From the NCBI GenBank assembly GCA_017643845.1, contig JAEPMR010000002.1, positions 1 to 64,000 of the forward strand: a DNA stretch of 64,000 nt, written 5' to 3'. How positions within the stretch are numbered: position 1 is the stretch's first letter; every line of letters starts with the position of its first letter. Shown in pieces: positions 1 through 64,000 of this stretch. The notes beneath the pieces are model-generated. The model worked only from the letters and a program-made list of their open reading frames with translations. It ran no database searches and was not told the DNA's origin. Made by a program: the position numbers and the translations under genes. The DNA comes from Marivivens sp. (GTDB taxonomy: Bacteria > Pseudomonadota > Alphaproteobacteria > Rhodobacterales > Rhodobacteraceae).

Positions 1-898
1 CGGCGATCAGATCCGCGCCGAACGTCATCTCCGGCCGCACCTTCCGCGCGTCTTCGCAGAATCGAATGGCATCGTCGCGCAAATGCCGCCGCTTCATTCG
101 CTTCAGGATCAGATCGTCGCCATGCTGCAGGCTAAGATGCAGATGCGGCATCAAACGCGGCTCGGTGGCAATCGCCTGCATCAGGTTCTCGTCCACCTCA
201 ATCGAATCGATAGAGGAAATCCTCAGACGCGGCAGGTCCGGCACCAGCTTCAGGATCCGCATCACCAGATCGCCGAGCTTCGGGCTGGCAGGCAAATCAG
301 CGCCCCAACTCGTCAGGTCCACGCCGGTCAGCACCACCTCGTTATAGCCCGATTGCACCAGCCGCTTGATCTGGTCCACCACCGTCCCCGCTGGCACCGA
401 ACGCGAATTGCCACGCCCAAAGGGGATGATGCAAAAGGTGCAGCGATGGTCACAGCCGTTTTGCACCTGAACATAGGCGCGGCTGCGAGTGCCAAACCCG
501 TCGATCAGATGCCCTGCCGTTTCCGTCACCGCCATGATGTCGTTGACCTGCACTGCCTCGGTCTCCCCGATGAAATCAGGGGCCAGCCGCGTCCAGGTGT
601 CAGGCTGCATCTTCTCGGTGTTGCCCACCACCAGATCGACCTCGCCCATCGCGGCAAAGGTCTCGGGCTCCGTCTGCGCGGCGCATCCCGTCACCACAAG
701 CCGCGCATCGGGATTCTCGCGACGCAGCTTGCGAATCTCCTGCCGCGCCTTGCGAACCGCTTCGGCGGTGACGGCGCAGGTATTGACTACGACCAGATCG
801 GAAACCCCGGCCTGTGCCGCCAGCTCCTTCATCGCCTCGGTTTCATAGGCGTTCAGCCGGCAGCCCAACGTGGTGAATTTTGGCGCTGAGTCGCTCAT
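1..898 (-). CDS. mtaB: tRNA (N6-L-threonylcarbamoyladenosine(37)-C2)-methylthiotransferase MtaB, 3' end outside window
   Basis: Radical-SAM methylthiotransferase that converts t6A37 to ms2t6A37 in ANN-decoding tRNAs. The visible part begins with an N-terminal UPF0004 domain (TLGCRLNAYE, VVVNTCAVTAEA with conserved cysteines) and continues into the radical-SAM domain, whose iron-sulfur motif CDHRCTFC (Cx3Cx2C) is followed by IPFGRGNSRS. The ATG at 898-896 lies one base after the dapF stop, so the two genes are co-transcribed and probably translationally coupled. The C-terminal part, including any TRAM domain, lies beyond base 1. MtaB is preferred over MiaB from the start of the protein and the IPFGRG segment; this is family knowledge, not a search. 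Confidence 0.9.
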   Translation of the reverse strand, partial: MSDSAPKFTTLGCRLNAYETEAMKELAAQAGVSDLVVVNTCAVTAEAVRKARQEIRKLRRENPDARLVVTGCAAQTEPETFAAMGEVDLVVGNTEKMQPDTWTRLAPDFIGETEAVQVNDIMAVTETAGHLIDGFGTRSRAYVQVQNGCDHRCTFCIIPFGRGNSRSVPAGTVVDQIKRLVQSGYNEVVLTGVDLTSWGADLPASPKLGDLVMRILKLVPDLPRLRISSIDSIEVDENLMQAIATEPRLMPHLHLSLQHGDDLILKRMKRRHLRDDAIRFCEDARKVRPEMTFGADLIA

Positions 899-899
899 T

Positions 900-1718
900 T
901 CAGCCGGTCCATACGCCGTCGAACACATGGGCTGTCGGCCCCGTCATCCACACGCCGTCCTCGCGCCAGTCAATGTGGATTGTTCCGCCATCCAGCTCGA
1001 TGGTCACCTTCCGCCCCGTCAGCCCGCGCCGCGCGGCAGCGACGGCTGTCGCACAGGAGGAGGAACCGGAGGCCAGCGTCAGCCCCGCGCCCCGCTCCCA
1101 CACCCGCATACGGATATGGTCCGGCCCGATCAGTTGCGCGAATTGGACATTGGTCCGCTGCGGATAAAGCGGATGATGCTCGTATCGCGCGCCTTCTGCT
1201 TCGACGTCAATCGTCGCCACATCGTCCACGAAGAACGTGCAATGCGGATTGCCCATTCCCGTCGCAGTCGGAGCACCGTCTATCGGAAGCTCCAGCGTGT
1301 CCATAGCCTCGGCCAGCGGAATATCCTGCCACTCCAGTTGCGGCTGTCCCATATTGACCGACGTCAGGCCTTCGCCCGCATCCACAGCTTCGAGCCTGCC
1401 GCGGTCCGTTGTCAGCACCAAATGCCGCTTGCCCGTCTCATCCATCATATGCCGTGCGATACAGCGCGTGGCGTTCCCGCAGGCGGCAGAGAGGCTCCCG
1501 TCGGCGTTCCAGAAAGTCAGATGCACATCCGCATCGCCCCCGGCTTCCGTCAGTACGGCCAGCTGATCGAATCCCACGCCGCGATGACGGTCGGCCATCG
1601 CAACGGCTAACTCCGAATCGACCGGCGACGGTATTCCCCGTGCGTCGATGACGACAAAGTCGTTGCCCAGCCCGTGCATCTTCATGAACGGCAGGCCATT
1701 ATCCCGCGTGTTCTGCAT
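900..1718 (-). CDS. dapF: diaminopimelate epimerase
   Basis: Cytoplasmic enzyme interconverting LL- and meso-diaminopimelate for lysine and peptidoglycan synthesis. The 272-residue protein has the usual family length. It shows the N-terminal [13 protein letters not shown] block, the first catalytic cysteine in ACGNATRC, and the second in [11 protein letters not shown] (often GSGACA in other species). It lies directly upstream of mtaB with a one-base gap. Its presence shows that this organism makes lysine by the diaminopimelate route, which matters for interpreting the saccharopine dehydrogenase at 57.2 kb. Confidence 0.97.
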
Positions 1719-1814
1719 TTTGGCGCGTATACTGCGCCGCCAGACCGAAATCCAGAGCTTCGCGCATTTGTGGGGTTGACCCCATTTGCCACTCTTTCTA
1801 GAAGCGCCGCCAGT

Positions 1815-1890
1815 GGGCCGTTAGCTCAGTTGGTAGAGCAACTGACTTTTAATCAGTGGGTCGCAGGTTCGAATCCTGCACGGCTCACCA
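1815..1890 (+). tRNA. tRNA-Lys (anticodon TTT)
   Basis: A 76-nt cloverleaf is readable by eye. The acceptor arms GGGCCGT and ACGGCTC pair over 7 bp with one G-T pair. The D arm is TAGCTCAGTTGGTAGAGCA, the anticodon stem is ACTGA/TCAGT around loop CTTTTAA (anticodon TTT), and the T arm contains GGTTCGAATCC. The 3' CCA is encoded at 1888-1890. It stands alone between dapF and the choline transporter genes. Confidence 0.97.
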
Positions 1891-1934
1891 CTACACATCC
1901 TCCGAACTGACACTGATTACCCCCTCTGGGGAGC

Positions 1935-2954
1935 TTATCCATTTGGATTACTTAGCTTTGCCAGCACGCGTTCGGCGTTGATCTGGCCGATTGGCGCACC
2001 GTCGCGCGTGACGCCCAGTAGCGGTGTATCCTTGAGTGCGGCCATCACGCCTTTGACGGGCATATCATGATCGACGCTGCGCTCCGCTGTACCTGTCACC
2101 GGCTCCATTACATCCTCGGCGGTCAGCACGCCCAGCGGATTCATATGAGCCACGAAATCCGCCACGTACTCATTGGCGGGTGCTGTGAAAATTTCCTGTG
2201 GCGTGCCGCATTGCACGATTCGTCCGCCCTCCATGATGGCAATGCGGTTGCCGATCTTGAATGCCTCGTCCAGATCGTGGCTCACGAAAACGATGGTGCG
2301 CCGCAGCCGGTCCTGCAAATCCAGCAGCTCGTCTTGCAGCCGTGTGCGAATTAGTGGATCGAGCGCGGAAAACGGCTCGTCCATCAAAAGAATGGGCGCG
2401 TCGGTGGCAAAGGCCCGCGCCAGCCCGACCCGCTGTTGCATTCCGCCCGAAAGCTCGCCCACCTTCCGGTCGGCCCAGTCCGACAGCCCCACCAGCGCCA
2501 GCTGTTCCTCGGTCTTCCGCGCGCGCTCTGCCTTGGGGATACCTGCCAGTTCCAGCCCCAGCCACGTGTTTTCGCGCACCGTCCGCCACGGCAACAGGCC
2601 GAATTGCTGGAACACCATCGCAACGTGATGCTGGCGAATATCGCGCAGGGTCACGGGATCGGCCTGTGTGACATTGACCATCCCCTCATCCGTCACCACC
2701 TCGACAGAGCCGCGCACCACAGGATTCAGCGCATTCACCGCCCTCAGAAGCGTGGATTTACCCGACCCGGACAGGCCCATCAGAACGAGGATTTCTCCTT
2801 TGGCCACATCAATGCTGCAATTATGCACCCCCAGAACCTGCCCTGTTGCCGCCTGAATGTCAGAGCGGCTCTGCCCCTTGTCCATAAGAGGCAGCGCAAT
2901 CTCGGGGCGGTTGCCAAAGACGATCGAAACATTGGAAAAGCGCACAGCAGTCAT
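1935..2954 (-). CDS. choV: choline/betaine ABC transporter ATP-binding protein (ChoV/ProV type)
   Basis: ATPase subunit of an osmoprotectant-family importer, 339 residues. It has Walker A GLSGSGKST (about 60-68), the ABC signature LSGGMQQR (168-175), Walker B ILLMDEPFSALD (188-199) and the H-loop VSHD. The C-terminal 70 residues look like a single CBS-type regulatory domain (VMEPV...MAALKDTPLLGV), as in OpuAA/ProV. The start overlaps choW by 4 bp. Assignment to choline rather than betaine rests on the linked ChoX-type binding protein and the divergent bet genes. Confidence 0.9.
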   Translation of the reverse strand: MTAVRFSNVSIVFGNRPEIALPLMDKGQSRSDIQAATGQVLGVHNCSIDVAKGEILVLMGLSGSGKSTLLRAVNALNPVVRGSVEVVTDEGMVNVTQADPVTLRDIRQHHVAMVFQQFGLLPWRTVRENTWLGLELAGIPKAERARKTEEQLALVGLSDWADRKVGELSGGMQQRVGLARAFATDAPILLMDEPFSALDPLIRTRLQDELLDLQDRLRRTIVFVSHDLDEAFKIGNRIAIMEGGRIVQCGTPQEIFTAPANEYVADFVAHMNPLGVLTAEDVMEPVTGTAERSVDHDMPVKGVMAALKDTPLLGVTRDGAPIGQINAERVLAKLSNPNG

Positions 2955-3784
2955 TTGCGATCAATCCTCAGCATACGGTCCAGTAGAATGGCAAGCACCA
3001 CGATGACGAAGCCCGATTCAAAGCCCAGTGACGTGTTTACCTGATTGAGTGCCCGCACCACCGGCACACCGAGCCCATCCGCGCCAACGAGTGCTGCGAT
3101 CACCACCATCGACAGGGACAGCATGATCGTCTGGTTCAGCCCCGCCATGATTTGCGGAAAGGCATAGGGCAGCTCCACCTTCCACAAGACCTGCCGTGGC
3201 GTTGCGCCAAAGGCTTGCGCGGCCTCCAACAGCGGTTTCGGCGTGGCGGTCACGCCCAGATGCGTCAATCGGATCGGCGCGGGTAGGACGAAAATCACCG
3301 TCGCGATCAGTCCCGGCACCATGCCGATGCCGAAAAAGACGATGGCGGGAATCAGATAAACGAATGTCGGAAGCGTCTGCATCAGGTCCAGCACCGGCCG
3401 CATCCATGCGTAGAGTCGCGGACGATGGGCCACGCCGATTCCGATGGGCACGCCGATGCCCATGCACACCACACAGGCAGAAAGGACGAGCGTCAGGCTT
3501 TCGGTTGTTTCCTCCCAATAGCCTTGGTTGAGGATGAACAGGAACCCCAGCACCACCAGCGCCGCCAGTTTCCAGCTTCGCTGCAGCGTCCATGTCAGAC
3601 CTGCGAAAGCGGCAATGATGATCAGCGGATGTGGCCCTTGAAGTACCCAGAGAATACCGTCAATCAGCGCTTCCATCCCGTCCGACAGCCCGTCGAAAAA
3701 CCACGCGCCGTAGGTCTGTAAGAGGTCAAATACCCAAGCGGCGTAATCGCCGATGGGAATCTTGTTATTGGTTAGCCAGTCCAT
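2951..3784 (-). CDS. choW: choline/betaine ABC transporter permease (ChoW/ProW type)
   Basis: Inner-membrane permease of 277 residues with several hydrophobic segments. The EAA-type cytoplasmic loop is visible around EAAQAFGATPRQVLWKVELP, where it would contact the ATPase. The N-terminus (MDWLTNNKIPIGDYAAWVFD) resembles ProW proteins with a short amphipathic leader. The gene overlaps choV by 4 bp and follows choX after 100 bp containing a strong hairpin. Confidence 0.9.
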   Translation of the reverse strand: MDWLTNNKIPIGDYAAWVFDLLQTYGAWFFDGLSDGMEALIDGILWVLQGPHPLIIIAAFAGLTWTLQRSWKLAALVVLGFLFILNQGYWEETTESLTLVLSACVVCMGIGVPIGIGVAHRPRLYAWMRPVLDLMQTLPTFVYLIPAIVFFGIGMVPGLIATVIFVLPAPIRLTHLGVTATPKPLLEAAQAFGATPRQVLWKVELPYAFPQIMAGLNQTIMLSLSMVVIAALVGADGLGVPVVRALNQVNTSLGFESGFVIVVLAILLDRMLRIDRK

Positions 3785-3847
3785 CGTGTCGCCCCGTATC
3801 CCTCCGCCCTGCCAGCGTTTGCCGCTGATCCTCTGCGCGGATGCAAA

Positions 3848-3875
3848 ACCCCCGGCGCGTCTTCGGGCCGGGGGT
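3848..3875 (-). terminator. intra-operon hairpin between choX and choW
   Basis: On the minus strand, 9-bp arms ACCCCCGGC (3875-3867) and GCCGGGGGT (3856-3848) enclose a 10-nt loop and are followed by TTTGC. This is a GC-rich stem with only a short U tract, so it fits a partial terminator or a 3' stabiliser that makes the binding protein more abundant than the permease and ATPase. Confidence 0.7.
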
Positions 3876-3884
3876 CAGCAGTTC

Positions 3885-4805
3885 TTAGTTCAGTGCCGCA
3901 CTGACAGCCGCCATCGCGTCGCCGCCATCGGCGGTCGTGACGCCATCGAGCCAGCCGTCCAGAACGCCCATGTTGGCCTTCAGCCATGCAGCAGCCGCCT
4001 CGTTCGGGTCTTCGCCATCATCGAGGATCGCGGCCATGATCTCATTCTCCATCGCCAATGAGAACTCGAGGTTGTTCAGCAGCTTGCCTACATTCGGGCA
4101 TTCTTCCGCGTAGCCTGCACGGGTGTTGGTAAACACCTGCGCGCCGCCGTAGTTCGGGCCAAACCAGTCATCGCCACCGCTCAGGTAGGTCATCTCGAAA
4201 TTGGCATTCATCGGATGTGGTTCCCAGCCAAGGAACACGACCGGCTCGCCGCGACGATCCGCACGGGCCACCTGTGCCAGCATGCCCTGCTCCGAGCTTT
4301 CGGCCACTTCGAAGCCGGACAGGCCAAATTCGTCGGCGGCAATCATATCCATGATCAGCCGGTTGCCGTCATTGCCCGGCTCGATGCCGTAGATCTTGCC
4401 TTCCAGCGCGTCGGCATGGGCGGCGATGTCAGCAAAGTCGGCAATTCCCAGATCGGCGGCGGCCTTGTTTACGGCCAGCGTGTATTTCGCGCCATCAAGG
4501 TTCATCCGCACGGTGTCCACGGTGCCTGCCTCGCGGTAGGGCGCGATGTCGGCTTCCATCGTCGGCATCCAATTGCCGAGGAAGATGTCGATGTCACCAT
4601 TGGCCAGTGAGGTGTAGGTCACCGGCACCGACAGCACCTTCACGTCCGTTTCATAACCCAGCGCGTCCAGCACGGTCGTCGTCGCGGCAGTCGTCGCGGT
4701 GATGTCGGTCCAGCCCACATCGGAGAAGCTGACGGTACCACAGTCCGCCAGCGCAGGGGACGCCGCCACGAGGGCCAGCGCCGATAGCATCGGTTTGAAT
4801 TTCAT
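3885..4805 (-). CDS. choX: choline ABC transporter substrate-binding protein
   Basis: Periplasmic binding protein of 306 residues. The signal peptide MKFKPMLSALALVAASPALA precedes mature DCGTVSFSDVGWTDITATTA, and the body is typical of the OpuAC/ChoX family (FLGNWMPTMEADIAPY, YGIEPGNDGNRLI, VFLGWEPHPMN), with tryptophans and tyrosines available for an aromatic box around a quaternary amine. The start chosen is the internal ATG at 4805-4803, because it gives a clean signal peptide and follows GGGAGA at a good distance; an upstream start would add 14 residues ahead of the signal peptide. It is the first gene of choXWV and is divergent from betI. Confidence 0.92.
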   Translation of the reverse strand: MKFKPMLSALALVAASPALADCGTVSFSDVGWTDITATTAATTTVLDALGYETDVKVLSVPVTYTSLANGDIDIFLGNWMPTMEADIAPYREAGTVDTVRMNLDGAKYTLAVNKAAADLGIADFADIAAHADALEGKIYGIEPGNDGNRLIMDMIAADEFGLSGFEVAESSEQGMLAQVARADRRGEPVVFLGWEPHPMNANFEMTYLSGGDDWFGPNYGGAQVFTNTRAGYAEECPNVGKLLNNLEFSLAMENEIMAAILDDGEDPNEAAAAWLKANMGVLDGWLDGVTTADGGDAMAAVSAALN

Positions 4806-4834
4806 CTTTGATCTCCCGTTGAAGATTTTTCTTG

Positions 4835-4848
4835 ATTGACGAGTCAAT
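4835..4848. promoter_or_regulatory. BetI-type operator in the choX/betI intergenic region
   Basis: ATTGACGAGTCAAT is a palindrome with perfect 6-bp arms and a 2-bp centre, 30 bp upstream of choX and about 50 bp upstream of betI. From memory it resembles the Escherichia coli bet operator core (TTGATTGGACGTTCAAT). A second, longer inverted pair CCCATCT (4854-4860) and AGATGGG (4886-4892) lies between it and betI. BetI repression of both divergent operons, relieved by choline, is inferred. Confidence 0.7.
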
Positions 4849-4898
4849 AAAAACCCATCTAGGTTTGTAATGCAAATAAAATATCAGATGGGACCGTG

Positions 4899-5483
4899 AT
4901 GCCGAAGCTCGGAATGGAGCCGATACGCCGCGATGCGCTGGTCAAAGCGACCATCGCCGAAATTGGCGCAGCAGGCACGCTGAGCGTCACGGTCAGCCAG
5001 ATTGCACGCCGGGCAGGGGTCTCAAGCGCGCTGGCACATCACTATTTCGGCGGCAAGGAGCAGATCTTCGAAGCCGCCATGCGCTACACGCTCGGCGTTT
5101 ATTCCGCAGAGGTGCGCGGCGCCCTCGCAATGGCGAAAGACCATCGCTCCCGTGTTGAAGCCATCGTTCGCGCCTCTTTTTCGCCCCGTAACTTCCGGCG
5201 CGAAACGGTCGCGGCATGGATGAATTTCTATGTTCTGGCGCAGGTGTCTGATGAGGCTCGCCGCCTGCTGACCATCTACCAGCGCCGCCTGCGCTCCAAT
5301 CTCGCCCATGATCTGCGCCCGCTCGTCGGCCCTCGCGCGCGCAGCGCGGCCGACCGCATCGCCGCGCTGATTGATGGCGTCTATCTGCAGCAATCCCTCG
5401 GCCGCGCCGCGCCGAACGGCCAGCAGGCCGTTGTCGATGTCCTCGGTTACCTCGATCTCGAACTCGCGAAAGGTCTCTCATGA
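4899..5483 (+). CDS. betI: transcriptional repressor BetI (TetR family)
   Basis: Choline-responsive TetR-family repressor of 194 residues. The N-terminal sequence MPKLGMEPIRRDALVKATI and the helix-turn-helix VSQIARRAGVSSALAHHYFGGK are characteristic of BetI. An in-frame GTG directly precedes the ATG at 4899; the ATG is preferred because BetI proteins start MPK. It heads the betI-betC-betA operon and overlaps betC by 4 bp. Confidence 0.94.
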   Translation: MPKLGMEPIRRDALVKATIAEIGAAGTLSVTVSQIARRAGVSSALAHHYFGGKEQIFEAAMRYTLGVYSAEVRGALAMAKDHRSRVEAIVRASFSPRNFRRETVAAWMNFYVLAQVSDEARRLLTIYQRRLRSNLAHDLRPLVGPRARSAADRIAALIDGVYLQQSLGRAAPNGQQAVVDVLGYLDLELAKGLS

Positions 5484-6994
5484 CGCGCCCGAATATTCTT
5501 ATTCTGATGGTGGATCAGCTGAACGGCACCTTCTTCCCAGATGGCCCCGCCGAATGGCTCCATGCGCCAAATCTGCGCAAGCTGGCCGCCCGTTCGGCTC
5601 GCTTCGCCGATGCCTACACCGCCAGCCCGCTCTGCGCACCGGGGCGAGCGGCGTTCATGTCCGGCCAGTTGCCCAGCCAGAACGGCGTCTATGACAACGC
5701 GGCCGAATTTTCGTCCGCAATCCCCACCTTCGCCCACCACCTCCGCCGCGCCGGGCATCAAACCTGTCTGTCGGGCAAGATGCACTTCGTCGGCCCTGAT
5801 CAGCTTCACGGTTTTGAGGAACGCCTGACCACCGACATTTACCCGCCGGATTTCGGCTGGACACCGGACTACCGAAAGCCAGGCGAGCGGATCGATTGGT
5901 GGTATCACAACATGGGCTCCGTCACCGGCGCTGGCGTGGCCGAGATCACCAACCAGCTCGAATATGACGACGAGGTCGCCTACAACGCCCGCGCCCGTAT
6001 TTATGACTACGCGCGCGGCGCGGATGAGCGTCCTTGGGCGCTGACGGTCAGCTTCACCCACCCGCATGACCCATACGTTGCCCGCCGCAAATATTGGGAT
6101 CTCTACGAAGATTGCGCCCATCTCGCGCCCACTGTCCCCCCGATCCCCTACGAGGATCACGACCCTCACAGCCAGCGCATTTTCGATGCCAACGACTGGC
6201 GCAATTTCGAACTGACCGATGATATGATCGCCCGTTCCCGTCGCGCCTACTTCGCCAATATCTCCTATCTCGATGATAAAATCGGCGAGATCATGGAGGC
6301 GCTGGAAACCACCCGTCAGGCCCAAAACACGATCATCCTTTTCGTCTCCGATCATGGCGATATGCTGGGCGAGCGTGGGTTGTGGTTCAAAATGTCCTTC
6401 TTCGAAGGCTCTGCCCGCGTGCCGATGATGATCGCCGCGCCGCAAGTGCCCGCAGGTCGGATCGACACGCCTGTTTCCAATATCGATGTCTGCCCCACGC
6501 TCTGCGATCTCGCGGGCATCGACATTTCCGAAATCATGCCATGGACGACCGGCGAAAGCCTCGTGCCACTTGCGAATGGCACCCCGCGCACCAGCCCCGT
6601 CGCGATGGAATATGCGGCCGAGGCCAGCTACGCCCCGATGGTCGCGCTGCGTCAGGGCCGCTGGAAATACACCCGCTGTTCGCTCGACCCTGATCAACTG
6701 TTCGATTTGGAAGCAGATCCACACGAGCTGGTGAACCTCGCAGGCGACCCAGCCCACGCCACCACATTGGCCGAGTTCCAAGCGATTGCCGATGCGCGTT
6801 GGGATCTCGCCCGTTTCGATGCCGATGTCCGCAGTTCGCAGGCGCGGCGCTGGGTGGTCTACGAGGCGCTCCGCAACGGCAGTTACTTCCCGTGGGATTA
6901 CCAGCCTCTGCAAAAAGCATCTGAGCGCTACATGCGCAATCACATGGATCTCAACATCCTCGAAGAGAGCAAGCGTTTCCCGCGTGGTGAGTAA
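5480..6994 (+). CDS. betC: choline-sulfatase
   Basis: Hydrolyses choline-O-sulfate to choline and sulfate, 504 residues. Type I sulfatase features are present: metal-binding LMVDQLNG at the N-terminus, the formylglycine motif C-A-P-G-R at residues 52-56 (SPLCAPGRAAFMSGQ), and the second metal site FVSDHGDMLGERGLW near residue 295. The typical fourth motif residue is Ser or Ala; Gly here still fits C-X-P-X-R. The C-terminal stretch rich in aromatic residues (YFPWDYQPLQKASERYMRNH) is typical of BetC. Start overlaps the betI stop (ATGA). Confidence 0.95.
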   Translation: MTRPNILILMVDQLNGTFFPDGPAEWLHAPNLRKLAARSARFADAYTASPLCAPGRAAFMSGQLPSQNGVYDNAAEFSSAIPTFAHHLRRAGHQTCLSGKMHFVGPDQLHGFEERLTTDIYPPDFGWTPDYRKPGERIDWWYHNMGSVTGAGVAEITNQLEYDDEVAYNARARIYDYARGADERPWALTVSFTHPHDPYVARRKYWDLYEDCAHLAPTVPPIPYEDHDPHSQRIFDANDWRNFELTDDMIARSRRAYFANISYLDDKIGEIMEALETTRQAQNTIILFVSDHGDMLGERGLWFKMSFFEGSARVPMMIAAPQVPAGRIDTPVSNIDVCPTLCDLAGIDISEIMPWTTGESLVPLANGTPRTSPVAMEYAAEASYAPMVALRQGRWKYTRCSLDPDQLFDLEADPHELVNLAGDPAHATTLAEFQAIADARWDLARFDADVRSSQARRWVVYEALRNGSYFPWDYQPLQKASERYMRNHMDLNILEESKRFPRGE

Positions 6995-6995
6995 C

Positions 6996-7012
6996 CGATG
7001 CAATTTGCATCG
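6996..7012. repeat. palindrome between betC and betA
   Basis: CGATGCAATTTGCATCG has 8-bp perfect arms around a single T, directly after the betC stop and 19 bp before betA. It could be an mRNA hairpin tuning betC/betA ratios or a protein-binding site; there is no U tract, so an intrinsic terminator is unlikely. Confidence 0.5.
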
Positions 7013-7030
7013 CGAGTGTAAGGAATTCGA

Positions 7031-8689
7031 ATGAAAGCGGAATTTGTCATCGTCGGCGCTGGCAGCGCGGGTTGCGCCATGGCCTACCGACTGGCGGAAG
7101 CGGGGCGCAAAGTGATCGTCATCGAATACGGCGGCTCCGACGTAGGCCCGCTGATTCAGATGCCGGGCGCGCTCTCCTACCCGATGAACATGAAGCTCTA
7201 TGACTGGGGCTACAAAACCGAGCCGGAGCCGCATCTCGGTGGGCGGCGGCTGGTCTGTCCGCGCGGCAAGGTGATCGGGGGATCCTCCAGCATCAACGGC
7301 ATGATCTATGTGCGCGGCCACGCACATGATTTCGACCACTGGCGTGATCAGGGCGCGGCGGGCTGGGGCTATGCCGATGTTCTGCCGTATTACAAACGGA
7401 TGGAAGACTGGCACGATGGCGGTCATGGCGGCGATCCCGCTTGGCGCGGCAAGGGCGGCCCGCTGCACGTCACCCGTGGCCGGCGCGATAATCCGCTGGT
7501 TCAGGCTTTCGTCAAAGCGGGCGGCGAGGCAGGCTACCCCGTCACCGGCGATTACAACGGCGAACAGCAGGAAGGTTTCGGCGCGTTTGACATGACTGTC
7601 TGGAAGGGCCGCCGCTGGTCCGCTGCCAGCGCCTATCTCAAACCGGCGCAGAAAACTGGCAACTGCACCGTGATGCGCGGCTTGGCCCGCCGCATCGTTA
7701 TCGAAAACGGCCGTGCGACCGGCGTCGAAATCGCGCGAGGCGATCAGATTTCCGTGATTGAGGCCAGCAACGAAGTCATCGTCGCAGCCTCCGCGCTGAA
7801 CTCTCCCAAACTCCTGATGCTCTCTGGCATTGGCCCCGCCGCGCATCTGGCCGAGCACGGCATACCCGTGGTTGCAGACCGCCCGGGCGTCGGTGAAAAC
7901 CTGCAAGACCATCTCGAACTCTACATCCAGATGGCCGCCAGCCAGCCGGTCAGCCTCTTCAAATACTGGAACATCTTCGGCAAGGCATGGGTCGGTCTGC
8001 AATGGCTACTTGCAAAAACCGGCCCAGGTGCCTCTAACCAGTTCGAAAGCTGCGGCTTCATCCGCTCGTCAGCGGGCATTGATTACCCCGACATCCAGTA
8101 TCACTTCCTGCCCATTGCCGTCCGCTATGACGGGCAGGCAGCGGCAGAGGGCCACGGCTTTCAGGCCCATGTCGGGCCAATGCGCTCCAAATCACGCGGC
8201 AACGTGACCCTCCGCAGCGCCGATCCCGACGCCGATCCGGTGATCCGGTTCAACTATATGTCCCACCCCGATGACTGGAAGGAATTCCGTACCGCGATCC
8301 GCCTCACCCGCGAGATCTTTGCGCAACCGGCCTTCGCGCCATACGTTAGGCACGAGATCCAGCCCGGCGCCGATGTGCAAAGCGATGATGCGCTTGATGC
8401 CTTCATCCGCGAACACGCCGAAAGCGCCTATCACCCCTGCGGCACCTGCAAGATGGGCGCGGCCAGTGACCCGATGGCCGTCGTCGATCCCCATGCCCGC
8501 GTCATCGGCGTTGACGGGTTGCGTGTTGCTGACAGCTCGATCTTCCCCCGCATCACCAACGGCAACCTCAACGCGCCATCGATCATGGTGGGCGAAAAGG
8601 TCAGCGATCTGCTCCTTGGCCGCGATCCCCTCGCCCCAGACAATGCCAAGCCGTGGGTCCACCCCGATTGGCAAAACGCCCAGCGGTAA
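7031..8689 (+). CDS. betA: choline dehydrogenase (GMC oxidoreductase)
   Basis: FAD-dependent oxidation of choline to betaine aldehyde, 552 residues, the normal BetA length. The N-terminal dinucleotide fold is [19 protein letters not shown] signature 1 is [18 protein letters not shown] (about 79-96), signature 2 is [17 protein letters not shown] (about 255-271), and the C-terminal catalytic His/Asn region is [12 protein letters not shown]...[14 protein letters not shown]. Third gene of betICA. No betaine aldehyde dehydrogenase (betB) follows, so the second oxidation must be encoded elsewhere. Confidence 0.94.
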
Positions 8690-8740
8690 TCCCCACGCGG
8701 CAGGCAGGGAGGGAGAGCGTCCCACCCGCCGCGCGCGCCG

Positions 8741-9067
8741 TCAGCCTGCCTTCAGATAGGGGATCGTTCCCGCAATATCCGTGTCGTCGATGACGCGGAA
8801 ATTCGAAAGGCTCCCCGCCTGCCGCGCCTGTCCATAGGGCGCGTAGTCAGGATCGGCAGCAAAGGCATCCAGCGCCGCACGGGACGGGAATTCCAGAATG
8901 GCAATCAGCGTGCTGCCATTCGCTTCGCCCTCCAAAGTTTCGATATTGCCGCTGCGCGACAGGTATTTCCCGCCATGCTTTTCAACAAGCTTGTGCACGT
9001 TGCCAGCATATTCCGGCACCCAGCCATCGTCGGTCACGGTAATGTCTGCGATCAGATAAACACTCAT
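8741..9067 (-). CDS. DUF1330 family protein
   Basis: Small protein of 108 residues with the DUF1330 ferredoxin-like pattern (MSVYLIADITVTD..., HGGKYLSRSGNIETLEG, ILEFPSRAALDAFAADPDYAP). Biochemical function is not established for the family. The start at 9067 is chosen because it is preceded by AGGAGCG and gives the family N-terminus; a longer frame runs through the regulatory region. It is divergent from an HxlR-type regulator whose likely operators lie between the two genes, so it is the probable target of that regulator. Confidence 0.85.
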   Translation of the reverse strand: MSVYLIADITVTDDGWVPEYAGNVHKLVEKHGGKYLSRSGNIETLEGEANGSTLIAILEFPSRAALDAFAADPDYAPYGQARQAGSLSNFRVIDDTDIAGTIPYLKAG

Positions 9068-9144
9068 GGTTTCGCTCCTGTTCTGTGGCCGGTCGGGATG
9101 ACACAGCCGATGCCTGACAGCCTGCCAAACGCCCGCGAATCTCC

Positions 9145-9183
9145 TCCAGTCCCGAAACTGGAGCGGCCGGTACAGAAACTGGA
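9145..9183. promoter_or_regulatory. candidate HxlR operator cluster
   Basis: Two direct GAAACTGGA copies (9154-9162 and 9175-9183) sit 21 bp apart, two helical turns, and the first also pairs as an inverted repeat with TCCAGT at 9145-9150 (TCCAGT-cccgaa-ACTGGA). They lie between the divergent DUF1330 and HxlR genes, where an autoregulatory site is expected. Binding is inferred from position and symmetry. Confidence 0.55.
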
Positions 9184-9240
9184 CTAGCCCTATTGCCGCG
9201 CTGGGATAGGATGGACAGGCAACCACAAGGAGAACAGGAG

Positions 9241-9933
9241 ATGGCCCAAGCCGGATACAAGCAGTTCTGTCCGCTCGCGATGGCGGCTGAAATCCTCTGC
9301 ACCCGCTGGACGATGGTTCTGATGCGCGAGTTGATCGCAGGCTCCACCCGCTTCAATGATCTGCGCCGCGGCGTGCCGAAAATGTCGCCCACATTGCTCT
9401 CCCAGCGACTGAAAGACCTCGAAGAGGCAGGCATTGTCGAGCGCAAGCCCGTCCCTTCCGAACGTGGCGTCTTTGAATACAGCTTAACGGAAGCGGGCCG
9501 CGATCTGCGCGAGGTGGTCATCGCAATGGGTATGTGGGGTCAGAAATGGGTCGAATCCACGCTCTCGCTCAAGAACCTCGATCCTTCGCTCCTGATGTGG
9601 GACATGCGTCGCAATCTGAACCCCGATCCTCTGCCAAACAAACGCACCGTGATCCAGTTTCTGTATCACGACCTCCCTTCGACGAAGCGCGACTGGTGGC
9701 TGGTGATCGAACCGGCAGGCGAGGTCGATCTTTGCTGGGCCGATCCGGGCTTCGAAGTTGATCTCTATGTCTCCACCGACCTGCGCACCATGACGGCGAT
9801 CTGGATGGGCGTCACCGACGTGGCGACCGAGCGCGACAAGTTCGAGTTCACCGGACCGCGCGAGATTTCCTCCACGATTCAGACATGGCTCGGCCTCAGC
9901 CCCTTCGCCGTGCAGAAGAAACTGGTGTCCTAA
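9241..9933 (+). CDS. HxlR-family transcriptional regulator
   Basis: DNA-binding protein of 230 residues. The N-terminal winged helix is HxlR type: CPLAMAAEILCTRWTMVLMREL, RFNDLRRGVPKMSPTLLSQRL and LEEAGIVERKPV. The C-terminal 110 residues form an extra domain not found in minimal HxlR proteins (LPSTKRDWWLVIEPAGEVDLCW...), similar to SCP2-like or ligand-binding extensions seen in some family members. The ATG at 9241 follows AAGGAGAACAGGAG; an upstream in-frame start lacks such a site. Its 3' end overlaps the convergent TetR gene by a few bases. Confidence 0.87.
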   Translation: MAQAGYKQFCPLAMAAEILCTRWTMVLMRELIAGSTRFNDLRRGVPKMSPTLLSQRLKDLEEAGIVERKPVPSERGVFEYSLTEAGRDLREVVIAMGMWGQKWVESTLSLKNLDPSLLMWDMRRNLNPDPLPNKRTVIQFLYHDLPSTKRDWWLVIEPAGEVDLCWADPGFEVDLYVSTDLRTMTAIWMGVTDVATERDKFEFTGPREISSTIQTWLGLSPFAVQKKLVS

Positions 9934-10532
9934 ACCAGTGCATCGCCCCGCCTTTGGTTGGAAAACACCGACAAAGCCAATTCCAGTGATGCGCGAACCT
10001 GTTCGCTGCTTTCCCCTGCCGCCCGCTGCATAATCGCCAGTCCGATCTGCGCACCCAGATAATGCGCACCGGTGTCTACAGGGATGCCACCCAGATCGTC
10101 CCCCTCCGCACGGCAGCGATGTAACACAGCGCGATAGGCATCCTCCGCCGCGTGATCGAGTGTCTCGATCCGCGCTTGCGTTTCAGGCCCAAACCTGTGC
10201 TTGCCGTTCCGCATTTTGTAGAACATGCAGCCCGTCGCCAACCGTGGATCATCGCAGGCAAACTCAACCAGCTTCGCCAGTATCTCTCCCAGCCTGTCCC
10301 CTCGTTCGAGGATGTTGAACACATCGCCCAGAACGTTATCCGCATAACGGTCCAGCGCCGCTTTGGTCAGCCCGTCCTCGCTGCCAAACTCCCGATAGAC
10401 CGACGGCTTTGATACGGCCGCAAGTTGGCAGACGGTGTTCACCGAAACATCCGCAGGATCGGCCTTCCAATAGGCATCAATCGCCACATCGAGGAGTATC
10501 TCTGCATCCAGCTTCTTTGGTCTACCGCGCAT
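9930..10532 (-). CDS. TetR-family transcriptional regulator
   Basis: Regulator of 200 residues. The N-terminal helix-turn-helix is VNTVCQLAAVSKPSVYREFGSEDGL, preceded by MRGRPKKLDAEILLDVAIDAYW. The start at 10532 is preferred over an upstream one that would add 27 residues and run across the two palindromes at 10554 and 10598. The gene is divergent from an uncharacterised membrane protein gene, the probable target. Ligand unknown. Confidence 0.87.
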   Translation of the reverse strand: MRGRPKKLDAEILLDVAIDAYWKADPADVSVNTVCQLAAVSKPSVYREFGSEDGLTKAALDRYADNVLGDVFNILERGDRLGEILAKLVEFACDDPRLATGCMFYKMRNGKHRFGPETQARIETLDHAAEDAYRAVLHRCRAEGDDLGGIPVDTGAHYLGAQIGLAIMQRAAGESSEQVRASLELALSVFSNQRRGDALV

Positions 10533-10553
10533 GGTTTGATCACATACCTTTTT

Positions 10554-10567
10554 ATACCATCTGGTAT
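10554..10567. promoter_or_regulatory. TetR operator copy 1
   Basis: ATACCATCTGGTAT has perfect 6-bp arms around TC, and sits 22 bp upstream of the TetR start codon. It shares the core TACCA-N2-TGGTA with copy 2. Confidence 0.68.
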
Positions 10568-10597
10568 TTAATTCTTGACCCAAATGGGAATTTATTC

Positions 10598-10611
10598 GTA
10601 CCAATTGGTAC
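10598..10611. promoter_or_regulatory. TetR operator copy 2
   Basis: GTACCAATTGGTAC is a perfect 14-bp palindrome, 44 bp from copy 1 (four helical turns centre to centre) and 36 bp before the divergent membrane gene. A TTGACC hexamer at 10575-10580 between the two sites could be a -35 element for the membrane gene, which would place copy 2 over the -10 region. Confidence 0.68.
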
Positions 10612-10647
10612 ATAATTCATTCAGGCACTGCCCGCAAAGGACATCTG

Positions 10648-11181
10648 ATGTCGGATTCACTGGTTTCTACACTCGGTTTGCTCCTCTGTCTCGCCCCTGC
10701 GCTGGTGCACGGGGTCGAGGTCATTCGCCCGCTCTGGGCGCGTTGGGTGGTCAATTGGGTGCTTCCGTTCTTTACCCCCGGCGTGCCGAAGCCCAAACAC
10801 TTCCTGACCCATGACACACAGCTCGCCATGCTGGACGGCGCGCTGGGCGCGGCCCCAGATGCGCGCCGCCGCGCAGGTGAGGATTACATATTTCTGATGC
10901 TCTTCGAGCAGCGGCAGGGCGCACTGGCCTTTCTCGCCATCGCCGCTGGGGTCGCCTATGGCCTTGCACTGCCATTGGCGGACCGTCATTCGCTGCACTT
11001 CATTTTGGCGATCATGTCGGCGCTGTTCATGCTGGTAAACGCCAATCACGCTGGCATCCGCTTCCTCGGAACGCATCCCCGAGTTTCCCATAACGGCCGC
11101 AATGTCGGGCGTATTTTTGCGCCATTCTGGGCGCTGTCCACTGTGCTCAACCTGTTGGCGTTCCAAGCTGCGACTATGTGA
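10648..11181 (+). CDS. uncharacterised membrane protein
   Basis: 177 residues with hydrophobic segments at about 3-22, 30-42, 90-110, 118-132 and 157-172, so four or five membrane passes are likely. No family motif is recognised. A charged middle loop (THDTQLAMLDGALGAAPDARRRAGEDY) separates the two hydrophobic halves. The only context is the divergent TetR regulator with paired operators, a layout often seen for inducible exporters or membrane-modifying proteins, but function cannot be stated. Confidence 0.75.
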   Translation: MSDSLVSTLGLLLCLAPALVHGVEVIRPLWARWVVNWVLPFFTPGVPKPKHFLTHDTQLAMLDGALGAAPDARRRAGEDYIFLMLFEQRQGALAFLAIAAGVAYGLALPLADRHSLHFILAIMSALFMLVNANHAGIRFLGTHPRVSHNGRNVGRIFAPFWALSTVLNLLAFQAATM

Positions 11182-11247
11182 GGCGGAAGCCAAAACTGGT
11201 CTGCCCTAGTTTTTGTGGCAGACATCGTTGATGTGCGGCAAACAGTT

Positions 11248-12170
11248 CTATCGACGCTGTCCAAGCGCCGACCGAAACAATACCTGCGCACCGCCAATGA
11301 CCATCACAATGCGGAGGAAATGGCTGATCGATATATAGGCCAAGTCCTGACCGATTGACAACGCCAGCAGGGACATCTCTTTTAGCCCTCCGGGTGAGTA
11401 GGCAAGAACGCCTGACTCGTTGGAATGTCCGTGAGCGCCCCGATCAGCGCCGCAAATCCTATCACCACAGCGAACATTGCTACCGTAGATACTGCGCCCA
11501 GCATCAGATCATAGCCAATCTCCCGTGCCTTCGCATCGATAAAACGGCTACCAATCACTGTCCCTAACACAATTTGCGCAACGATGACGACACCACTCGG
11601 CGGCGGGGTTTTCACACTGCGCGTCAGATGCACCATCCCGCTGAGCAGCATTGGGCCCAAGAACTTCGCTGTCGAAAGCCGCACCCCACGACCGAGCGGA
11701 ACACCGAGTGCCGCTGCCCCGGCAAGTGGCGCCCGGTCTCGTGCTGTCAGGTCTGACAGCGCCGTCCATACTGGTCCGTTCTCCCGGCGTGACGTCACCC
11801 CCATCACGACACCGAAAAACACCGCAACAACGAAGATCACCACAAGGATACGCGCGGCGTGGGCCATCGCGATACGCTTCTCGTAGCCGCCCGCAATCGC
11901 CCCCAACAGGAGCATTTCATTCAAGCCGTCCGGCATGGAAGAATAAAACGCTGTTACCCGATCGTAGCCTCCCGTTCGCCGGTAGCCTGTAAACGAGGCA
12001 CTTCCCGCGACCAGCAGGAACGGCACCATCACCGCCGAAGTCACCACCCGGTTGAGCGGTTGAGCAAAGCTCTCGGGAGAAATGGCTGACCAGAGCGTGC
12101 AGGCCGCTATCCCACCCACTGCGCCGATGACCAGCTCAATAATCTGACCGCTAAACGCTGCGCGGCTCAC
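11248..12170 (-). pseudogene. AbrB-family membrane protein (putative ammonia monooxygenase family), frameshifted and N-terminally shortened
   Basis: The open part (12170 to 11382, 262 residues) matches the AbrB/PF05145 membrane duplication family in segments such as DRVTAFYSSMPDGLNEMLLLG. It stops at TSQAFLPTHPEG. Adding one base near 11405 restores the expected second-repeat motif: LAYSPGGLKEMSLLALSIG followed by about 30 further residues ending at a TAG at 11250-11248. One base is therefore missing in TTCTT. The N-terminal part before the first motif is also shorter than the roughly 100 residues usual in the family. It overlaps trhO by 4 bp. A sequencing error could explain the frameshift but not the short N-terminus. 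Confidence 0.75.
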
Positions 12171-13069
12171 GCCCCCAGATGCCGCTCGCCGCGCTTTTTC
12201 GCCAGTGCGATCTGCTTCTGCCGCTCGCGGAACCGCGCCTTGTCGGCATCGCTCGTTTCGTCATGGCACAGGTGGCAAGACACACCCTCCTCGAACTCCG
12301 CCCGCGCGCGGTCTTCCGGCAAGATCGGACGGCGGCAGGCATGGCACAGCTCGTGCGGGCCTTCCTTCAGCCCGTGTTCCACCGAAACCCGCCCGTCAAA
12401 TACAAAGCACGCCCCGTTCCACAGGCTGTCCTCGGCAGGCACATCTTCCAGATATTTCAGAATGCCGCCTTTCAGGTGATAGACCTCCTCAACACCCTGT
12501 TGCAGCAGGTAGTTGGTCGATTTCTCACAACGGATGCCGCCAGTGCAGAACATCGCGATCCGCTTGTTGTGAAAGCGCTCTTTGTTCTCCTCCCACCACT
12601 GCGGGAACTCGCCAAAGCTTTTGGTGAGCGGATCTTCAGCCCCTTCGAACGTGCCAATCGCCACTTCGTAATCGTTGCGTGTGTCGATCACCGCCACATC
12701 CGGCGCAGAGATCAGCTCGTTCCAATCGGCAGGCGCCACATAATGCCCGACCGAGGCGCGCGGATCGACGTCAGGTTGCCCCATCGTTACGATCTCTTTC
12801 TTCAGCCGCACTTTCATCCGCGCGAAAGGCGCCTCCTCCGCAGTGCTTTCCTTCCATTCCAGATCGGTACAGCCGGGCAGAGCGCGGATATGCGCCAGCG
12901 CCGCATCGATGCCTTCGCGCGATCCGGCAATCGTTCCGTTGATCCCCTCACGGGCCAATAGCAGGGTGCCCTTGACCCCCTCGCGCTGGCACAGATCAAA
13001 CAGCGGGCCTCGTAGCGCGGCAGGGTTGTCGAAAGGGGTGAAGTGATAGAGTGCGGCAACAGTAAACAT
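12167..13069 (-). CDS. trhO: tRNA uridine(34) hydroxylase TrhO (YceA-type rhodanese)
   Basis: Oxygen-dependent 5-hydroxylation of wobble uridine in tRNA, first step toward 5-(carboxy)methoxyuridine. The 300-residue protein has an N-terminal acylphosphatase-like domain ([15 protein letters not shown]) and a rhodanese domain with active-site Cys175 in [10 protein letters not shown]. The C-terminus carries paired CxxC motifs (CHAC...CHLCH) likely to bind zinc. The downstream AbrB-type remnant overlaps its stop by 4 bp. Confidence 0.93.
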
Positions 13070-13172
13070 GTGCTGCCCTTACGCCTCGACAGGCGTTTGG
13101 GCAAGAGTTGCGATTGACCCATGTGCGCCTCGGCGCTACCCTCACACATCCCTCTGATTGGTTTATATATTC

Positions 13173-13781
13173 ATGCCTCGAAGCGATCATGCCCTTGTCG
13201 TTGTTGACGTCCAGAACGACTTCTGTCCCGGCGGGGCGCTTGCCGTTGCCGGAGGCGACCAGATCGTTGCCGGTATAAACAAGCTCATGCCTGAATTTGG
13301 CACTGTCGTCCTGACACAGGATTGGCACCCTGCAGGACATTCCTCCTTTGCGTCCACCCATGCGGACAAATCGCCGATGGACATGATCGAGATGTCCTAT
13401 GGTCCACAGGTGCTGTGGCCCGATCACTGTATTCAGGGCAGCCCCGGTGCCGCCTTCCATCCCGATCTCGAAACGGATCGCGCCAGCCTGATTATTCGCA
13501 AGGGCAGCAACCCCGCCATAGACAGTTACTCTGCCTTTTTCGAGAATGACCACCAGACACCGACAGGTCTGGAGGGTTATCTTCGGACATTGGGCATAAA
13601 GAGGCTGACATTCGTCGGTCTCGCCACTGATTTTTGTGTAAACTTTTCTGCGCTAGATGCTGCAAATCTGGGCTTCGAAGTTGATGTTCAGCTGAGCCTT
13701 TGTCGCGGGATTGACTTGGAAGGATCTCTTAATACGGCGCTAGAGGGCTTTGCGGCAAAGGGGATCAGGAGTGTCGATTAG
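13173..13781 (+). CDS. pncA: nicotinamidase
   Basis: Converts nicotinamide to nicotinate in NAD salvage, 202 residues. Isochorismatase fold with the catalytic triad visible as Asp12 (VVVDVQNDFCPGG), Lys110 (IIRKGSN) and Cys155 (GLATDFCVNFSA); the metal site includes Asp50 and His52 in TQDWHPAGHSSF and His85 (PDHC). The ATG at 13173 is used because the longer TTG-initiated frame adds only five residues without a ribosome binding site. Its 3' end overlaps the following kinase gene. Confidence 0.95.
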   Translation: MPRSDHALVVVDVQNDFCPGGALAVAGGDQIVAGINKLMPEFGTVVLTQDWHPAGHSSFASTHADKSPMDMIEMSYGPQVLWPDHCIQGSPGAAFHPDLETDRASLIIRKGSNPAIDSYSAFFENDHQTPTGLEGYLRTLGIKRLTFVGLATDFCVNFSALDAANLGFEVDVQLSLCRGIDLEGSLNTALEGFAAKGIRSVD

Positions 13782-16047
13782 ACATCAGCCCGTGTCCGGT
13801 GACGAGCCGGTTACATTCAAGTCTGCACAGACACTGGATCAATTCCGCTATCTGCGCAGTGCCGCCGGCCGGCCAAAATGCTATGCCCGCGAACAGCTGC
13901 GCTATGCGCCCATTCGCATTTTCCTGATCATTTTGGGCAGTTCGACCTTCTATACCTTTGCAAACGAGCGGGTTGCGGCGTTCAGTCTGATGCTCGCGCT
14001 CTGCGTCGAACTTGTTGAAGACGCCTACCTCCTCTGGATGCGGCGGCAAGAGGATGCATTCATCAGGTCGCGCGCAAACTTCGTTATGATTTGTCTGGTC
14101 GGCTTCGCGCAATCGGCTGGCCTGTCCTACGCCACATGGATGACGTGGCTGATTACGCTCGAGTTCCTGCCAGACGTCATGATGGTGCTGTTTCTCAGTG
14201 CAATTGCGGCGGGGGCGTCGTATGTGATTTCTCATATGTTCTGGCCTGCCATTCTGCGGATGGTGCCTCCCGCGATTGCAACCTTCCACATCTTTTATTT
14301 CGAGTTCAGGTTTCTTCAGGACTACCAGATTGCTGAACATGCGATATTCGGCGTTGCCTCGTTGATCATCATTATGCTGACGATCATGCTCGTCAGCGCC
14401 GTTTACCGGAGCATGCGGGACCGCGAGGAAATCCGCTATGAGTTGTTGAAGTCGAGGGAGTCACTCGCCGAGTCCTACAAGGACTTGCAGGATCAGGCTG
14501 GCAGGCTGCGCCAATTGGCCATGATCGCCCATCACGCGGCGGATCCTGTCCTCGTCATTGATCCGCAGGGCTTGATCACATGGGTCAATCCCGCTTTCGA
14601 GCGCCGGTTCGGATTTTCACAAGAAGAGGCGCTCGGAAATAGGATTAATACCCTGCTTGCCGGACCAGAAACCGATCCGTCGTCAATTGATCGGGCATCA
14701 TCGGCAATCGCAGAAGGGGTTGCGCGACGAATTGAAATTGCAAACTACACGAAAGACGGGCTCAAGGTCTGGAATGAGGCAAGCCTCAATCCGGTTTTCA
14801 GCGATGACGGCAAGGTTGAGCATTTCGTTTCGATCCTTCGGGATATCGAAGGCTACAAGCGGCGTCAGTCACGGCTTGTCGAAGCACGGTTTCAGGCCGA
14901 AGCCGCCGCACGAAATCGCGCCAGTTTCCTTGCAAACATGAGCCATGAAATTCGGACCCCGATGAATGGTATTCTCGGGATGACGGATCTGTTGATGCAG
15001 TCCGAGCTCAGCACCTCCCAGCGCTCCTATGCGGCTGCGATTGAGGGATCGGGCCGGAGCCTCCTGACCATCATCAATGACATTCTGGACCTCTCGAAAC
15101 TCGAAGCGGGCGCATTGGACATTTCTCCTGTCCCGACGGACCCGCGTGTTACACTGCAAAATGTCATCGACCTACTTCATCCGCAGGCTGACGGAAAATC
15201 TGTCGAACTGTCATGGGAAGTCGCCGCCTCCGTACCGGATTTGATTTCTGTTGATGAAACGCGCCTCCGTCAAATTCTCCTCAATCTGGTTGGCAACGCG
15301 ATCAAGTTTACTGACGAGGGGCAAGTTTCGATCAGCGTTTTCGCAGAGGATTCCACACTGGTTCTGTCGGTCGAAGACACTGGCATTGGCATTCCCTACG
15401 ACCGGCAAGAGCGGATCTTCGATCAGTTCGCGCAGGTGGACAGCGAACATCAGCGCGGCGTGCGCGGCACGGGCCTTGGTCTGGCCATATCCCGCCTGCT
15501 GGCGCGGCTCATGGGCGGTGATGTCACCGTTTATTCTGAACCGGGCAAGGGCTCGACGTTCCGCGTCGCGGTCTCCTTTGAACCGGCAAGCCTTGCCGAG
15601 GCCGAGCCGGAGTCCGACCGTGGGCTTGAAGATCTGATGGCCTTCCTTCGGACAAAACTCGCAGGTCAGCCCGTCCTGATTGCCGAAGATAACAGCCTCA
15701 ATGCCACATTGCTTGAAAACTACCTCGAAAAACTGGGGGTCAAACCGCTTGTTGCCGCAGACGGAAAGACCGCCGTTGAGCTTTTCACCGAGCACCGTCC
15801 GATCCTGATTTTCATGGATGTGAATATGCCGGTGATGAACGGCCTCGATGCCTGCCGCGCGATTCGCGCGATGGAAGGCGACCAGCCGTGCATTCTCGCC
15901 CTGACAGCCTCCGCCTTTGACAGCGACCGCGACGCCTGCCTCGACGCGGGCATGGATGCCTTCCTTTCCAAGCCGCTCCTGAGCGAGGAACTCTACCGCA
16001 AGCTCGAAAACATTTTCGACCGCTGCATCGTCCCGCAACCCAGCTGA
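13771..16047 (+). CDS. membrane-bound hybrid sensor histidine kinase
   Basis: About 758 residues from a GTG at 13771, which overlaps the end of pncA by 11 bp and follows AAGGGG; a TTG at 13750 would add 7 residues. Layout: several membrane helices (about 45-215), a coiled linker, a PAS domain (HHAADPVLVIDPQGLITWVN), HisKA with the phospho-His in NMSHEIRTPMNG (about 392), HATPase motifs (NLVGNAIKF, DTGIGIP, GTGLGLAI), and a receiver domain with Asp about 683 in FMDVNMPVMNG. No Hpt domain or separate regulator is nearby, so the output partner is elsewhere. The ligand is unknown; its position inside a NAD-salvage pair is notable. Confidence 0.9.
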   Translation: MSIRHQPVSGDEPVTFKSAQTLDQFRYLRSAAGRPKCYAREQLRYAPIRIFLIILGSSTFYTFANERVAAFSLMLALCVELVEDAYLLWMRRQEDAFIRSRANFVMICLVGFAQSAGLSYATWMTWLITLEFLPDVMMVLFLSAIAAGASYVISHMFWPAILRMVPPAIATFHIFYFEFRFLQDYQIAEHAIFGVASLIIIMLTIMLVSAVYRSMRDREEIRYELLKSRESLAESYKDLQDQAGRLRQLAMIAHHAADPVLVIDPQGLITWVNPAFERRFGFSQEEALGNRINTLLAGPETDPSSIDRASSAIAEGVARRIEIANYTKDGLKVWNEASLNPVFSDDGKVEHFVSILRDIEGYKRRQSRLVEARFQAEAAARNRASFLANMSHEIRTPMNGILGMTDLLMQSELSTSQRSYAAAIEGSGRSLLTIINDILDLSKLEAGALDISPVPTDPRVTLQNVIDLLHPQADGKSVELSWEVAASVPDLISVDETRLRQILLNLVGNAIKFTDEGQVSISVFAEDSTLVLSVEDTGIGIPYDRQERIFDQFAQVDSEHQRGVRGTGLGLAISRLLARLMGGDVTVYSEPGKGSTFRVAVSFEPASLAEAEPESDRGLEDLMAFLRTKLAGQPVLIAEDNSLNATLLENYLEKLGVKPLVAADGKTAVELFTEHRPILIFMDVNMPVMNGLDACRAIRAMEGDQPCILALTASAFDSDRDACLDAGMDAFLSKPLLSEELYRKLENIFDRCIVPQPS

Positions 16048-16113
16048 CCAATTCCCGCTTGGCGCAGCCCCCGTTGATCCCGTATCACGGGGAAGCACCT
16101 CAGGAGGCCGCGC

Positions 16114-17403
16114 ATGGACATCGCCACCCGCGTCTGGAACCACAAGTGGAAGATCGACCCGATCGTCCGCTCTCTGATCGACACCGATTTCTACAAACTC
16201 CTGATGTGCCAGTCGGTGTTCCGCAACCGCCGCGAGACCACCGTCACCTTCTCCCTGATCAACCGCAGCAGCCACGTCCCCCTTGCCGAGCTGATCGACG
16301 AAGGCGAACTGCGAGAGCAGCTTGACCACATCCGTTCCCTCTCCCTCTCCCGCGGTGAAAGCACTTGGCTGCGCGGCAACACTTTCTACGGCAAGCGCCA
16401 GATGTTCCGCCCCGATTTCATGGAGTGGTTCGAGAACCTCCGCCTGCCGCCCTACCACCTCGAAAAGCGCAACGGCCAATATGAGCTGACCTTCGAAGGC
16501 TCGTGGCCCGAGGTGATGTTGTGGGAAATCCCAGCCCTCGCCGTTCTGATGGAGTTGCGCTCCCGCGCCGTGCTTGACCGCATGGACAAGTTCGAGCTGC
16601 AAGTTCTCTACGCCCGCGCCATGACCAAGCTCTGGGAAAAGATCGAACGCCTCCGCGCCGTTGACGGCCTCCGCCTTGCAGATTTCGGCACCCGCCGCCG
16701 CCATTCCTTCCTCTGGCAGGACTGGACCGTGCAGGCGATGATGGAGGGCTTGGGCGACAAGTTCGTCGGCACCTCCAACTGCCGCATCGCCATGCGCCGC
16801 GATATCGAGGCCATCGGCACCAATGCCCACGAACTGCCGATGGTCTATGCCGCGCTGGCCGAGGATGACGCCGCTCTCGCCCGCGCTCCCTATGACGTGC
16901 TCGCCGACTGGCACGAGGAGCATGACGGCAATCTACGCATCATCCTGCCCGACACCTACGGCACCGAAGGCTTCCTCTCCCGTGCCCCCGACTGGCTCGC
17001 CGGCTGGACCGGCATCCGCATCGACAGCGGTGCGCCCGAAGCCGGTGCCGAAACCGCGATCCGCTGGTGGAAGGAGCGCGGCGAAGACCCCCGCGAGAAA
17101 CTTGTGATCTTCTCCGATGGGCTGGACGCCGACCGCATCATCGCTCTGCACCGGCAGTTTGCGGGGCGGGTAAAGGTGTCCTTCGGCTGGGGTACGCTCC
17201 TGACAAACGATTTCCGCGGCTTGGTGAAGGACGACGCGCTGGCCCCGTTCTCACTCGTCTGCAAAGCCGTCAGCGCCAATGGCCGCCCGACGGTCAAACT
17301 GAGCGACAACCCGAACAAGGCGATGGGACCGGACACCGAGATCGCGCGGTATAAACGGGTGTTCAGCGTCGGTGAGCAAAAGCCGTTGGAGGTGGTGGTC
17401 TAG
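16114..17403 (+). CDS. pncB: nicotinate phosphoribosyltransferase
   Basis: Converts nicotinate plus PRPP to nicotinate mononucleotide. The 429-residue protein has the family N-terminus (LIDTDFYKLLMCQSVF) and the autophosphorylated-His region FGTRRRHSFLWQ, with downstream conserved GTSNCRIAM and RIDSGAPEAG. The ATG at 16114 follows CAGGAGG. It completes pncA-kinase-pncB, all on the plus strand. Codons are strongly C-ending compared with genes after 20 kb. Confidence 0.95.
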   Translation: MDIATRVWNHKWKIDPIVRSLIDTDFYKLLMCQSVFRNRRETTVTFSLINRSSHVPLAELIDEGELREQLDHIRSLSLSRGESTWLRGNTFYGKRQMFRPDFMEWFENLRLPPYHLEKRNGQYELTFEGSWPEVMLWEIPALAVLMELRSRAVLDRMDKFELQVLYARAMTKLWEKIERLRAVDGLRLADFGTRRRHSFLWQDWTVQAMMEGLGDKFVGTSNCRIAMRRDIEAIGTNAHELPMVYAALAEDDAALARAPYDVLADWHEEHDGNLRIILPDTYGTEGFLSRAPDWLAGWTGIRIDSGAPEAGAETAIRWWKERGEDPREKLVIFSDGLDADRIIALHRQFAGRVKVSFGWGTLLTNDFRGLVKDDALAPFSLVCKAVSANGRPTVKLSDNPNKAMGPDTEIARYKRVFSVGEQKPLEVVV

Positions 17404-17417
17404 CCCCCGCGCCCGCT

Positions 17418-17498
17418 CCGGACCGCCCCCGTGATCTTCCGCGTTGTCACCCACACGCGACGTTCGAATGACGTCCGCTCTTGGCTGGCATAAAGCGC
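17418..17498 (+). repeat. 81-bp imperfect direct repeat, copy 1
   Basis: Copy 1 of a pair with 149-bp period. The last 53 bases (from GTCACCC to TAAAGCGC) differ from copy 2 at about six positions; the closing block CTTGGCTGGCATAAAGCGC is identical. The whole interval 17404-17763 between pncB and arfB contains no credible gene, only this repeat pair and GC-rich spacer with related fragments (for example GGTCCGGCGCGCGCC near 17680). Confidence 0.75.
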
Positions 17499-17566
17499 AT
17501 CACCCGAAACCACCCTCAGGCCCACGCCCACCCCGCCCGAACAGCGCCGCAGGCGCAGGGCGCGCG

Positions 17567-17647
17567 CCGGACCGCCCCGACGGTCTGGCGCGAAGTCACC
17601 CGCGCACGACGCTCGAAGGACGTCCGATCTTGGCTGGCATAAAGCGC
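17567..17647 (+). repeat. 81-bp imperfect direct repeat, copy 2
   Basis: Second copy, same length as copy 1, beginning with the shared CCGGACCGCCCC and ending with CTTGGCTGGCATAAAGCGC. The middle 20 bases have diverged. It may be a remnant of a small dispersed element or a tandem duplication; no terminal inverted repeats or coding potential are evident. Confidence 0.75.
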
Positions 17648-17763
17648 CCAGTTCAATGGAAAAGGCGCCAGCCCACGGTCCGGCGCGCGCCCTTCGACTT
17701 TCTACAATTCACATGAGGCGCATCGCCAAGGCGGTTTCCAAGATCCCCTCGGCATTCATGTAA

Positions 17764-18177
17764 TCACTCCACCTTCCCCCTGAGCGCCTTCACCTCTCCC
17801 CGCTTTTTCTTCTCGTCCAGCCGCCGCCGGATGCTCCCTTTCGTCGGGCGGGTGGGGACGCGGCGTTTGGGGGTTTCGGTGGCTTTGCGGATCAGTGTCA
17901 CCAACCGTTCCCGCGCGATCTCGCGGTTGCGGGCTTGGCTGCGGGTGTCCTGCACGAAGAGCACCACCGCGCCTTCGGTCGTCCACTTCTGCCCCGCCAG
18001 CCGCTTCAGCCGCCGTTTCACCGCTTCCGGCAATGAGGGGCTCCGCGCCGCCTCGAAGCGCAGCTCCACCGCTGTTGAGACCTTGTTCACGTTCTGCCCG
18101 CCGGGGCCGCTGGCGCGGGTGAACTGTTCGGTCAGTTCCCAGTCCTGAAGGGCGATGGTGTCGGTGATCTGGAGCAT
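17764..18177 (-). CDS. arfB: alternative ribosome-rescue factor ArfB (peptidyl-tRNA hydrolase)
   Basis: Hydrolyses peptidyl-tRNA on ribosomes stalled without a stop codon. The 137-residue protein has the catalytic GGQ at 26-28 in SGPGGQNVNK and a long lysine/arginine-rich C-terminal tail (RRRLDEKKKRGEVKALRGK) that enters the empty mRNA channel. The start at 18177 gives the normal length; a longer in-frame start would translate the 11-bp tandem repeats upstream and is rejected. Confidence 0.95.
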   Translation of the reverse strand: MLQITDTIALQDWELTEQFTRASGPGGQNVNKVSTAVELRFEAARSPSLPEAVKRRLKRLAGQKWTTEGAVVLFVQDTRSQARNREIARERLVTLIRKATETPKRRVPTRPTKGSIRRRLDEKKKRGEVKALRGKVE

Positions 18178-18230
18178 CTCTTTGCGGGGTGGAAAGTGGG
18201 GCCAGTTTAGCCGGAAAATGCTGCGGGTGC

Positions 18231-18274
18231 GATATGCATGGATTGTGCATCAGTTGTGCATGGGTTGTGCATCG
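18231..18274. repeat. four tandem 11-bp repeats upstream of arfB
   Basis: Units read on the minus strand as CGATGCACAAC, CCATGCACAAC, TGATGCACAAT and CCATGCATATC (18274 down to 18231), with core ATGCACAA. The period of 11 bp is one helical turn, so a bound protein would meet every site on the same face. The array lies 54 to 97 bp upstream of arfB. The core has partial likeness to a degenerate DnaA box (TGTGCAT versus TGTGGAT), which is weak evidence. Confidence 0.75.
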
Positions 18275-18323
18275 CAAATACGGGCGTTTCTAGCACGGTT
18301 TTTCTGCGCTGCGGCGTATGAAA

Positions 18324-18354
18324 AAGGGCCGCCCTGGCGACAGGTACGGCCCTT
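18324..18354 (-). terminator. rho-independent terminator on the minus strand
   Basis: On the minus strand AAGGGCCG (18354-18347) pairs with CGGCCCTT (18331-18324) across a 15-nt loop, continuing into a run of T (18325-18321). This would end a transcript that starts between the MFS gene and arfB and carries the small ORF at 18480-18424. Confidence 0.75.
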
Positions 18355-18423
18355 CGAAAGTTCAGGAGGTGGGGTCGGTTAGATCACGTCCCACCTGGGG
18401 GTTTTCGTCAGCCAAGGGCTGCC

Positions 18424-18480
18424 CTAGCGACGGACCTCCCAAGCTGTCCCGACACCTTTCTCCAATACCTTTCTAGACAC
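18424..18480 (-). CDS. putative 18-codon small ORF with extended Shine-Dalgarno sequence
   Basis: GTG at 18480-18478 opens VSRKVLEKGVGTAWEVRR and stops at TAG 18426-18424. It is preceded by GAAAGGAGGTGATCCA, which is complementary to essentially the whole anti-Shine-Dalgarno tail of 16S rRNA, with GGAGG seven bases from the GTG. After the TAG the same frame stays open for 14 more codons (two Trp, ending RWDVI) to a TAA at 18381-18379, inside a stem AGGTGGG/CCCACCT. No known family is recognised. It may be a leader peptide, a regulatory small RNA with a coding part, or chance with respect to the peptide; the ribosome-binding sequence itself is striking. Confidence 0.45.
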   Translation of the reverse strand: MSRKVLEKGVGTAWEVRR

Positions 18481-18514
18481 TGGATCACCTCCTTTCATTG
18501 ATTTCGCCTGAGGG

Positions 18515-18543
18515 TAGGGTGCCACAGATTTTGTGTCTGTCAA
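18515..18543 (-). promoter_or_regulatory. possible promoter for the small minus-strand transcript
   Basis: On the minus strand a perfect -35 hexamer TTGACA lies at 18543-18538. About 17-18 bases further on is a weak -10 candidate around ACCCTA (18520-18515). Together with the terminator at 18354-18324 it would give a transcript of roughly 180 bases. The -10 match is poor, so confidence is low. Confidence 0.35.
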
Positions 18544-18580
18544 ATAAAAATCCACTACCTTTGGCGGTTTTCCCTAGGAG

Positions 18581-19954
18581 TTACTCAGTCTCGCCTGTTT
18601 CTGCATCGCCATTCGGGTCCACGAAAGCCAGAAGGATCAGCCCGATGACAAACAGCCCGATCACTGGCGAAACCCCCAGCCGCGGGCTCTGGGTCCAGAG
18701 CGTGAAAATCCCGATCAATGCGGGCGCGAGAAACGCCGTCGCCTTGCCCGAAAGCGCAAACAGCCCGAACGCCTCCGTCGGCCGCCCCGCCGTCGCATGC
18801 CGCACCATCATCGTCCGACTAGCTGCATACAAAGCCCCCCCCGCACCCCCAATCGCCGCGCCACACAGGTAGAAGATGATATCAGGTAGGTTGCTGCCTG
18901 CTTCCAGGGGGACTCCAAACAGGCTTTCACGGGACATCCCGACGATAATTGTGCAGACGAGCATGAGTACCCAAATGCAGGTTTTGATGACTGGCTTTGG
19001 GCCGTAGCGGCTATCGAATAAACCCCCGATATAAGTGGCAATTCCCGCCGTGACCGCGCCGACAATTCCAAAGACAGCGATCATCGTAAGAGACCAGTCC
19101 AAGACCAGTCGCGCATAGACGCCACCAAATCCGTAAAGCGCGTTCAAGGCATCGCGATAGAACATTGATGACGCGAGGTAACTGGCGAGGCTCGGGCGCT
19201 TCATAACCGATTTGATAGAGGCTCTCAGGTCCCCAAGCGCGGCTCTAACGCCTCCCTGCTTCACCACCGGTTTCGGCTCCCGAACCCATACAAAGTAGGG
19301 GATCATAAACACAACATACCACAAGGCGATGAACGGGCCGACAACGCGTGTTCCCTCGCGGGCTTCCGGGTCAAGTCCGAACGCAGGATCGGTTCCAATG
19401 AGCGTCGTTCCGGCAGTGTCGTTTGCCTCGAAAAAGAAGAGGAGCATGACAAAAAGCGAAAGCACCCCACCCCAATACCCAAAGGAGGCTCCCGACCCGC
19501 TGATCTTCCCGATAGCCTCGCGCCCGCCAAGGCTCGGAAGCTGAGCGTTCGTGAAAATCAGTGCGAATTCGGCTGCAATAAAGCCGCTGGAAAAGGCGAA
19601 AAGCGTAAACCACAATCCACTTCCATCTGGCAAAAGAAACCACATCATCCATGCGGCGAGAACATAGATCATGGAAAACCCGACGATCCATGGCATCCGC
19701 CGGCCGGTGCTGTCGGCATAGGCTCCAAGCACCGGCCCCATAAACGCGATGACGAGTCCCGCCATGGTTTGGCCAAGTGACCACATGGATTGCGCTTGCG
19801 CGTCAGCTGCCTGTTCAGAGAGTCCGCCTGCTGCGAAAAATTCCGTTGCTACGCCAGCAAAATAGGGGCCAAAGATAAAAGTCAGACCGAGTGTGTAATA
19901 GGGCTGCGCCGCCCAGTCGAAACACATCCAACCGAAAATCCGCCGCTTTGACAT
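18581..19954 (-). CDS. MFS transporter, UMF1/Atg22-like family
   Basis: Inner-membrane transporter of 457 residues with about 12 hydrophobic segments. The N-terminus MSKRRIFGWMCFDWAAQPYYTL and the GAYADSTGRRMPW loop are typical of the UMF1 family. The start at 19954 is preferred to one 34 codons upstream, since those residues are not hydrophobic and lack family likeness. Substrate is unknown. Its 3' side leads into the small-transcript region, with no obvious terminator of its own. Confidence 0.85.
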   Translation of the reverse strand: MSKRRIFGWMCFDWAAQPYYTLGLTFIFGPYFAGVATEFFAAGGLSEQAADAQAQSMWSLGQTMAGLVIAFMGPVLGAYADSTGRRMPWIVGFSMIYVLAAWMMWFLLPDGSGLWFTLFAFSSGFIAAEFALIFTNAQLPSLGGREAIGKISGSGASFGYWGGVLSLFVMLLFFFEANDTAGTTLIGTDPAFGLDPEAREGTRVVGPFIALWYVVFMIPYFVWVREPKPVVKQGGVRAALGDLRASIKSVMKRPSLASYLASSMFYRDALNALYGFGGVYARLVLDWSLTMIAVFGIVGAVTAGIATYIGGLFDSRYGPKPVIKTCIWVLMLVCTIIVGMSRESLFGVPLEAGSNLPDIIFYLCGAAIGGAGGALYAASRTMMVRHATAGRPTEAFGLFALSGKATAFLAPALIGIFTLWTQSPRLGVSPVIGLFVIGLILLAFVDPNGDAETGETE

Positions 19955-20093
19955 CGCTGGTCCCACCCCCCGTGTTTTCTCAACTAAGAGCGAGAATGTG
20001 GCTTCGTGGCAAGTATTCTGGCGCAGGGGTGACAAAGGGATTGCCCTGTGTGGCAATGATGACTACCTGATTGGCAAGTTGGAAAGGACAGCC

Positions 20094-20381
20094 ATGGTTT
20101 CCCTGTTTCAGATTTTGCTCCTCATACTCGGTATCGCGCGCTTCTTCATCATCGTGCATTTCGTGATGAGTTGGCTGATCAGTTTCAATGTGCTCAACGT
20201 CCGGCAACCATTTGTTGCTCAGGTGTGGTTCGGCCTCCAACGTCTGTTGGAGCCCCTTTACGCTCCGATCCGCCGGATGCTCCCGAATATGGGCGGTCTT
20301 GATCTCTCGCCGCTGGTGGCGCTCGTGGCGATCTACGCGCTGGAGATAATTTTGCGCAACAACATCTCCGTCTTCTACTGA
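20094..20381 (+). CDS. YggT family membrane protein
   Basis: 95 residues with two hydrophobic hairpins separated by the conserved loop FGLQRLLEPLYAPIRRMLPNMGGLDLSP, the signature of the YggT family. The ATG at 20094 follows GGAAAGGACAGCC; the longer frame upstream is not hydrophobic. The family is linked to cell shape and osmotic or ion-related roles without a settled mechanism. It precedes recQ by 82 bp. Confidence 0.9.
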   Translation: MVSLFQILLLILGIARFFIIVHFVMSWLISFNVLNVRQPFVAQVWFGLQRLLEPLYAPIRRMLPNMGGLDLSPLVALVAIYALEIILRNNISVFY

Positions 20382-20463
20382 CTTCGGGCCTCTTGCCCGC
20401 GCCTTCGGTCTATGGGATCGTAGCGTTAACGAGCAGTTCAGAATAGACAGGTAGATTTTTCGC

Positions 20464-22497
20464 ATGAGCGCTGCCACGCTTCTTCGCGACGTTTTCGGAT
20501 TCGAAGATTTCCGTCCCGGACAGCAGGAAATTGTAGAGGCTGTGATTGCCGGTCAAAATGCGTTGGCGATCATGCCGACGGGCGGTGGAAAGTCTCTTTG
20601 TTTCCAATTGCCCGCCCTTGTGCGGGACGGGCTGACCGTCGTCATTTCGCCTTTGATCGCATTGATGCGGGATCAGGTCCGCGCATTGACCGAGGCAGGC
20701 GTCAGGGCAGCCGCTCTGACTTCTGCAAACTCGGCTCAAGAAACCGATGCGATATGGGCGTCACTCGCGTCCGGTGAATTAAAGATTCTTTATATGGCAC
20801 CTGAGAGACTTGCTTCAGGAGCCATTGCGGCGGCATTGCGGCGTGCGGGCGTGTCCTTGCTCGCGGTCGACGAAGCTCACTGTGTAAGCCAATGGGGGCA
20901 TGATTTTCGGCCGGACTATCTGAGGATTGGGCAGCTTCGGCGGCAGCTCGATGTACCTCTTGCGGCATTTACTGCAACCGCCGATGCCGAAACCCGCGCG
21001 GACATTGTCGATAAACTATTTGATGGTGCTGATCCCCAAATCTTTCTGCGCGGTTTCGACCGCCCCAACATTCACCTCGCTTTCGCGGTTAAGGATCAAC
21101 CGCGCAAACAGATCCTCTCGTTTGTTGCGGCTCGTCCAGATCAAAGTGGCATCATCTATTGTGGAACACGCGCAAAAACAGAGAGCATTTCCAGAGCGCT
21201 CAACGAGGCTGGTAAAAGCGCTTGTTTCTACCACGGTGGCATGGACCCAGAGGAACGGAAATCCGTTGAAGCTCGCTTTCAGCAGGAAGACGGTTTGATT
21301 GTCGTTGCCACAGTCGCATTTGGAATGGGGATCGACAAACCCGACATTCGCTGGGTCGCCCATGCCGATCTACCGAAAACAATCGAAGCCTATTATCAGG
21401 AAATCGGTCGCGCAGGGCGGGATGGCGCCTCTGCAGAGACACTGACGCTATTTGGTGCTGACGACATTCGCTTTCGACGTCAGCAGATAGATGAAAGCCT
21501 CGCCCCACCCGAACGAAGACATGCAGACCACGGGCGTTTGAACGCGCTCCTTGGATTGGCTGAGGCTCAGAAATGTCGGCGGCAGACGCTCCTTGCCTAT
21601 TTCGGTGAGGCCGCAGAGCCGTGCGGAAATTGCGATCTGTGTAATGCGCCGCCCGAACTGTTCGATGCCACGACACCTGTCCGCATGGCGCTGTCTGCCG
21701 CGCTTCGAAGCGGTGAGTCCTTTGGTGCGGGGCACCTGATAGACATCCTGAGGGGGAGCGAAACTGACAAGATTCGTGAACGCGGTCATGACACGCTCCC
21801 GACTTTTGGCGTCGGAAAGGAATTCGACAAACGGCAGTGGCAGGCAATTTTTCGGCAGATGATGGGGTTTGACTTGATCCGCCCCGACAGTGAGCGGCAT
21901 GGTGCTCTACGTATGACTGATCGCGCGCGGCCGATCCTCAGAGGAGAGGAAGAGATCACTCTACGCCAAGACAGCCTTCAAACCGCACGAAAAGGCCCGG
22001 TCGTTAAAGCACTCGTACCGGAAGAAGACGCCCCCCTCCTCTCTGCACTGAAGGCGAAGCGCCGTTCTCTGGCCGAAGCCGCTGGTGTCCCTGCCTATAT
22101 AATCTTTAACGACAGAACTCTGATCGAAATGGCACAGTCTCGGCCCACGACTCTTGATGAGATGTCGCGCATTGGCGGTGTCGGCGCCAAGAAGCTTGCC
22201 TCCTATGGCGAGGCGTTTCTCGCCGTTGTGAACCCAGACGCGGACAAGCAGCATCCCAGTCGATCAAAGCTCGCTGGTCGAAGCGAGGGTGCCGTCTTTG
22301 ATCAGCTACTCGCTGTGCAGGCCGATCTGGCGCGAGGGGAAGATGGGCTGGAAAAGCCGCTTAGTTGTTCGGCAGCACTTCTTGCCCGCATTGCAAAAGC
22401 CAAACCTCGCGATCTTGGCACCTTATCGCGATTGCTTGGTGACAGGCACGCCGAGCGGTTTGGCGAGGCTTTCTTGGAAATTCTAAAAGAGGCTTGA
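20464..22497 (+). CDS. recQ: ATP-dependent DNA helicase RecQ
   Basis: 3'-5' DNA helicase of recombination and fork repair, 677 residues. Motif 0/I is FRPGQQEIVEAVIAG and MPTGGGKSLCFQLP, DEAH is in AVDEAHCVSQWGHDFRPDY, motif VI is QEIGRAGRDG. The RQC zinc site is visible (CRRQTLLAYFGE...CGNCDLC), and an HRDC domain ends the protein (LKAKRRSLAEAAGVPAYIIFND). Full length with no disruption. Confidence 0.96.
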   Translation: MSAATLLRDVFGFEDFRPGQQEIVEAVIAGQNALAIMPTGGGKSLCFQLPALVRDGLTVVISPLIALMRDQVRALTEAGVRAAALTSANSAQETDAIWASLASGELKILYMAPERLASGAIAAALRRAGVSLLAVDEAHCVSQWGHDFRPDYLRIGQLRRQLDVPLAAFTATADAETRADIVDKLFDGADPQIFLRGFDRPNIHLAFAVKDQPRKQILSFVAARPDQSGIIYCGTRAKTESISRALNEAGKSACFYHGGMDPEERKSVEARFQQEDGLIVVATVAFGMGIDKPDIRWVAHADLPKTIEAYYQEIGRAGRDGASAETLTLFGADDIRFRRQQIDESLAPPERRHADHGRLNALLGLAEAQKCRRQTLLAYFGEAAEPCGNCDLCNAPPELFDATTPVRMALSAALRSGESFGAGHLIDILRGSETDKIRERGHDTLPTFGVGKEFDKRQWQAIFRQMMGFDLIRPDSERHGALRMTDRARPILRGEEEITLRQDSLQTARKGPVVKALVPEEDAPLLSALKAKRRSLAEAAGVPAYIIFNDRTLIEMAQSRPTTLDEMSRIGGVGAKKLASYGEAFLAVVNPDADKQHPSRSKLAGRSEGAVFDQLLAVQADLARGEDGLEKPLSCSAALLARIAKAKPRDLGTLSRLLGDRHAERFGEAFLEILKEA

Positions 22498-22544
22498 GCT
22501 TCGGGTGGGGCTCGCTAGGTAGTTCCCGAACAAAGGAGAGCGCA

Positions 22545-23303
22545 ATGCTGACTGTGATTTCCCCGGCAAAATCTCTGGATTTGGCACCTGTCGATATCCG
22601 GCCGACAGAGCCCCGCTTTTTGACTGATGCAAACAGTCTCGCACGGACATCGCGGAATTTGACCCTGACCCAATTGAAATCGCTGATGAGTATTTCTGAC
22701 GATCTAGCGCGCTTGAACCGCGATCGGTTTCGCGCGTTTAAGGACGTACCCGAAGCTGATGCTGTCAGACCTGCCGCTTTCGCTTTCAATGGTGATACAT
22801 ATCAGGGATTGGAAGTCAGAACACTCAGCGAAGACGCTCTGCGCTGGGCCCAGGATCACTTGCGGATTTTGTCGGGTCTTTATGGATTGTTGCGGCCCCT
22901 GGATGCGATCCAGCCATATCGTCTAGAGATGGGGAGCCGCTTGAAAACCCGCCGCGGTAAGAATCTTTATGAGTATTGGGGTGATCAAATCGCGAATGCG
23001 CTCAATGACGAGGCCCGTGCATCTGGTGCGGATACATTGATCAATTGTGCAAGCGAGGAATACTTCTCCGCCGCCAACCGTGAGGCGCTCAAGCTCCGTG
23101 TCGTTACGCCTGTATTTATGGAAGTGAAGGCGGGAAAACCGAAGATCGTGAGCTTCTACGCGAAACGCGCGCGCGGCGCGATGGCCCGTTTCATTTGTGA
23201 AAACCGAATAACCGATCCAGACCAGATCAAGGACTTTGAAACCGGTGGTTACCGCTTTGAGCAGGACCTCAGCGACGAAGAACGCTCCGTTTTCATCCGG
23301 TAG
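22545..23303 (+). CDS. yaaA: peroxide stress protein YaaA
   Basis: 252 residues of the YaaA/DUF328 family, which lowers intracellular free iron damage during hydrogen peroxide stress and binds DNA. Family blocks are visible: MLTVISPAKSLD at the start, FNGDTYQGL, RILSGLYGLLRPLD, INCASEEYF and FYAKRARGAMARFI. The start at 22545 follows AAGGAGAGCGCA and matches the family N-terminus. It lies 47 bp after recQ. Confidence 0.95.
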   Translation: MLTVISPAKSLDLAPVDIRPTEPRFLTDANSLARTSRNLTLTQLKSLMSISDDLARLNRDRFRAFKDVPEADAVRPAAFAFNGDTYQGLEVRTLSEDALRWAQDHLRILSGLYGLLRPLDAIQPYRLEMGSRLKTRRGKNLYEYWGDQIANALNDEARASGADTLINCASEEYFSAANREALKLRVVTPVFMEVKAGKPKIVSFYAKRARGAMARFICENRITDPDQIKDFETGGYRFEQDLSDEERSVFIR

Positions 23304-23350
23304 AGAGGGTGACATCAGGTCGGCTTCTATTCAACTGATTGACGTGTCAG

Positions 23351-23373
23351 AATGCGACCGGTGCAGTCGCATT
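23351..23373 (+). terminator. hairpin after yaaA
   Basis: AATGCGAC (23351-23358) and GTCGCATT (23366-23373) form an 8-bp stem with a 7-nt loop in the yaaA-kbl gap. The following TTGGG is not a good U tract, so termination would be weak. Confidence 0.4.
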
Positions 23374-23439
23374 TGGGATTGGGTATTCCTGCTAATTGCT
23401 ATGTGTTGTGCCAAGGGGTGAACCGCTTGGAGAATCGTG

Positions 23440-24624
23440 ATGGCAGACTTTCTTGACCAAATCCGCGTCGAACTCGACGAGATTCAGGATGCCGGACTGT
23501 TCAAACAGGAGCGGGAAATCCAGACGGCACAGGGGACTCATATCGAAGTCGACGGTCGTGAGGTTATCAATCTGTGCGCCAACAACTATTTGGGGCTTGC
23601 CAACCATCCTGACCTGATCTCTGCCGCGACCAATGCGATGGAAACGCACGGTTTCGGGATGGCTTCGGTCCGTTTTATTTGTGGAACACAGGACCTGCAT
23701 CGTCAGCTTGAAACGGAGCTCGCTGAGTTTCTCGGCCAGGAGGATTCCATCCTATTCGCCGCGTGTTTCGATGCCAACGGCGCGTTATTCGAACCGCTGC
23801 TGGGACCCGATGACGCTGTAATCTCCGACGCTCTTAACCACGCTTCGATCATTGATGGGATTCGACTCTGCAAGGCGCGCCGCTATCGGTATCGCAACTC
23901 GGATATGGAGGATCTCGAAGATCAGCTCAAAGCAGCTAGGTCGGCAGGCGCTCGTCGAATCATGATTGCAACGGATGGGGTCTTCTCCATGGATGGCTAC
24001 CTCGCCAAGCTCGGAGAAATTCGCGCTTTGGCTGACCGCTATGACGCATTGCTCATGGTTGATGACTGCCATGCGACCGGTTTTATGGGGCCAAAAGGAC
24101 GCGGAACCCCTGCTCATTTTGGTGTTTCTGCAGATCTGGTCACCGGAACACTTGGCAAGGCACTGGGCGGCGCGTTGGGCGGGTATATTGCCGGCCCGAA
24201 GCCGGTGATTGATCTGTTGCGTCAACGGGCCCGGCCATACCTATTTTCCAACGCGTTGCCGCCTTCGATCGTTGCTGCCGGCATTGAGGCGTTGCGACTG
24301 GTACGAGAAGGCGATGATCTCAGGGAACGGCTTTTCGAAAATGCTGCGTATTGGCGCAAAGGTTTGAACACACGCGGCTTCGAACTGCTTCCCGGTGAGC
24401 ACCCGATTATCCCTGTTATGTTGTATGATGCGAAAAAGGCGCAAATGATGGCTAGGCGGCTTTTTGAACTGGGTGTTTATGTTTCAGGGTTTTTCTTCCC
24501 GGTTGTTCCACGTGATCAGGCAAGGATACGGACCCAAATGAATGCGGCGCTGACGACGGCCGATCTGGAGCAAGCACTAGACGCGTTCGAGGCTGCTGGG
24601 CGTGAAACGGGGGTGTTGTCATGA
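23440..24624 (+). CDS. kbl: glycine C-acetyltransferase (2-amino-3-ketobutyrate CoA ligase)
   Basis: PLP enzyme that cleaves 2-amino-3-oxobutyrate with CoA to glycine and acetyl-CoA, 394 residues. Family blocks are [17 protein letters not shown], the Asp of [10 protein letters not shown], and the PLP lysine in [13 protein letters not shown]. An in-frame GTG precedes the chosen ATG by one codon. The stop overlaps the tdh start (ATGA), forming the threonine-to-glycine operon. Confidence 0.96.
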
Positions 24625-25658
24625 GCAACGAAATGCAGGCTCTTGCGAAATCGAAGCCCGAAGTCGGCCTATGGCTTGAGCGCCACCCAGTTCCTGAAAT
24701 TGGACCGGACGATGTTTTGATTCGTGTCACCAAGACAGGGATTTGCGGGACTGACATCCACATATGGAATTGGGATGACTGGGCGCAAAAGACTGTCCCG
24801 GTTCCATTGATTACCGGCCATGAATTTGCTGGGCAAATTGTTGAACTCGGGCGGAATGTGACCGGCCTGGAGATTGGTCAGAGAGTGTCAGGCGAAGGCC
24901 ATCTGATCGGGAAAGACAGCCGGCAAAGCCGCGCCGGAAAATTTCATCTCGATCCGCAAACACGTGGAATAGGTGTGAATGAGCAGGGCGCTTTTGCGGA
25001 GTATCTACGACTGCCCGCCTTCAATGTCGTCCCTCTCCCTGACAGCATTTCAGATGATATTGGTGCGATTCTCGATCCGTTGGGCAATGCCGTGCACACC
25101 GCGCTTTCGTTTGATCTCATCGGAGAAGACGTGCTGATCACCGGCGCAGGTCCGATCGGCATCATGGCCGCTGCTGTGGCACGGCACGTTGGAGCGCGCC
25201 ATGTGGTGATCACGGATGTTAACCCCTATCGCCTAGAACTGGCTCAGAAAGTTACGGATGTAACGCCGGTCAATGTGGCGGAAGAAGATCTTCGCGATGT
25301 GATAAAGCGATTGAAAATGAAAGAGGGCTTCGATGTCGGTCTCGAAATGTCGGGCAATCAGCGCGCCCTCGATCAAATGGTGGAGGCACTTGTAATGGGT
25401 GGTCGAATTGCGCTTTTGGGCATTCCACCTGGGAAGTCGCCTGTAGATTGGAGCCGGATTGTTTTCAAAGCGGTGACGATCAAGGGGGTCTACGGCCGTG
25501 AGATTTTCGAGACTTGGTACAAAATGATCGCCATGTTGGAGAATGGTTTGGACGTATCCAAAATCATTACGCACCGTTTTAAGGTTGCGGATTTTGTAGA
25601 CGGTTTTCAGACGATGCGTGGTGGGCAATCGGGAAAAGTCGTGCTCGATTGGACGTAA
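24621..25658 (+). CDS. tdh: L-threonine 3-dehydrogenase
   Basis: NAD-dependent oxidation of threonine to 2-amino-3-oxobutyrate, 345 residues. Catalytic zinc ligands are Cys42 (GICGTDIH) and His67-Glu68 (TGHEFAGQ), and the NAD fold is [17 protein letters not shown]. The structural-zinc lobe, which normally has four cysteines after GEGHI, here reads [19 protein letters not shown] with no cysteines, so the structural zinc is absent. Paired with kbl by a 4-bp overlap. Confidence 0.96.
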
Positions 25659-25745
25659 ATGTGATTGTGCACACTGTTATTCGCCATGTTGCTTCGCCCT
25701 CAAACGAATTAGGGTGTTCCGGAATTTAGTTATTGGGCGAAATCG

Positions 25746-27899
25746 GTGCAGGCGAAGTTTCCCTATACCCGCGACCTCGTACTAGTCGGAGGCGGGCATA
25801 CACATGCGCTCTTCCTGAAAATGTGGGGGATGAAGCCACTCGCGGGAGTGCGTCTGACGCTCATTGACCCATCACCCGTCGCCGCCTATTCGGGTATGCT
25901 GCCCGGTTTTGTGGCTGGTCACTATACGGCTGACGATCTTTCGATTGATTTGGTCCGACTGTGCCGTTTCGCGGGCGCGCGGTTTGTGGCTGGGGCGGCA
26001 GCAGGAATTGACCGTGAAAAACGGGTTATTCTGATCGAAGGGCGGCCTCCAGTTTCCTATGATGTCGTTTCAATTGACATCGGCATACATAGCCGGATGG
26101 CCATCGGCGGGTTTGACGCTTCGGCAGTGGCGGTAAAGCCGCTGTGGCGATTTGCCGAGGCTTGGCAGAGTTTTCTCTTAGAGAATGAGAGGGGCAAGCG
26201 CGTAGTGACTATTGGTGGCGGAGTCGCCGGTGTTGAGCTCACGCTGGCTGCGAAACATGCACTGGGAAACGGCGCTGAGATCATTGTGCTGGATCGCGAT
26301 GAGGTTCTGAAAGCAGTCCCCAGCCGTGCACGCTCGAAACTTCTCAAGACGCTAGAGCTTAACGGCGTTGTTTGTCGCGGTGATGTGGAAATTTCTCATA
26401 TTACGGATAGGCACGTTCATCTTGCTGGTGGTGGGTCGGTTGCTGCGGACTTCGTCCTGGGCGCGGCCGGCGCACGGCCGCATTCATGGGTGAAGCAGAT
26501 TGGACTGGACCTGAAAGACGGCTTCATTTGCGTTGATGAGAATCTGCGATCATCTGATCCGTCGATATTTGCAGTAGGGGATTGTGCGCATATGGAGTTC
26601 GCTCCGCGGCCAAAGGCGGGTGTCTTTGCAGTCCGACAGGCGCCGATCCTTTTTCACAACCTTCGCGCAGCTCTCTCGAGCCAGAAGTTGCGCAGCTATC
26701 GTCCGCAGAAAGACTACCTGAAGCTGATCTCACTTGGTGACAAAAGTGCCATGGCCGAGAAACGCGGCTTAGTTCTGAAGGGACACGTGCTGTGGGTTTT
26801 AAAGGACCGAATTGATCGTGGCTTTATGCGAAAGCTGCAGAATTTGTCCACGATGGGTCGCGGCGCTTTACCTGACTTAAAGGCTGACGGACTGCAGGAG
26901 GAATATGGGACTGTCCCGTATTGTGCGGGCTGTGGTGCCAAGGTTGCCGGAACAGCATTGGCTGCGGCACTCGATGGGGCTACTGGTCAACTCCGCGACG
27001 ATGTTATGGTCTTGCATGGCGATGATGCGGCGGTGATTGGTGAAAATGGCCGGCGACAGGTCGTCACGACTGATCATCTTTCGGCAATTTCGGATGATCC
27101 GGTTATGATGACGCGGATCGCTTTGGTTCACGCATTAGGGGATATTTGGGCGATGGGCGCTGTGCCTCAGGCGCTACTTGTCTCTCTTACGCTTCCCAAG
27201 ATGTCGCCCGAATTACAGGTTCGAACTATGAGCGAGATCATGCAAACAGCTGATCGCGAAGCGCGAAAATTCGGGGCCGCAATTGCAGGCGGCCATAGTG
27301 CTCTCGGTGACAATTTGGTGGTAGGGTTCACCGCGACGGGACTTATCGAGGGGGAGCCAAAAACGCGATCAGGTGCGCAGCTAGGTGATGCGCTTATTCT
27401 GACGAAGCCCATTGGAATAGGCGTTCTGATGGCCGCTGAAATGCGAGGGCTGGCGCGCGGAAACGATGTAGTGAAAGCCTTCGAGGCGATGTGCCAACCT
27501 CAGGACGCGTCCTCTCAGATACTGGCAACGGCGGACGCAATGACCGATGTCACAGGGTTCGGATTGGCGGGACATCTTGCCGGGATTTGCAGAAGCTCTC
27601 GCTGTGGTGCGAGAATTTCACTCGATGCGATCCCGTTCCTCGATGGTGCGGTGGAGCTTTCGCGTGCGGGTGTCAGGTCTTCTCTTTTCGAGCATAACCG
27701 GACGAGTTCAGGCGCTGTTTTCGGAGCTTCAGGCGCGACGGCAGATCTGCTGTTCGATCCGCAGACCGCTGGTGGACTATTGGCAGTTGTTCCCGAAGTT
27801 ACTGCCGATGAACTCTTGATCAAATTGCGGGGTGCTGGCTATCCCGCTGCGAGAATTGGGACGATCACGAACGAGGAAGGCGTGATTCAGGTTTGTTGA
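25746..27899 (+). CDS. selD: fused pyridine nucleotide-disulfide oxidoreductase and selenide, water dikinase (SelD)
   Basis: Two-domain protein of 717 residues from a GTG start. Residues 1-370 are an FAD/NAD-binding oxidoreductase (LVLVGGGHTHALFL, VVTIGGGVAGVELTLAAKH, IFAVGDCAHM). From about 388 to the end is SelD, which makes selenophosphate from selenide and ATP: YCAGCGAKVAG places the catalytic Cys393/Cys396 and Lys399 and is followed by VVTTDHLSAISDDP and TDVTGFGLAGHL. The usual redox residue is Cys here, not selenocysteine. It converges on mnmH, which uses selenophosphate. Confidence 0.94.
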   Translation: MQAKFPYTRDLVLVGGGHTHALFLKMWGMKPLAGVRLTLIDPSPVAAYSGMLPGFVAGHYTADDLSIDLVRLCRFAGARFVAGAAAGIDREKRVILIEGRPPVSYDVVSIDIGIHSRMAIGGFDASAVAVKPLWRFAEAWQSFLLENERGKRVVTIGGGVAGVELTLAAKHALGNGAEIIVLDRDEVLKAVPSRARSKLLKTLELNGVVCRGDVEISHITDRHVHLAGGGSVAADFVLGAAGARPHSWVKQIGLDLKDGFICVDENLRSSDPSIFAVGDCAHMEFAPRPKAGVFAVRQAPILFHNLRAALSSQKLRSYRPQKDYLKLISLGDKSAMAEKRGLVLKGHVLWVLKDRIDRGFMRKLQNLSTMGRGALPDLKADGLQEEYGTVPYCAGCGAKVAGTALAAALDGATGQLRDDVMVLHGDDAAVIGENGRRQVVTTDHLSAISDDPVMMTRIALVHALGDIWAMGAVPQALLVSLTLPKMSPELQVRTMSEIMQTADREARKFGAAIAGGHSALGDNLVVGFTATGLIEGEPKTRSGAQLGDALILTKPIGIGVLMAAEMRGLARGNDVVKAFEAMCQPQDASSQILATADAMTDVTGFGLAGHLAGICRSSRCGARISLDAIPFLDGAVELSRAGVRSSLFEHNRTSSGAVFGASGATADLLFDPQTAGGLLAVVPEVTADELLIKLRGAGYPAARIGTITNEEGVIQVC

Positions 27900-28938
27900 T
27901 CAGATCTCGGATTCTTGATGCGGTTTGCGACAACGCCTCCGAATCCAGTTTATTAGTCGTTATGCGAGCAATAGGTTCTGTGCCGTGTTTTGTGCGGGAT
28001 CGGGCATAGGCAGGATCGTAATGCAGTTCCATCAATGAGGTGACAAGGCTCAGCCGATCATCGGCATCCAGTAGGGTTTCCCAATGGTCAACGGTTTCGT
28101 GCCCGCGGAACTGGCGAAGCGGCTGAAGCTTCGATCGCATTGTTTCTGGTGCATTGAGGATGTCTTGGTAGGCTTCGACAAGATACTGGCCCCGGGCGGG
28201 TAGAGGAGCGTCGATCTCGATCCGGGGTGCGCCGCACATTCGCTCCCATAGGCGCGGAGGAATGTTGATATTTCCGATTTTGCTGCTTTCCGCCTCAATG
28301 ATGATGGGGCGAGAGAAATCAAACCGGTCCAGCCGCCCTGCGAGCTCTGACTCAAAGGCTTTCTGGGTGGGCTGTCCGCCGCTAAGAGAGCCGAGCAGTG
28401 AACCGCGATGGTTTGCCAGCCCTTCTAGGTCGATAACTTGCAGCCCCATCTCATCAAGAAGCTCGAGTAACTTGGTTTTCGCCGTGCCGGTATTTCCGTC
28501 TAGCAGCAACAGCTGGGCATCAAGGGGCGTATCATAAAGCGCAGAATGAATTAATCGGCGATAGGATTGGTAGCCTCCCGAGATAACCTCTGAACGCCAA
28601 CCGACCTCCTGAAGAAATCGAGCGAAGAAACCGGATCGTTGCCCGCCGCGCCAGCAATAGACGAGGGGCTTCCAGTCACCTTCCATATCGGAGAGCTTTT
28701 CTTCGAGATGTGATGCGGTGTTGCGGGCGATGATTGCGCCGCCAATTTTGCGGGCTTTGAAGGGGCTTTCCTGCTTGTAGATGGTTCCCACCAAGGCACG
28801 TTCATCGTCAGAAAGTACTGGCAGGTTTATCGCGCCCGGAATGTGATCTTCGGCAAATTCCGCTGGGGACCGAACATCGATAACAACATCGAAGTCGTTG
28901 TTCAGTAGGTCTCGTAAAGAGTGGAAGATCTGCGCCAT
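27865..28938 (-). CDS. mnmH: tRNA 2-selenouridine synthase
   Basis: Replaces sulfur by selenium in 2-thiouridine at the tRNA wobble position, 357 residues. An N-terminal rhodanese domain carries the active Cys95 in YCWRGGQRSG; a C-terminal P-loop domain has DGNTGTAKTKLL (about 147-158). The gene is convergent with selD and the two coding regions overlap by 35 bp. No selA, selB or selC is in the window, so the visible selenium use is tRNA modification only. Confidence 0.95.
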   Translation of the reverse strand: MAQIFHSLRDLLNNDFDVVIDVRSPAEFAEDHIPGAINLPVLSDDERALVGTIYKQESPFKARKIGGAIIARNTASHLEEKLSDMEGDWKPLVYCWRGGQRSGFFARFLQEVGWRSEVISGGYQSYRRLIHSALYDTPLDAQLLLLDGNTGTAKTKLLELLDEMGLQVIDLEGLANHRGSLLGSLSGGQPTQKAFESELAGRLDRFDFSRPIIIEAESSKIGNINIPPRLWERMCGAPRIEIDAPLPARGQYLVEAYQDILNAPETMRSKLQPLRQFRGHETVDHWETLLDADDRLSLVTSLMELHYDPAYARSRTKHGTEPIARITTNKLDSEALSQTASRIRDLINKPESRLPRS

Positions 28939-28993
28939 ACTGCTCGTCTATCCCACCTCAAGATAAACGAAAAGAGTGCTGGTTGATCTGTGA

Positions 28994-29737
28994 TTATGGC
29001 GTTTCTCGGGGGTGGCTGATTGCAGGAATTCGCTGGCGACCTTGTTGGGTCAAAAGAAAGACATCTGCGCCCTCGAATACAGCGGGGAGGATCTCTCTTC
29101 CTCGCGCGGCACCACCGTCAAGGTTAACTCTGTTGCCGCAGTGACAAGGGGTTTCCACGATAGTGTGGCCGTGGACGACGAGTTTTCCGTGGTCTCGATC
29201 ATCATTTAGGAATTCATCGCGTATCCACAGGAGGTCCTCTTCTTTTTGTTTTCGAAGCGGAATTCCCGGTCGAATGCCGGCATGTACAAAAAGCAGGTCA
29301 TTCAAATTATGGCTCAGCCTCATGTCTGTCAGAAAGTTGATGTGGGTTGTCGGTACCGCTGCGCGAGCATCCGCATGAATGTCACGCTGGCTCCGACCTT
29401 CCCTGACATCGACCCCGTATGATCGCAGTGTAGCATCTCCGCCCAATCGTGGGTCGAGCCAGCTGAGGCCCAAGCGTAGGCGGAGGTCGTGTTTGGGCAC
29501 TGGTTCAAGATACCACTGAAACATGCGGTCGTGATTGCCTTTGACAAAGACCCAATTCGGGTGCGAGGCGCGCTCACCCGCAAGGAGATCCAGCACGGCG
29601 CAGCTGTCCGGCCCACGGTCGGTCAAATCACCCAAGAAGACAATTGTTGCGTCTGGTCCGCCATCCTTCCAAATCCGGACAAGAGCGGTTTCCAGATGTC
29701 TGATCTGCCCATGTACGTCGCCGATTGCGTATATCAT
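28994..29737 (-). CDS. metallophosphoesterase (serine/threonine phosphatase-like)
   Basis: 247 residues with the calcineurin-like metal motifs in order: MIYAIGDVHGQ (D7, H9), FLGDLTDRGPDS, VKGNHDRMF, and two later histidines in LLFVHAGIRPG and VVHGHTI. This pattern resembles PrpA/ApaH-like bacterial phosphatases. The start at 29737 is used because it begins exactly at the motif; the longer frame would cross into the regulator's promoter region. It lies 55 bp upstream of mnmH's start on the same strand. Confidence 0.88.
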   Translation of the reverse strand: MIYAIGDVHGQIRHLETALVRIWKDGGPDATIVFLGDLTDRGPDSCAVLDLLAGERASHPNWVFVKGNHDRMFQWYLEPVPKHDLRLRLGLSWLDPRLGGDATLRSYGVDVREGRSQRDIHADARAAVPTTHINFLTDMRLSHNLNDLLFVHAGIRPGIPLRKQKEEDLLWIRDEFLNDDRDHGKLVVHGHTIVETPCHCGNRVNLDGGAARGREILPAVFEGADVFLLTQQGRQRIPAISHPRETP

Positions 29738-29850
29738 GCAGCCTCCGTTCGCCGGTTTATGACGCGTTCCCTGACAGATTTTCAATGGCCACAGATGAAT
29801 TTTGTGCATGGCTGCATTCTTTTCGACGCAAAAGCTTGGCGTAAAAGATA

Positions 29851-29874
29851 TGACGATGTATGTCATTATGACGT
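29851..29874. promoter_or_regulatory. operator upstream of the LacI-family regulator
   Basis: ATGACGATGTATGTCAT (29851-29867) is an inverted repeat with arms ATGAC/GTCAT, followed at once by a further ATGACG (29869-29874). The same half-site recurs downstream of the regulator gene, which points to autoregulation by that protein. Confidence 0.6.
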
Positions 29875-29895
29875 AAAACCATCATGGAGAGTCCT

Positions 29896-30930
29896 GTGGC
29901 ACGGAGGCCAACTGTACAAGATGTTGCGCGTGAGGCGGGCGTGAGCGTAACGACCGTTGATCGTGCATTGAATGGTCGTGCCAAGGTTCGCGAGGACACA
30001 ATTCGGAAGATAGCAGAGGCGGCACACCGCGTCGGTTATCACGGCAAGGGAGTCTTTGAGAACCGTCTTAAAACCGTTGTGCCTGAAGTCCGCTTTGGTT
30101 TTGTCCTTTCCAAGAAGGGTCAGGAATTTTACCAGATCTATGCGCGTGAGATCGAGAGGGCCGTTGCAGAGCGAAGAGACGTTCGTGCGCGTGCAGATAT
30201 CCGTTACGCATCTTCCCAAGCGCCGGACGAATTTGCGCGGTTACTGCATGAATTGGGCGAAACCTGTGACGCCGTTGCATGTGGCGCTGTCAATGATCAA
30301 AGGCTGACACAGGTTGTCCAGCAGCTGAAAGATGACGGGGTTCCCGTTTTTTCGATGCTGAACGATTTTGCGCAGGGTGTAAGAAAAAACTATATCGGCA
30401 CCAACAACATGAAGAGTGGGCGGGTCGCGGCCGGATATCTGACCCGAACAATTCACAAGCCCGGAAAGCTTGCAATCTTTGTTGGAGGCAATCGGTGGCA
30501 CGGACATGATCTGCGAGAAGTTGGTTTTCGCTCATTTGTCCGTGAGGTGGATCTGGGCTTTACGGTGTTGGACACCCTCGTAAACCTCGAAACGCGACAA
30601 GTCACATATGAGGCGACACTGGATCTTTTAAATCGGCACCCCGATCTCCGCGGTGTTTATGTGGCGGGGGGCGGTATGGAGGGCGCGATCGCCGCTCTAA
30701 GAGAGGTTCATCCGGTTCCGCGTGTGGGGCTTGTGGTAAATGAATTGACGAGCGAAAGCCGCGCCGCATTGATTGATGGCTACGTCTCAATGGTGATGCG
30801 GACGCCGCTCGAAACCATGTGCCCTGAGCTTATTGAACTGATGGTTCGCGCCACCAGGAATGAAGACGACGGCACGATAGGTCAGCATTTCCTCGACCCA
30901 CATATCATTTTACCAGAAATGCTTGCATGA
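29896..30930 (+). CDS. LacI-family transcriptional regulator of the inositol locus
   Basis: 344 residues. The N-terminal LacI helix-turn-helix is PTVQDVAREAGVSVTTVDRALNGRA, followed by a periplasmic-binding-like ligand domain. The GTG at 29896 is chosen because GGAGAG lies just upstream and the protein then begins ARRPTVQDVA; an ATG at 29884 has no ribosome binding site. It precedes the inositol genes on the same strand and is flanked on both sides by TGACG/CGTCA sites, so it probably represses the locus until an inositol-type ligand binds. Many alphaproteobacteria use an RpiR-type IolR instead. Confidence 0.85.
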   Translation: MARRPTVQDVAREAGVSVTTVDRALNGRAKVREDTIRKIAEAAHRVGYHGKGVFENRLKTVVPEVRFGFVLSKKGQEFYQIYAREIERAVAERRDVRARADIRYASSQAPDEFARLLHELGETCDAVACGAVNDQRLTQVVQQLKDDGVPVFSMLNDFAQGVRKNYIGTNNMKSGRVAAGYLTRTIHKPGKLAIFVGGNRWHGHDLREVGFRSFVREVDLGFTVLDTLVNLETRQVTYEATLDLLNRHPDLRGVYVAGGGMEGAIAALREVHPVPRVGLVVNELTSESRAALIDGYVSMVMRTPLETMCPELIELMVRATRNEDDGTIGQHFLDPHIILPEMLA

Positions 30931-30990
30931 CGTAAAAGCGTCATACTGCATGCGCAGAAAAACGTCATGAATGAGAAATTCGGACGTCAT
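30927..30990. promoter_or_regulatory. operator array upstream of the inositol operon
   Basis: ATGACGTAAAAGCGTCAT (30927-30944) is a perfect inverted repeat with 6-bp arms, beginning at the regulator stop codon. Two further ACGTCAT half-sites follow at 30962-30968 and 30984-30990, about two helical turns apart. They share the half-site with the element upstream of the regulator and precede the first inositol-locus gene by 85 bp. Confidence 0.65.
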
Positions 30991-31074
30991 ATGGCTTGAC
31001 CGAATCCCGCCAGCGCCGCACCGTCCGGCTCGTCCAGCTTTGGCAAGGTTTGCTGTGATGGGCGGGGAGGATCA

Positions 31075-31890
31075 ATGCAACTGGCACTAAATCAGATGAC
31101 AGTTCCGAATCTGGAATTCGAAGCGTTTCTTGATTTGGCGGCGCAGCTCGATTGCGTCGGTGTGGAGGCGCGAAATGATTTAGGGCGCCCTTTGTATGAC
31201 GGGATTGCCGCCTCGCTCGCAGGTGAAAAAATTCGTTCAAGGGGCCTGCTGCTCCTGGGCGTGAGCCAAATTTATCCGTTCAATGATTGGGATTCGGAGC
31301 GAGAACACGAGGTACGTTCATTGGTGGCACTCGCCGCCGACGCTGGCTCAAAGACAATATGTTTGATCCCTCGCAACGACGGAACTGGCCTTGGCAATGG
31401 TGAACGGCAGGCAAAGTTGAGGTTGGCACTGAGGTCCATTTTACCAATTTTGCAAGATGCTGACCTCGTTGGTCTTGTCGAGCCACTTGGATTTGGACGG
31501 TCGTCGCTACGCTCAAAAGATGAGCTCGTACAGATGATTTCGTCGTTGGGGGCTGAGGCGAATTTGAAAATCGTACACGATACGTTTCATCACACTATTG
31601 CGGGGGGTGGCGCAATCTACCCTGAATGTACGGGGATCGTGCACATTTCGGGTGTCGTGGATCCGAAGCTTTCGCTTGGCGAAATGGAAGACGAGCATCG
31701 CATTCTGGTCAATTCACAAGACCGTCTTGGAAACATCGAGCAAATCAAGACGTTTCTGTCTGCTGGCTATGCTGGGGCGTTTTCTTTCGAGAGTTTTGCT
31801 CCCGAAGTTCATGCGCTCGTGGAGCCCTATGCGGAAATTAGAGGATCAATGGATTTCATTTCTTCCCAAATCGCAGCGACAGCGGCGTGA
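31075..31890 (+). CDS. TIM-barrel sugar isomerase/epimerase-like protein
   Basis: 271 residues of the xylose isomerase-like TIM-barrel superfamily (AP endonuclease family 2). Likely metal ligands are Glu in GLVEPLGFG, Asp/His in KIVHDTFHH, His in GIVHISGV and Glu in FSFESFAP. The start follows GGGGAGGATCA. First gene after the operator array, so likely an inosose or keto-inositol isomerase (IolI/IolH-like), but the exact reaction cannot be read from the sequence. Confidence 0.75.
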   Translation: MQLALNQMTVPNLEFEAFLDLAAQLDCVGVEARNDLGRPLYDGIAASLAGEKIRSRGLLLLGVSQIYPFNDWDSEREHEVRSLVALAADAGSKTICLIPRNDGTGLGNGERQAKLRLALRSILPILQDADLVGLVEPLGFGRSSLRSKDELVQMISSLGAEANLKIVHDTFHHTIAGGGAIYPECTGIVHISGVVDPKLSLGEMEDEHRILVNSQDRLGNIEQIKTFLSAGYAGAFSFESFAPEVHALVEPYAEIRGSMDFISSQIAATAA

Positions 31891-31967
31891 GGGAAGATGA
31901 ATTGCCCCAACTATGGGGTTTCCGGGATGGAAATGGTGCACCGGACACCAAATATGGGAGGAAAACC

Positions 31968-32906
31968 ATGAAGAAGACCCTTATTGCATCTGGCATTGTG
32001 GCGTTGATGTCTACGACCGCCATGGCGCAGGAAATCGGCGCAACGTTTTCGAGATTCGATGACAATTGGTTGACAGTTCTGCGTAACGGAATGGTCGAGT
32101 ATGCATCGACAATCGATGGTCTTGTTTACCAGCAAGAAGATGCAACGGACGACATCGCGAAGCAAATCGACCAAGTTAAGAACTTCGTCGCATCCGGTGT
32201 TGATGCTATCATTGTTAACATCGTCGACACGTCAGCTGGTGCAGCTGTTTCGGCGGCGGCGGGTGACGTTCCGCTCGTTTACGTCAACCGTGAACCTGAC
32301 AACGTCAATGAACTTCCGCCGACCCAGGCGTTTGTCGCATCGAATGAGATCGAGTCTGGCACTTTGTCGGCATTCGAAGTCTGTAAGAACCTGCGTGCTG
32401 AGGGCAAGGGCAGTGGTGCTCGTGGCTACCTTATGAACGGTCAGCTTTCGAACCAAGCGGCAGTGCAGCGTTCGAAGGATGTTCATGACGTCATCGGAAT
32501 GGACATGTGTAACTTCATGGAGATCATCGACGAGCAAACTGCAAACTGGTCCCGCGATGAAGCACAAGACCTCATGACCAACTGGATGTCATCTGGCGAG
32601 CCATTTGATTTCGTTCTGGCTAACAACGATGAGATGGCTATCGGTGCCATTCAGGCAATGAAAGCAGCCGGTATGGATATGGCCGATGTCCAGGTTGGAG
32701 GCGTGGACGCTTCGCAGGATGCGCTGCTTGTAATGGCGGCGGGTGACTATGACGTAACTGTGTTCCAAGACTCCGTTGGCCAAGGCACCGGTTCAATCGA
32801 CGCTGCTCTCAAGCTGATTGCAGGCGAAAAGGTTGATCAGAAAGTGTACATTCCGTTCGTTCTCGTTACGCCGGAAAACATGGGTGACTTCCTCGATAAA
32901 AACTAA
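31968..32906 (+). CDS. sugar (inositol-type) ABC transporter substrate-binding protein
   Basis: Periplasmic binding protein of 312 residues, with signal peptide MKKTLIASGIVALMSTTAMA and a ribose-binding-like body (IDQVKNFVASGVDAIIVNIVD, VLANNDEMAIGAIQAMKAAG). The ATG at 31968 follows GGGAGGAAAACC. It resembles the inositol-binding IbpA of Caulobacter in type and context. First of three transporter genes, followed by a strong hairpin that probably raises its level over the membrane parts. Confidence 0.85.
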   Translation: MKKTLIASGIVALMSTTAMAQEIGATFSRFDDNWLTVLRNGMVEYASTIDGLVYQQEDATDDIAKQIDQVKNFVASGVDAIIVNIVDTSAGAAVSAAAGDVPLVYVNREPDNVNELPPTQAFVASNEIESGTLSAFEVCKNLRAEGKGSGARGYLMNGQLSNQAAVQRSKDVHDVIGMDMCNFMEIIDEQTANWSRDEAQDLMTNWMSSGEPFDFVLANNDEMAIGAIQAMKAAGMDMADVQVGGVDASQDALLVMAAGDYDVTVFQDSVGQGTGSIDAALKLIAGEKVDQKVYIPFVLVTPENMGDFLDKN

Positions 32907-32926
32907 GGATTGAATTCTTTAGCTTT

Positions 32927-32950
32927 GAGGCGGCGCGGCTGCGCCGCCTC
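32927..32950 (+). terminator. hairpin between binding protein and permease genes
   Basis: GAGGCGGCGC (32927-32936) pairs fully with GCGCCGCCTC (32941-32950) around loop GGCT. There is no U tract, so it most likely stabilises the upstream mRNA against 3' exonucleases and partly slows transcription. Confidence 0.65.
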
Positions 32951-32981
32951 CACCACGACTTAATTGAATTGGGAGGCGAGA

Positions 32982-34055
32982 ATGACGGATACCAGCCACG
33001 GGACTGGCGGTCTTACGTTTGACAAGTCAAAGAGATCTTGGCCGAATGAGCTAAACATACTGTTGGCTCTGATTATCATCATAGTCATTTTCGAAATCAT
33101 CGGCCAGGTAGCGCCCTACATGCGCGGCCAAAGCTTCCTTTTCGATACAAACGATCGATTTGACAGTATATTCAACGAAGCGCGGTTGCAGATCATCATT
33201 CTGCAAGTGGCCGTTATCGGAATTATCGCCTTAGGCGTTACGCAAGTGATAATCACGGCGGGGATTGATCTGTCATCCGGTCCCTTGGTTGCGGCAACCG
33301 CAATGATTGCAATGAGCTTTGCTCAGGTGGCCGAGGTAAACGGATTTCCGAACCCAAAGGCAGTCTTTGGTGCATGGGCTATGGATTTGCCCGTTGTTAT
33401 ACCGGTCGTGATTGGGCTTGCGTTTGGTGCGATGATCGGTGCGATCAATGGCACTTTTATTGCCTATTTCCGCATTCCTCCGTTCATCGCTACGCTTGGG
33501 ATGTTCCTGATCTGCCGTGGTATTGCGCTGTGGTGGTCAGGCGGAAATCCAATTTCATTCCCGACTGAAGGATATGCATGGATTGGATCTGGCATGATGC
33601 CGGTGGTCTGGTTCGTGATTTTGGCAATCGTGTTCCAATTGATCATGAGCTTCACAGTCTACGGAAAGCATACGTATGCTATCGGCTCGAATGAAGAAGC
33701 TGCACGGATGTCAGGTATCAACGTTCGCCGTCATAAGGTGATGGTCTATATGATCGCCTCGATGTTGGCTGCCTTCGCCGGAATCGTTCTTAGTTCGAAG
33801 GCGGTCACTGCGCAGGCCGGGATGGGCGAATTTTACGAGCTATTTGCAATCGCAATGGCGGTTATTGGCGGAATTAGCCTGACTGGTGGACGCGGTTCGA
33901 TCATCGGAACCGTTCTGGGCGCAATGGTGATCGGCGTAATCCGATCTGGTTTCACCTACATCAAACTCGACGGTTCATATCAGCTGATGGCTATGGGCGG
34001 AATCATCATCGCTGCTGTTATTCTAGATCAATACCGTCAACGCAATCGCGCTTGA
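32982..34055 (+). CDS. sugar (inositol-type) ABC transporter permease
   Basis: Inner-membrane permease of 357 residues, RbsC/IatP type, with about eight to ten hydrophobic segments and the family signature AIGSNEEAARMSGINVRRHK and GGISLTGGRGSIIGTVLGA. The ATG at 32982 follows GGGAGGCGAG; a TTG 18 bp earlier is rejected. Its stop overlaps an alternative start of the ATPase gene. Confidence 0.88.
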   Translation: MTDTSHGTGGLTFDKSKRSWPNELNILLALIIIIVIFEIIGQVAPYMRGQSFLFDTNDRFDSIFNEARLQIIILQVAVIGIIALGVTQVIITAGIDLSSGPLVAATAMIAMSFAQVAEVNGFPNPKAVFGAWAMDLPVVIPVVIGLAFGAMIGAINGTFIAYFRIPPFIATLGMFLICRGIALWWSGGNPISFPTEGYAWIGSGMMPVVWFVILAIVFQLIMSFTVYGKHTYAIGSNEEAARMSGINVRRHKVMVYMIASMLAAFAGIVLSSKAVTAQAGMGEFYELFAIAMAVIGGISLTGGRGSIIGTVLGAMVIGVIRSGFTYIKLDGSYQLMAMGGIIIAAVILDQYRQRNRA

Positions 34056-34072
34056 GCTTGGGGAGAGATGAA

Positions 34073-34855
34073 ATGAGCGAAGAATTCGTTCTGAAAACAC
34101 AGGATTTGACCAAGCACTACGGCGGGGTCCATGCGCTAGAAGGCGCAAATTTCGAACTGCGGCAGGGCGAGCATATCGCCATCATGGGCGACAACGGTGC
34201 AGGAAAATCGACCTTTGTGCGTCAGATCACGGGAGTTGAGCAAAGAACACGCGGTAAGGTTTGGCTGTATGGTGAGGAAGTACATTTTGCAGGGCCGCTT
34301 GATGCCCGAGAGGCAGGCATTGAAACCGTCTTTCAGACCTTGGCGCTCGCGGATGACTTGGACGTGCCAGATAATCTCTTCCTAGGGAGAGAGAAGACAT
34401 TTGCAAACTGGCTGGGACCATTTCGTCTTCTTGACTATCGAGGAATGCGACAGGCTACGATTGACGGCCTGAACCGGACGGCGGTGAAAATTCCGAACAT
34501 TAGGAACACGATCCGCAATATGTCGGGTGGTCAACGGCAGTGCGTCGCTATTGCTAGGACAGCGACGTTCCATTCGAAATTGACGATCATGGACGAACCA
34601 ACTGCGGCGTTGGGTGTTCAGGAAACTGCACAAGTGGAAAACATCATCAGAACGCTGAAAGAGCAGGGTGAACCATTAATCCTGATTAGTCACAATATGC
34701 GGCAAGTCATGGATCTCGTGGATCGTATCGTTGTGTTTAGGCGGGGTCGTATCGTTGCAAATCTGAAGCGCGACGAAACAGACGGGCAGGATGTTGTGGC
34801 TTACATCACAGGTGCGAAAACCCAGCCTGAGTTCGAAATTGAAGGCGTGACCTGA
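34073..34855 (+). CDS. sugar (inositol-type) ABC transporter ATP-binding protein
   Basis: 260 residues with a single nucleotide-binding domain: Walker A GDNGAGKST, signature MSGGQRQCVAIARTA, Walker B LTIMDEPTAALG, and ISHNM. Ribose-class transporters often use a double-domain ATPase of about 500 residues; this single-domain form must act as a dimer. Start at 34073 after GGGGAGAG. Confidence 0.88.
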   Translation: MSEEFVLKTQDLTKHYGGVHALEGANFELRQGEHIAIMGDNGAGKSTFVRQITGVEQRTRGKVWLYGEEVHFAGPLDAREAGIETVFQTLALADDLDVPDNLFLGREKTFANWLGPFRLLDYRGMRQATIDGLNRTAVKIPNIRNTIRNMSGGQRQCVAIARTATFHSKLTIMDEPTAALGVQETAQVENIIRTLKEQGEPLILISHNMRQVMDLVDRIVVFRRGRIVANLKRDETDGQDVVAYITGAKTQPEFEIEGVT

Positions 34856-34946
34856 GACAGGTCACGGTGACAAAGCAAAAATGGATCCTTGGTGGCTCCA
34901 GGCCGCCATGTGGAGAAAGGTTCCTCGGGTCGTTTGACCTGAGGGG

Positions 34947-35756
34947 ATGATGGGTGTCCGAATGGCGGAAATTGGTCAGGTACACGATGAGACCGTTGCG
35001 CTAGTAACTGGCGGAGCGCAGGGTGTCGGCCGGGCAATAGCAGAACGGCTGATTAAGGATGGTTGTCGACAATTGGTGATCGTCGGACGCGATGTTGCGA
35101 AAGGCGAAAAAGCGGCTTCCGAGTTGTGCAGCAGTGGCGCCGAAGTAACTTTCTTCAAAGCGGATCTCGCTGACGTTAACGCAGCGCAATCCATGATCGA
35201 CCATGCAGTTTCGACATATGGAAAATTAGATGCACTCGCTCTTGCTGCAGGGCTCTCTGATCGTGGCGGTGTGCTCGATGCAACGCCCGCGCTATGGGAC
35301 CAGTTGATGAATGTGAATGCGCGTGGTCCCTATTTCGCGATTCAAAGATTTGCGCAGCATGCCCGCGAAAACAGGCATCAGGCAGCCTGTGTTAGTATTC
35401 TCTCTGTTGCCGCATATGTCGGCCAAAGCTTTCTTGGCCCCTATTCGGCATCGAAAGCGGCAATGATGAATGTGACGAAGAATGCCGCGATGGCACTTCG
35501 GTCGGATCGTGTCCGGATCAACGCAATAGCGCCTGGCTGGATGGATACCGAAGGAGAGGATGCGGTTCAAAAGAAATGGCACGGTGCTGGCGAAAGCTGG
35601 CTGCGAGAGGCTGAGGAAAATCAGCCGATGGGAATGCTCGTGAAGCCCGCTCATCTGGCCGTACTTGCAAGCTACCTCCTTGGCAAACAATCCGGGGTCA
35701 TGACCGGGGCGATTGTCGATTTTGATCAATATGTTCCAGGGTCCTACCCCGAATGA
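34947..35756 (+). CDS. SDR-family oxidoreductase of the inositol locus
   Basis: 269 residues, short-chain dehydrogenase: cofactor site TGGAQGVGRAIAE, NAG-like AAGLSDRGG, and catalytic Ser-Tyr-Lys in SILSVAAYVG...PYSASKAA, followed by INAIAPGWMDTE. Start candidates are 34947, 34950 and 34962; none has an ideal ribosome binding site. A polyol dehydrogenase acting on another inositol isomer or derivative fits the context. It overlaps an alternative iolG start but precedes the chosen one. Confidence 0.82.
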   Translation: MMGVRMAEIGQVHDETVALVTGGAQGVGRAIAERLIKDGCRQLVIVGRDVAKGEKAASELCSSGAEVTFFKADLADVNAAQSMIDHAVSTYGKLDALALAAGLSDRGGVLDATPALWDQLMNVNARGPYFAIQRFAQHARENRHQAACVSILSVAAYVGQSFLGPYSASKAAMMNVTKNAAMALRSDRVRINAIAPGWMDTEGEDAVQKKWHGAGESWLREAEENQPMGMLVKPAHLAVLASYLLGKQSGVMTGAIVDFDQYVPGSYPE

Positions 35757-35767
35757 AGGAAAGAAAG

Positions 35768-36772
35768 ATGACAGTTAGGTTTGGTGTTCTAGGCGCTGGG
35801 CGGATCGGCCAGGTTCATGCGGGTGCAATCGCGTCTGTGGACGGTGCGAAGCTCGTCGCAATAGCTGACCCTTTGGCTGCGGCAGCCGAAGCGATGCAAA
35901 ATAAATACGGATGTGACATTCGTACGATTGACGAGATTTCTGCGAGTGATGACGTCGATGCTGTCATTATTTGTACGCCGACTGACACACACGCCGATCT
36001 GATCGAACAGTTCTCGCGTCTGGGCAAGGCGGTGTTCTGTGAGAAACCGGTGGATCTGTCGCTCACACGAGTAAGAGACTGTCTCAAGACCGTCGAGGAG
36101 GAGAACGCTACTCTGATGGTCGGCTTTAACCGGCGATTTGACCCTGACTTCATGGCGGTAAAAGCTGCTGTGGATGCGGGTCAGGTTGGCACGGTCGAAA
36201 TGGTGACAATTACCAGCCGCGATCCCGGTGCTCCGCCGCTCGATTACATTGCGCGCTCGGGTGGAATTTTTCGCGACATGACCATTCATGATTTCGACAT
36301 TGCGCGTTGGTTGCTTGGAGAAGAGGTCGAGACGGTTATGGCGTCTGCATCAGTTATGACCGATCCGGCAATCGGTGAGGCAGGCGATTTCGATAGCGTG
36401 AATGTACTCCTGCGCACGGCAAGCGGCAAACAGGCAGTGATTACGAACTCCCGTCGCGCAGCTTATGGTTATGATCAGAGGATTGAGGTCCTTGGGTCGT
36501 TAGGCATGGTTGCTGCGCGCAATCATCACGAGGCCAATATCGAGATCGCAGGGGGAGCGGGCTTTAAAAAGCCGCCTTTGCTCAATTTCTTTATGACTCG
36601 CTACACGGCTGCCTATGCAAATGAAATTGAGGCGTTTGTGGCCGCTGTTTCAGATGGTGAAGAGACACCGACAACAGGACACGATGGCATGATGGCACTG
36701 GCTCTTGCTGATGCCGCCGTGAAGTCGGTCGAAGAGGCGCGTGCGGTCAAACTGACCGAAATTTTGGGCTGA
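35768..36772 (+). CDS. iolG: inositol 2-dehydrogenase
   Basis: NAD-dependent oxidation of myo-inositol to 2-keto-myo-inositol, 334 residues of the Gfo/Idh/MocA family. Rossmann motif FGVLGAGRIGQVHA, catalytic-lysine block CEKPVDLSL, and GIFRDMTIHDFDIARWL with the conserved Asp and His. The ATG at 35768 follows AAGGAAAG. Located between the SDR gene and iolC. Confidence 0.92.
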   Translation: MTVRFGVLGAGRIGQVHAGAIASVDGAKLVAIADPLAAAAEAMQNKYGCDIRTIDEISASDDVDAVIICTPTDTHADLIEQFSRLGKAVFCEKPVDLSLTRVRDCLKTVEEENATLMVGFNRRFDPDFMAVKAAVDAGQVGTVEMVTITSRDPGAPPLDYIARSGGIFRDMTIHDFDIARWLLGEEVETVMASASVMTDPAIGEAGDFDSVNVLLRTASGKQAVITNSRRAAYGYDQRIEVLGSLGMVAARNHHEANIEIAGGAGFKKPPLLNFFMTRYTAAYANEIEAFVAAVSDGEETPTTGHDGMMALALADAAVKSVEEARAVKLTEILG

Positions 36773-36794
36773 CCAACGGAAGGGAACGCACCGT

Positions 36795-38693
36795 ATGCCC
36801 GCATTGGACGTTATAACAATTGGCCGAAGCTCCGTAGATTTATACGGCGCTCAAGTCGGTGGTCGGTTGGAGGACATGGGGTCCTTCAACAAATATATCG
36901 GGGGCTCCCCGACCAATATTGCTTGCGGAACTGCACGGCTGGGACTCCGTTCTGCGGTCATAACGCGGGTTGGTGATGAACATATGGGCCGATTCATTCG
37001 TGAGCAGTTGATGCGCGAAGGTGTCGACGTGCGCGGTGTGAAAACCGACCCCGAGAGACTGACGGCGCTCGTGCTTCTGGGAATTCGCGACGAAGAACAG
37101 TTCCCGCTGATTTTTTATCGGGAAAACTGTGCGGATATGGCTCTGTCTGCGTCTGATATCGATCCTGAATTTATCAGGGAAACGCGCGCTGTTGTGGCGA
37201 CGGGGACGCATCTTTCACATCCACAGGTCGAGGGCGCGACACTCAAAGCTCTTGAAATCGCTCGTGAGCTCGGCATCCAAACGGCCCTCGATATTGATTA
37301 CCGTCCAAACCTCTGGGGCGTTGCAGGGCATGGCGATGGAGAGAGCCGCTTTGTTGAAAGCAAGGAGGTAACAGCGAAATTGCAGTCTACGCTGCATTAT
37401 TTCGATCTTATCGTCGGCACAGAGGAAGAGTTTCATATTGCCGGTGGTACAACCGACACATTGGCTGCGCTAAAGGCTGTGCGCGAAGTATCGCGTGCTA
37501 CCTTGGTGTGTAAGCGGGGGGCAGCTGGTGCCGTTGCGTTCGAAGGAGATATTCCAGAGAGCTTGGACGATGGTCAGACTGGCCCGGGTTTTCCGATTGA
37601 AGTTTTCAACGTGCTGGGCGCGGGAGACGGTTTTTTTTCGGGCTTACTTAAGGGATGGCTTGATGGAGAGGATTGGCCCACTGCCTTAAAGTATGCCAAT
37701 GCATGCGGTGCATTCGCTGTAAGCCGGCACGGATGCACGCCAGCCTATCCTTCTCTTGCTGAATTGGAATTCTTCCTAGAGCGCGGAGTAAAGCGGCCTG
37801 ATTTGCGCAACGATACCGTTTTGGAGCAGCTGCACTGGTCAACGAACCGGAAAGGCTCGTGGCAAAGCATCAAGACGTTCGCCTTTGATCATCGTTCTCA
37901 GCTTGAGGAGATGGAAGGATATTCGCCTGACAAGGGGGCGGCGTTCAAGAAGCTTTGTTTGGATGCGGCATTACGAGTGCAGCGTGGTCGTAATGGCTTC
38001 GGTATCCTATGTGACAATCGAATTGGTAAAGCTGCGCTGCAGAGGGCGTCTGGTAGTGGTCTATGGATTGGGCGACCTGTTGAGTTGCCCGGATCGCGAC
38101 CCATCGAATTTGAGCCGGAACTAGGAGAAGACCTGGGTCAGTTGGGAGAATGGGCGCGGGAGAATGTGGTCAAGCTCCTCGTATTTTGTCATCCTGAAGA
38201 TGGCGATGAAATGCGCCTGTTACAGGAACGTCGAGTGAAACGACTCTTCAAGGCCGCGCGGCGTAACGGGCTAGAATTTCTGTTGGAGATCATTCCGTCG
38301 AAGGTCGGTGACGTGGATGATCAGACGACTGCATGCCTGATCCAACAATTCTATGATGCTGGTATCTACCCGGATTGGTGGAAACTGGAGCCGTTCAAAA
38401 CCGAGGCTGCGTGGCAGAATGCGGTGGACGCAATCGAACGCAACGATCCGCACACGCGAGGGATAGTTATGTTGGGGCTCGACGCCCCGGAGACGGAATT
38501 GGCGGCGAGTTTTGCGCTGGCAGCCCAGCAACCTTTGGTCAAAGGATTTGCAATCGGGCGCACGATTTTTAGTGATGCCGCGCGAGCTTGGTTCGCAGGG
38601 AAGATGAGTGATGCGGAAGCCATCGATCAGATGGCCGAACGTTTTGAGAGACTTTGCACAACTTGGGATGCGGTACGGGAGAGCGCACAATGA
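36795..38693 (+). CDS. iolC: 5-dehydro-2-deoxygluconokinase fused to a DUF2090 domain (IolC, bifunctional form)
   Basis: 632 residues. The first 330 form a PfkB sugar kinase (VITIGRSSVDLYG, YIGGSPTNIACG, LDIDYRPNLWG, NVLGAGDGFFSGLL with the catalytic Asp). Residues from about 350 to the end are a DUF2090 aldolase-like domain (FAFDHRSQLEEM, FGILCDNRIG, GIVMLGLDAPE), often annotated as IolJ-like. The fusion would phosphorylate 2-deoxy-5-keto-gluconate and split the product. Overlaps iolD by 4 bp. Confidence 0.93.
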   Translation: MPALDVITIGRSSVDLYGAQVGGRLEDMGSFNKYIGGSPTNIACGTARLGLRSAVITRVGDEHMGRFIREQLMREGVDVRGVKTDPERLTALVLLGIRDEEQFPLIFYRENCADMALSASDIDPEFIRETRAVVATGTHLSHPQVEGATLKALEIARELGIQTALDIDYRPNLWGVAGHGDGESRFVESKEVTAKLQSTLHYFDLIVGTEEEFHIAGGTTDTLAALKAVREVSRATLVCKRGAAGAVAFEGDIPESLDDGQTGPGFPIEVFNVLGAGDGFFSGLLKGWLDGEDWPTALKYANACGAFAVSRHGCTPAYPSLAELEFFLERGVKRPDLRNDTVLEQLHWSTNRKGSWQSIKTFAFDHRSQLEEMEGYSPDKGAAFKKLCLDAALRVQRGRNGFGILCDNRIGKAALQRASGSGLWIGRPVELPGSRPIEFEPELGEDLGQLGEWARENVVKLLVFCHPEDGDEMRLLQERRVKRLFKAARRNGLEFLLEIIPSKVGDVDDQTTACLIQQFYDAGIYPDWWKLEPFKTEAAWQNAVDAIERNDPHTRGIVMLGLDAPETELAASFALAAQQPLVKGFAIGRTIFSDAARAWFAGKMSDAEAIDQMAERFERLCTTWDAVRESAQ

Positions 38694-40525
38694 CCAAAAC
38701 AATCAGGCTGACTGCGGCACAAGCGATGGTTCGCTACCTTGCTGCGCAGAAAACCGTCAGTGGAGACAGTTTCATAGCGGGCTGCTGGGCGATCTTTGGT
38801 CATGGAAATGTCGCCGGATTGGGCGAAGCCCTCTATCAGGTGCGCGACCATCTGCCTACGTATCGTGGTCATAACGAGCAGACGATGGCCCACACCGCGA
38901 TCGCCTTTGCAAAGCAGTTGAGACGTGACCGAGCAATGATGGTCACGTCGTCTATCGGCCCGGGTGCTACAAACATGGTGACGGCTTGTGCGCTGGCTTA
39001 TGTGAACCGTCTGCCCGTCCTTTTTGTGCCTGGTGACGTGTTTGCACACCGAGGGCCCGATCCCGTTTTGCAGCAACCCGAGAATTTTGCGGATGGAACT
39101 GTAACCGCGACTGATAGTTTCCGCCCCGTATCTCGTTATTTCGATCGCATTACACGACCGGAGCAACTTCTGACTGCTTTGCCTCGCGCACTGCGAACCA
39201 TGACAGATCCTGCCGATTGCGGGCCCGTGACACTGGCATTCTGTCAGGATGTTCAGGCGGAGGCATTTGATTGGCCGGAAGCGTTCTTCGATGAAAAGGT
39301 TTGGCGTCGGCGGGAACCTCAGCCGGACCCAGCGGAGGTCGAGGCTGTCGCGTCTCTGTTGAGGAATTCCAAGCGCCCCGTGATTGTCGCGGGTGGCGGG
39401 ACGCATTATGGGCATGCAACCGATGCACTCACCGCCTTTGCTGAGGCGCATCAAATTCCCGTCGTCGAGACACAGGCAGGAAAGTCTGCACTACCATGGG
39501 ATCATCCGCTGAATCTCGGACCTATTGGCGTAACTGGTGCCAGCAGTGCAAACAGCGTATGTGGCGATGCCGACTTGGTGTTGGGCGTCGGTACGCGGTT
39601 TCAAGACTTCACAACTGGATCGTGGTCGCTGTTTCAAAATCCCGCGCGGCGCTTGGTGAGCCTTAATGTGCAAGCCTATGATGCAGCCAAGCATGGAGCC
39701 GAGCCGCTCTGTTGTGATGCGAAGGCGGGTCTGGAGGCGCTTTCTGAAGCCATTTCTGGCACTGTCTTTGAAGCGCCGTCCGCGAGCCTTAAGGCTGATT
39801 GGTTTGCGTCTGTCGATCCTTTGACCGATGCGCCCGAAGAGGACATGAACGCGTTACCGACAGATATGCAAGTTGTGGGTGCTGTTCAGCGAGCATCGGA
39901 CGAGAACACAATCGTCATGTGCGCTGCTGGTACGATGCCAGGGGAGCTCCATAAGCTTTGGAAAGCCAGAAAGCCGGGCTCATATCACATGGAATATGGT
40001 TTCAGCTGTATGGGCTATGAAATCGCAGGTGCTCTGGGGATCAAGATGGCCGAGCCGGATCGGGATGTGGTCTGCTTCACTGGTGACGGCACTTACATGA
40101 TGGCGAATTCCGAGCTGGCAACGGCATGCATGATGGGCGCAAAATTCACGCTCGTCATCACGGACAATCGTGGCTTTGGGTGTATAAACCGACTGCAAAT
40201 GGGCACAGGTGGCGCGGAATTTAATTGCCTCCTCGATCATTCTTATCATGTGAATCCTTCGCAGATCGACTTTGTCGCGCATGCAGCCTCCATGGGAGCA
40301 AAGGCGGTAAAAGCGGAGAGTATCGCTGAGTTGGAGAAACACCTTTCGCTCGCGAAGTCTCATGATGGCGTCTACGCGATTGTACTGGATACCGACCCAT
40401 ACCCGAGCACACCGCATGGTGGATCCTGGTGGGAGGTCGGTGTGCCGGAAGTTTCTTCACGAGAGACTGTAAATGCTGCTCGCGAAGTATATGAAACAAA
40501 GCGCAAAACTCAGCGCGCCGTCTAA
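38690..40525 (+). CDS. iolD: 3D-(3,5/4)-trihydroxycyclohexane-1,2-dione acylhydrolase
   Basis: ThDP-dependent ring-opening hydrolase of inositol breakdown, 611 residues. The catalytic Glu lies in RGHNEQTMAHTAIA and the ThDP motif in FTGDGTYMMANSELATAC, with GFSCMGYEIAGALG before it. The start at 38690 overlaps the iolC stop (ATGA); a start 12 codons earlier is rejected. Confidence 0.95.
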   Translation: MTKTIRLTAAQAMVRYLAAQKTVSGDSFIAGCWAIFGHGNVAGLGEALYQVRDHLPTYRGHNEQTMAHTAIAFAKQLRRDRAMMVTSSIGPGATNMVTACALAYVNRLPVLFVPGDVFAHRGPDPVLQQPENFADGTVTATDSFRPVSRYFDRITRPEQLLTALPRALRTMTDPADCGPVTLAFCQDVQAEAFDWPEAFFDEKVWRRREPQPDPAEVEAVASLLRNSKRPVIVAGGGTHYGHATDALTAFAEAHQIPVVETQAGKSALPWDHPLNLGPIGVTGASSANSVCGDADLVLGVGTRFQDFTTGSWSLFQNPARRLVSLNVQAYDAAKHGAEPLCCDAKAGLEALSEAISGTVFEAPSASLKADWFASVDPLTDAPEEDMNALPTDMQVVGAVQRASDENTIVMCAAGTMPGELHKLWKARKPGSYHMEYGFSCMGYEIAGALGIKMAEPDRDVVCFTGDGTYMMANSELATACMMGAKFTLVITDNRGFGCINRLQMGTGGAEFNCLLDHSYHVNPSQIDFVAHAASMGAKAVKAESIAELEKHLSLAKSHDGVYAIVLDTDPYPSTPHGGSWWEVGVPEVSSRETVNAAREVYETKRKTQRAV

Positions 40526-40535
40526 GGAACCGGAT

Positions 40536-41435
40536 ATGAGCGTTAAAGTCGGTATTTCACCTATCGCGTGGCAGAATGATGATCTTCCCGACATCACGGC
40601 AGCTTATAGTATGGAGCAAGCGCTCAAAGAGGCGCGTGAGATCGGATATATAGGTGTGGAGCGGGGACAGAGGATGCCGCAAGACACCGAAAGTTTGAGG
40701 CAGTATCTGGAGCAAAACGGACTTCTTCTTTGCGGAGGTTGGTGTTCGGGAAATCTGTTGATCAACGATATTGAGGCGGAGAAGTCCGTGATCCGACAGC
40801 AGGTCGAACAATTTGTTGCTCTGAATGCACCTTGTATCGTCTACGCCGAGTGCTCGAATACCGTTCAGGGGCAGACCGGAACTCCGGTCAATGATCGTCC
40901 GAAACTGTCATACGAAGAGATTAAGGCCTATGCGTCGAAACTAAGCGAAATCGCCAAATGGACCGCTGATCAAGGAATGCCGCTGGCATACCATCATCAC
41001 ATGGGCTCGATCATAGAGTCGGAACAAGATGTTGATGCGCTGATGGAAGGGTCATCAGAGGATGTTCAACTATGCTTCGACACTGGCCATCTATTGTTTG
41101 GTGGTGGTGATGTAATCGCGACGTTGAACCGGTGGTCAGATCGAATTGGTCATGTTCATTTCAAAGACATCAGGCCTGAGATCGTCAAAGATGTCAGGGA
41201 AAATAATCGTAGCTTTTTAGATGCTGTCATCGCGGGCGCGTTCACGGTCCCTGGTGACGGTTGCATTGATTTCGCGGAAGTATCCAGTGCACTTAAGGCC
41301 ATGAATTACAATGGTTGGATCGTGGTGGAAGCTGAGCAGGATCCTGCAAAGGCGCCGCCATTCGAATACTCGAAAATGGGGTACGAACACATTCTGGAAG
41401 TTTGTAAGGGAGCGGGCCTGACTGTCGAGTGCTGA
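40536..41435 (+). CDS. iolE: myo-inosose-2 dehydratase
   Basis: TIM-barrel dehydratase of 299 residues converting 2-keto-myo-inositol to a trihydroxycyclohexanedione. Metal-site pattern: Glu in YAECSN, HHHMGS, Asp/His in CFDTGHLLFG, His in GHVHFKD, Glu in VVEAEQD. The N-terminus MSVKVGISPIAWQNDDLP is typical of IolE and also of the related rhizopine protein MocC; the location after iolD favours IolE. Start at 40536 chosen by the family N-terminus. Confidence 0.9.
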   Translation: MSVKVGISPIAWQNDDLPDITAAYSMEQALKEAREIGYIGVERGQRMPQDTESLRQYLEQNGLLLCGGWCSGNLLINDIEAEKSVIRQQVEQFVALNAPCIVYAECSNTVQGQTGTPVNDRPKLSYEEIKAYASKLSEIAKWTADQGMPLAYHHHMGSIIESEQDVDALMEGSSEDVQLCFDTGHLLFGGGDVIATLNRWSDRIGHVHFKDIRPEIVKDVRENNRSFLDAVIAGAFTVPGDGCIDFAEVSSALKAMNYNGWIVVEAEQDPAKAPPFEYSKMGYEHILEVCKGAGLTVEC

Positions 41436-41450
41436 CCCGAGTGCTGAAAC

Positions 41451-42611
41451 ATGAGACATGGGATATATTTCGAGCAGTCAGACTGTAATCTTTCTGCTTT
41501 TCAGTCTTTGATTTCGCGAAGTTTGGAACATTCAGATGTTCCGTTTGCAGACGAGATTAGATCGAATATCCCCATTTATGACATGCGACGGCTGTCAGCG
41601 TGCCTCCATTCTGAGAGGCGCGCTGAACTTTTGGCCGAATGGGCGCGGGTTTTTGCCCAGATGTCCGGGGTGGTTGTCCTGAAAAATTCTTATCAGGATC
41701 TGGCATGCATCGATGTGGCATCGGAAATTTACCGCGATCTGATCGCCGAGGAAAAAGAACAGAGCTCTGGCGGAGACCATTTTGCGGCAACCGGCGCGAA
41801 TGATAGAGTGTGGAACTCCCTGCAAAAACTCTGCCTCCGAAACCCCGAAGTTTTCGCAAAGTATTTCGCAAATGAGACGATTTCGGCAGTTTGTGAAGCG
41901 TGGCTTGGGCCGTGGTATCAGGTTACTGCCCAGGTGAATCAAGTGCGCCCTGGGGGTCGTGCGCAAACTGCCCATCGTGACTACCATCTCGGTTTTCAGT
42001 CCGAAGCGGACGCGCTTCGGTTCCCTGCCCATGTCCACGACTTGTCCCCCCTGCTGACGCTGCAGGGTGCGATAGCGCACGTCGATAGCCCCGTCGAAAG
42101 CGGGCCCACAAAGCTTCTCCCGTTTTCGCAACTCTATCGTGCGGGCTACCTAGCGTATCGGAAGGAGGAATTTGCACAGACCTTCGAAATGAACTTTGTG
42201 CAACTTCCATTGGCGAAAGGTGACCTGGTATTCTTTAATCCAGCGCTTTTTCATGCGGCGGGCGAGAATACGAGTGAAGACGCGCATCGGCTTGTGAATT
42301 TGTTACAAGTATCGTCGGCGATGGGGCGCGCAACTGAAGCGGTCGATCGAAGTGCCATGTGTCGCGCTTTATATCCTGTACTAAGTGATCTTTGGCAGAG
42401 TCAGGAGCTATCGACGCCGGAGTTGAACGCAGTTATCGGGGCTACAGCTGAAGGTTATTCGTTTCCCACCAATCTGGATACGGATCCGCCGATTGATGGG
42501 ATGGTGCCTGAATCGCAGGCTGCGCTTATGACGCGGGCGATTTTAGCCAACATTGCACCAGGTGAATTTTTTCTCATGCTCGATGAATTGGACGCGCGGC
42601 GGAAAGCATAG
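41451..42611 (+). CDS. phytanoyl-CoA dioxygenase (PhyH) family protein
   Basis: 386 residues with the Fe(II)/2-oxoglutarate facial triad readable as His175 and Asp177 in TAHRDYHLG and His268 in PALFHAAGENTS, plus Arg280 as the likely 2-oxoglutarate anchor. It sits 15 bp after iolE and 9 bp before iolB in the same direction, so it is part of the operon. The usual inositol pathway has no such step; hydroxylation or oxidative demethylation of a modified inositol is an inference. The start codon has a weak ribosome binding site. Confidence 0.85.
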   Translation: MRHGIYFEQSDCNLSAFQSLISRSLEHSDVPFADEIRSNIPIYDMRRLSACLHSERRAELLAEWARVFAQMSGVVVLKNSYQDLACIDVASEIYRDLIAEEKEQSSGGDHFAATGANDRVWNSLQKLCLRNPEVFAKYFANETISAVCEAWLGPWYQVTAQVNQVRPGGRAQTAHRDYHLGFQSEADALRFPAHVHDLSPLLTLQGAIAHVDSPVESGPTKLLPFSQLYRAGYLAYRKEEFAQTFEMNFVQLPLAKGDLVFFNPALFHAAGENTSEDAHRLVNLLQVSSAMGRATEAVDRSAMCRALYPVLSDLWQSQELSTPELNAVIGATAEGYSFPTNLDTDPPIDGMVPESQAALMTRAILANIAPGEFFLMLDELDARRKA

Positions 42612-42620
42612 GAGCTGTTT

Positions 42621-43427
42621 ATGTCGAAACTGCAACTTAAGCCCTTCGGGTCGCATGGAAAAGTCCACGAGATAACGCCGCAGAGCGCAGGTTGGCGATA
42701 CGTGGGGTTCTCTCTTTATCGATTGCGGCAAGGAGAGACGGTGACAGAGAGAACGGGCGACCGTGAGGTCATTCTGGTCATGGTAGAAGGCAAAGCTCGG
42801 ATCGAGGCAGCAGGTGAAGATTGGGGCGTTCTTGGCGATCGGATGGATGTGTTTGAGAAATCGCCACCCCATTGTCTCTATGTTCCGAATGCGGAGGACT
42901 GGGAACTTGTTGCAGAAACCGAGTGCACGGTTGCCGTTTGTTCCGCGCCAGCCGTAGGAGGGCATGAAGCTCGCCGCATTGGACCAGATGGGATTACGCT
43001 CACCCAGCGCGGCTCAGGTGTAAACACTCGTTTCATCAACAATATTGCGATGGAAGCCGAGGATTATTGTGACAGTCTGCTGGTTACGGAGGTCTTCACT
43101 CCAAATGGGCATTGGTCAAGCTATCCAAGCCATCGGCATGACGAAGATGACTTCCCGAACATTACATATCTAGAAGAGACCTACTATCACCGGCTAAATC
43201 CGGCTCAGGGTTTCGGCATTCAACGCGTCTATACTGAGGACGGATCACTGGACGAGGTAATGGCGGTCAAAGATGGAGACGTTGTCTTGGTTCCGCGAGG
43301 GCATCACCCATGCGGAGCGCCATACGGGTTTGAGATGTATTACTTAAACGTTATGGCCGGCCCTTTGCGAAAGTGGCGTTTCAAGCCAGATCCTGACGTG
43401 GAATGGATTTTGGAAAGAGACGCCTAG
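42621..43427 (+). CDS. iolB: 5-deoxy-glucuronate isomerase
   Basis: 268 residues of the KduI/IolB cupin family. Metal-binding pattern SSYPSHRHDEDDFPN...LEETYYHRLNP is characteristic, and later VPRGHHPCGAPYGFEMYYLNVMAG. It catalyses isomerisation of 5-deoxy-glucuronate to 2-deoxy-5-keto-gluconate, feeding IolC. Start follows AGGAGC. Last gene of the inositol operon; iolA is absent. Confidence 0.95.
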   Translation: MSKLQLKPFGSHGKVHEITPQSAGWRYVGFSLYRLRQGETVTERTGDREVILVMVEGKARIEAAGEDWGVLGDRMDVFEKSPPHCLYVPNAEDWELVAETECTVAVCSAPAVGGHEARRIGPDGITLTQRGSGVNTRFINNIAMEAEDYCDSLLVTEVFTPNGHWSSYPSHRHDEDDFPNITYLEETYYHRLNPAQGFGIQRVYTEDGSLDEVMAVKDGDVVLVPRGHHPCGAPYGFEMYYLNVMAGPLRKWRFKPDPDVEWILERDA

Positions 43428-43455
43428 CTATTTTCTTGATTGAGTAGCTCTCGCG

Positions 43456-43501
43456 TGAAAATTCTCTTTGTATTTTCATGGTTGCGTGTAATCGTGAAAA
43501 T
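43456..43501. promoter_or_regulatory. TGAAAAT half-site cluster before the XRE-cupin gene
   Basis: TGAAAAT (43456-43462) and ATTTTCA (43472-43478) form an inverted repeat with a 9-bp spacer; a third TGAAAAT follows at 43495-43501, 16 bp before the regulator start. Candidate autoregulatory operator, inferred from symmetry and place. Confidence 0.55.
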
Positions 43502-43516
43502 AACCGAGAGGATTTC

Positions 43517-44101
43517 ATGCGCGAGTCGGCCGTTAATCGTCTATCAGAAGCGCCTGCGGAGACGCTTGGCGCCGATCTGCGGGCGCTCAGAAAGGCACGC
43601 GGGTTTACCCTTAGTGAGTTGTCTGATCGGCTTGGTCGTTCCGTCGGCTGGCTTAGTCAGGTTGAGCGTGATCTATCGACCCCTTCAATTAATGATCTTA
43701 GGGATATGGCGGCGGCGCTTGATATCGCGATTTCAAGTCTGTTTCGTTCTCATACCAGTAGTATCGATCAAGGGCGGGTCGTTCGAGCCGGGTCTAGGCG
43801 ACCGATTGGTAGTCGCGAGGCGGGACTGGTAGAAGAGCTCCTTTCGCCGGATCTTACGGACGATTTTGAAGTCGTCCATTCAACATTTGAACCAGGCGCC
43901 GTTCTACCCGAGCCGGTCTTCAGGCCGACGCAGGAGGTAGGATTTATAGTCAGTGGCCAATTGGACATGTGGATTGGACCTCAACTCTACAATCTGGCGC
44001 CTGGTGATAGCTTTCGGATCAAGGGCGAGGGATTCCGCTGGGCAAACCCTCATACTGAACCGTGCACCGCGATCTGGGTGATCGCGCCGCCGGTTTATTA
44101 A
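43517..44101 (+). CDS. XRE-family regulator with cupin domain
   Basis: 194 residues. The N-terminal helix-turn-helix is LRALRKARGFTLSELSDRLG and VGWLSQVERDLSTPS; the C-terminal cupin has a small-molecule barrel (FIVSGQLDMWIG, LAPGDSFRIKGEGFRW). Such regulators often control amine or amino-acid catabolism. ATG at 43517 follows GAGAGG. It lies 23 bp upstream of the two FAD/GcvT genes and probably controls them. Confidence 0.88.
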   Translation: MRESAVNRLSEAPAETLGADLRALRKARGFTLSELSDRLGRSVGWLSQVERDLSTPSINDLRDMAAALDIAISSLFRSHTSSIDQGRVVRAGSRRPIGSREAGLVEELLSPDLTDDFEVVHSTFEPGAVLPEPVFRPTQEVGFIVSGQLDMWIGPQLYNLAPGDSFRIKGEGFRWANPHTEPCTAIWVIAPPVY

Positions 44102-44124
44102 CTTTTTACGGGAGGACGGAAGAA

Positions 44125-46566
44125 ATGAGCGATTTTCCTTCAACTGCGCGGGTTGTCATCATAGGGGGCGGCGCAGTCGGTACATCTTGCGCTTACCATA
44201 TCGCAAAGGCTGGGTGGGATGTGGTTCTGCTCGAAAAGAATGAATTGACCGCAGGCAGCACGTGGCACGCCGCCGGTAATTGCCCCTCCTTCTCAACGAG
44301 CTGGGCGATCATGAACATGCAGAGGTACTCGTTGGATCTCTACCGTCGCTTGGCGGACGAGGTCGATTACCCGATGAATTATCATGTTACCGGCTCTATT
44401 CGCCTTGGACATAGTAAAGAGCGACTGCAGGAATTTGAGCGCGCGCGCGGAATGGGGCAGTATCAGGGAATGTCTCTAGAAATGATGCAGGTTTCTGACA
44501 TCAAAGAGAGGTACCCATTCATAGAAACTCACGATCTTGCGGGTGGTCTTTATGACCCAGACGATGGCGACATTGATCCTGCTCAGCTGACACAGGCGCT
44601 GGCAAAAGGTGCACGTCAAATGGGTGCACGTATTTTGCGCTTCACACCCGCAACCGGAGTCAGCCGAAAGAACGATGAATGGATTGTCCATACGGAAAAG
44701 GGAGATATTCGTTGCGAGAAAGTGGTTAACGCTGCGGGCTATTACGCGCAGCGTGTAGGTGAGTGGTTCAAGCCTTACGGCGGGCGGACTGTTCCAATGG
44801 CAGTCATGAGCCATCAGTTCTTCTTGACCGAGCCAATCGAGGAGCTGGAGAGGTGGTCCGAAGTGAACGGTAAGCTGCCGCTCCTTCGGGACGTGGACTC
44901 AAGCTATTACTTGCGACAGGAAAAGCACGGACTGAACCTCGGTCCGTATGAGCGAAACTGCAAGGCACATTGGGTCACGCCCGATGATCCAATGCCAGAG
45001 GATTTTAGTTTTCAGCTTTATCCGGACGATTTGGAGCGGCTGGAGTGGTACATTGAGGATGCAATGGCGCGTGTTCCAATTCTGGGAGCCTCAGGCGTCG
45101 GTCGGGTGATCAACGGACCAATTCCATATGCGCCGGATGGCTTGCCTCTTCTTGGTCCAATGCCTGGAGTAAATAACGCATATGAAGCTTGTGTATTTAC
45201 CTTTGGGATCACTCAGGCGGGTGGGGCAGGCAAAGTTTTGGCCGAATGGGTTACGGAAGGGCAGACAGAATGGGATATGTGGGCTGTCGATCCCCGGCGC
45301 TATACTGACTATACTGATCCTGAATATTGCCTAGCCAAAGCAATGGAAGTCTACGGGCACGAGTACGCGATGCACTTTCCGCACCATCGCTGGCCCGCCG
45401 CGCCCGATAGACGGACTTCCCCCGTGCATAACAAGATCATTCAGCATGGCGGTCAAATGGGCGCCTATAATGGCTGGGAGCGGGCCAATTGGTTCGCAAA
45501 GCCGAACGACGATACCAGCGAGGAGGCCACGCAAACCTGGGCTAGGAGCGGTCCATGGGAGCCCCGTATTCGTGAAGAGTGCGAGGCTGTAAGAGATGGC
45601 GTTGGTGTATTGGATTTGCCGGGCTTTTCTCGGTTCAATTTAAGCGGTGCGGGCGCGTCAGATTGGCTGAGAGGTCGCATCACGGCTGCGCTGCCGAAAG
45701 TTGGTCGCATGAATCTCATCTACTTCGCTGACGACCGAGGGAGAATTCTTACCGAAATGTCGTGTCTGCGTCATGCTGATGATCATATGACACTGATAAC
45801 GGCAGCAACTGCGCAGTGGCACGATTGGGAGGTTCTCAAGGATCATCTGCCTGCCACATTGGAGCTCACAGACCATAGTGCTGACTATTCGACACTTATA
45901 GTGACGGGCCCGAAATCACGAGAGTTGTTCCGGTCATTGGGTACAACTGGTGATCTGGAACTGCCCTGGCTTTCCGTTCAAGAGGCAGATGTCGCCGACC
46001 GGAGTTGCTTGCTTGCTAGGGTAAGTTTCGCCGGTGAACTTGGATGGGAAATTCACGCAGCTAACTCAGATATGCCCGCAATTTACGATGCTGTGACTTC
46101 GGCTGGTGCCACACCATTTGGTATGTGGGCGCTCAACAGCCTGCGACTAGAAAAGGGATATCGTACTTGGAAGGGTGATCTCTCGACAGACTACAGCATC
46201 CTGCAAGCTGGGTTGGAACGCTTTGTGAAATGGGAGAAATCGGATTTTGTTGGAAAAGCTGCGATGGAGATCGAGCGGCAATCCGGCGTATCCAAGAGTT
46301 TCACCACAATGGTTCTTGATGAGCCGGGTAACTACGATGCGCCTTATATGGCGACAGTCTGGAAAGACGGCGAGATAATAGGTGAAGTGACGAGTGGGGG
46401 ATGGGGGTACCGCGTCGAGGAGTCGATCGCACTGGGCATGATCCGGCCCGAATTCGCAAAAGTCGGTGAGAAAGTTGAAATTGATATCTTCGGGCAACGC
46501 CACGTCGCGACAGTCAAGGGCGCTTCGGCATTGTGGGACCCCGAAAATGAAAGACTTAGAGCATGA
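44125..46566 (+). CDS. FAD-dependent oxidoreductase/GcvT fusion, dimethylglycine dehydrogenase-like (first of two)
   Basis: 813 residues: N-terminal DAO-type FAD domain (VVIIGGGAVGTSCAYHI, probable covalent-FAD His48 in GSTWHAAG), a linker domain, then an aminomethyltransferase domain (GVLDLPGFSRFNLSGAGA, MWALNSLRLEKGYRTWKGDL). The family oxidatively removes N-methyl groups from dimethylglycine, sarcosine or similar amines and passes the one-carbon unit to tetrahydrofolate. The exact substrate is not visible. ATG follows GGGAGGACGG; overlaps the second paralogue by 4 bp. Confidence 0.88.
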   Translation: MSDFPSTARVVIIGGGAVGTSCAYHIAKAGWDVVLLEKNELTAGSTWHAAGNCPSFSTSWAIMNMQRYSLDLYRRLADEVDYPMNYHVTGSIRLGHSKERLQEFERARGMGQYQGMSLEMMQVSDIKERYPFIETHDLAGGLYDPDDGDIDPAQLTQALAKGARQMGARILRFTPATGVSRKNDEWIVHTEKGDIRCEKVVNAAGYYAQRVGEWFKPYGGRTVPMAVMSHQFFLTEPIEELERWSEVNGKLPLLRDVDSSYYLRQEKHGLNLGPYERNCKAHWVTPDDPMPEDFSFQLYPDDLERLEWYIEDAMARVPILGASGVGRVINGPIPYAPDGLPLLGPMPGVNNAYEACVFTFGITQAGGAGKVLAEWVTEGQTEWDMWAVDPRRYTDYTDPEYCLAKAMEVYGHEYAMHFPHHRWPAAPDRRTSPVHNKIIQHGGQMGAYNGWERANWFAKPNDDTSEEATQTWARSGPWEPRIREECEAVRDGVGVLDLPGFSRFNLSGAGASDWLRGRITAALPKVGRMNLIYFADDRGRILTEMSCLRHADDHMTLITAATAQWHDWEVLKDHLPATLELTDHSADYSTLIVTGPKSRELFRSLGTTGDLELPWLSVQEADVADRSCLLARVSFAGELGWEIHAANSDMPAIYDAVTSAGATPFGMWALNSLRLEKGYRTWKGDLSTDYSILQAGLERFVKWEKSDFVGKAAMEIERQSGVSKSFTTMVLDEPGNYDAPYMATVWKDGEIIGEVTSGGWGYRVEESIALGMIRPEFAKVGEKVEIDIFGQRHVATVKGASALWDPENERLRA

Positions 46567-49010
46567 CAAACCTTCCTGCGTCGGCACGTGTCGTAATTGT
46601 TGGTGGGGGCGTTGTCGGTTGCTCTGTGGCATACCATCTGACGAAGCTTGGATGGAAAGACGTTGTGCTACTTGAGCGCAAGCAGTTGACCTCGGGGACA
46701 ACATGGCATGCCGCCGGTCTGATCGCGCAATTGCGTGCCACGGCAAATATGACCAAACTCGCGAAGTACAGCCAAGAACTATATGGCTCTTTGGAAGACG
46801 AAACTGGTGTTGCAACCGGCTTCAAGAGAGTTGGTTCAATTACCGTCGCGCTGACCGACGAACGGCGCGAAGAAATTTTCCGATCGGCGGCAATGGCGCG
46901 AGCCTTTGGTGTCGAGATCGAGGAAATCTCACCGAGTGAAGTAGAGAAGCGCTATCCGCATCTCAATATCGAAGATGTGAAGGCAGGTGTCTATTTGCCT
47001 AAAGATGGTCAAGGCGATCCGGCCAACATCGCGCTTGCACTCGCTAAGGGCGCGCGCCAGCGCGGCGCCATCGTTCAGGAGCGAGTGAGGGTGTCGGGCA
47101 TCCATCGCCGTGGTCGTCGTGTGACAGGCGTTGATTGGGTCGCTGAGGACGGGAGCGCGGGCTCAATCACTTGCGAGATGATTGTCAACTGCGCAGGCAT
47201 GTGGGGGCACGAAGTCGGTCGTATGATGGGGGTAAATGTGCCCCTCCATGCCTGCGAACACTTCTATATTGTATCTGAACCTATCGCCGGACTGACACAA
47301 CTCCCTGTTTTGCGTGTTCCTGACGAGTGTGCCTACTATAAGGAGGACGCCGGAAAACTGATGCTCGGGGCGTTTGAACCAAAGGCCAAGCCCTGGGGTA
47401 TGGGTGGTATCCCTAGTGATTTCGAATTTGACCAATTGCCGGATGATTTCGATCATTTCGAGCCGATCCTCGAGGCGGCTGTTAACCGAATGCCGATCCT
47501 CGGAAATGCAGGAATCCATACCTTTTTCAATGGCCCGGAAAGCTTCACTCCAGACGATGCATACCATCTGGGACAAGCACCTGAGATGGATAATGTTTGG
47601 ATTGCGGCCGGCTTTAATTCCATTGGTATTCAAAGTGCCGGTGGCGCGGGTATGGCGTTGAGCCAATGGATGGATTCGGGCGAAAAGCCATTTGACCTCG
47701 GCGACGTCGATGTCAGCAGAATGCAGCCATTTCAGGGAAATAAGCACTATCTATTTGAGCGATCAAAGGAAACCTTGGGTCTCCTGTATGCTGATCATTT
47801 CCCATTTCGCCAAAAAGAGACGGCGCGTGGGGTGCGTAGAACACCGTTCCATACTCACCTTGCGGATCGGGGGGCTGTTTTTGGGGAACTTGCCGGTTGG
47901 GAGCGGGCCAACTGGTTTGCCCGAGCAGGGCAAGAAGGCGCTTACAGCTACAGTTGGCAGCGACAGAATTTTTTCGAAAATATAGCTGAAGAACACAATG
48001 CAGTGCGAAATGGTGTGGGCCTCTACGATATGTCCAGCTTCGGGAAGCTTAGGGTGGAGGGATCTGATGCGGAGTCATTCCTGAACCGAATCTGTGGTGC
48101 TGAGATGCGCGTTCCCGTGGGCAAGATCGTTTACACGCAATTTCTAAATGGGCGCGGTGGGATCGAGGCAGACGTGACGGTTACGCGGTTGAGTGAAACG
48201 GCATTTCTGGTCGTTACGCCTGCCGCAACGCGCCTCGCTGATGAGACCTGGATGAGGCGCAATCTGAATGACGCTTCGGTTATTATTGTCGATGTGACGC
48301 CTTCAGAAGGGGTGCTCGCAGTGATGGGTCCGAAAGCACGCGAGGTGTTGAAAGCAGTTTCTCCGAATGATTTCTCAAATGACGCAAATCCGTTTGGTAC
48401 GGCGCAAGAAATCGAAATCGGGATGGGGACGGCGCGTGTGCACCGAGTTTCGTATGTCGGTGAGCTTGGTTGGGAGATATATATTAGTGCCGACATGGCA
48501 GCGCATGTCTTTGAGGCACTATGGGAAGCGGGGCAGGATCATAGCCTTAAGCTCTGCGGCATGCACATGATGGACTGTTGCCGAATCGAAAAAGCTTTCC
48601 GGCACTTCGGCCATGACATTACCTGTGAGGACCATGTCTTAGAGGCTGGGCTTGGGTTTGCACTGGGCAAGCAAAAGACTGACTATATTGGGCGTGAGGC
48701 GGTTGAAAAAAAGCGGGAATCCGGTCTTCAGAAGCGCCTTGTTCAGTTCAGACTGAACGATCCCGAGCCACTTCTTTATCATAACGAACCGATTATTCGT
48801 GATGGCGAGATTGTCGGTTATTTGTCGTCCGGAGCCTATGGTCACCATTTAGGCGGTGCGATTGGCTTGGGGTATGTTCCGTGCGCCGGCGAGACAGGTG
48901 CTGAACTTTTGAGGTCGGATTTTGAAATCGACATTATGGGCGTGCGGGTCAAAGCGGACGCATCTCTCAAGCCAATGTATGATCCGAATAGTACACGGGT
49001 CCGAGCATAG
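46563..49010 (+). CDS. FAD-dependent oxidoreductase/GcvT fusion, dimethylglycine dehydrogenase-like (second of two)
   Basis: 815 residues with the same domain order as the upstream gene: VVIVGGGVVGCSVAYHL, probable FAD-His49 in GTTWHAAGL, then a GcvT domain (GVGLYDMSSFGKLRVEG, CGMHMMDCCRIEKAFRHFG). Sequence has clearly diverged from the first copy, so these are old paralogues with probably different but related substrates, for example successive demethylation steps. Start ATG overlaps the previous stop. Confidence 0.88.
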   Translation: MTNLPASARVVIVGGGVVGCSVAYHLTKLGWKDVVLLERKQLTSGTTWHAAGLIAQLRATANMTKLAKYSQELYGSLEDETGVATGFKRVGSITVALTDERREEIFRSAAMARAFGVEIEEISPSEVEKRYPHLNIEDVKAGVYLPKDGQGDPANIALALAKGARQRGAIVQERVRVSGIHRRGRRVTGVDWVAEDGSAGSITCEMIVNCAGMWGHEVGRMMGVNVPLHACEHFYIVSEPIAGLTQLPVLRVPDECAYYKEDAGKLMLGAFEPKAKPWGMGGIPSDFEFDQLPDDFDHFEPILEAAVNRMPILGNAGIHTFFNGPESFTPDDAYHLGQAPEMDNVWIAAGFNSIGIQSAGGAGMALSQWMDSGEKPFDLGDVDVSRMQPFQGNKHYLFERSKETLGLLYADHFPFRQKETARGVRRTPFHTHLADRGAVFGELAGWERANWFARAGQEGAYSYSWQRQNFFENIAEEHNAVRNGVGLYDMSSFGKLRVEGSDAESFLNRICGAEMRVPVGKIVYTQFLNGRGGIEADVTVTRLSETAFLVVTPAATRLADETWMRRNLNDASVIIVDVTPSEGVLAVMGPKAREVLKAVSPNDFSNDANPFGTAQEIEIGMGTARVHRVSYVGELGWEIYISADMAAHVFEALWEAGQDHSLKLCGMHMMDCCRIEKAFRHFGHDITCEDHVLEAGLGFALGKQKTDYIGREAVEKKRESGLQKRLVQFRLNDPEPLLYHNEPIIRDGEIVGYLSSGAYGHHLGGAIGLGYVPCAGETGAELLRSDFEIDIMGVRVKADASLKPMYDPNSTRVRA

Positions 49011-49042
49011 ACCTCGGGAATTGCCTGCGTTATGGCGAGGGA

Positions 49043-49690
49043 ATGGATGATCTCTATTCCCCGCCGGATGACCCGTTACAGATCCTACATGAGGATCACG
49101 AAGTACTTGTCGTAGACAAGCCGTCCGGACTCCTTTCGGTTCCTGGCAAAGGTGCCCATCTTTCTGACTGTCTGCTTTCACGTGTTCAGGCAGCGTTTCC
49201 GACCGCTCTTTTGGTTCACCGACTGGATCGCGATACGTCGGGGGTCATGATCTTTGCGTTGTCACAACATGCGCAGCGTCATCTGGGATTGCAGTTCGAG
49301 AAACGCCAGGTGAAGAAGACCTATGTCGCGCGCGTTTGGGGGGAGGTTACGCCCAAAGAGGGGCTGATCGATCTGCCTTTGATCGTTGATTGGCCGAACA
49401 GGCCGAAACAGATGGTCGATCACGAAAACGGAAAACAAGCTGTTACTGAATGGCGCGTGGTCCGGAAAAATCGCGACGAGACACGTGTCAGGTTGATGCC
49501 CAAGACCGGGAGAAGTCATCAACTGCGGGTGCATATGAAAGAGATCGGACACCCCATCTTGGGCGACCCTTTTTATTCAGATGGGCCAGCCCGCGATTAT
49601 CCTCGTTTGATGTTGCATTCCGAAACTCTGCAATTTCGGCATCCAGACGGCGGCGTTGGGACACGTGTCTCGTCGAAGCCACCTTTTTGA
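49043..49690 (+). CDS. RluA-family pseudouridine synthase
   Basis: 215 residues with the catalytic block HRLDRDTSG (Asp62), preceded by LVVDKPSGLLSVPG and followed by PKTGRSHQLRVHMKEIGHPILGDPFY. No S4 domain is present, so it belongs to the short RluA-like group; the target position in rRNA or tRNA cannot be assigned. Start at 49043, 32 bp after the demethylase gene. Confidence 0.9.
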   Translation: MDDLYSPPDDPLQILHEDHEVLVVDKPSGLLSVPGKGAHLSDCLLSRVQAAFPTALLVHRLDRDTSGVMIFALSQHAQRHLGLQFEKRQVKKTYVARVWGEVTPKEGLIDLPLIVDWPNRPKQMVDHENGKQAVTEWRVVRKNRDETRVRLMPKTGRSHQLRVHMKEIGHPILGDPFYSDGPARDYPRLMLHSETLQFRHPDGGVGTRVSSKPPF

Positions 49691-49817
49691 CGGGCTTTCA
49701 ATCAAGTGCGGCGAGTTGGTGTGTCGGGGAGTTCCTTCTTAACGGTTTAAAATTCTGAAGCCTATGCCAAGGTGCATTTCAACGCCGCCTAGGCGTTTGA
49801 TTCGTTGTGGAACCTAT

Positions 49818-50270
49818 ATGACGCAAAAAGCACCACCTTTGATTATTGGTTGGCGGGAGGTTATCCAGCTTCCGAGTCTAGGCTTGGTCGATGTACCAGC
49901 CAAGATCGATACCGGTGCTCGGACCTCAGCAATACATGCGAGTAAGATAAGGTCATTTGAGCGGGACGGGGCAACATGGGTGCAGTTCAGCTTTCGACAT
50001 CGGGGCGCATCTGGACGTTCTTTATGCGAAGCGCGTTTGATTGATGAAAGACTGATCACGAACACCTCGGGGAAACCTGAAAAACGGTATGTCATCAATA
50101 CGTTTTTACAGCTTGGAAAACGCAAATGGCAGATTGAGCTTTCTCTGGCGGATCGTAAGGAGATGTCGATGCCGATCATCCTCGGGCGAACTGCCGTGAG
50201 ACGACGGAATATCCTGATTAATGCGGGTCGGTCATGGGTGACCGGGAAGCCGAGAAAGGAGAGCTTATGA
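49818..50270 (+). CDS. RimK-associated retropepsin-like protease (RimB/DUF785 family)
   Basis: 150 residues with an aspartyl protease-like core, [14 protein letters not shown] (DTG at 31-33) and [23 protein letters not shown]. Proteins of this family are encoded next to RimK and act on its glutamate tails. An in-frame start 18 codons earlier is rejected because [12 protein letters not shown] matches the family N-terminus better. Overlaps rimK by 4 bp. Confidence 0.87.
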
Positions 50271-51172
50271 AGATTGCCATGCTCGCCCGAAATGCAAATT
50301 TGTATTCTCATAAGCGTCTGGTTGAGGCAGCGCAGGAACGTGGTCACGAGATTGAAATCATCAATACTCTACGATGCTACATGAACATTGCCAGTCGACG
50401 CCCGGAAGTTTGGTATAATGGCGAACAGCTGCCCCAGTTCGATGCGGTAATCCCGCGGATCGGTGCATCCGTTACCTACTACGGGCTGGCTGTGCTTAGG
50501 CAGTTCGAAATGATGGGCGTTTATCCGGTAAATGAAAGCGTTGCGATCGGTCGCAGCAGAGACAAGCTGCGGTCCATGCAGCTTCTGGCACGAGATGGTA
50601 TTGGACTGCCGGTCACTACTTTTGCGCACGACCCGAAGCAGACTGAAGAGGTCATACGACTCGCAGGCGGTGCGCCGGTGGTTGTGAAATTGTTGGAGGG
50701 AACCCAAGGGATTGGGGTTGTTCTGGCAGATACCGAAAGGTCGGCAAAGTCAGTAATCGAGGCTTTTCGAGGGGCCGGTGTGAACATCATGGCTCAAGAA
50801 TTTATAAAAGAGGCCGGGGGCAGCGATATTCGTGCTCTTGTGATCGGGGGAAAGGTCGTCGCCGCTATGCAGCGCAGTGGGGCAGAAGGCGAATTTCGTT
50901 CCAATCTCCATCGCGGGGGGAGTGCGCGTGCAGTCAAGATTTCGCCGGAGGAACGCGCAACGGCGCTCAGGGCAGCAAAGTCTCTCGGTTTGAACGTGTG
51001 TGGTGTCGATATGCTCAGGTCAAATCATGGGCCGGTCGTCATGGAGGTAAATTCGTCACCGGGACTCGAAGGTGTGGAAAAAGCAACGGGTCGCGATATC
51101 GCTGGCAAGATCATCGAGTTTATTGAGAAAAATGCGAAGGTCGGAAAAACCCGCACAAAAGGCAGAGGCTAG
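50267..51172 (+). CDS. rimK: ribosomal protein S6 modification enzyme RimK (ATP-grasp)
   Basis: ATP-dependent ligase adding glutamates to the C-terminus of ribosomal protein S6, 301 residues. N-terminus [25 protein letters not shown]-grasp blocks [34 protein letters not shown], and metal site [24 protein letters not shown]. Start overlaps the protease gene (ATGA). Confidence 0.95.
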
Positions 51173-51253
51173 ACCCGCAATCTCGGTTGGTTGACTTTTT
51201 GGCGAAGCAGGCGCAGTGCCAGCGGCGGAAACGGTAGTTGGAAGGGTCCGCAA

Positions 51254-51967
51254 ATGTCAGATGATCGTCTTATTCTCGCGATGGATGTCCCAAACGCTCT
51301 AGCCGGCTTGGAACTGGCAAAGACACTTGGGGACTCCGTCAGCTTTTACAAAATCGGTCTGGGAATGCTGACGGGCGGTGGATTGGCCTTGGCGGATGAG
51401 CTCAAGCAGGAGCACGGCAAGCGTATTTTCCTCGACATGAAATTCTTTGATATTTCAGCGACTGTCGAAGCCGCTGTTCGCGGGATTGCGCAGTATGATT
51501 TGGATTTCCTCACGGTACACGGTGACCCTCATGTCGTCCGAGCTGCAAAAGAAGGTGCTGGGGGGAGCAATCTCAAAATCTTGGCCGTTACAGTTTTGAC
51601 CTCTCTCAACCGCAGCGATCTGGATGCAGCTTGCATTAAGGAAGGCTCGGTTGGTGATCTGGTCGTGGAGCGGGCGGTGAATGCTCTTGAAGCAGGTGCA
51701 GATGGCGTCATTGCCAGCCCGCAGGAGGCTGCTGAGATCCGAAAACTTTCGGAGGCAGAGGGTAAGCTGATTGTTACGCCTGGTGTTCGCCCCTCTGGTG
51801 CTGCTTTGAATGATCAGAAGCGTGTAATGACACCAGCGGAAGCCGTTCGTGCTGGCGTGGATCATATTGTTGTGGGTCGACCAATCTGGCAATCCTCCGA
51901 TCCTGCGGCAGCGGCTAGAAGGATCGTAGAAGAAATGCGCTCGGCGGATGATCTGATAGGTGAATAA
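51254..51967 (+). CDS. pyrF: orotidine 5'-phosphate decarboxylase
   Basis: Last step of UMP synthesis, 237 residues. Active site IFLDMKFFDISATV shows the Asp61-Lys63-Asp66 charge network; phosphate-binding VTPGVRPSG and VVGRPIWQSSDP follow. The ATG at 51254 gives MSDDRLILAMDVPN, the usual beginning; the longer frame is not conserved in appearance. Confidence 0.96.
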   Translation: MSDDRLILAMDVPNALAGLELAKTLGDSVSFYKIGLGMLTGGGLALADELKQEHGKRIFLDMKFFDISATVEAAVRGIAQYDLDFLTVHGDPHVVRAAKEGAGGSNLKILAVTVLTSLNRSDLDAACIKEGSVGDLVVERAVNALEAGADGVIASPQEAAEIRKLSEAEGKLIVTPGVRPSGAALNDQKRVMTPAEAVRAGVDHIVVGRPIWQSSDPAAAARRIVEEMRSADDLIGE

Positions 51968-52104
51968 AAAGTGCCGCCAATCTAGATTTAACACATTGCC
52001 ATTATTGGGCTTTGGGGACTCAGTCTTTTGAAGAGTTAGGACAGCGAGTATCTTTCAGTAAACTGACAAGACATTCCTCTAGATTTGTATAAGTATTTGT
52101 TGAT

Positions 52105-52117
52105 CAGCTAATAGCTG
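52105..52117. repeat. small palindrome upstream of dinB
   Basis: CAGCTAATAGCTG has 6-bp arms around one A, 15 bp before the dinB start codon in an A/T-rich gap (51968-52131). It is not the alphaproteobacterial LexA pattern (GTTC-N7-GTTC) nor GAAC-N4-GTTC, so no SOS role is claimed. Confidence 0.35.
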
Positions 52118-52131
52118 ACTAGGTTTGTGGC

Positions 52132-53385
52132 ATGCCGTCAATGTGCCGTGATTGTTTTGAGACGTTTGGAGAAGGGCGCCGATGTCCTTCGTGCAGAAGC
52201 CCGCGTGTTGCTTCACATCCTGAATTATTCAGTCTCCATATAGCTCATATGGATTGCGACGCGTTTTATGCCAGTGTCGAAAAGCGTGACAATCCGGAGC
52301 TTCGCGACAAACCAGTGATAATTGGAGGCCGCGAAAGGGGGGTTGTTTCGACAGCATGTTACATTGCGCGGATCAAAGGTGTGCGGTCCGCAATGCCAAT
52401 GTTTCAGGCACTCAAATTATGCCCAGATGCCGTCGTGGTTCGGCCGAGAATGGAGGCGTATGCGGAAACATCTCGTGCAGTTCGTGAAATGATGTCCGAA
52501 TTGACCCCGTTGGTCGAACCCTTGTCGCTTGATGAAGCCTTCATGGATCTTTCCGGGACCGAGAAATTACATGGATACCCGCCGTCAGTCATGTTGGCTA
52601 AATTGGTTCGGAGGATGAAGGCCGAGCTTGGCGTAACGGGGTCTATTGGCCTATCCCACAACAAGTTTCTCGCAAAAGTTGCAAGCGACCTCGACAAGCC
52701 GCGCGGATATTCAATTATCGGAAAGCGAGAGACAAGTGAGTTTCTTCGAGCCAAGCCGGTGCGGTTGATCTGGGGAATTGGTCCTTCGACACAGTCGAGC
52801 CTTGAAAGCGTCGGAATACGAACCTTCGACGATCTATTGCGTTGGGAAATGGATGAATTGCAGCGCCGTTTCGGGAAAATGGGTCTGCGCCTATGGCATC
52901 TCGCCCGTGGACGTGATGCTCGTGGAGTGTCGACCAAGGTCGAAACCAAGGGAATTTCCAATGAAACGACATTTAGCACGGACACAGCTGACATTGATAT
53001 TTGAGAGGGTCACATCTGGCGACTTTCCGAGCGCGTCAGTGATCGTGCCAAAGCCATGGAGAAAGCTGGACGTATTGTGACACTAAAGCTCAAGACCTCC
53101 GACCATCGAATTGTTACGCGACGAACCAGCCTGCATCAGCCTACACAATTGGCTGACACTATCTACAGAACGGCACGAGCTCTTTTTGAAAAGGTTGAAG
53201 TCAGGCAGGCGTACAGACTGATAGGCGTGGGTATAAATGGTCTGGTCACGTATGAGCGATCAATAGATGCCGGTGATTTACTCGACCCTGACGCGGGACG
53301 CCGTGAATTGGCGGAACGCGCGACGGATCAGATACGTGCCAAATTCGGCGAGGGCGCGATTGTTAGGGGGCGTGCATTGCGCTGA
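52132..53385 (+). pseudogene. dinB: DNA polymerase IV (DinB), interrupted by one in-frame TGA
   Basis: Y-family translesion polymerase. Residues 1-290 are intact: N-terminal zinc motif CRDC...CPSC, catalytic [12 protein letters not shown] and [12 protein letters not shown], helix-hairpin-helix [15 protein letters not shown], ending [13 protein letters not shown]. Then TGA at 53002-53004, after which the same frame stays open for 126 codons and encodes the rest of the little-finger domain (EGHIWRLSERVSDRAKAM, VTLKLKTSDHRIVTRRTSLH). A Leu is expected at the stop, so a single TTA to TGA change would explain it. The first part holds the catalytic site but lacks the DNA-gripping domain. Confidence 0.85.
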
Positions 53386-53388
53386 GCC

Positions 53389-54252
53389 TTATTCAGCAGC
53401 GATGCTTTGAGGCATGGATCGTCCAATTGCAGAGATTTCTTCGATTACCTTATTCAATCTGCTTTTTATCTGAGGGTAAGATTGCAGTGGAAGAATCTGC
53501 TTTTCGTCCATGTATAACGATCTATTTATTTCGACTTGTACGACGTGCTGGCGAAATGCGGGGCGCCCATACCGCTGAGCGATATAGGCTCCCGCGAAGG
53601 GCTGGTTGCGGGCGACATTGAAGCCCGCTTTCGCGAAAGCGGCCTCTACTTGATCAATAATATGTGGTGAGCAAGAGCCACCGAAGCGATCTCCCAAAAC
53701 TACATCTGGCCGGGTTAGGCCGCGACGTGTGCTCGCCACAAGGGCTTCATTCGGCATTGAATGGCAGTCGATTAATATCGCGTCGCCGAATGCCACGGTG
53801 CTTTCCGAAATAAGCCGAGCCAAAGCATCGTGATAGGGGCGCCAGTAGTTTGCTATGCGGCTATTTGCTTCGTTGAGTGAGATTTTCCCTCTGTAAATAT
53901 GGCGGCCATTGGCGACCACTCTTGGTATGACCCCAAGGCCACTGTTAACGCGTGCAGATTGTGGGCTTTTTCGAAGGCCCGAAATAAGTGCTGGATCCAA
54001 TTCATCATGAGCGCGGTTCAAGTCAATATACGCTCTCGGTGCATGTGCGACGATAAAAGGAGCACCAAAGGCCGTTGCACCATCAAACAAGTCATCAACA
54101 AAAGCATCTTCGGATGACCTGATTATGTGTTTGTCCAATGCAGCTTGCTTCAGGAATGAAGGGGTATAGACGCGTCCGCTATGTGGGGATGCGAAGATAA
54201 CGCTCGTTTGCCGCTTGGTGGGGCGGAAAACCGAAAAAGTGGTACTCGACAT
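53389..54252 (-). CDS. N-formylglutamate amidohydrolase
   Basis: 287 residues of the FGase family (PF05013). Blocks: FASPHSGRVYTPSFL, DAFVDDLFDGA, AYIDLNRAHDELDP, ILIDCHSMP, VLGDRFGGSC, VQVEINRSLYMDE. Histidine breakdown intermediates are the classic substrate, but there are no hut genes nearby. It converges on dinB with a 3-bp gap. Confidence 0.9.
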   Translation of the reverse strand: MSSTTFSVFRPTKRQTSVIFASPHSGRVYTPSFLKQAALDKHIIRSSEDAFVDDLFDGATAFGAPFIVAHAPRAYIDLNRAHDELDPALISGLRKSPQSARVNSGLGVIPRVVANGRHIYRGKISLNEANSRIANYWRPYHDALARLISESTVAFGDAILIDCHSMPNEALVASTRRGLTRPDVVLGDRFGGSCSPHIIDQVEAAFAKAGFNVARNQPFAGAYIAQRYGRPAFRQHVVQVEINRSLYMDEKQILPLQSYPQIKSRLNKVIEEISAIGRSMPQSIAAE

Positions 54253-54397
54253 GGGGCCTCCTAGAAAAAGAGGATAGCGCAGAAATTGGTTTTGCCAAAA
54301 GCCCTTGATCCCTCCAACGACTCTTTATATAGACCCGCTCACCCGATGCGGTTCGCCGCCTCGCTTTATTGTTTGTAGGGCGTGTCATTGTCGGTTA

Positions 54398-54472
54398 GGG
54401 CGGTTAGCTCAGCGGTAGAGCACTACGTTGACATCGTAGTGGCCACTGGTTCGATCCCAGTACCGCCCACCA
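54398..54472 (+). tRNA. tRNA-Val (anticodon GAC)
   Basis: 75 nt. Acceptor arms GGGCGGT and ACCGCCC pair over 7 bp; anticodon stem CTACG/CGTAG encloses TTGACAT with anticodon GAC; T-loop GTTCGATCC; CCA encoded at 54470-54472. Stands just upstream of rpmJ. Confidence 0.97.
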
Positions 54473-54553
54473 TGAATTCGACGGGTTTCGGATGGTCCGA
54501 ACCTAGAACGTAACCAAGGCGCAATTCGCGCGCCGCGACATGAGGAGAGGGCC

Positions 54554-54679
54554 ATGAAGGTTCGTAACTCGCTTCGCTCGCTTAAGCAGCGCCATCGCGA
54601 TTGCCGCGTCGTGCGCCGTAAAGGCCGCGTCTATGTGATCAACAAGACGCAGCGTCGGTTCAAAGCTCGTCAGGGCTAA
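54554..54679 (+). CDS. rpmJ: 50S ribosomal protein L36 (type B, zinc-free)
   Basis: A 41-residue protein too short for most ORF calls. [20 protein letters not shown] followed by a basic tail ending RRFKARQG is the L36 pattern with the +YkgO-type linker. The C-x2-C-type zinc ligands are lost (a single Cys remains), which marks the zinc-independent paralogue used in many alphaproteobacteria as the only copy. ATG follows GGAGAGGGCC; a strong terminator follows 21 bp after the stop. Confidence 0.96.
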
Positions 54680-54700
54680 TCCGAAGCAAGTATGTTCTAA

Positions 54701-54728
54701 AGGGCCGCACCTAGGTGCGGCCCTTTTT
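54701..54728 (+). terminator. rho-independent terminator of rpmJ
   Basis: AGGGCCGCACC (54701-54711) and GGTGCGGCCCT (54714-54724) form an 11-bp perfect stem with a two-base centre, followed by TTTTCTTT. The clearest intrinsic terminator of the window. Confidence 0.93.
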
Positions 54729-54793
54729 CTTTGGTTTGGCTCGAATTCTCCGATTATGATCAATCACAGGTCAAGAGATGAGAAAGAGTTCAA

Positions 54794-56014
54794 ATGAATC
54801 GTAAGATCGTACCAATTCGACAACTGAGTGCCGCGATGCTCATGTGGCTTCTTGCTGCCCCCGCATATTCTCAAGAGTTTTGCGCTGGATACGGGAATGA
54901 CGGTCAGTGGATTGGTGGAACATCTCTGGCATCAGATATCTCACGAGCGGGGGACTATCGCGAGCAGATTGCTTTGGTGCTCGGGTCTGTGCCATATACC
55001 GCACTTTTTTCTTTGAGCGCTCCAATGGAAGTGCGGCTCGAGGCGGCAGGCCGCGGTGGGGCCGATACCATCATTGAGCTCTTCGATCAGACCGGGATGT
55101 CATTGGGGCGAGACGATGACTCAGGTGGAGGTATTGATTCCCGTTTGGAACTTGAGCTTTCGGAAGGAAATTATTGCCTAAGAGTGGAGAATTATGATGA
55201 CGCGCCAATGTCCGCATTTGTTCGTGTCGGTCGCATGGAGCATCCGACACTAACGGCCGGAAACATTGGGGATGTGGCAGGCACCGCTGTTTCGATCGGC
55301 GCCGGCTGCGGCGATGGTCTTGCACGAGCGCTCGAGCTTGGAGTTCCTTCCTCTGGAGCTGTTGATGAGGTTTCGGCTTGGTCATTCGAATTGGATGCAC
55401 CGACTGCAATATCGATCACAGCTGAAAACGAGACAGCAGATCCTTTGATTACTCTGTATGCAACTGATGGTGCTTTCATAGATGAAAACGACGATGCTGT
55501 TGGGTTAAACTCGCGTATCGATGTTATGCAGCCGCTCGCGGCTGGTGAATATTGCATCGAGATTGAGGCGCTGTCTGACAGCTCCGCGCCAGTCACCGTT
55601 ATGGTTGAGGAATATGACCCGGAAGCGGCTGTGCTCGCGATGTATCATCAGGGCATTTCCGCTCCCCCAATGGATGGCTCGCACCCGATTGTAATCCTCG
55701 GCGATCTTTCGACGCGCATGCGAAATGACGTCCAAAATAGCGATATTGCCACATGGTATAGCGTGAACATCACCGAACCAGGTTTGCTTTTGATTGAGGC
55801 AATCTCGGTAAACGGGGAGGGGGATCCTGAAATCAGGGTCTTTGACGATTTCGGGCGTGAGATCGCATACAATGATGATTTTGGAGCTGGGTTTGACTCC
55901 CAAATTGCCGCTCGGCTGAACGCCGGAACCTATCTAATCGCCCTGCGTGAGGTGAATACGGGAAGTCAGGCTTTCACTCGGTTGCTACTGGAGCGATTTG
56001 TTCCGGCGAGGTGA
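54794..56014 (+). CDS. secreted protein with three PPC-like beta-sandwich repeats
   Basis: 406 residues, signal peptide ending near AYSQ (about 26). Three repeats share the pattern of a strand pair, a D-rich turn and a closing strand: ELFDQTGMSLGRDDDSGGGIDSRL...YCLRVENYDD, TLYATDGAFIDENDDAVGLNSR...YCIEIEAL, and RVFDDFGREIAYNDDFGAGFDSQI...YLIALREV. This matches bacterial pre-peptidase C-terminal (PPC)-like domains with probable calcium sites. No protease domain is attached; an extracellular or periplasmic binding role is possible. Confidence 0.78.
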   Translation: MNRKIVPIRQLSAAMLMWLLAAPAYSQEFCAGYGNDGQWIGGTSLASDISRAGDYREQIALVLGSVPYTALFSLSAPMEVRLEAAGRGGADTIIELFDQTGMSLGRDDDSGGGIDSRLELELSEGNYCLRVENYDDAPMSAFVRVGRMEHPTLTAGNIGDVAGTAVSIGAGCGDGLARALELGVPSSGAVDEVSAWSFELDAPTAISITAENETADPLITLYATDGAFIDENDDAVGLNSRIDVMQPLAAGEYCIEIEALSDSSAPVTVMVEEYDPEAAVLAMYHQGISAPPMDGSHPIVILGDLSTRMRNDVQNSDIATWYSVNITEPGLLLIEAISVNGEGDPEIRVFDDFGREIAYNDDFGAGFDSQIAARLNAGTYLIALREVNTGSQAFTRLLLERFVPAR

Positions 56015-56497
56015 TCATATTGACCTCGTCCAGATGTCCCAGTTGTCGGATGTCCGGCGTAGATGTGTCCATCCAAGGCGCTGAAATATAGGTGAAGCAG
56101 ACAGGGTGGTGCAAAAAATCTGATTGAAACCTTCGTGCTTTGCTGTCGACTGGAGCGTTGCAATCAGTTTTCCGGCAACACCGTGCCGCCTGTGTTGCCG
56201 GAAAACCGCAAGGGCCGTGATCCATGGCTCTTCAGCGTGAACTGCGCCGTGAGAGTTGGATGAAAGCGTCGCTGTGCCCAATAATTCACCTTTGCCTGAT
56301 AGTGCAATGTATGCACGAGGAAGCGCTGTGACGTTCAATCGCTTTTCGACGTCGTGGTCTGCGGGGTGACCTGTCGTTGGGCCATAGTATTCGGGCCACG
56401 TTTCGCACATAAGTTGTGAAACCTGAGTGCATAGTTCCTGATGTTCATGAAGTGGATGAACTGAAATCATCTTGGGCTGCCGTTTGCCTTCATTCAC
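56015..56497 (-). CDS. GNAT-family N-acetyltransferase
   Basis: 160 residues with the acetyl-CoA-binding motif AVFRQHRRHGVAGKLIATL (R/Q-x2-G-x-A type) and the preceding beta strand EPWITALAVF. Substrate unknown. A start nine codons later (56470) is equally possible, since neither start has a clear ribosome binding site. Its stop abuts that of the convergent secreted-protein gene. Confidence 0.85.
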   Translation of the reverse strand: MNEGKRQPKMISVHPLHEHQELCTQVSQLMCETWPEYYGPTTGHPADHDVEKRLNVTALPRAYIALSGKGELLGTATLSSNSHGAVHAEEPWITALAVFRQHRRHGVAGKLIATLQSTAKHEGFNQIFCTTLSASPIFQRLGWTHLRRTSDNWDIWTRSI

Positions 56498-56538
56498 TCA
56501 AAAGCTTACCCAGTTTACGAACAATAGTGAGGCTGAAA

Positions 56539-57183
56539 ATGGGAACGATAACTCTTGTCAGGCACGGTCAAGCGAACTCAGCTGCAACTGACGAGGACAG
56601 TTATGATCGGCTGTCAAAGCTTGGCTGGCAGCAGGCCGAGTGGCTTGGTGTTTGGTTGCGTGACCAGGGAGAGCAATTTGATAGGGTACTAAGCGGTAGT
56701 TTGCGCCGACACCAAGAAACCGCCGAGGCGATGGGATTTGGAAGTCCAGACGTCGATCCGCGTCTTAACGAAATGGATTATTTTAACCTTTCGAATGCGC
56801 TGCATGAGGTTCACGGGATTCCAATGGCTGATGGCGAAGGGTTCATTCATCATATCGTCCACGTGATGGAGGCATGGCATCGCGCGGAAATAATGGGACA
56901 TGAAACATTTCAGTCTTTTGAGGAACGGGTAAGCGCGGTGTTGACTGAAGCGACCCGGCCAGGGCGAAATATACTTTGCGTAACGTCGGGTGGGGTGATC
57001 GGTATGGTGATGCGGCATCTTCTAGATCTTGAACCCAGGAAAATGGCACATATTCTCGCGCCTATTCGCAACAGCTCCATACATCGCATTCACGTGTCAC
57101 CGGCGGGAGCGATCCTTGCTGGGTTTAATTCGGTGCCGCACTTGGAAGCACCGGATAGACGCTATGCCCAGACACATTATTGA
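56539..57183 (+). CDS. histidine phosphatase family protein (phosphoglycerate mutase-like)
   Basis: 214 residues with the catalytic phospho-His in TLVRHGQANS, then SGSLRRHQETAEAM (second basic site), Glu in RLNEMDYFN, and the second His as VTSGGVIGMVM, where the family usually has SHG; here the common His is replaced by Gly-Gly. This suggests an altered phosphatase or a family branch. Start at 56539. Confidence 0.83.
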   Translation: MGTITLVRHGQANSAATDEDSYDRLSKLGWQQAEWLGVWLRDQGEQFDRVLSGSLRRHQETAEAMGFGSPDVDPRLNEMDYFNLSNALHEVHGIPMADGEGFIHHIVHVMEAWHRAEIMGHETFQSFEERVSAVLTEATRPGRNILCVTSGGVIGMVMRHLLDLEPRKMAHILAPIRNSSIHRIHVSPAGAILAGFNSVPHLEAPDRRYAQTHY

Positions 57184-57192
57184 GGTTCTGAT

Positions 57193-58251
57193 ATGCATTT
57201 GTGGGTAAGGGCAGAATGCAGAAGTGATGAAAAAAGGGTTGGGCTACTGCCGGATGGTGCTGCAGAGCTCCTTGCCGAGGGAGTTCGCGTCACCGTCGAA
57301 TATAGTGATCAGCGGATCATCCCAGCTGAAGAGTATTCCGCCGTCGGGGTTGAACTCGCAGAGACAGGAAGCTGGCGCCAGGCCCCAAAAGATACGATTG
57401 TCTTCGGCCTCAAAGAGTTACCCGAAGACGGAACTCCTCTGATACATCGCCATATTATGTTCGGCCACGCCTACAAAGGCCAACCTGCAGGAAATCGCCT
57501 TCTTAGGCGATTTGCCGAAGGTGGAGGCGTTCTGTTGGATTTGGAATATCTAACTGATCGTGAAGGAAAACGAGTTGCTGCCTTTGGATATTGGGCTGGC
57601 TATGCAGGAGCGGCTGTAACATTCATGGGATGGTTGGAGCAGCAAGCAGGTGCATCCTTCGCGCGGGTTGCTGCATTGCCGAATTCTAAAGCAATGATTG
57701 CGCCGCTAAAGTCCGCCGCCGGAGGCATGAGGAATCCTCTGCCTCGCATCATCATAATTGGTGCTAGAGGCCGCGTGGGGTCCGGTGCTAGGGATGCCTG
57801 TGAAGAGCTGGGACTTCCCGTCACTGAATGGGACAAAGAAGAAACGGAAAGTGGCGGCCCATTTCCAGAGGTGCTTGAACACGAAATCTTTTTGAATTGC
57901 ATTTTGGCCGCGCCGGGATGCCCTGTCTTCATTGGCGAGGATGCTGGAAAGGTGCAAAGAAAGCTCAGGTTAATTGGGGATATTGCGTGCGACCCAGAAA
58001 GCTCTTTTTCACCCATTCGCGTTTACGATCACACGACGAGTTGGTCGGAGCCATTTTTGCGAATTGCCGATGATCCGCCACTGGATGTAATGGCGATTGA
58101 TAATCTGCCCTCTCTCCTGCCGTCTGAAAGCAGCGCCGATTTCGCAACCCAGCTTCTGCCTCATTTGCTTGAACTTTTCCGGCGAGACAAGGATTGCGTT
58201 TGGCAGCGCGCCGAGGATTTTTTCTACAAACAGATCAATTTCAATCAGTAG
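57193..58251 (+). CDS. saccharopine dehydrogenase (lysine-forming, fungal LYS1 type)
   Basis: 352 residues. N-terminus LWVRAECRSDEKRVGLLPDGAAELLA, Rossmann IIIIGARGRVGSGARDACEELG, and ASFARVAALPNSKAMI resemble alanine dehydrogenase/saccharopine dehydrogenase proteins of the LYS1 group: NAD-dependent interconversion of saccharopine with lysine plus 2-oxoglutarate. Because dapF shows lysine is made by the DAP route here, a catabolic role is more likely. It follows the histidine phosphatase by 9 bp. Confidence 0.82.
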   Translation: MHLWVRAECRSDEKRVGLLPDGAAELLAEGVRVTVEYSDQRIIPAEEYSAVGVELAETGSWRQAPKDTIVFGLKELPEDGTPLIHRHIMFGHAYKGQPAGNRLLRRFAEGGGVLLDLEYLTDREGKRVAAFGYWAGYAGAAVTFMGWLEQQAGASFARVAALPNSKAMIAPLKSAAGGMRNPLPRIIIIGARGRVGSGARDACEELGLPVTEWDKEETESGGPFPEVLEHEIFLNCILAAPGCPVFIGEDAGKVQRKLRLIGDIACDPESSFSPIRVYDHTTSWSEPFLRIADDPPLDVMAIDNLPSLLPSESSADFATQLLPHLLELFRRDKDCVWQRAEDFFYKQINFNQ

Positions 58252-58562
58252 AGTTGATCTTCTTCATCCGACGCTGAAATTCCAAGGGCTTCAAGGCCGC
58301 TTTCGAGATGGTCAGCCAAGTGTGGCGATCCCTTGAGGTAGTCGGCTGTGGGGGTTGTTGCTTCAGTCTTCGCTGTCTCGGTAGCCTCGACCAGATCATC
58401 AGCGTCAAAACTACCGCGCCCAATCCAAAAGAGAGCAACAAGTGAATACTGCTCTTCTTCATTGAGGCGTTCAATAAACGCATCGAACTCGGCCTCCCCG
58501 CGATGTAGTTCGCGAGCGAGTATGATGACTTCTGCGACTTTATCAGACGTTATTGCCAGCAT
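58245..58562 (-). CDS. DUF3775 domain-containing protein
   Basis: 105 residues, acidic. Pattern KVAEVIILARELHRGEAEFDAFIERLNEEEQYSLVALFWIGRGSFDADD matches DUF3775, a small alphaproteobacterial family without known function. ATG preceded by GGAAAGGCG. Its 3' end overlaps the convergent saccharopine dehydrogenase by 7 bp. Confidence 0.85.
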   Translation of the reverse strand: MLAITSDKVAEVIILARELHRGEAEFDAFIERLNEEEQYSLVALFWIGRGSFDADDLVEATETAKTEATTPTADYLKGSPHLADHLESGLEALGISASDEEDQLY

Positions 58563-58637
58563 TTTACACGCCTTTCCCTAAAAACATGGGAACAGGTTGC
58601 CTTCTTTGCAAGCTTCTCACATTGATCTGCCGCAAAT

Positions 58638-59381
58638 TCAGCGGGCGCCGAATATCCGATAGTAGGCCCAATCGGGCAGGAATTGTGAGAGCCGAAACAC
58701 CCAAGAAAATAGTGTTGGGAAGCTTTTCTTGAACTGTGACGAGTTCATATGCTCAAACATTTCAGCGGCGGCATCCTCAGCCGACATAATAAACGGCATG
58801 TGGAATTCATTTTTGTCAGTGAGGCGTGTCTTGATAAACCCGGGGTTAACCAGCTGAACGCGAATTGATGTTTTCCTGAGATCGGCTTGCATTGACTCCG
58901 CAAGAGACATCAGCCCTGCCTTCGAAGCGCAATACCCGATCGCTCCAGGAAGTCCGCGAAATCCCGACAATGATCCTGTCAAAACAATGTGCCCCGATCC
59001 GCGTTCTAGCATCGGGCGGATCACTGAACCAACAGCGCGCGATGCGCCCAGAAAGTTCACCTCTCCCATTAGATCGGCTTTCTCGTTGTCCCATTCACCT
59101 GATTTCATCGGCCAGTACACTCCGGCGAGATATACCAACCCGTCAATCTGACCGATTTCAGCGGCGGCTCTTTCCACTGAGTGCCTGTCGGTTACGTCCA
59201 CAGCCAAGGCGACGGATCTACCCGGGAGTTCGGATACCAGCGTCTCAAGCCGTTCCGTTGATCTCGCGGAAACGACGAGATCACATCCCGCAGCACTCAT
59301 CTTGTGTGCCAGCGCTCTACCCAGGCCCTCACTCGCCCCGATTAACCAGTATCGTTTACCTTGCCATAAATTTTCGCTCAT
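58638..59381 (-). CDS. SDR-family oxidoreductase, last gene of the sigma-E operon
   Basis: 247 residues: cofactor site LIGASEGLGRALAHKM, AGVYWPMKSG, catalytic Ser in LTGSLSGFRG and Tyr-Lys in YCASKAGLM, then VNPGFIKTRLT. Overlaps DUF3833 by 4 bp, so it is translated with the operon. A lipid or ketone substrate is possible given its partners, but not shown. Confidence 0.85.
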   Translation of the reverse strand: MSENLWQGKRYWLIGASEGLGRALAHKMSAAGCDLVVSARSTERLETLVSELPGRSVALAVDVTDRHSVERAAAEIGQIDGLVYLAGVYWPMKSGEWDNEKADLMGEVNFLGASRAVGSVIRPMLERGSGHIVLTGSLSGFRGLPGAIGYCASKAGLMSLAESMQADLRKTSIRVQLVNPGFIKTRLTDKNEFHMPFIMSAEDAAAEMFEHMNSSQFKKSFPTLFSWVFRLSQFLPDWAYYRIFGAR

Positions 59382-59944
59382 GCCGCGTCCTTGGGTCGAA
59401 TTGTGGCGACAAGTTCGGCAACCTTGATGCCATATTTTCGAAACTGACTGCGGTTAATGATGGTTCCGTCTGCAGTAATGTACATCCAGTCGATTGCATT
59501 CAATACGTGACCGCCGGCGTTGTCGCTCAGGCGAATTGCATATCTAAGGTTCACTGCTGAGCCCAATGAGTTGCCTTCCGCTTTGCCAACGATGTCGGCG
59601 GCAGTCGCAGCTATACGCCCGTCATTGCCAACCGTCAGTTTCCATTCACGGTCCTGAACGGCGCCACTATCGTAATAAAATGTTTCCTTGAGCGTACCGA
59701 CATTACCGGACCATTCACCCCTAAACTCTGCTGTGAAACGAGAGGTGACTCTTCCCCTTGGTCCGTAGATTACACCATCGCAAGCGAGCGTGCCGTTCAG
59801 CGCTGTGCGAATGTCAAAAGGTGGGTTGTTGTCATTTGCATAATCACTGGCGCTCTGAGAGGCAAAAGACCAGAATTTTTGGCGAAGCTGAATTAGCATA
59901 GCGAGCGTTCCAACGCCCGCAAAAAAAGAAATCCATGCAATCAT
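59378..59944 (-). CDS. DUF3833 family protein
   Basis: 188 residues with one N-terminal membrane helix (MIAWISFFAGVGTLAMLIQL) and a body of the DUF3833 family (NGTLACDGVIYGPRGRVTSRFTAEF, LNAIDWMYITADGTIINRSQFRKYG). A lipocalin-like fold has been suggested for similar proteins; function unknown. The start is set at 59944, overlapping the MFS stop; upstream codons belong to that gene. Confidence 0.82.
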   Translation of the reverse strand: MIAWISFFAGVGTLAMLIQLRQKFWSFASQSASDYANDNNPPFDIRTALNGTLACDGVIYGPRGRVTSRFTAEFRGEWSGNVGTLKETFYYDSGAVQDREWKLTVGNDGRIAATAADIVGKAEGNSLGSAVNLRYAIRLSDNAGGHVLNAIDWMYITADGTIINRSQFRKYGIKVAELVATIRPKDAA

Positions 59945-61185
59945 TTGACATGCTCCTTCGGAATGGAAATCAGAAGAATAATGGAGAAAAACTTGAGCGC
60001 GGTTGGGACGAGGGCATAGAGGATTGTAAGCCGATCCAACGCTCTTTGAGGTTGAACGGCTTGGCCACTTGAAAACCCCGCATTTTCTAGCGCCGGGAGA
60101 AGAGTAGCGGCAGCAAATGCCAGAGAGAACTTGGTCGCGAGAGACCATAGACCAAAACCTTGCCCACCATTGGGTGCTATTTCGGCCATTCGTTTGGCGA
60201 ACATTGCAGGTAGCAACGTAAGATCAGCACCGATTGACGCACCCGATGCGATGCAGATCACTGCGAACGGCCAGATATCTCCATCTTCTAGCAAGAGCGT
60301 GAAACTGAAACTGACGATCGCGAGAACCATCGCGCTAAGGAGTGTGCTCTTTTCACCTCTTTTTGAAGCGATCTGAGACCAGGCTGGCGCTGAGAGCGCT
60401 GCGGCGAAAAAGAAAAGTACGAGCAACAGACCTTCCCAGCCTGCAGCCCCAAGGCGGGATTCGACAAAGAAGAGAAAAAGGGTCGATGTGACCGCGAGGG
60501 GTATGGCGTTTATGAGAGCGAGCGTAAGCAGCCGTCGCGCTATTGAATCTGAAAGAACGGTGGTCAGGCTTGCGGGCCTTTGCGACGGGTCGATTGATGA
60601 CCGCCACTCCTGTTTGAAAAGAAATAGCGCGAAGATGGTAACGAGCGCGTATCCGACAGCGAATAATGCAAACGGGCTTTCCACACGAGACATGAGCAAG
60701 GATGGTACCATCGCCGCGATGCAGATGCCAACTAGTGCACCACTTTCGCGCCAAGCCGCGAGGCGGAGGTGTCCCCCGGAAATCTGAGTGCTTGTCGTGA
60801 TGCCTTGAGCGTAGAAATTTATCGTTAGGAAGCTGAATGCCGTAAACAAACCGGTTGCCGTTAGTGCAAACCATAGAACTGGGTGGCCGAACGGAGGAAT
60901 CGCGAACAGGCCAATCATTGATACCGCAAGAACAAAGCCGGCCGCTGTTGCCGCTCTTGCGCGATGTGACTTGAGCCGTTCGGATATCCAACCTAGCAAA
61001 GGATCCTGAGCGAAATCCGTTACACGCAGCACAAACAGGAGCGCGCCCAATGTCGTGAGGGAAACGCCGTAATTGTCTGCGTAGAACTTGGGTGCATATA
61101 TGTAGATCGGCAATCCTGCCGCTGAGAGCGCTCCGGCCAAAAGTGCAAATGCTGGCAAGCGCGCATTTGACGCAGCCGTGCTCAC
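59941..61185 (-). CDS. MFS transporter (GPH-like) of the sigma-E operon
   Basis: 414 residues with about 12 hydrophobic helices; IYIYAPKFYADNYGVSLTTLG and RVTDFAQDPLLGWISERLKS are typical of the glycoside-pentoside-hexuronide cation symporter branch. It overlaps genes on both sides by 4 bp. Transport substrate unknown; in this setting it may move a lipid-related or oxidised compound. Confidence 0.85.
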   Translation of the reverse strand: MSTAASNARLPAFALLAGALSAAGLPIYIYAPKFYADNYGVSLTTLGALLFVLRVTDFAQDPLLGWISERLKSHRARAATAAGFVLAVSMIGLFAIPPFGHPVLWFALTATGLFTAFSFLTINFYAQGITTSTQISGGHLRLAAWRESGALVGICIAAMVPSLLMSRVESPFALFAVGYALVTIFALFLFKQEWRSSIDPSQRPASLTTVLSDSIARRLLTLALINAIPLAVTSTLFLFFVESRLGAAGWEGLLLVLFFFAAALSAPAWSQIASKRGEKSTLLSAMVLAIVSFSFTLLLEDGDIWPFAVICIASGASIGADLTLLPAMFAKRMAEIAPNGGQGFGLWSLATKFSLAFAAATLLPALENAGFSSGQAVQPQRALDRLTILYALVPTALKFFSIILLISIPKEHVK

Positions 61186-61937
61186 CGGGAAACCTCCTCC
61201 ATGGGCGGTTCAGGCCGTGCGCGATATTCTACTCCCTTTCGCCACAGCTTCAACGCCTGCCAATGGATGAGGGCTAGCACCCGACGTGATCCGAAAGGAC
61301 GCCGAATTAGGGACCATAGAATGCCAGGGCTTGTTAGCGGTTTTCGTTCTCCGGTTAATGTCGCGATTAGGCCACCGTTATCTGAATTGTAATCGATCCA
61401 GATCGCTATCTTGTCAGGCCGAATGTCGAACCGAAATCGGTAGTCACCGGAAACGGGTTGGAACGGGGATACATGAAAGACCTTTCGAGCTTGTATGGTC
61501 TCGTGCTTATCAATCGGCCTCATGTCGTCGTGATGACACAAATAAGAGTGCCGATCTCCAAATGTGTTCGACACTTCGGCGATTACAACACGAAGAACGC
61601 CTTTACGATCGTAGCAAAGCCAGAAACTGACTGGGTTGAAAACGTGACCAAGAATACGAGGTTGCGCAAGCAACTCAATTCTACCGTCGAGAGTGAGGCC
61701 AGCGTCATTCAAAGTACGCCGCACCCAAGCGGCACCCTCACCATTTCTTGGTGCGCCACCATGATCAATATCGTTCAGAGACGCGACATTTCTGGCATTC
61801 CGCCCGAAGAGGATTGGGGTGGGGAGCGGCTTTTCTGCGTCCATTAGAACGTAGTCAACTGTGTAGCGAAAGGCATTCTTCGTGTCGCCGCGCCGCCCGT
61901 GATAGGTCTCTCCGGTGATATGGTGGATAAATGTCAC
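61182..61937 (-). CDS. DUF1365 domain-containing protein
   Basis: 251 residues. Blocks RFRYTV-like (NAFRYTVDYVLMD), LLAQPRILGHVFNPVSFWLCYD and KVFHVSPFQPVSGDYRFRF are typical of DUF1365, a family encoded next to amine-oxidase-type FAD proteins and cyclopropane fatty acid synthase-like genes and implicated in fatty-acid modification. 4-bp overlaps on both sides. Confidence 0.9.
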   Translation of the reverse strand: MTFIHHITGETYHGRRGDTKNAFRYTVDYVLMDAEKPLPTPILFGRNARNVASLNDIDHGGAPRNGEGAAWVRRTLNDAGLTLDGRIELLAQPRILGHVFNPVSFWLCYDRKGVLRVVIAEVSNTFGDRHSYLCHHDDMRPIDKHETIQARKVFHVSPFQPVSGDYRFRFDIRPDKIAIWIDYNSDNGGLIATLTGERKPLTSPGILWSLIRRPFGSRRVLALIHWQALKLWRKGVEYRARPEPPMEEVSR

Positions 61938-63235
61938 TCTGCGGCCACTCCAATATTCTCAGGCGCAGACTGTATTGCGTTCACGACATCGAGTGCACTG
62001 GACAGACCGTCTTCATGGAAACCGTGTTTCATCCAAGCGCCACAAAACCACGTCCGATTTGTGCCGTTCATTTCGGCCGCAGTTTTTTGTGCTGCGAGCG
62101 CTTTCAAATCATAGACTGGGTGCCTCAAAGTCACCTCATCCCAGATTAGATCTTCGCGGATCGGGCGGGTGGTGTTGAGTGTAACCATAAATTCTTCCTT
62201 GGTGAGCCAAGGCTGGAGGGAGTTCATCCAGTAGGTGAGGTCAATTCTCTCTGAGGGTTTTTCGCGATCTTCAGTGTAGACCCACGATGACCAGACTTTG
62301 CGAGATTTTGGCATAATCGATGTATCGGAGTGCAGCACGATCTTGTTCGGCTGGTAGCCAATCGCGCCCAGAGTGGATGTCTCTGCCTCCGTCGGGTCTG
62401 CAATAAGCGAGAGTGTATCGTCAGAGTGTGTCGCGAAAATGATCTCGTCGAAACGTTCCCAATCACCGCTCCAAGTTTTCACTTCGACCCCCATCGGATC
62501 GCGGCGAACTGCCTGCACCGCGGCACCCAGGCGGATGTCGACGCCTTGCTTGTGCATCGCTGTGCCAAGTCGCTCAACGTAATTCTGCGAACCGCCGGAT
62601 ACAGTGTACCACTGATGCTGACCTGTGTGGTTCAGCAACGCATGGTTTTCAAAAAACTGGATCATGGCTCTGGCTGGAAAATCCATGATTTTTTCCACCG
62701 GAGTCGACCATATCGCCCCTGAAAGAGGTGCAAGGTAATAGTCCCGAAACCAGGGACCGAGCGCCAATTTTTCAATCAGTCCGCCGATTGTCATTTCGGG
62801 ATCGGATGATGCTTCAAGCGCATTTGCATTGAAGTGAAATATGTCTCGACACATCCTTAGGAACTGCGGTCGGAGAAAATTCGTTCGCTGAGCGAAGAGG
62901 GCATCAAGTCCGGCTAAACCGTATTCAATACGACCCCCGTCAATAGAAGCACCGAATGACATGTTAGATTTTTCCACTTTGACGCCGAGTTCGTCAAAGA
63001 GCGAAGTCAAATTGGGGTAGTTCGCGTAATTGAATACGATAAATCCGGTGTCCACAGATTGGTCAGCGTTCCGCCCAGCCATCCGTGTGCGGGCGTGGCC
63101 ACCTAGGCGTTTTTCGGCCTCAAACAACACGACCCGATGATTTTTTGAAAGTTCATAGGCAGCTCCCATGCCGGATATACCTGCTCCCACGATGGCAATA
63201 TTTTTCTGCGCCATCGCGCTGGTCTCAAACGGCAT
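61934..63235 (-). CDS. NAD(P)/FAD-dependent oxidoreductase (amine-oxidase-like, COG2907 type)
   Basis: 433 residues. FAD motif IAIVGAGISGMGAAYELSK...VLFEAEKRLGGHART at the N-terminus, then FIVFNYANYPNLTSLFDELGV, and C-terminal NRTWFCGAWMKHGFHEDGLSSA. First gene of the minus-strand operon, facing rpoE. ATG follows GGAGCGAG. Paired DUF1365/COG2907 proteins act on unsaturated or cyclopropane-type fatty acids in related bacteria, so a membrane-lipid role in the singlet-oxygen response is plausible. Confidence 0.9.
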   Translation of the reverse strand: MPFETSAMAQKNIAIVGAGISGMGAAYELSKNHRVVLFEAEKRLGGHARTRMAGRNADQSVDTGFIVFNYANYPNLTSLFDELGVKVEKSNMSFGASIDGGRIEYGLAGLDALFAQRTNFLRPQFLRMCRDIFHFNANALEASSDPEMTIGGLIEKLALGPWFRDYYLAPLSGAIWSTPVEKIMDFPARAMIQFFENHALLNHTGQHQWYTVSGGSQNYVERLGTAMHKQGVDIRLGAAVQAVRRDPMGVEVKTWSGDWERFDEIIFATHSDDTLSLIADPTEAETSTLGAIGYQPNKIVLHSDTSIMPKSRKVWSSWVYTEDREKPSERIDLTYWMNSLQPWLTKEEFMVTLNTTRPIREDLIWDEVTLRHPVYDLKALAAQKTAAEMNGTNRTWFCGAWMKHGFHEDGLSSALDVVNAIQSAPENIGVAAE

Positions 63236-63270
63236 ATTACTCGCTCCGGTAGTTTATCTTATTAATAAAA

Positions 63271-63300
63271 GTGTTACGGAGTGCTGCTCCAAACGGATGA
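63271..63300 (-). promoter_or_regulatory. predicted sigma-E promoter for the five-gene operon
   Basis: On the minus strand TCATCC (63300-63295) and TAACAC (63276-63271) are separated by exactly 18 bp. The Rhodobacter RpoE pattern, from memory, is TGATCC-N18-TAAGA/TAAA. One mismatch in the -35 and one in the -10 core. It lies about 35 bp upstream of the oxidoreductase start. Confidence 0.6.
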
Positions 63301-63322
63301 CAAAAAAATCTGCCTTAGCATC

Positions 63323-63352
63323 TGATCTGATTTGTCGCCACCGCCGTATACT
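63323..63352 (+). promoter_or_regulatory. predicted sigma-E autoregulatory promoter for rpoE
   Basis: TGATCT (63323-63328), 18 bp, TATACT (63347-63352), again the RpoE spacing and a good -35. Transcription would begin near 63360, so an ATG at 63357 is too early and translation probably starts at 63387 or later. Confidence 0.5.
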
Positions 63353-63386
63353 TACTATGATCGCCGACCTATTCCATCATCGGAAA

Positions 63387-64000
63387 ATGGATGCAGCAAC
63401 TGTCCAACCCGCGTATAACGGGGCGGAATTCAACGTGCTCCGACCGATTGGAAAAAATGGCGTGACTGGACGAAAGAACGAGGGCCCGAAGACGTGGATC
63501 GAGGAAATGCGTTGCATTCAAGAGGCGGACAGCAACGCCTTTGCGGAACTCTACGCTTTTTTTGCACCACGTGTGAAAGCGTTCCTAATGAAGTCGGGGG
63601 CGTCACCTGATGTGGCGGAGGAAGTGGCGCAAGATGTGATGGCGACGGTTTGGCGAAAGGCGAAACTTTTTGACCCGACCAAAGCGAGTGTTTCCACGTG
63701 GATATTTACGATTGCGCGGAACAGGCGCATCGATTTGATCAGGAAAGAAAGACGGCCTGAACCGGAAGACTTGTTTTGGGGTCCAGAGGCTGAACCGGAT
63801 CAGGAAGATACAATGGCGCTCCAGCAAGAGACAGCGCAATTGGGCGAGGCAATGGCAAAGCTGCCTGAAAAGCAGAGAGTTTTGATCGAAAAGGCCTATT
63901 TCGGCGATCTCAGCCACAGCGAAATCGCAGATGAAACTGGTTTGCCACTGGGCACGATCAAATCGAGGATTAGATTGGCGTTGGAGAGGCTACGCCACAA
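63387..64000 (+). CDS. rpoE: ECF RNA polymerase sigma factor, RpoE type (partial, runs off the window)
   Basis: About 204 codons are visible. Region 2 is readable as AFAELYAFFAPRVKAFLMKSGA...VAEEVAQDVMATVW and STWIFTIARNRRIDLIRKERR; region 4 as KLPEKQRVLIEKAYFGDLSHSE and GLPLGTIKSRIRLALERLRH. This is the group 11 type that works with the zinc anti-sigma factor ChrR and responds to singlet oxygen in Rhodobacter. The start is uncertain: ATG 63387 or GTG 63462 (which gives a protein close to the usual length). A chrR gene is expected right after the window. Confidence 0.9.
   Translation, partial: MDAATVQPAYNGAEFNVLRPIGKNGVTGRKNEGPKTWIEEMRCIQEADSNAFAELYAFFAPRVKAFLMKSGASPDVAEEVAQDVMATVWRKAKLFDPTKASVSTWIFTIARNRRIDLIRKERRPEPEDLFWGPEAEPDQEDTMALQQETAQLGEAMAKLPEKQRVLIEKAYFGDLSHSEIADETGLPLGTIKSRIRLALERLRH

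Follow-up and report, generated by a model that had tools for sequence, protein, structure and literature searches.

A conserved small RNA unit of Rhodobacteraceae with an extended Shine-Dalgarno sequence and an 18-codon reading frame, and its probable relatives across Alphaproteobacteria

The window analyzed here is a stretch of 64,000 nucleotides at the start of contig JAEPMR010000002.1 of a Marivivens sp. assembly. It carries on its minus strand a compact unit between an MFS gene, the ORF of which ends at 18581, and arfB, which starts at 18177. The features of the unit and its downstream neighbor are as follows.

18538..18543, minus strand: TTGACA, a -35-like element (sequence reading, checked by script)
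18481..18496, minus strand: extended Shine-Dalgarno (SD) sequence GAAAGGAGGTGATCCA, complementary to 16 nt of the 16S rRNA 3' tail
18424..18480, minus strand: 18-codon ORF, V(M)SRKVLEKGVGTAWEVRR, with a GTG start at 18480-18478 and a TAG stop at 18426-18424
18409..18430, minus strand: hairpin over the end of the ORF and its stop codon (RNAalifold columns 67-75/80-88, alignment A2)
18364..18371, minus strand: aSD-like element CACCTCCT, pairable with AGGAGGTG of the SD
18321..18354, minus strand: rho-independent terminator, a hairpin followed by five T (reading, fold, consensus and terminator scanner)
17764..18177, minus strand: arfB, a ribosome-rescue peptidyl-tRNA hydrolase, the next downstream gene and a neighbor outside the RNA

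The initial annotation, made from the letters alone, had described a TTGACA element, an SD sequence, a GTG-initiated ORF of 18 codons and a terminator following each other in a compact minus-strand unit; script and reading confirmed this anatomy and its coordinates, and the terminator hairpin with its five T at 18354-18321 was independently picked up by the scanner. A promoter scanner found no consensus sigma-70 promoter and no consensus -10 element at the unit, and only the -35-like TTGAC recurs: 65 of 107 relatives have it 49 to 54 nt 5' of the SD core. The frame beyond the TAG does stay open for 14 codons with two tryptophans, as had been remarked, but this extension is not kept in relatives.

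A blastn match to the region (E 0.01) was present in 246 of 295 family genomes, each representing one genus, with 13 of these matches weaker than 1e-5 by hand count, and the region is 97% identical in a second genome of the same genus. Close relatives thus do carry it, which disposes of the concern raised with the annotation that it might lack conservation. We assembled 108 family sequences (105 distinct) from the same-genus locus L002, the 29 best other blastn loci, 60 further places and 18 named loci whose family membership was assigned mostly by peptide. The blastn-derived loci represent 89 of the 245 other matching genomes, were drawn from the upper part of the list and are biased to better matches; three pairs in the set are duplicate contigs (L017/L083, L190/L178 and L239/L105). 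A strict SD pattern matched 92 of 107 family sequences, and the other 15 were parsed with looser patterns. We conclude that the feature is real and constitutes a compact small RNA unit conserved in the family.

Each of the 16 bases preceding the GTG is complementary to the 16S tail, as judged from the 3' end GGCTGGATCACCTCCTTTC of genome G001, which belongs to the same genus as the window and in which Rfam identifies this sequence as the SSU rRNA 3' end. The near-complete anti-SD match noticed from the sequence is therefore borne out at 16 of 16 positions against a same-genus tail. This tail was located in three of the seven genomes searched, including G001; no copy of it was found in the window's own assembly, which is 89% complete and contains the 15-mer AAAGGAGGTGATCCA once. 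In the family, all 16 SD bases are exact in 74 of the 108 sequences (the 108 include L030, which was misparsed), in a count for which the AGGAGGTG core served as the search key. Departures lie among the initial bases or in the ATCC part, variation in the latter being confined to a minority, and L187 combines a shorter spacer with an ATG start and, as in a minority of sequences, a shorter match to 16S rRNA. Across the phylum, GAAAGGAGGTGATCNNRTG occurs in 65 of 398 genomes. By hand count from the result table, these comprise 13 of 27 family genomes and 52 of the 108 other class genomes, with 0 of 263 outside the class. Genome G307 (locus L047) has two sites with an extended SD and a start codon, the only such case among the 65 GAAAGGAGGTGATCNNRTG-matching genomes.

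The 16-nt complementarity could in principle make the RNA a passive sponge that titrates 30S subunits. We consider this highly improbable, since a single-copy RNA would presumably need ribosome-scale abundance for such a role and a sponge should have no need of a conserved start and stop.

The ORF measures 18 codons in 106 of the 108 family sequences as parsed; L030, misparsed by the script, also has 18 codons and a TAG, and L225, in which the stop is lost and the ORF runs to 24 codons, is the single exception to this length. Among 103 distinct family ORFs the stop is TAG in 47, TGA in 33, TAA in 23 and TGG in none, such that its second and third positions each vary between A and G without ever giving TGG (Fisher p 5.8e-12, a guide only because the sequences are related). 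Single-base departures from the commonest codon, scored across the strict set of 89 distinct ORFs, are synonymous in a fraction of 0.56 at codons 2-12 against a neutral expectation of 0.29, and this bias is absent at codons 13-18 (0.18 against 0.25). The stop pattern and the codon-wise synonymous bias together indicate that conservation covers the first two thirds of the frame and its end point, and not the last third. Counting against coding, the three codon positions do not differ in entropy when the whole ORF is taken, in the same 89 ORFs, and openness alone is weak evidence because the other two frames are also stop-free over the ORF span in 67 and 54 of the 89. Given the constant length, the TGG-free variation of the stop and the synonymous bias in codons 2-12, we consider that the ORF is very probably translated in the family. 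Sensing of release factor 1 at a conserved UAG is ruled out, since stop identity varies among TAG, TGA and TAA.

Selection on ORF length, on the stop and on codons 2-12 in the family would also suit a plain tiny mRNA, with the 18-residue peptide as its product and the long SD serving high output. That reading seems rather improbable: the last third of the ORF is unconstrained, and the covarying structure and SD-covering element described below would be needless. The peptides are, moreover, unrelated between orders while SD, start, small ORF and terminator stay, so that the peptide is unlikely to be the chief product class-wide.

The RNA strand folds at -84.5 kcal/mol compared with a shuffle mean of -69.8 (z -3.24), and none of 200 shuffles did as well. 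An RNAalifold consensus of 24 relatives, which we chose from 37 nonredundant sequences, contains 46 pairs, 13 of which carry one or more compensated changes. The stop-codon hairpin contributes six of these (out of its eight pairs), an inner helix four, a short helix one and the terminator two. The several stems read from the sequence alone are thereby substantiated. In the minimum-free-energy structure AGGAGGUG of the SD is paired to CACCUCCU, and an SD-aSD helix is predicted both there and in the consensus of the 24 relatives. A 7-mer able to pair with the SD at 7 of 7 positions was present in 100 of the 108 family sequences, compared with 49 of 315 random 45-nt windows (chiefly CACCTCC in 54, CGCCTCC in 24 and CATCTCC in 18); for the 10 of 108 sequences without an anchor, the whole 115 nt was searched. 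Because the SD side never varies, this pairing shows wobble-compatible changes only. By eye, the aSD-like element is also pairable with a local AGGTGGG stretch.

Across the class, RNAduplex scores of the SD against downstream sequence were only modestly better than those of shuffles. A rank of 0.05 or less was reached by 15 of 39 Rhodobacteraceae, 12 of 42 Caulobacter-like, 6 of 24 Mesorhizobium-like, 1 of 9 Bradyrhizobium, 5 of 17 other and 1 of 34 Sphingomonadales sequences (mean z -0.22 in the last group). We accordingly rejected self-sequestration of the SD as a class-wide rule, RNAduplex giving no support in Sphingomonadales and modest support elsewhere. RNAalifold alignments of these clades contained compensated changes in 11 of 20 pairs (Caulobacter-like), 14 of 51 (Sphingomonadales) and 21 of 27 (Mesorhizobium-like). 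We also considered a helix between the early codons and the segment preceding the terminator, using 213 class sequences, or 210 once repeats were removed. Over the 210, the cis energy of -9.57 compares with -8.23 (sd 0.13) after permutation and with -9.35 (sd 0.09) after permutation within clades, the lowest of 200 within-clade values (-9.63) lying below the cis value. In 76 Rhodobacteraceae there was no signal (cis -7.47, trans -7.54), and the closing helix was dropped for this family for want of any cis advantage.

The structured 3' part also bears on the idea of a base-pairing small RNA that would use the aSD-like CCACCUCC as a seed on the SD sequences of target mRNAs, with the ORF only stabilizing or gating it. 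Its CUAACCG...CCACCUCC segment near the 3' end is conserved, and passages on Sinorhizobium sRNA families describe CCUCCUCCC loops (PMC3927594). With the aSD-like element itself predicted to be paired and the target side conjectural, we hold this to be unlikely.

The gene downstream of the unit is assigned to arfB by the NCBIfam equivalog NF006718 (185 bits against a cut-off of 100) and also matches PF00472. It occurs in 278 of 295 family genomes and immediately follows the RNA, in the same orientation, at 23 of the 29 loci from other genera. This arrangement, the sequence of a short ORF followed by a terminator, and the role of ArfB in handling stalled ribosomes, a fitting output, would all suit a leader or attenuator in which translation of the mini-ORF decides whether transcription proceeds past the terminator into arfB. 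In the remaining 6 of the 29 loci, however, arfB is not adjacent, being 1.6 to 2.6 kb downstream in G243, G258, G133 and G036 and 7.4 kb away in G044, with its place not listed for G224. Genome G115 has the RNA (5.6e-18) but no arfB match at 1e-10, and tblastn for arfB in L033-L062 gave none besides the window's own L061. A conserved antiterminator is at most putative, a 6-base GCCCUU/AAGGGC alternative having been seen by eye, and the varying stop takes release factor 1 sensing out of the scheme. Neighbors and distances thus weaken attenuation of arfB as a general function, and as an account of the RNA we regard it as unlikely. The regulatory leader peptide suggested in the initial annotation, if taken as one for the gene downstream, likewise finds no support as a general rule: a terminator intervenes, and the nonadjacent loci together with the other neighbors found in other orders speak against a dedicated arfB leader.

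Upstream, the genes of 30 family loci form one cluster other than the window's MFS gene, of which a single member was scanned and proved to be a Vut_1 transporter; because these 30 other loci share a different upstream gene, it is unlikely, on genomic context, that the window RNA is merely the 3' tail of the MFS mRNA. At 12 Sphingomonadales loci the downstream genes belong to one cluster, of which one member was scanned over its first 200 residues and resembled Aminotran_4 below cut-off, and at five other loci the scanned member of the neighbor cluster was DUF188. As neighbor clusters differ between orders, the unit occupies different contexts with its own terminator. In Bradyrhizobium tropiciagri L098 (3422-3492, 3666), a tRNA gene on the opposite strand lies about 170 nt from the start of the SD. 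In the window, the gap between the RNA terminator and arfB contains three copies of ATGCACAA and one of ATGCATAT with an exact 11-nt period (18232-18272, minus strand, starting at 18272, 18261, 18250 and 18239). Similar repeats are present at L002, and they are possibly a binding site for a regulator of arfB.

RF01867 (CC2171), the source of which is said to be Landt 2008, was alone among Rfam families in matching the window significantly. The covariance match is full-length (model positions 1-159) with 43.2 bits and E 5.4e-8, which is sub-threshold with respect to the gathering score of 75. In the alignment, the 5' block of the model, with the full SD and GUGUCU, is present in the window unit, and similarity outside the SD block was found in the terminator only (12.6 bits). 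On the plus strand, RF01867 scores 13.2 bits on the terminator stem at 18325-18352, as expected of a palindrome. The CC2171 RNA resembles the window RNA in having GAAAGGAGGUGAUCCAGUGUCU at its 5' end, a similar length and a terminator, and differs from it in the middle; its Rfam type is sRNA gene. The tie of the window RNA to the RF01867 group, a relation proposed from sequence comparison, rests on this 5' block.

Run at E 0.01, the RF01867 model gave matches in 69 of the 289 class genomes, with 9 of the 289 scoring above gathering, and 3 of 10 loci scanned reached the gathering score. Among 14 named control genomes, Caulobacter vibrioides and Deinobacterium chartae were matched; since the latter is unrelated, weak matches to the model can be due to chance. 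Short ORFs are readable in the loci recovered by the model. A scan of named genomes with the SD pattern followed by TC gave at least 119 stretches and, among the matches listed, included Sphingomonas, Novosphingobium, Bradyrhizobium, Mesorhizobium, Methylobacterium, Brevundimonas, Roseococcus and Azospirillum. Because the pattern fixes the SD and the TC of codon 2, an exact SD and a second serine are present by construction in loci selected in this way. The listed matches within L033-L181 comprise 130 nonfamily loci, 125 with the strict pattern and five without it (L037, L038, L042, L043 and L045), all five from the RF01867 search.

Among the 125 listed loci, the ORF has 14 codons in 9, 18 in 34 and 19 to 26 in 78, with longer ORFs of 31, 36 and 59 codons in L120, L157 and L136, respectively, and one cut by the contig end in L074. 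Stops in the listed nonfamily loci are TGA in 67, TAA in 39 and TAG in 18. Codon 2 is serine in 123 of 124 listed nonfamily ORFs, as the pattern forces in pattern-selected loci; in loci derived from RF01867, where it is not forced, it is serine in 23 of 24 read and lysine in L049. ORF length tracks clade, with 14 codons in Bradyrhizobium and mostly 18 in Sphingomonadales, and the peptide sequences differ between orders. The nine Bradyrhizobium-type loci (L098, L104, L114, L118, L122, L141, L161, L164 and L168) have 14 codons and all contain KRCHLAGIAR, which is partly encoded by TGTCACCTCGCTGGGATCGCC, a sequence that itself resembles the 16S tail. Pontivivens insulae L167 begins with ATG-Ser-Ser like the Mesorhizobium type and contains LEQVVG like Rhodobacteraceae, and its upstream and downstream neighbors belong to the Vut_1 and arfB clusters, respectively, as in other Rhodobacteraceae; it is a possible link between the two types.

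Loci across the class thus show a similar layout, in which the same SD is followed by a short ORF and then a terminator, and we regard them as probable relatives of the unit across Alphaproteobacteria. Common descent of the whole group appears likely, and convergence on the 16S tail is a possible alternative. The Rfam 15 paper (PMC11701678) includes CC2171/RF01867 in one of its tables, and the family corresponds to MH_s33 of Mesorhizobium huakuii, with a listed span of 215 nt (PMC5596092) that we take to be an RNA-seq unit. In the literature searched, which did not extend to Landt 2008, we found no description of an ORF or of 16S complementarity in a CC2171-type RNA. Term searches of main texts gave no passage on the locus for Ruegeria pomeroyi sRNAs and none naming it for those of Paracoccus denitrificans, and the passages of Caulobacter papers retrieved do not identify the window RNA.

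We tentatively hypothesize, as the likeliest of the readings considered and one that we find quite possible, that the unit produces a stand-alone structured small RNA that is at the same time a tiny mRNA and is gated by docking of the 30S subunit. The transcription unit would span about 190 nt, its start being placed by the -35-like element. The 30S subunit and the internal aSD-like element would compete for the long SD, on which the subunit would dock, and docking or translation may flip the RNA between two forms. In the closed form the SD would be covered and the ORF off, and in the open form the SD would be on the ribosome, with the aSD-like and loop sequences free. The state of the RNA would then follow ribosome availability and could gate its own stability or its base-pairing with other mRNAs. 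Extended to the whole class, the proposal becomes a riboregulator that senses free 30S subunits through competition between the 16S tail and its internal imitation, with the mini-ORF holding the open state and the signal passing to mRNAs or to the RNA's own stability; in this general form it is speculative and, we think, unlikely. The near-complete complementarity to the 16S tail, the presence of the region in 246 of 295 genera and of the SD in 52 of 108 other class genomes make the RNA a strong candidate for coupling gene expression to the supply of ribosomes.

An ORF and a regulatory RNA are combined in one transcript in the dual-function RNA SgrS and in the leader-peptide sRNA rnTrpL. By its layout, the window RNA would be comparable to these. 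Pos19 of Rhodobacter sphaeroides is comparable by description: the relevant passages report an RNA of about 200 nt with an SD, a translated short ORF and a rho-independent terminator, which differs from the window RNA in its length of 219 nt and its ORF of 150 or 135 nt, and in which SD mutations left some translation, so that abolition was incomplete (PMC5036791). Extended SD sequences in Staphylococcus aureus also form SD-aSD helices longer than canonical and are associated with short leader ORFs; in an mRNA solved by cryo-EM, the canonical helix is lengthened by two pairs (PMC13009471). There, however, the extended SD is a trait of many mRNAs, whereas in the window it is a 16-nt match in a stand-alone RNA.
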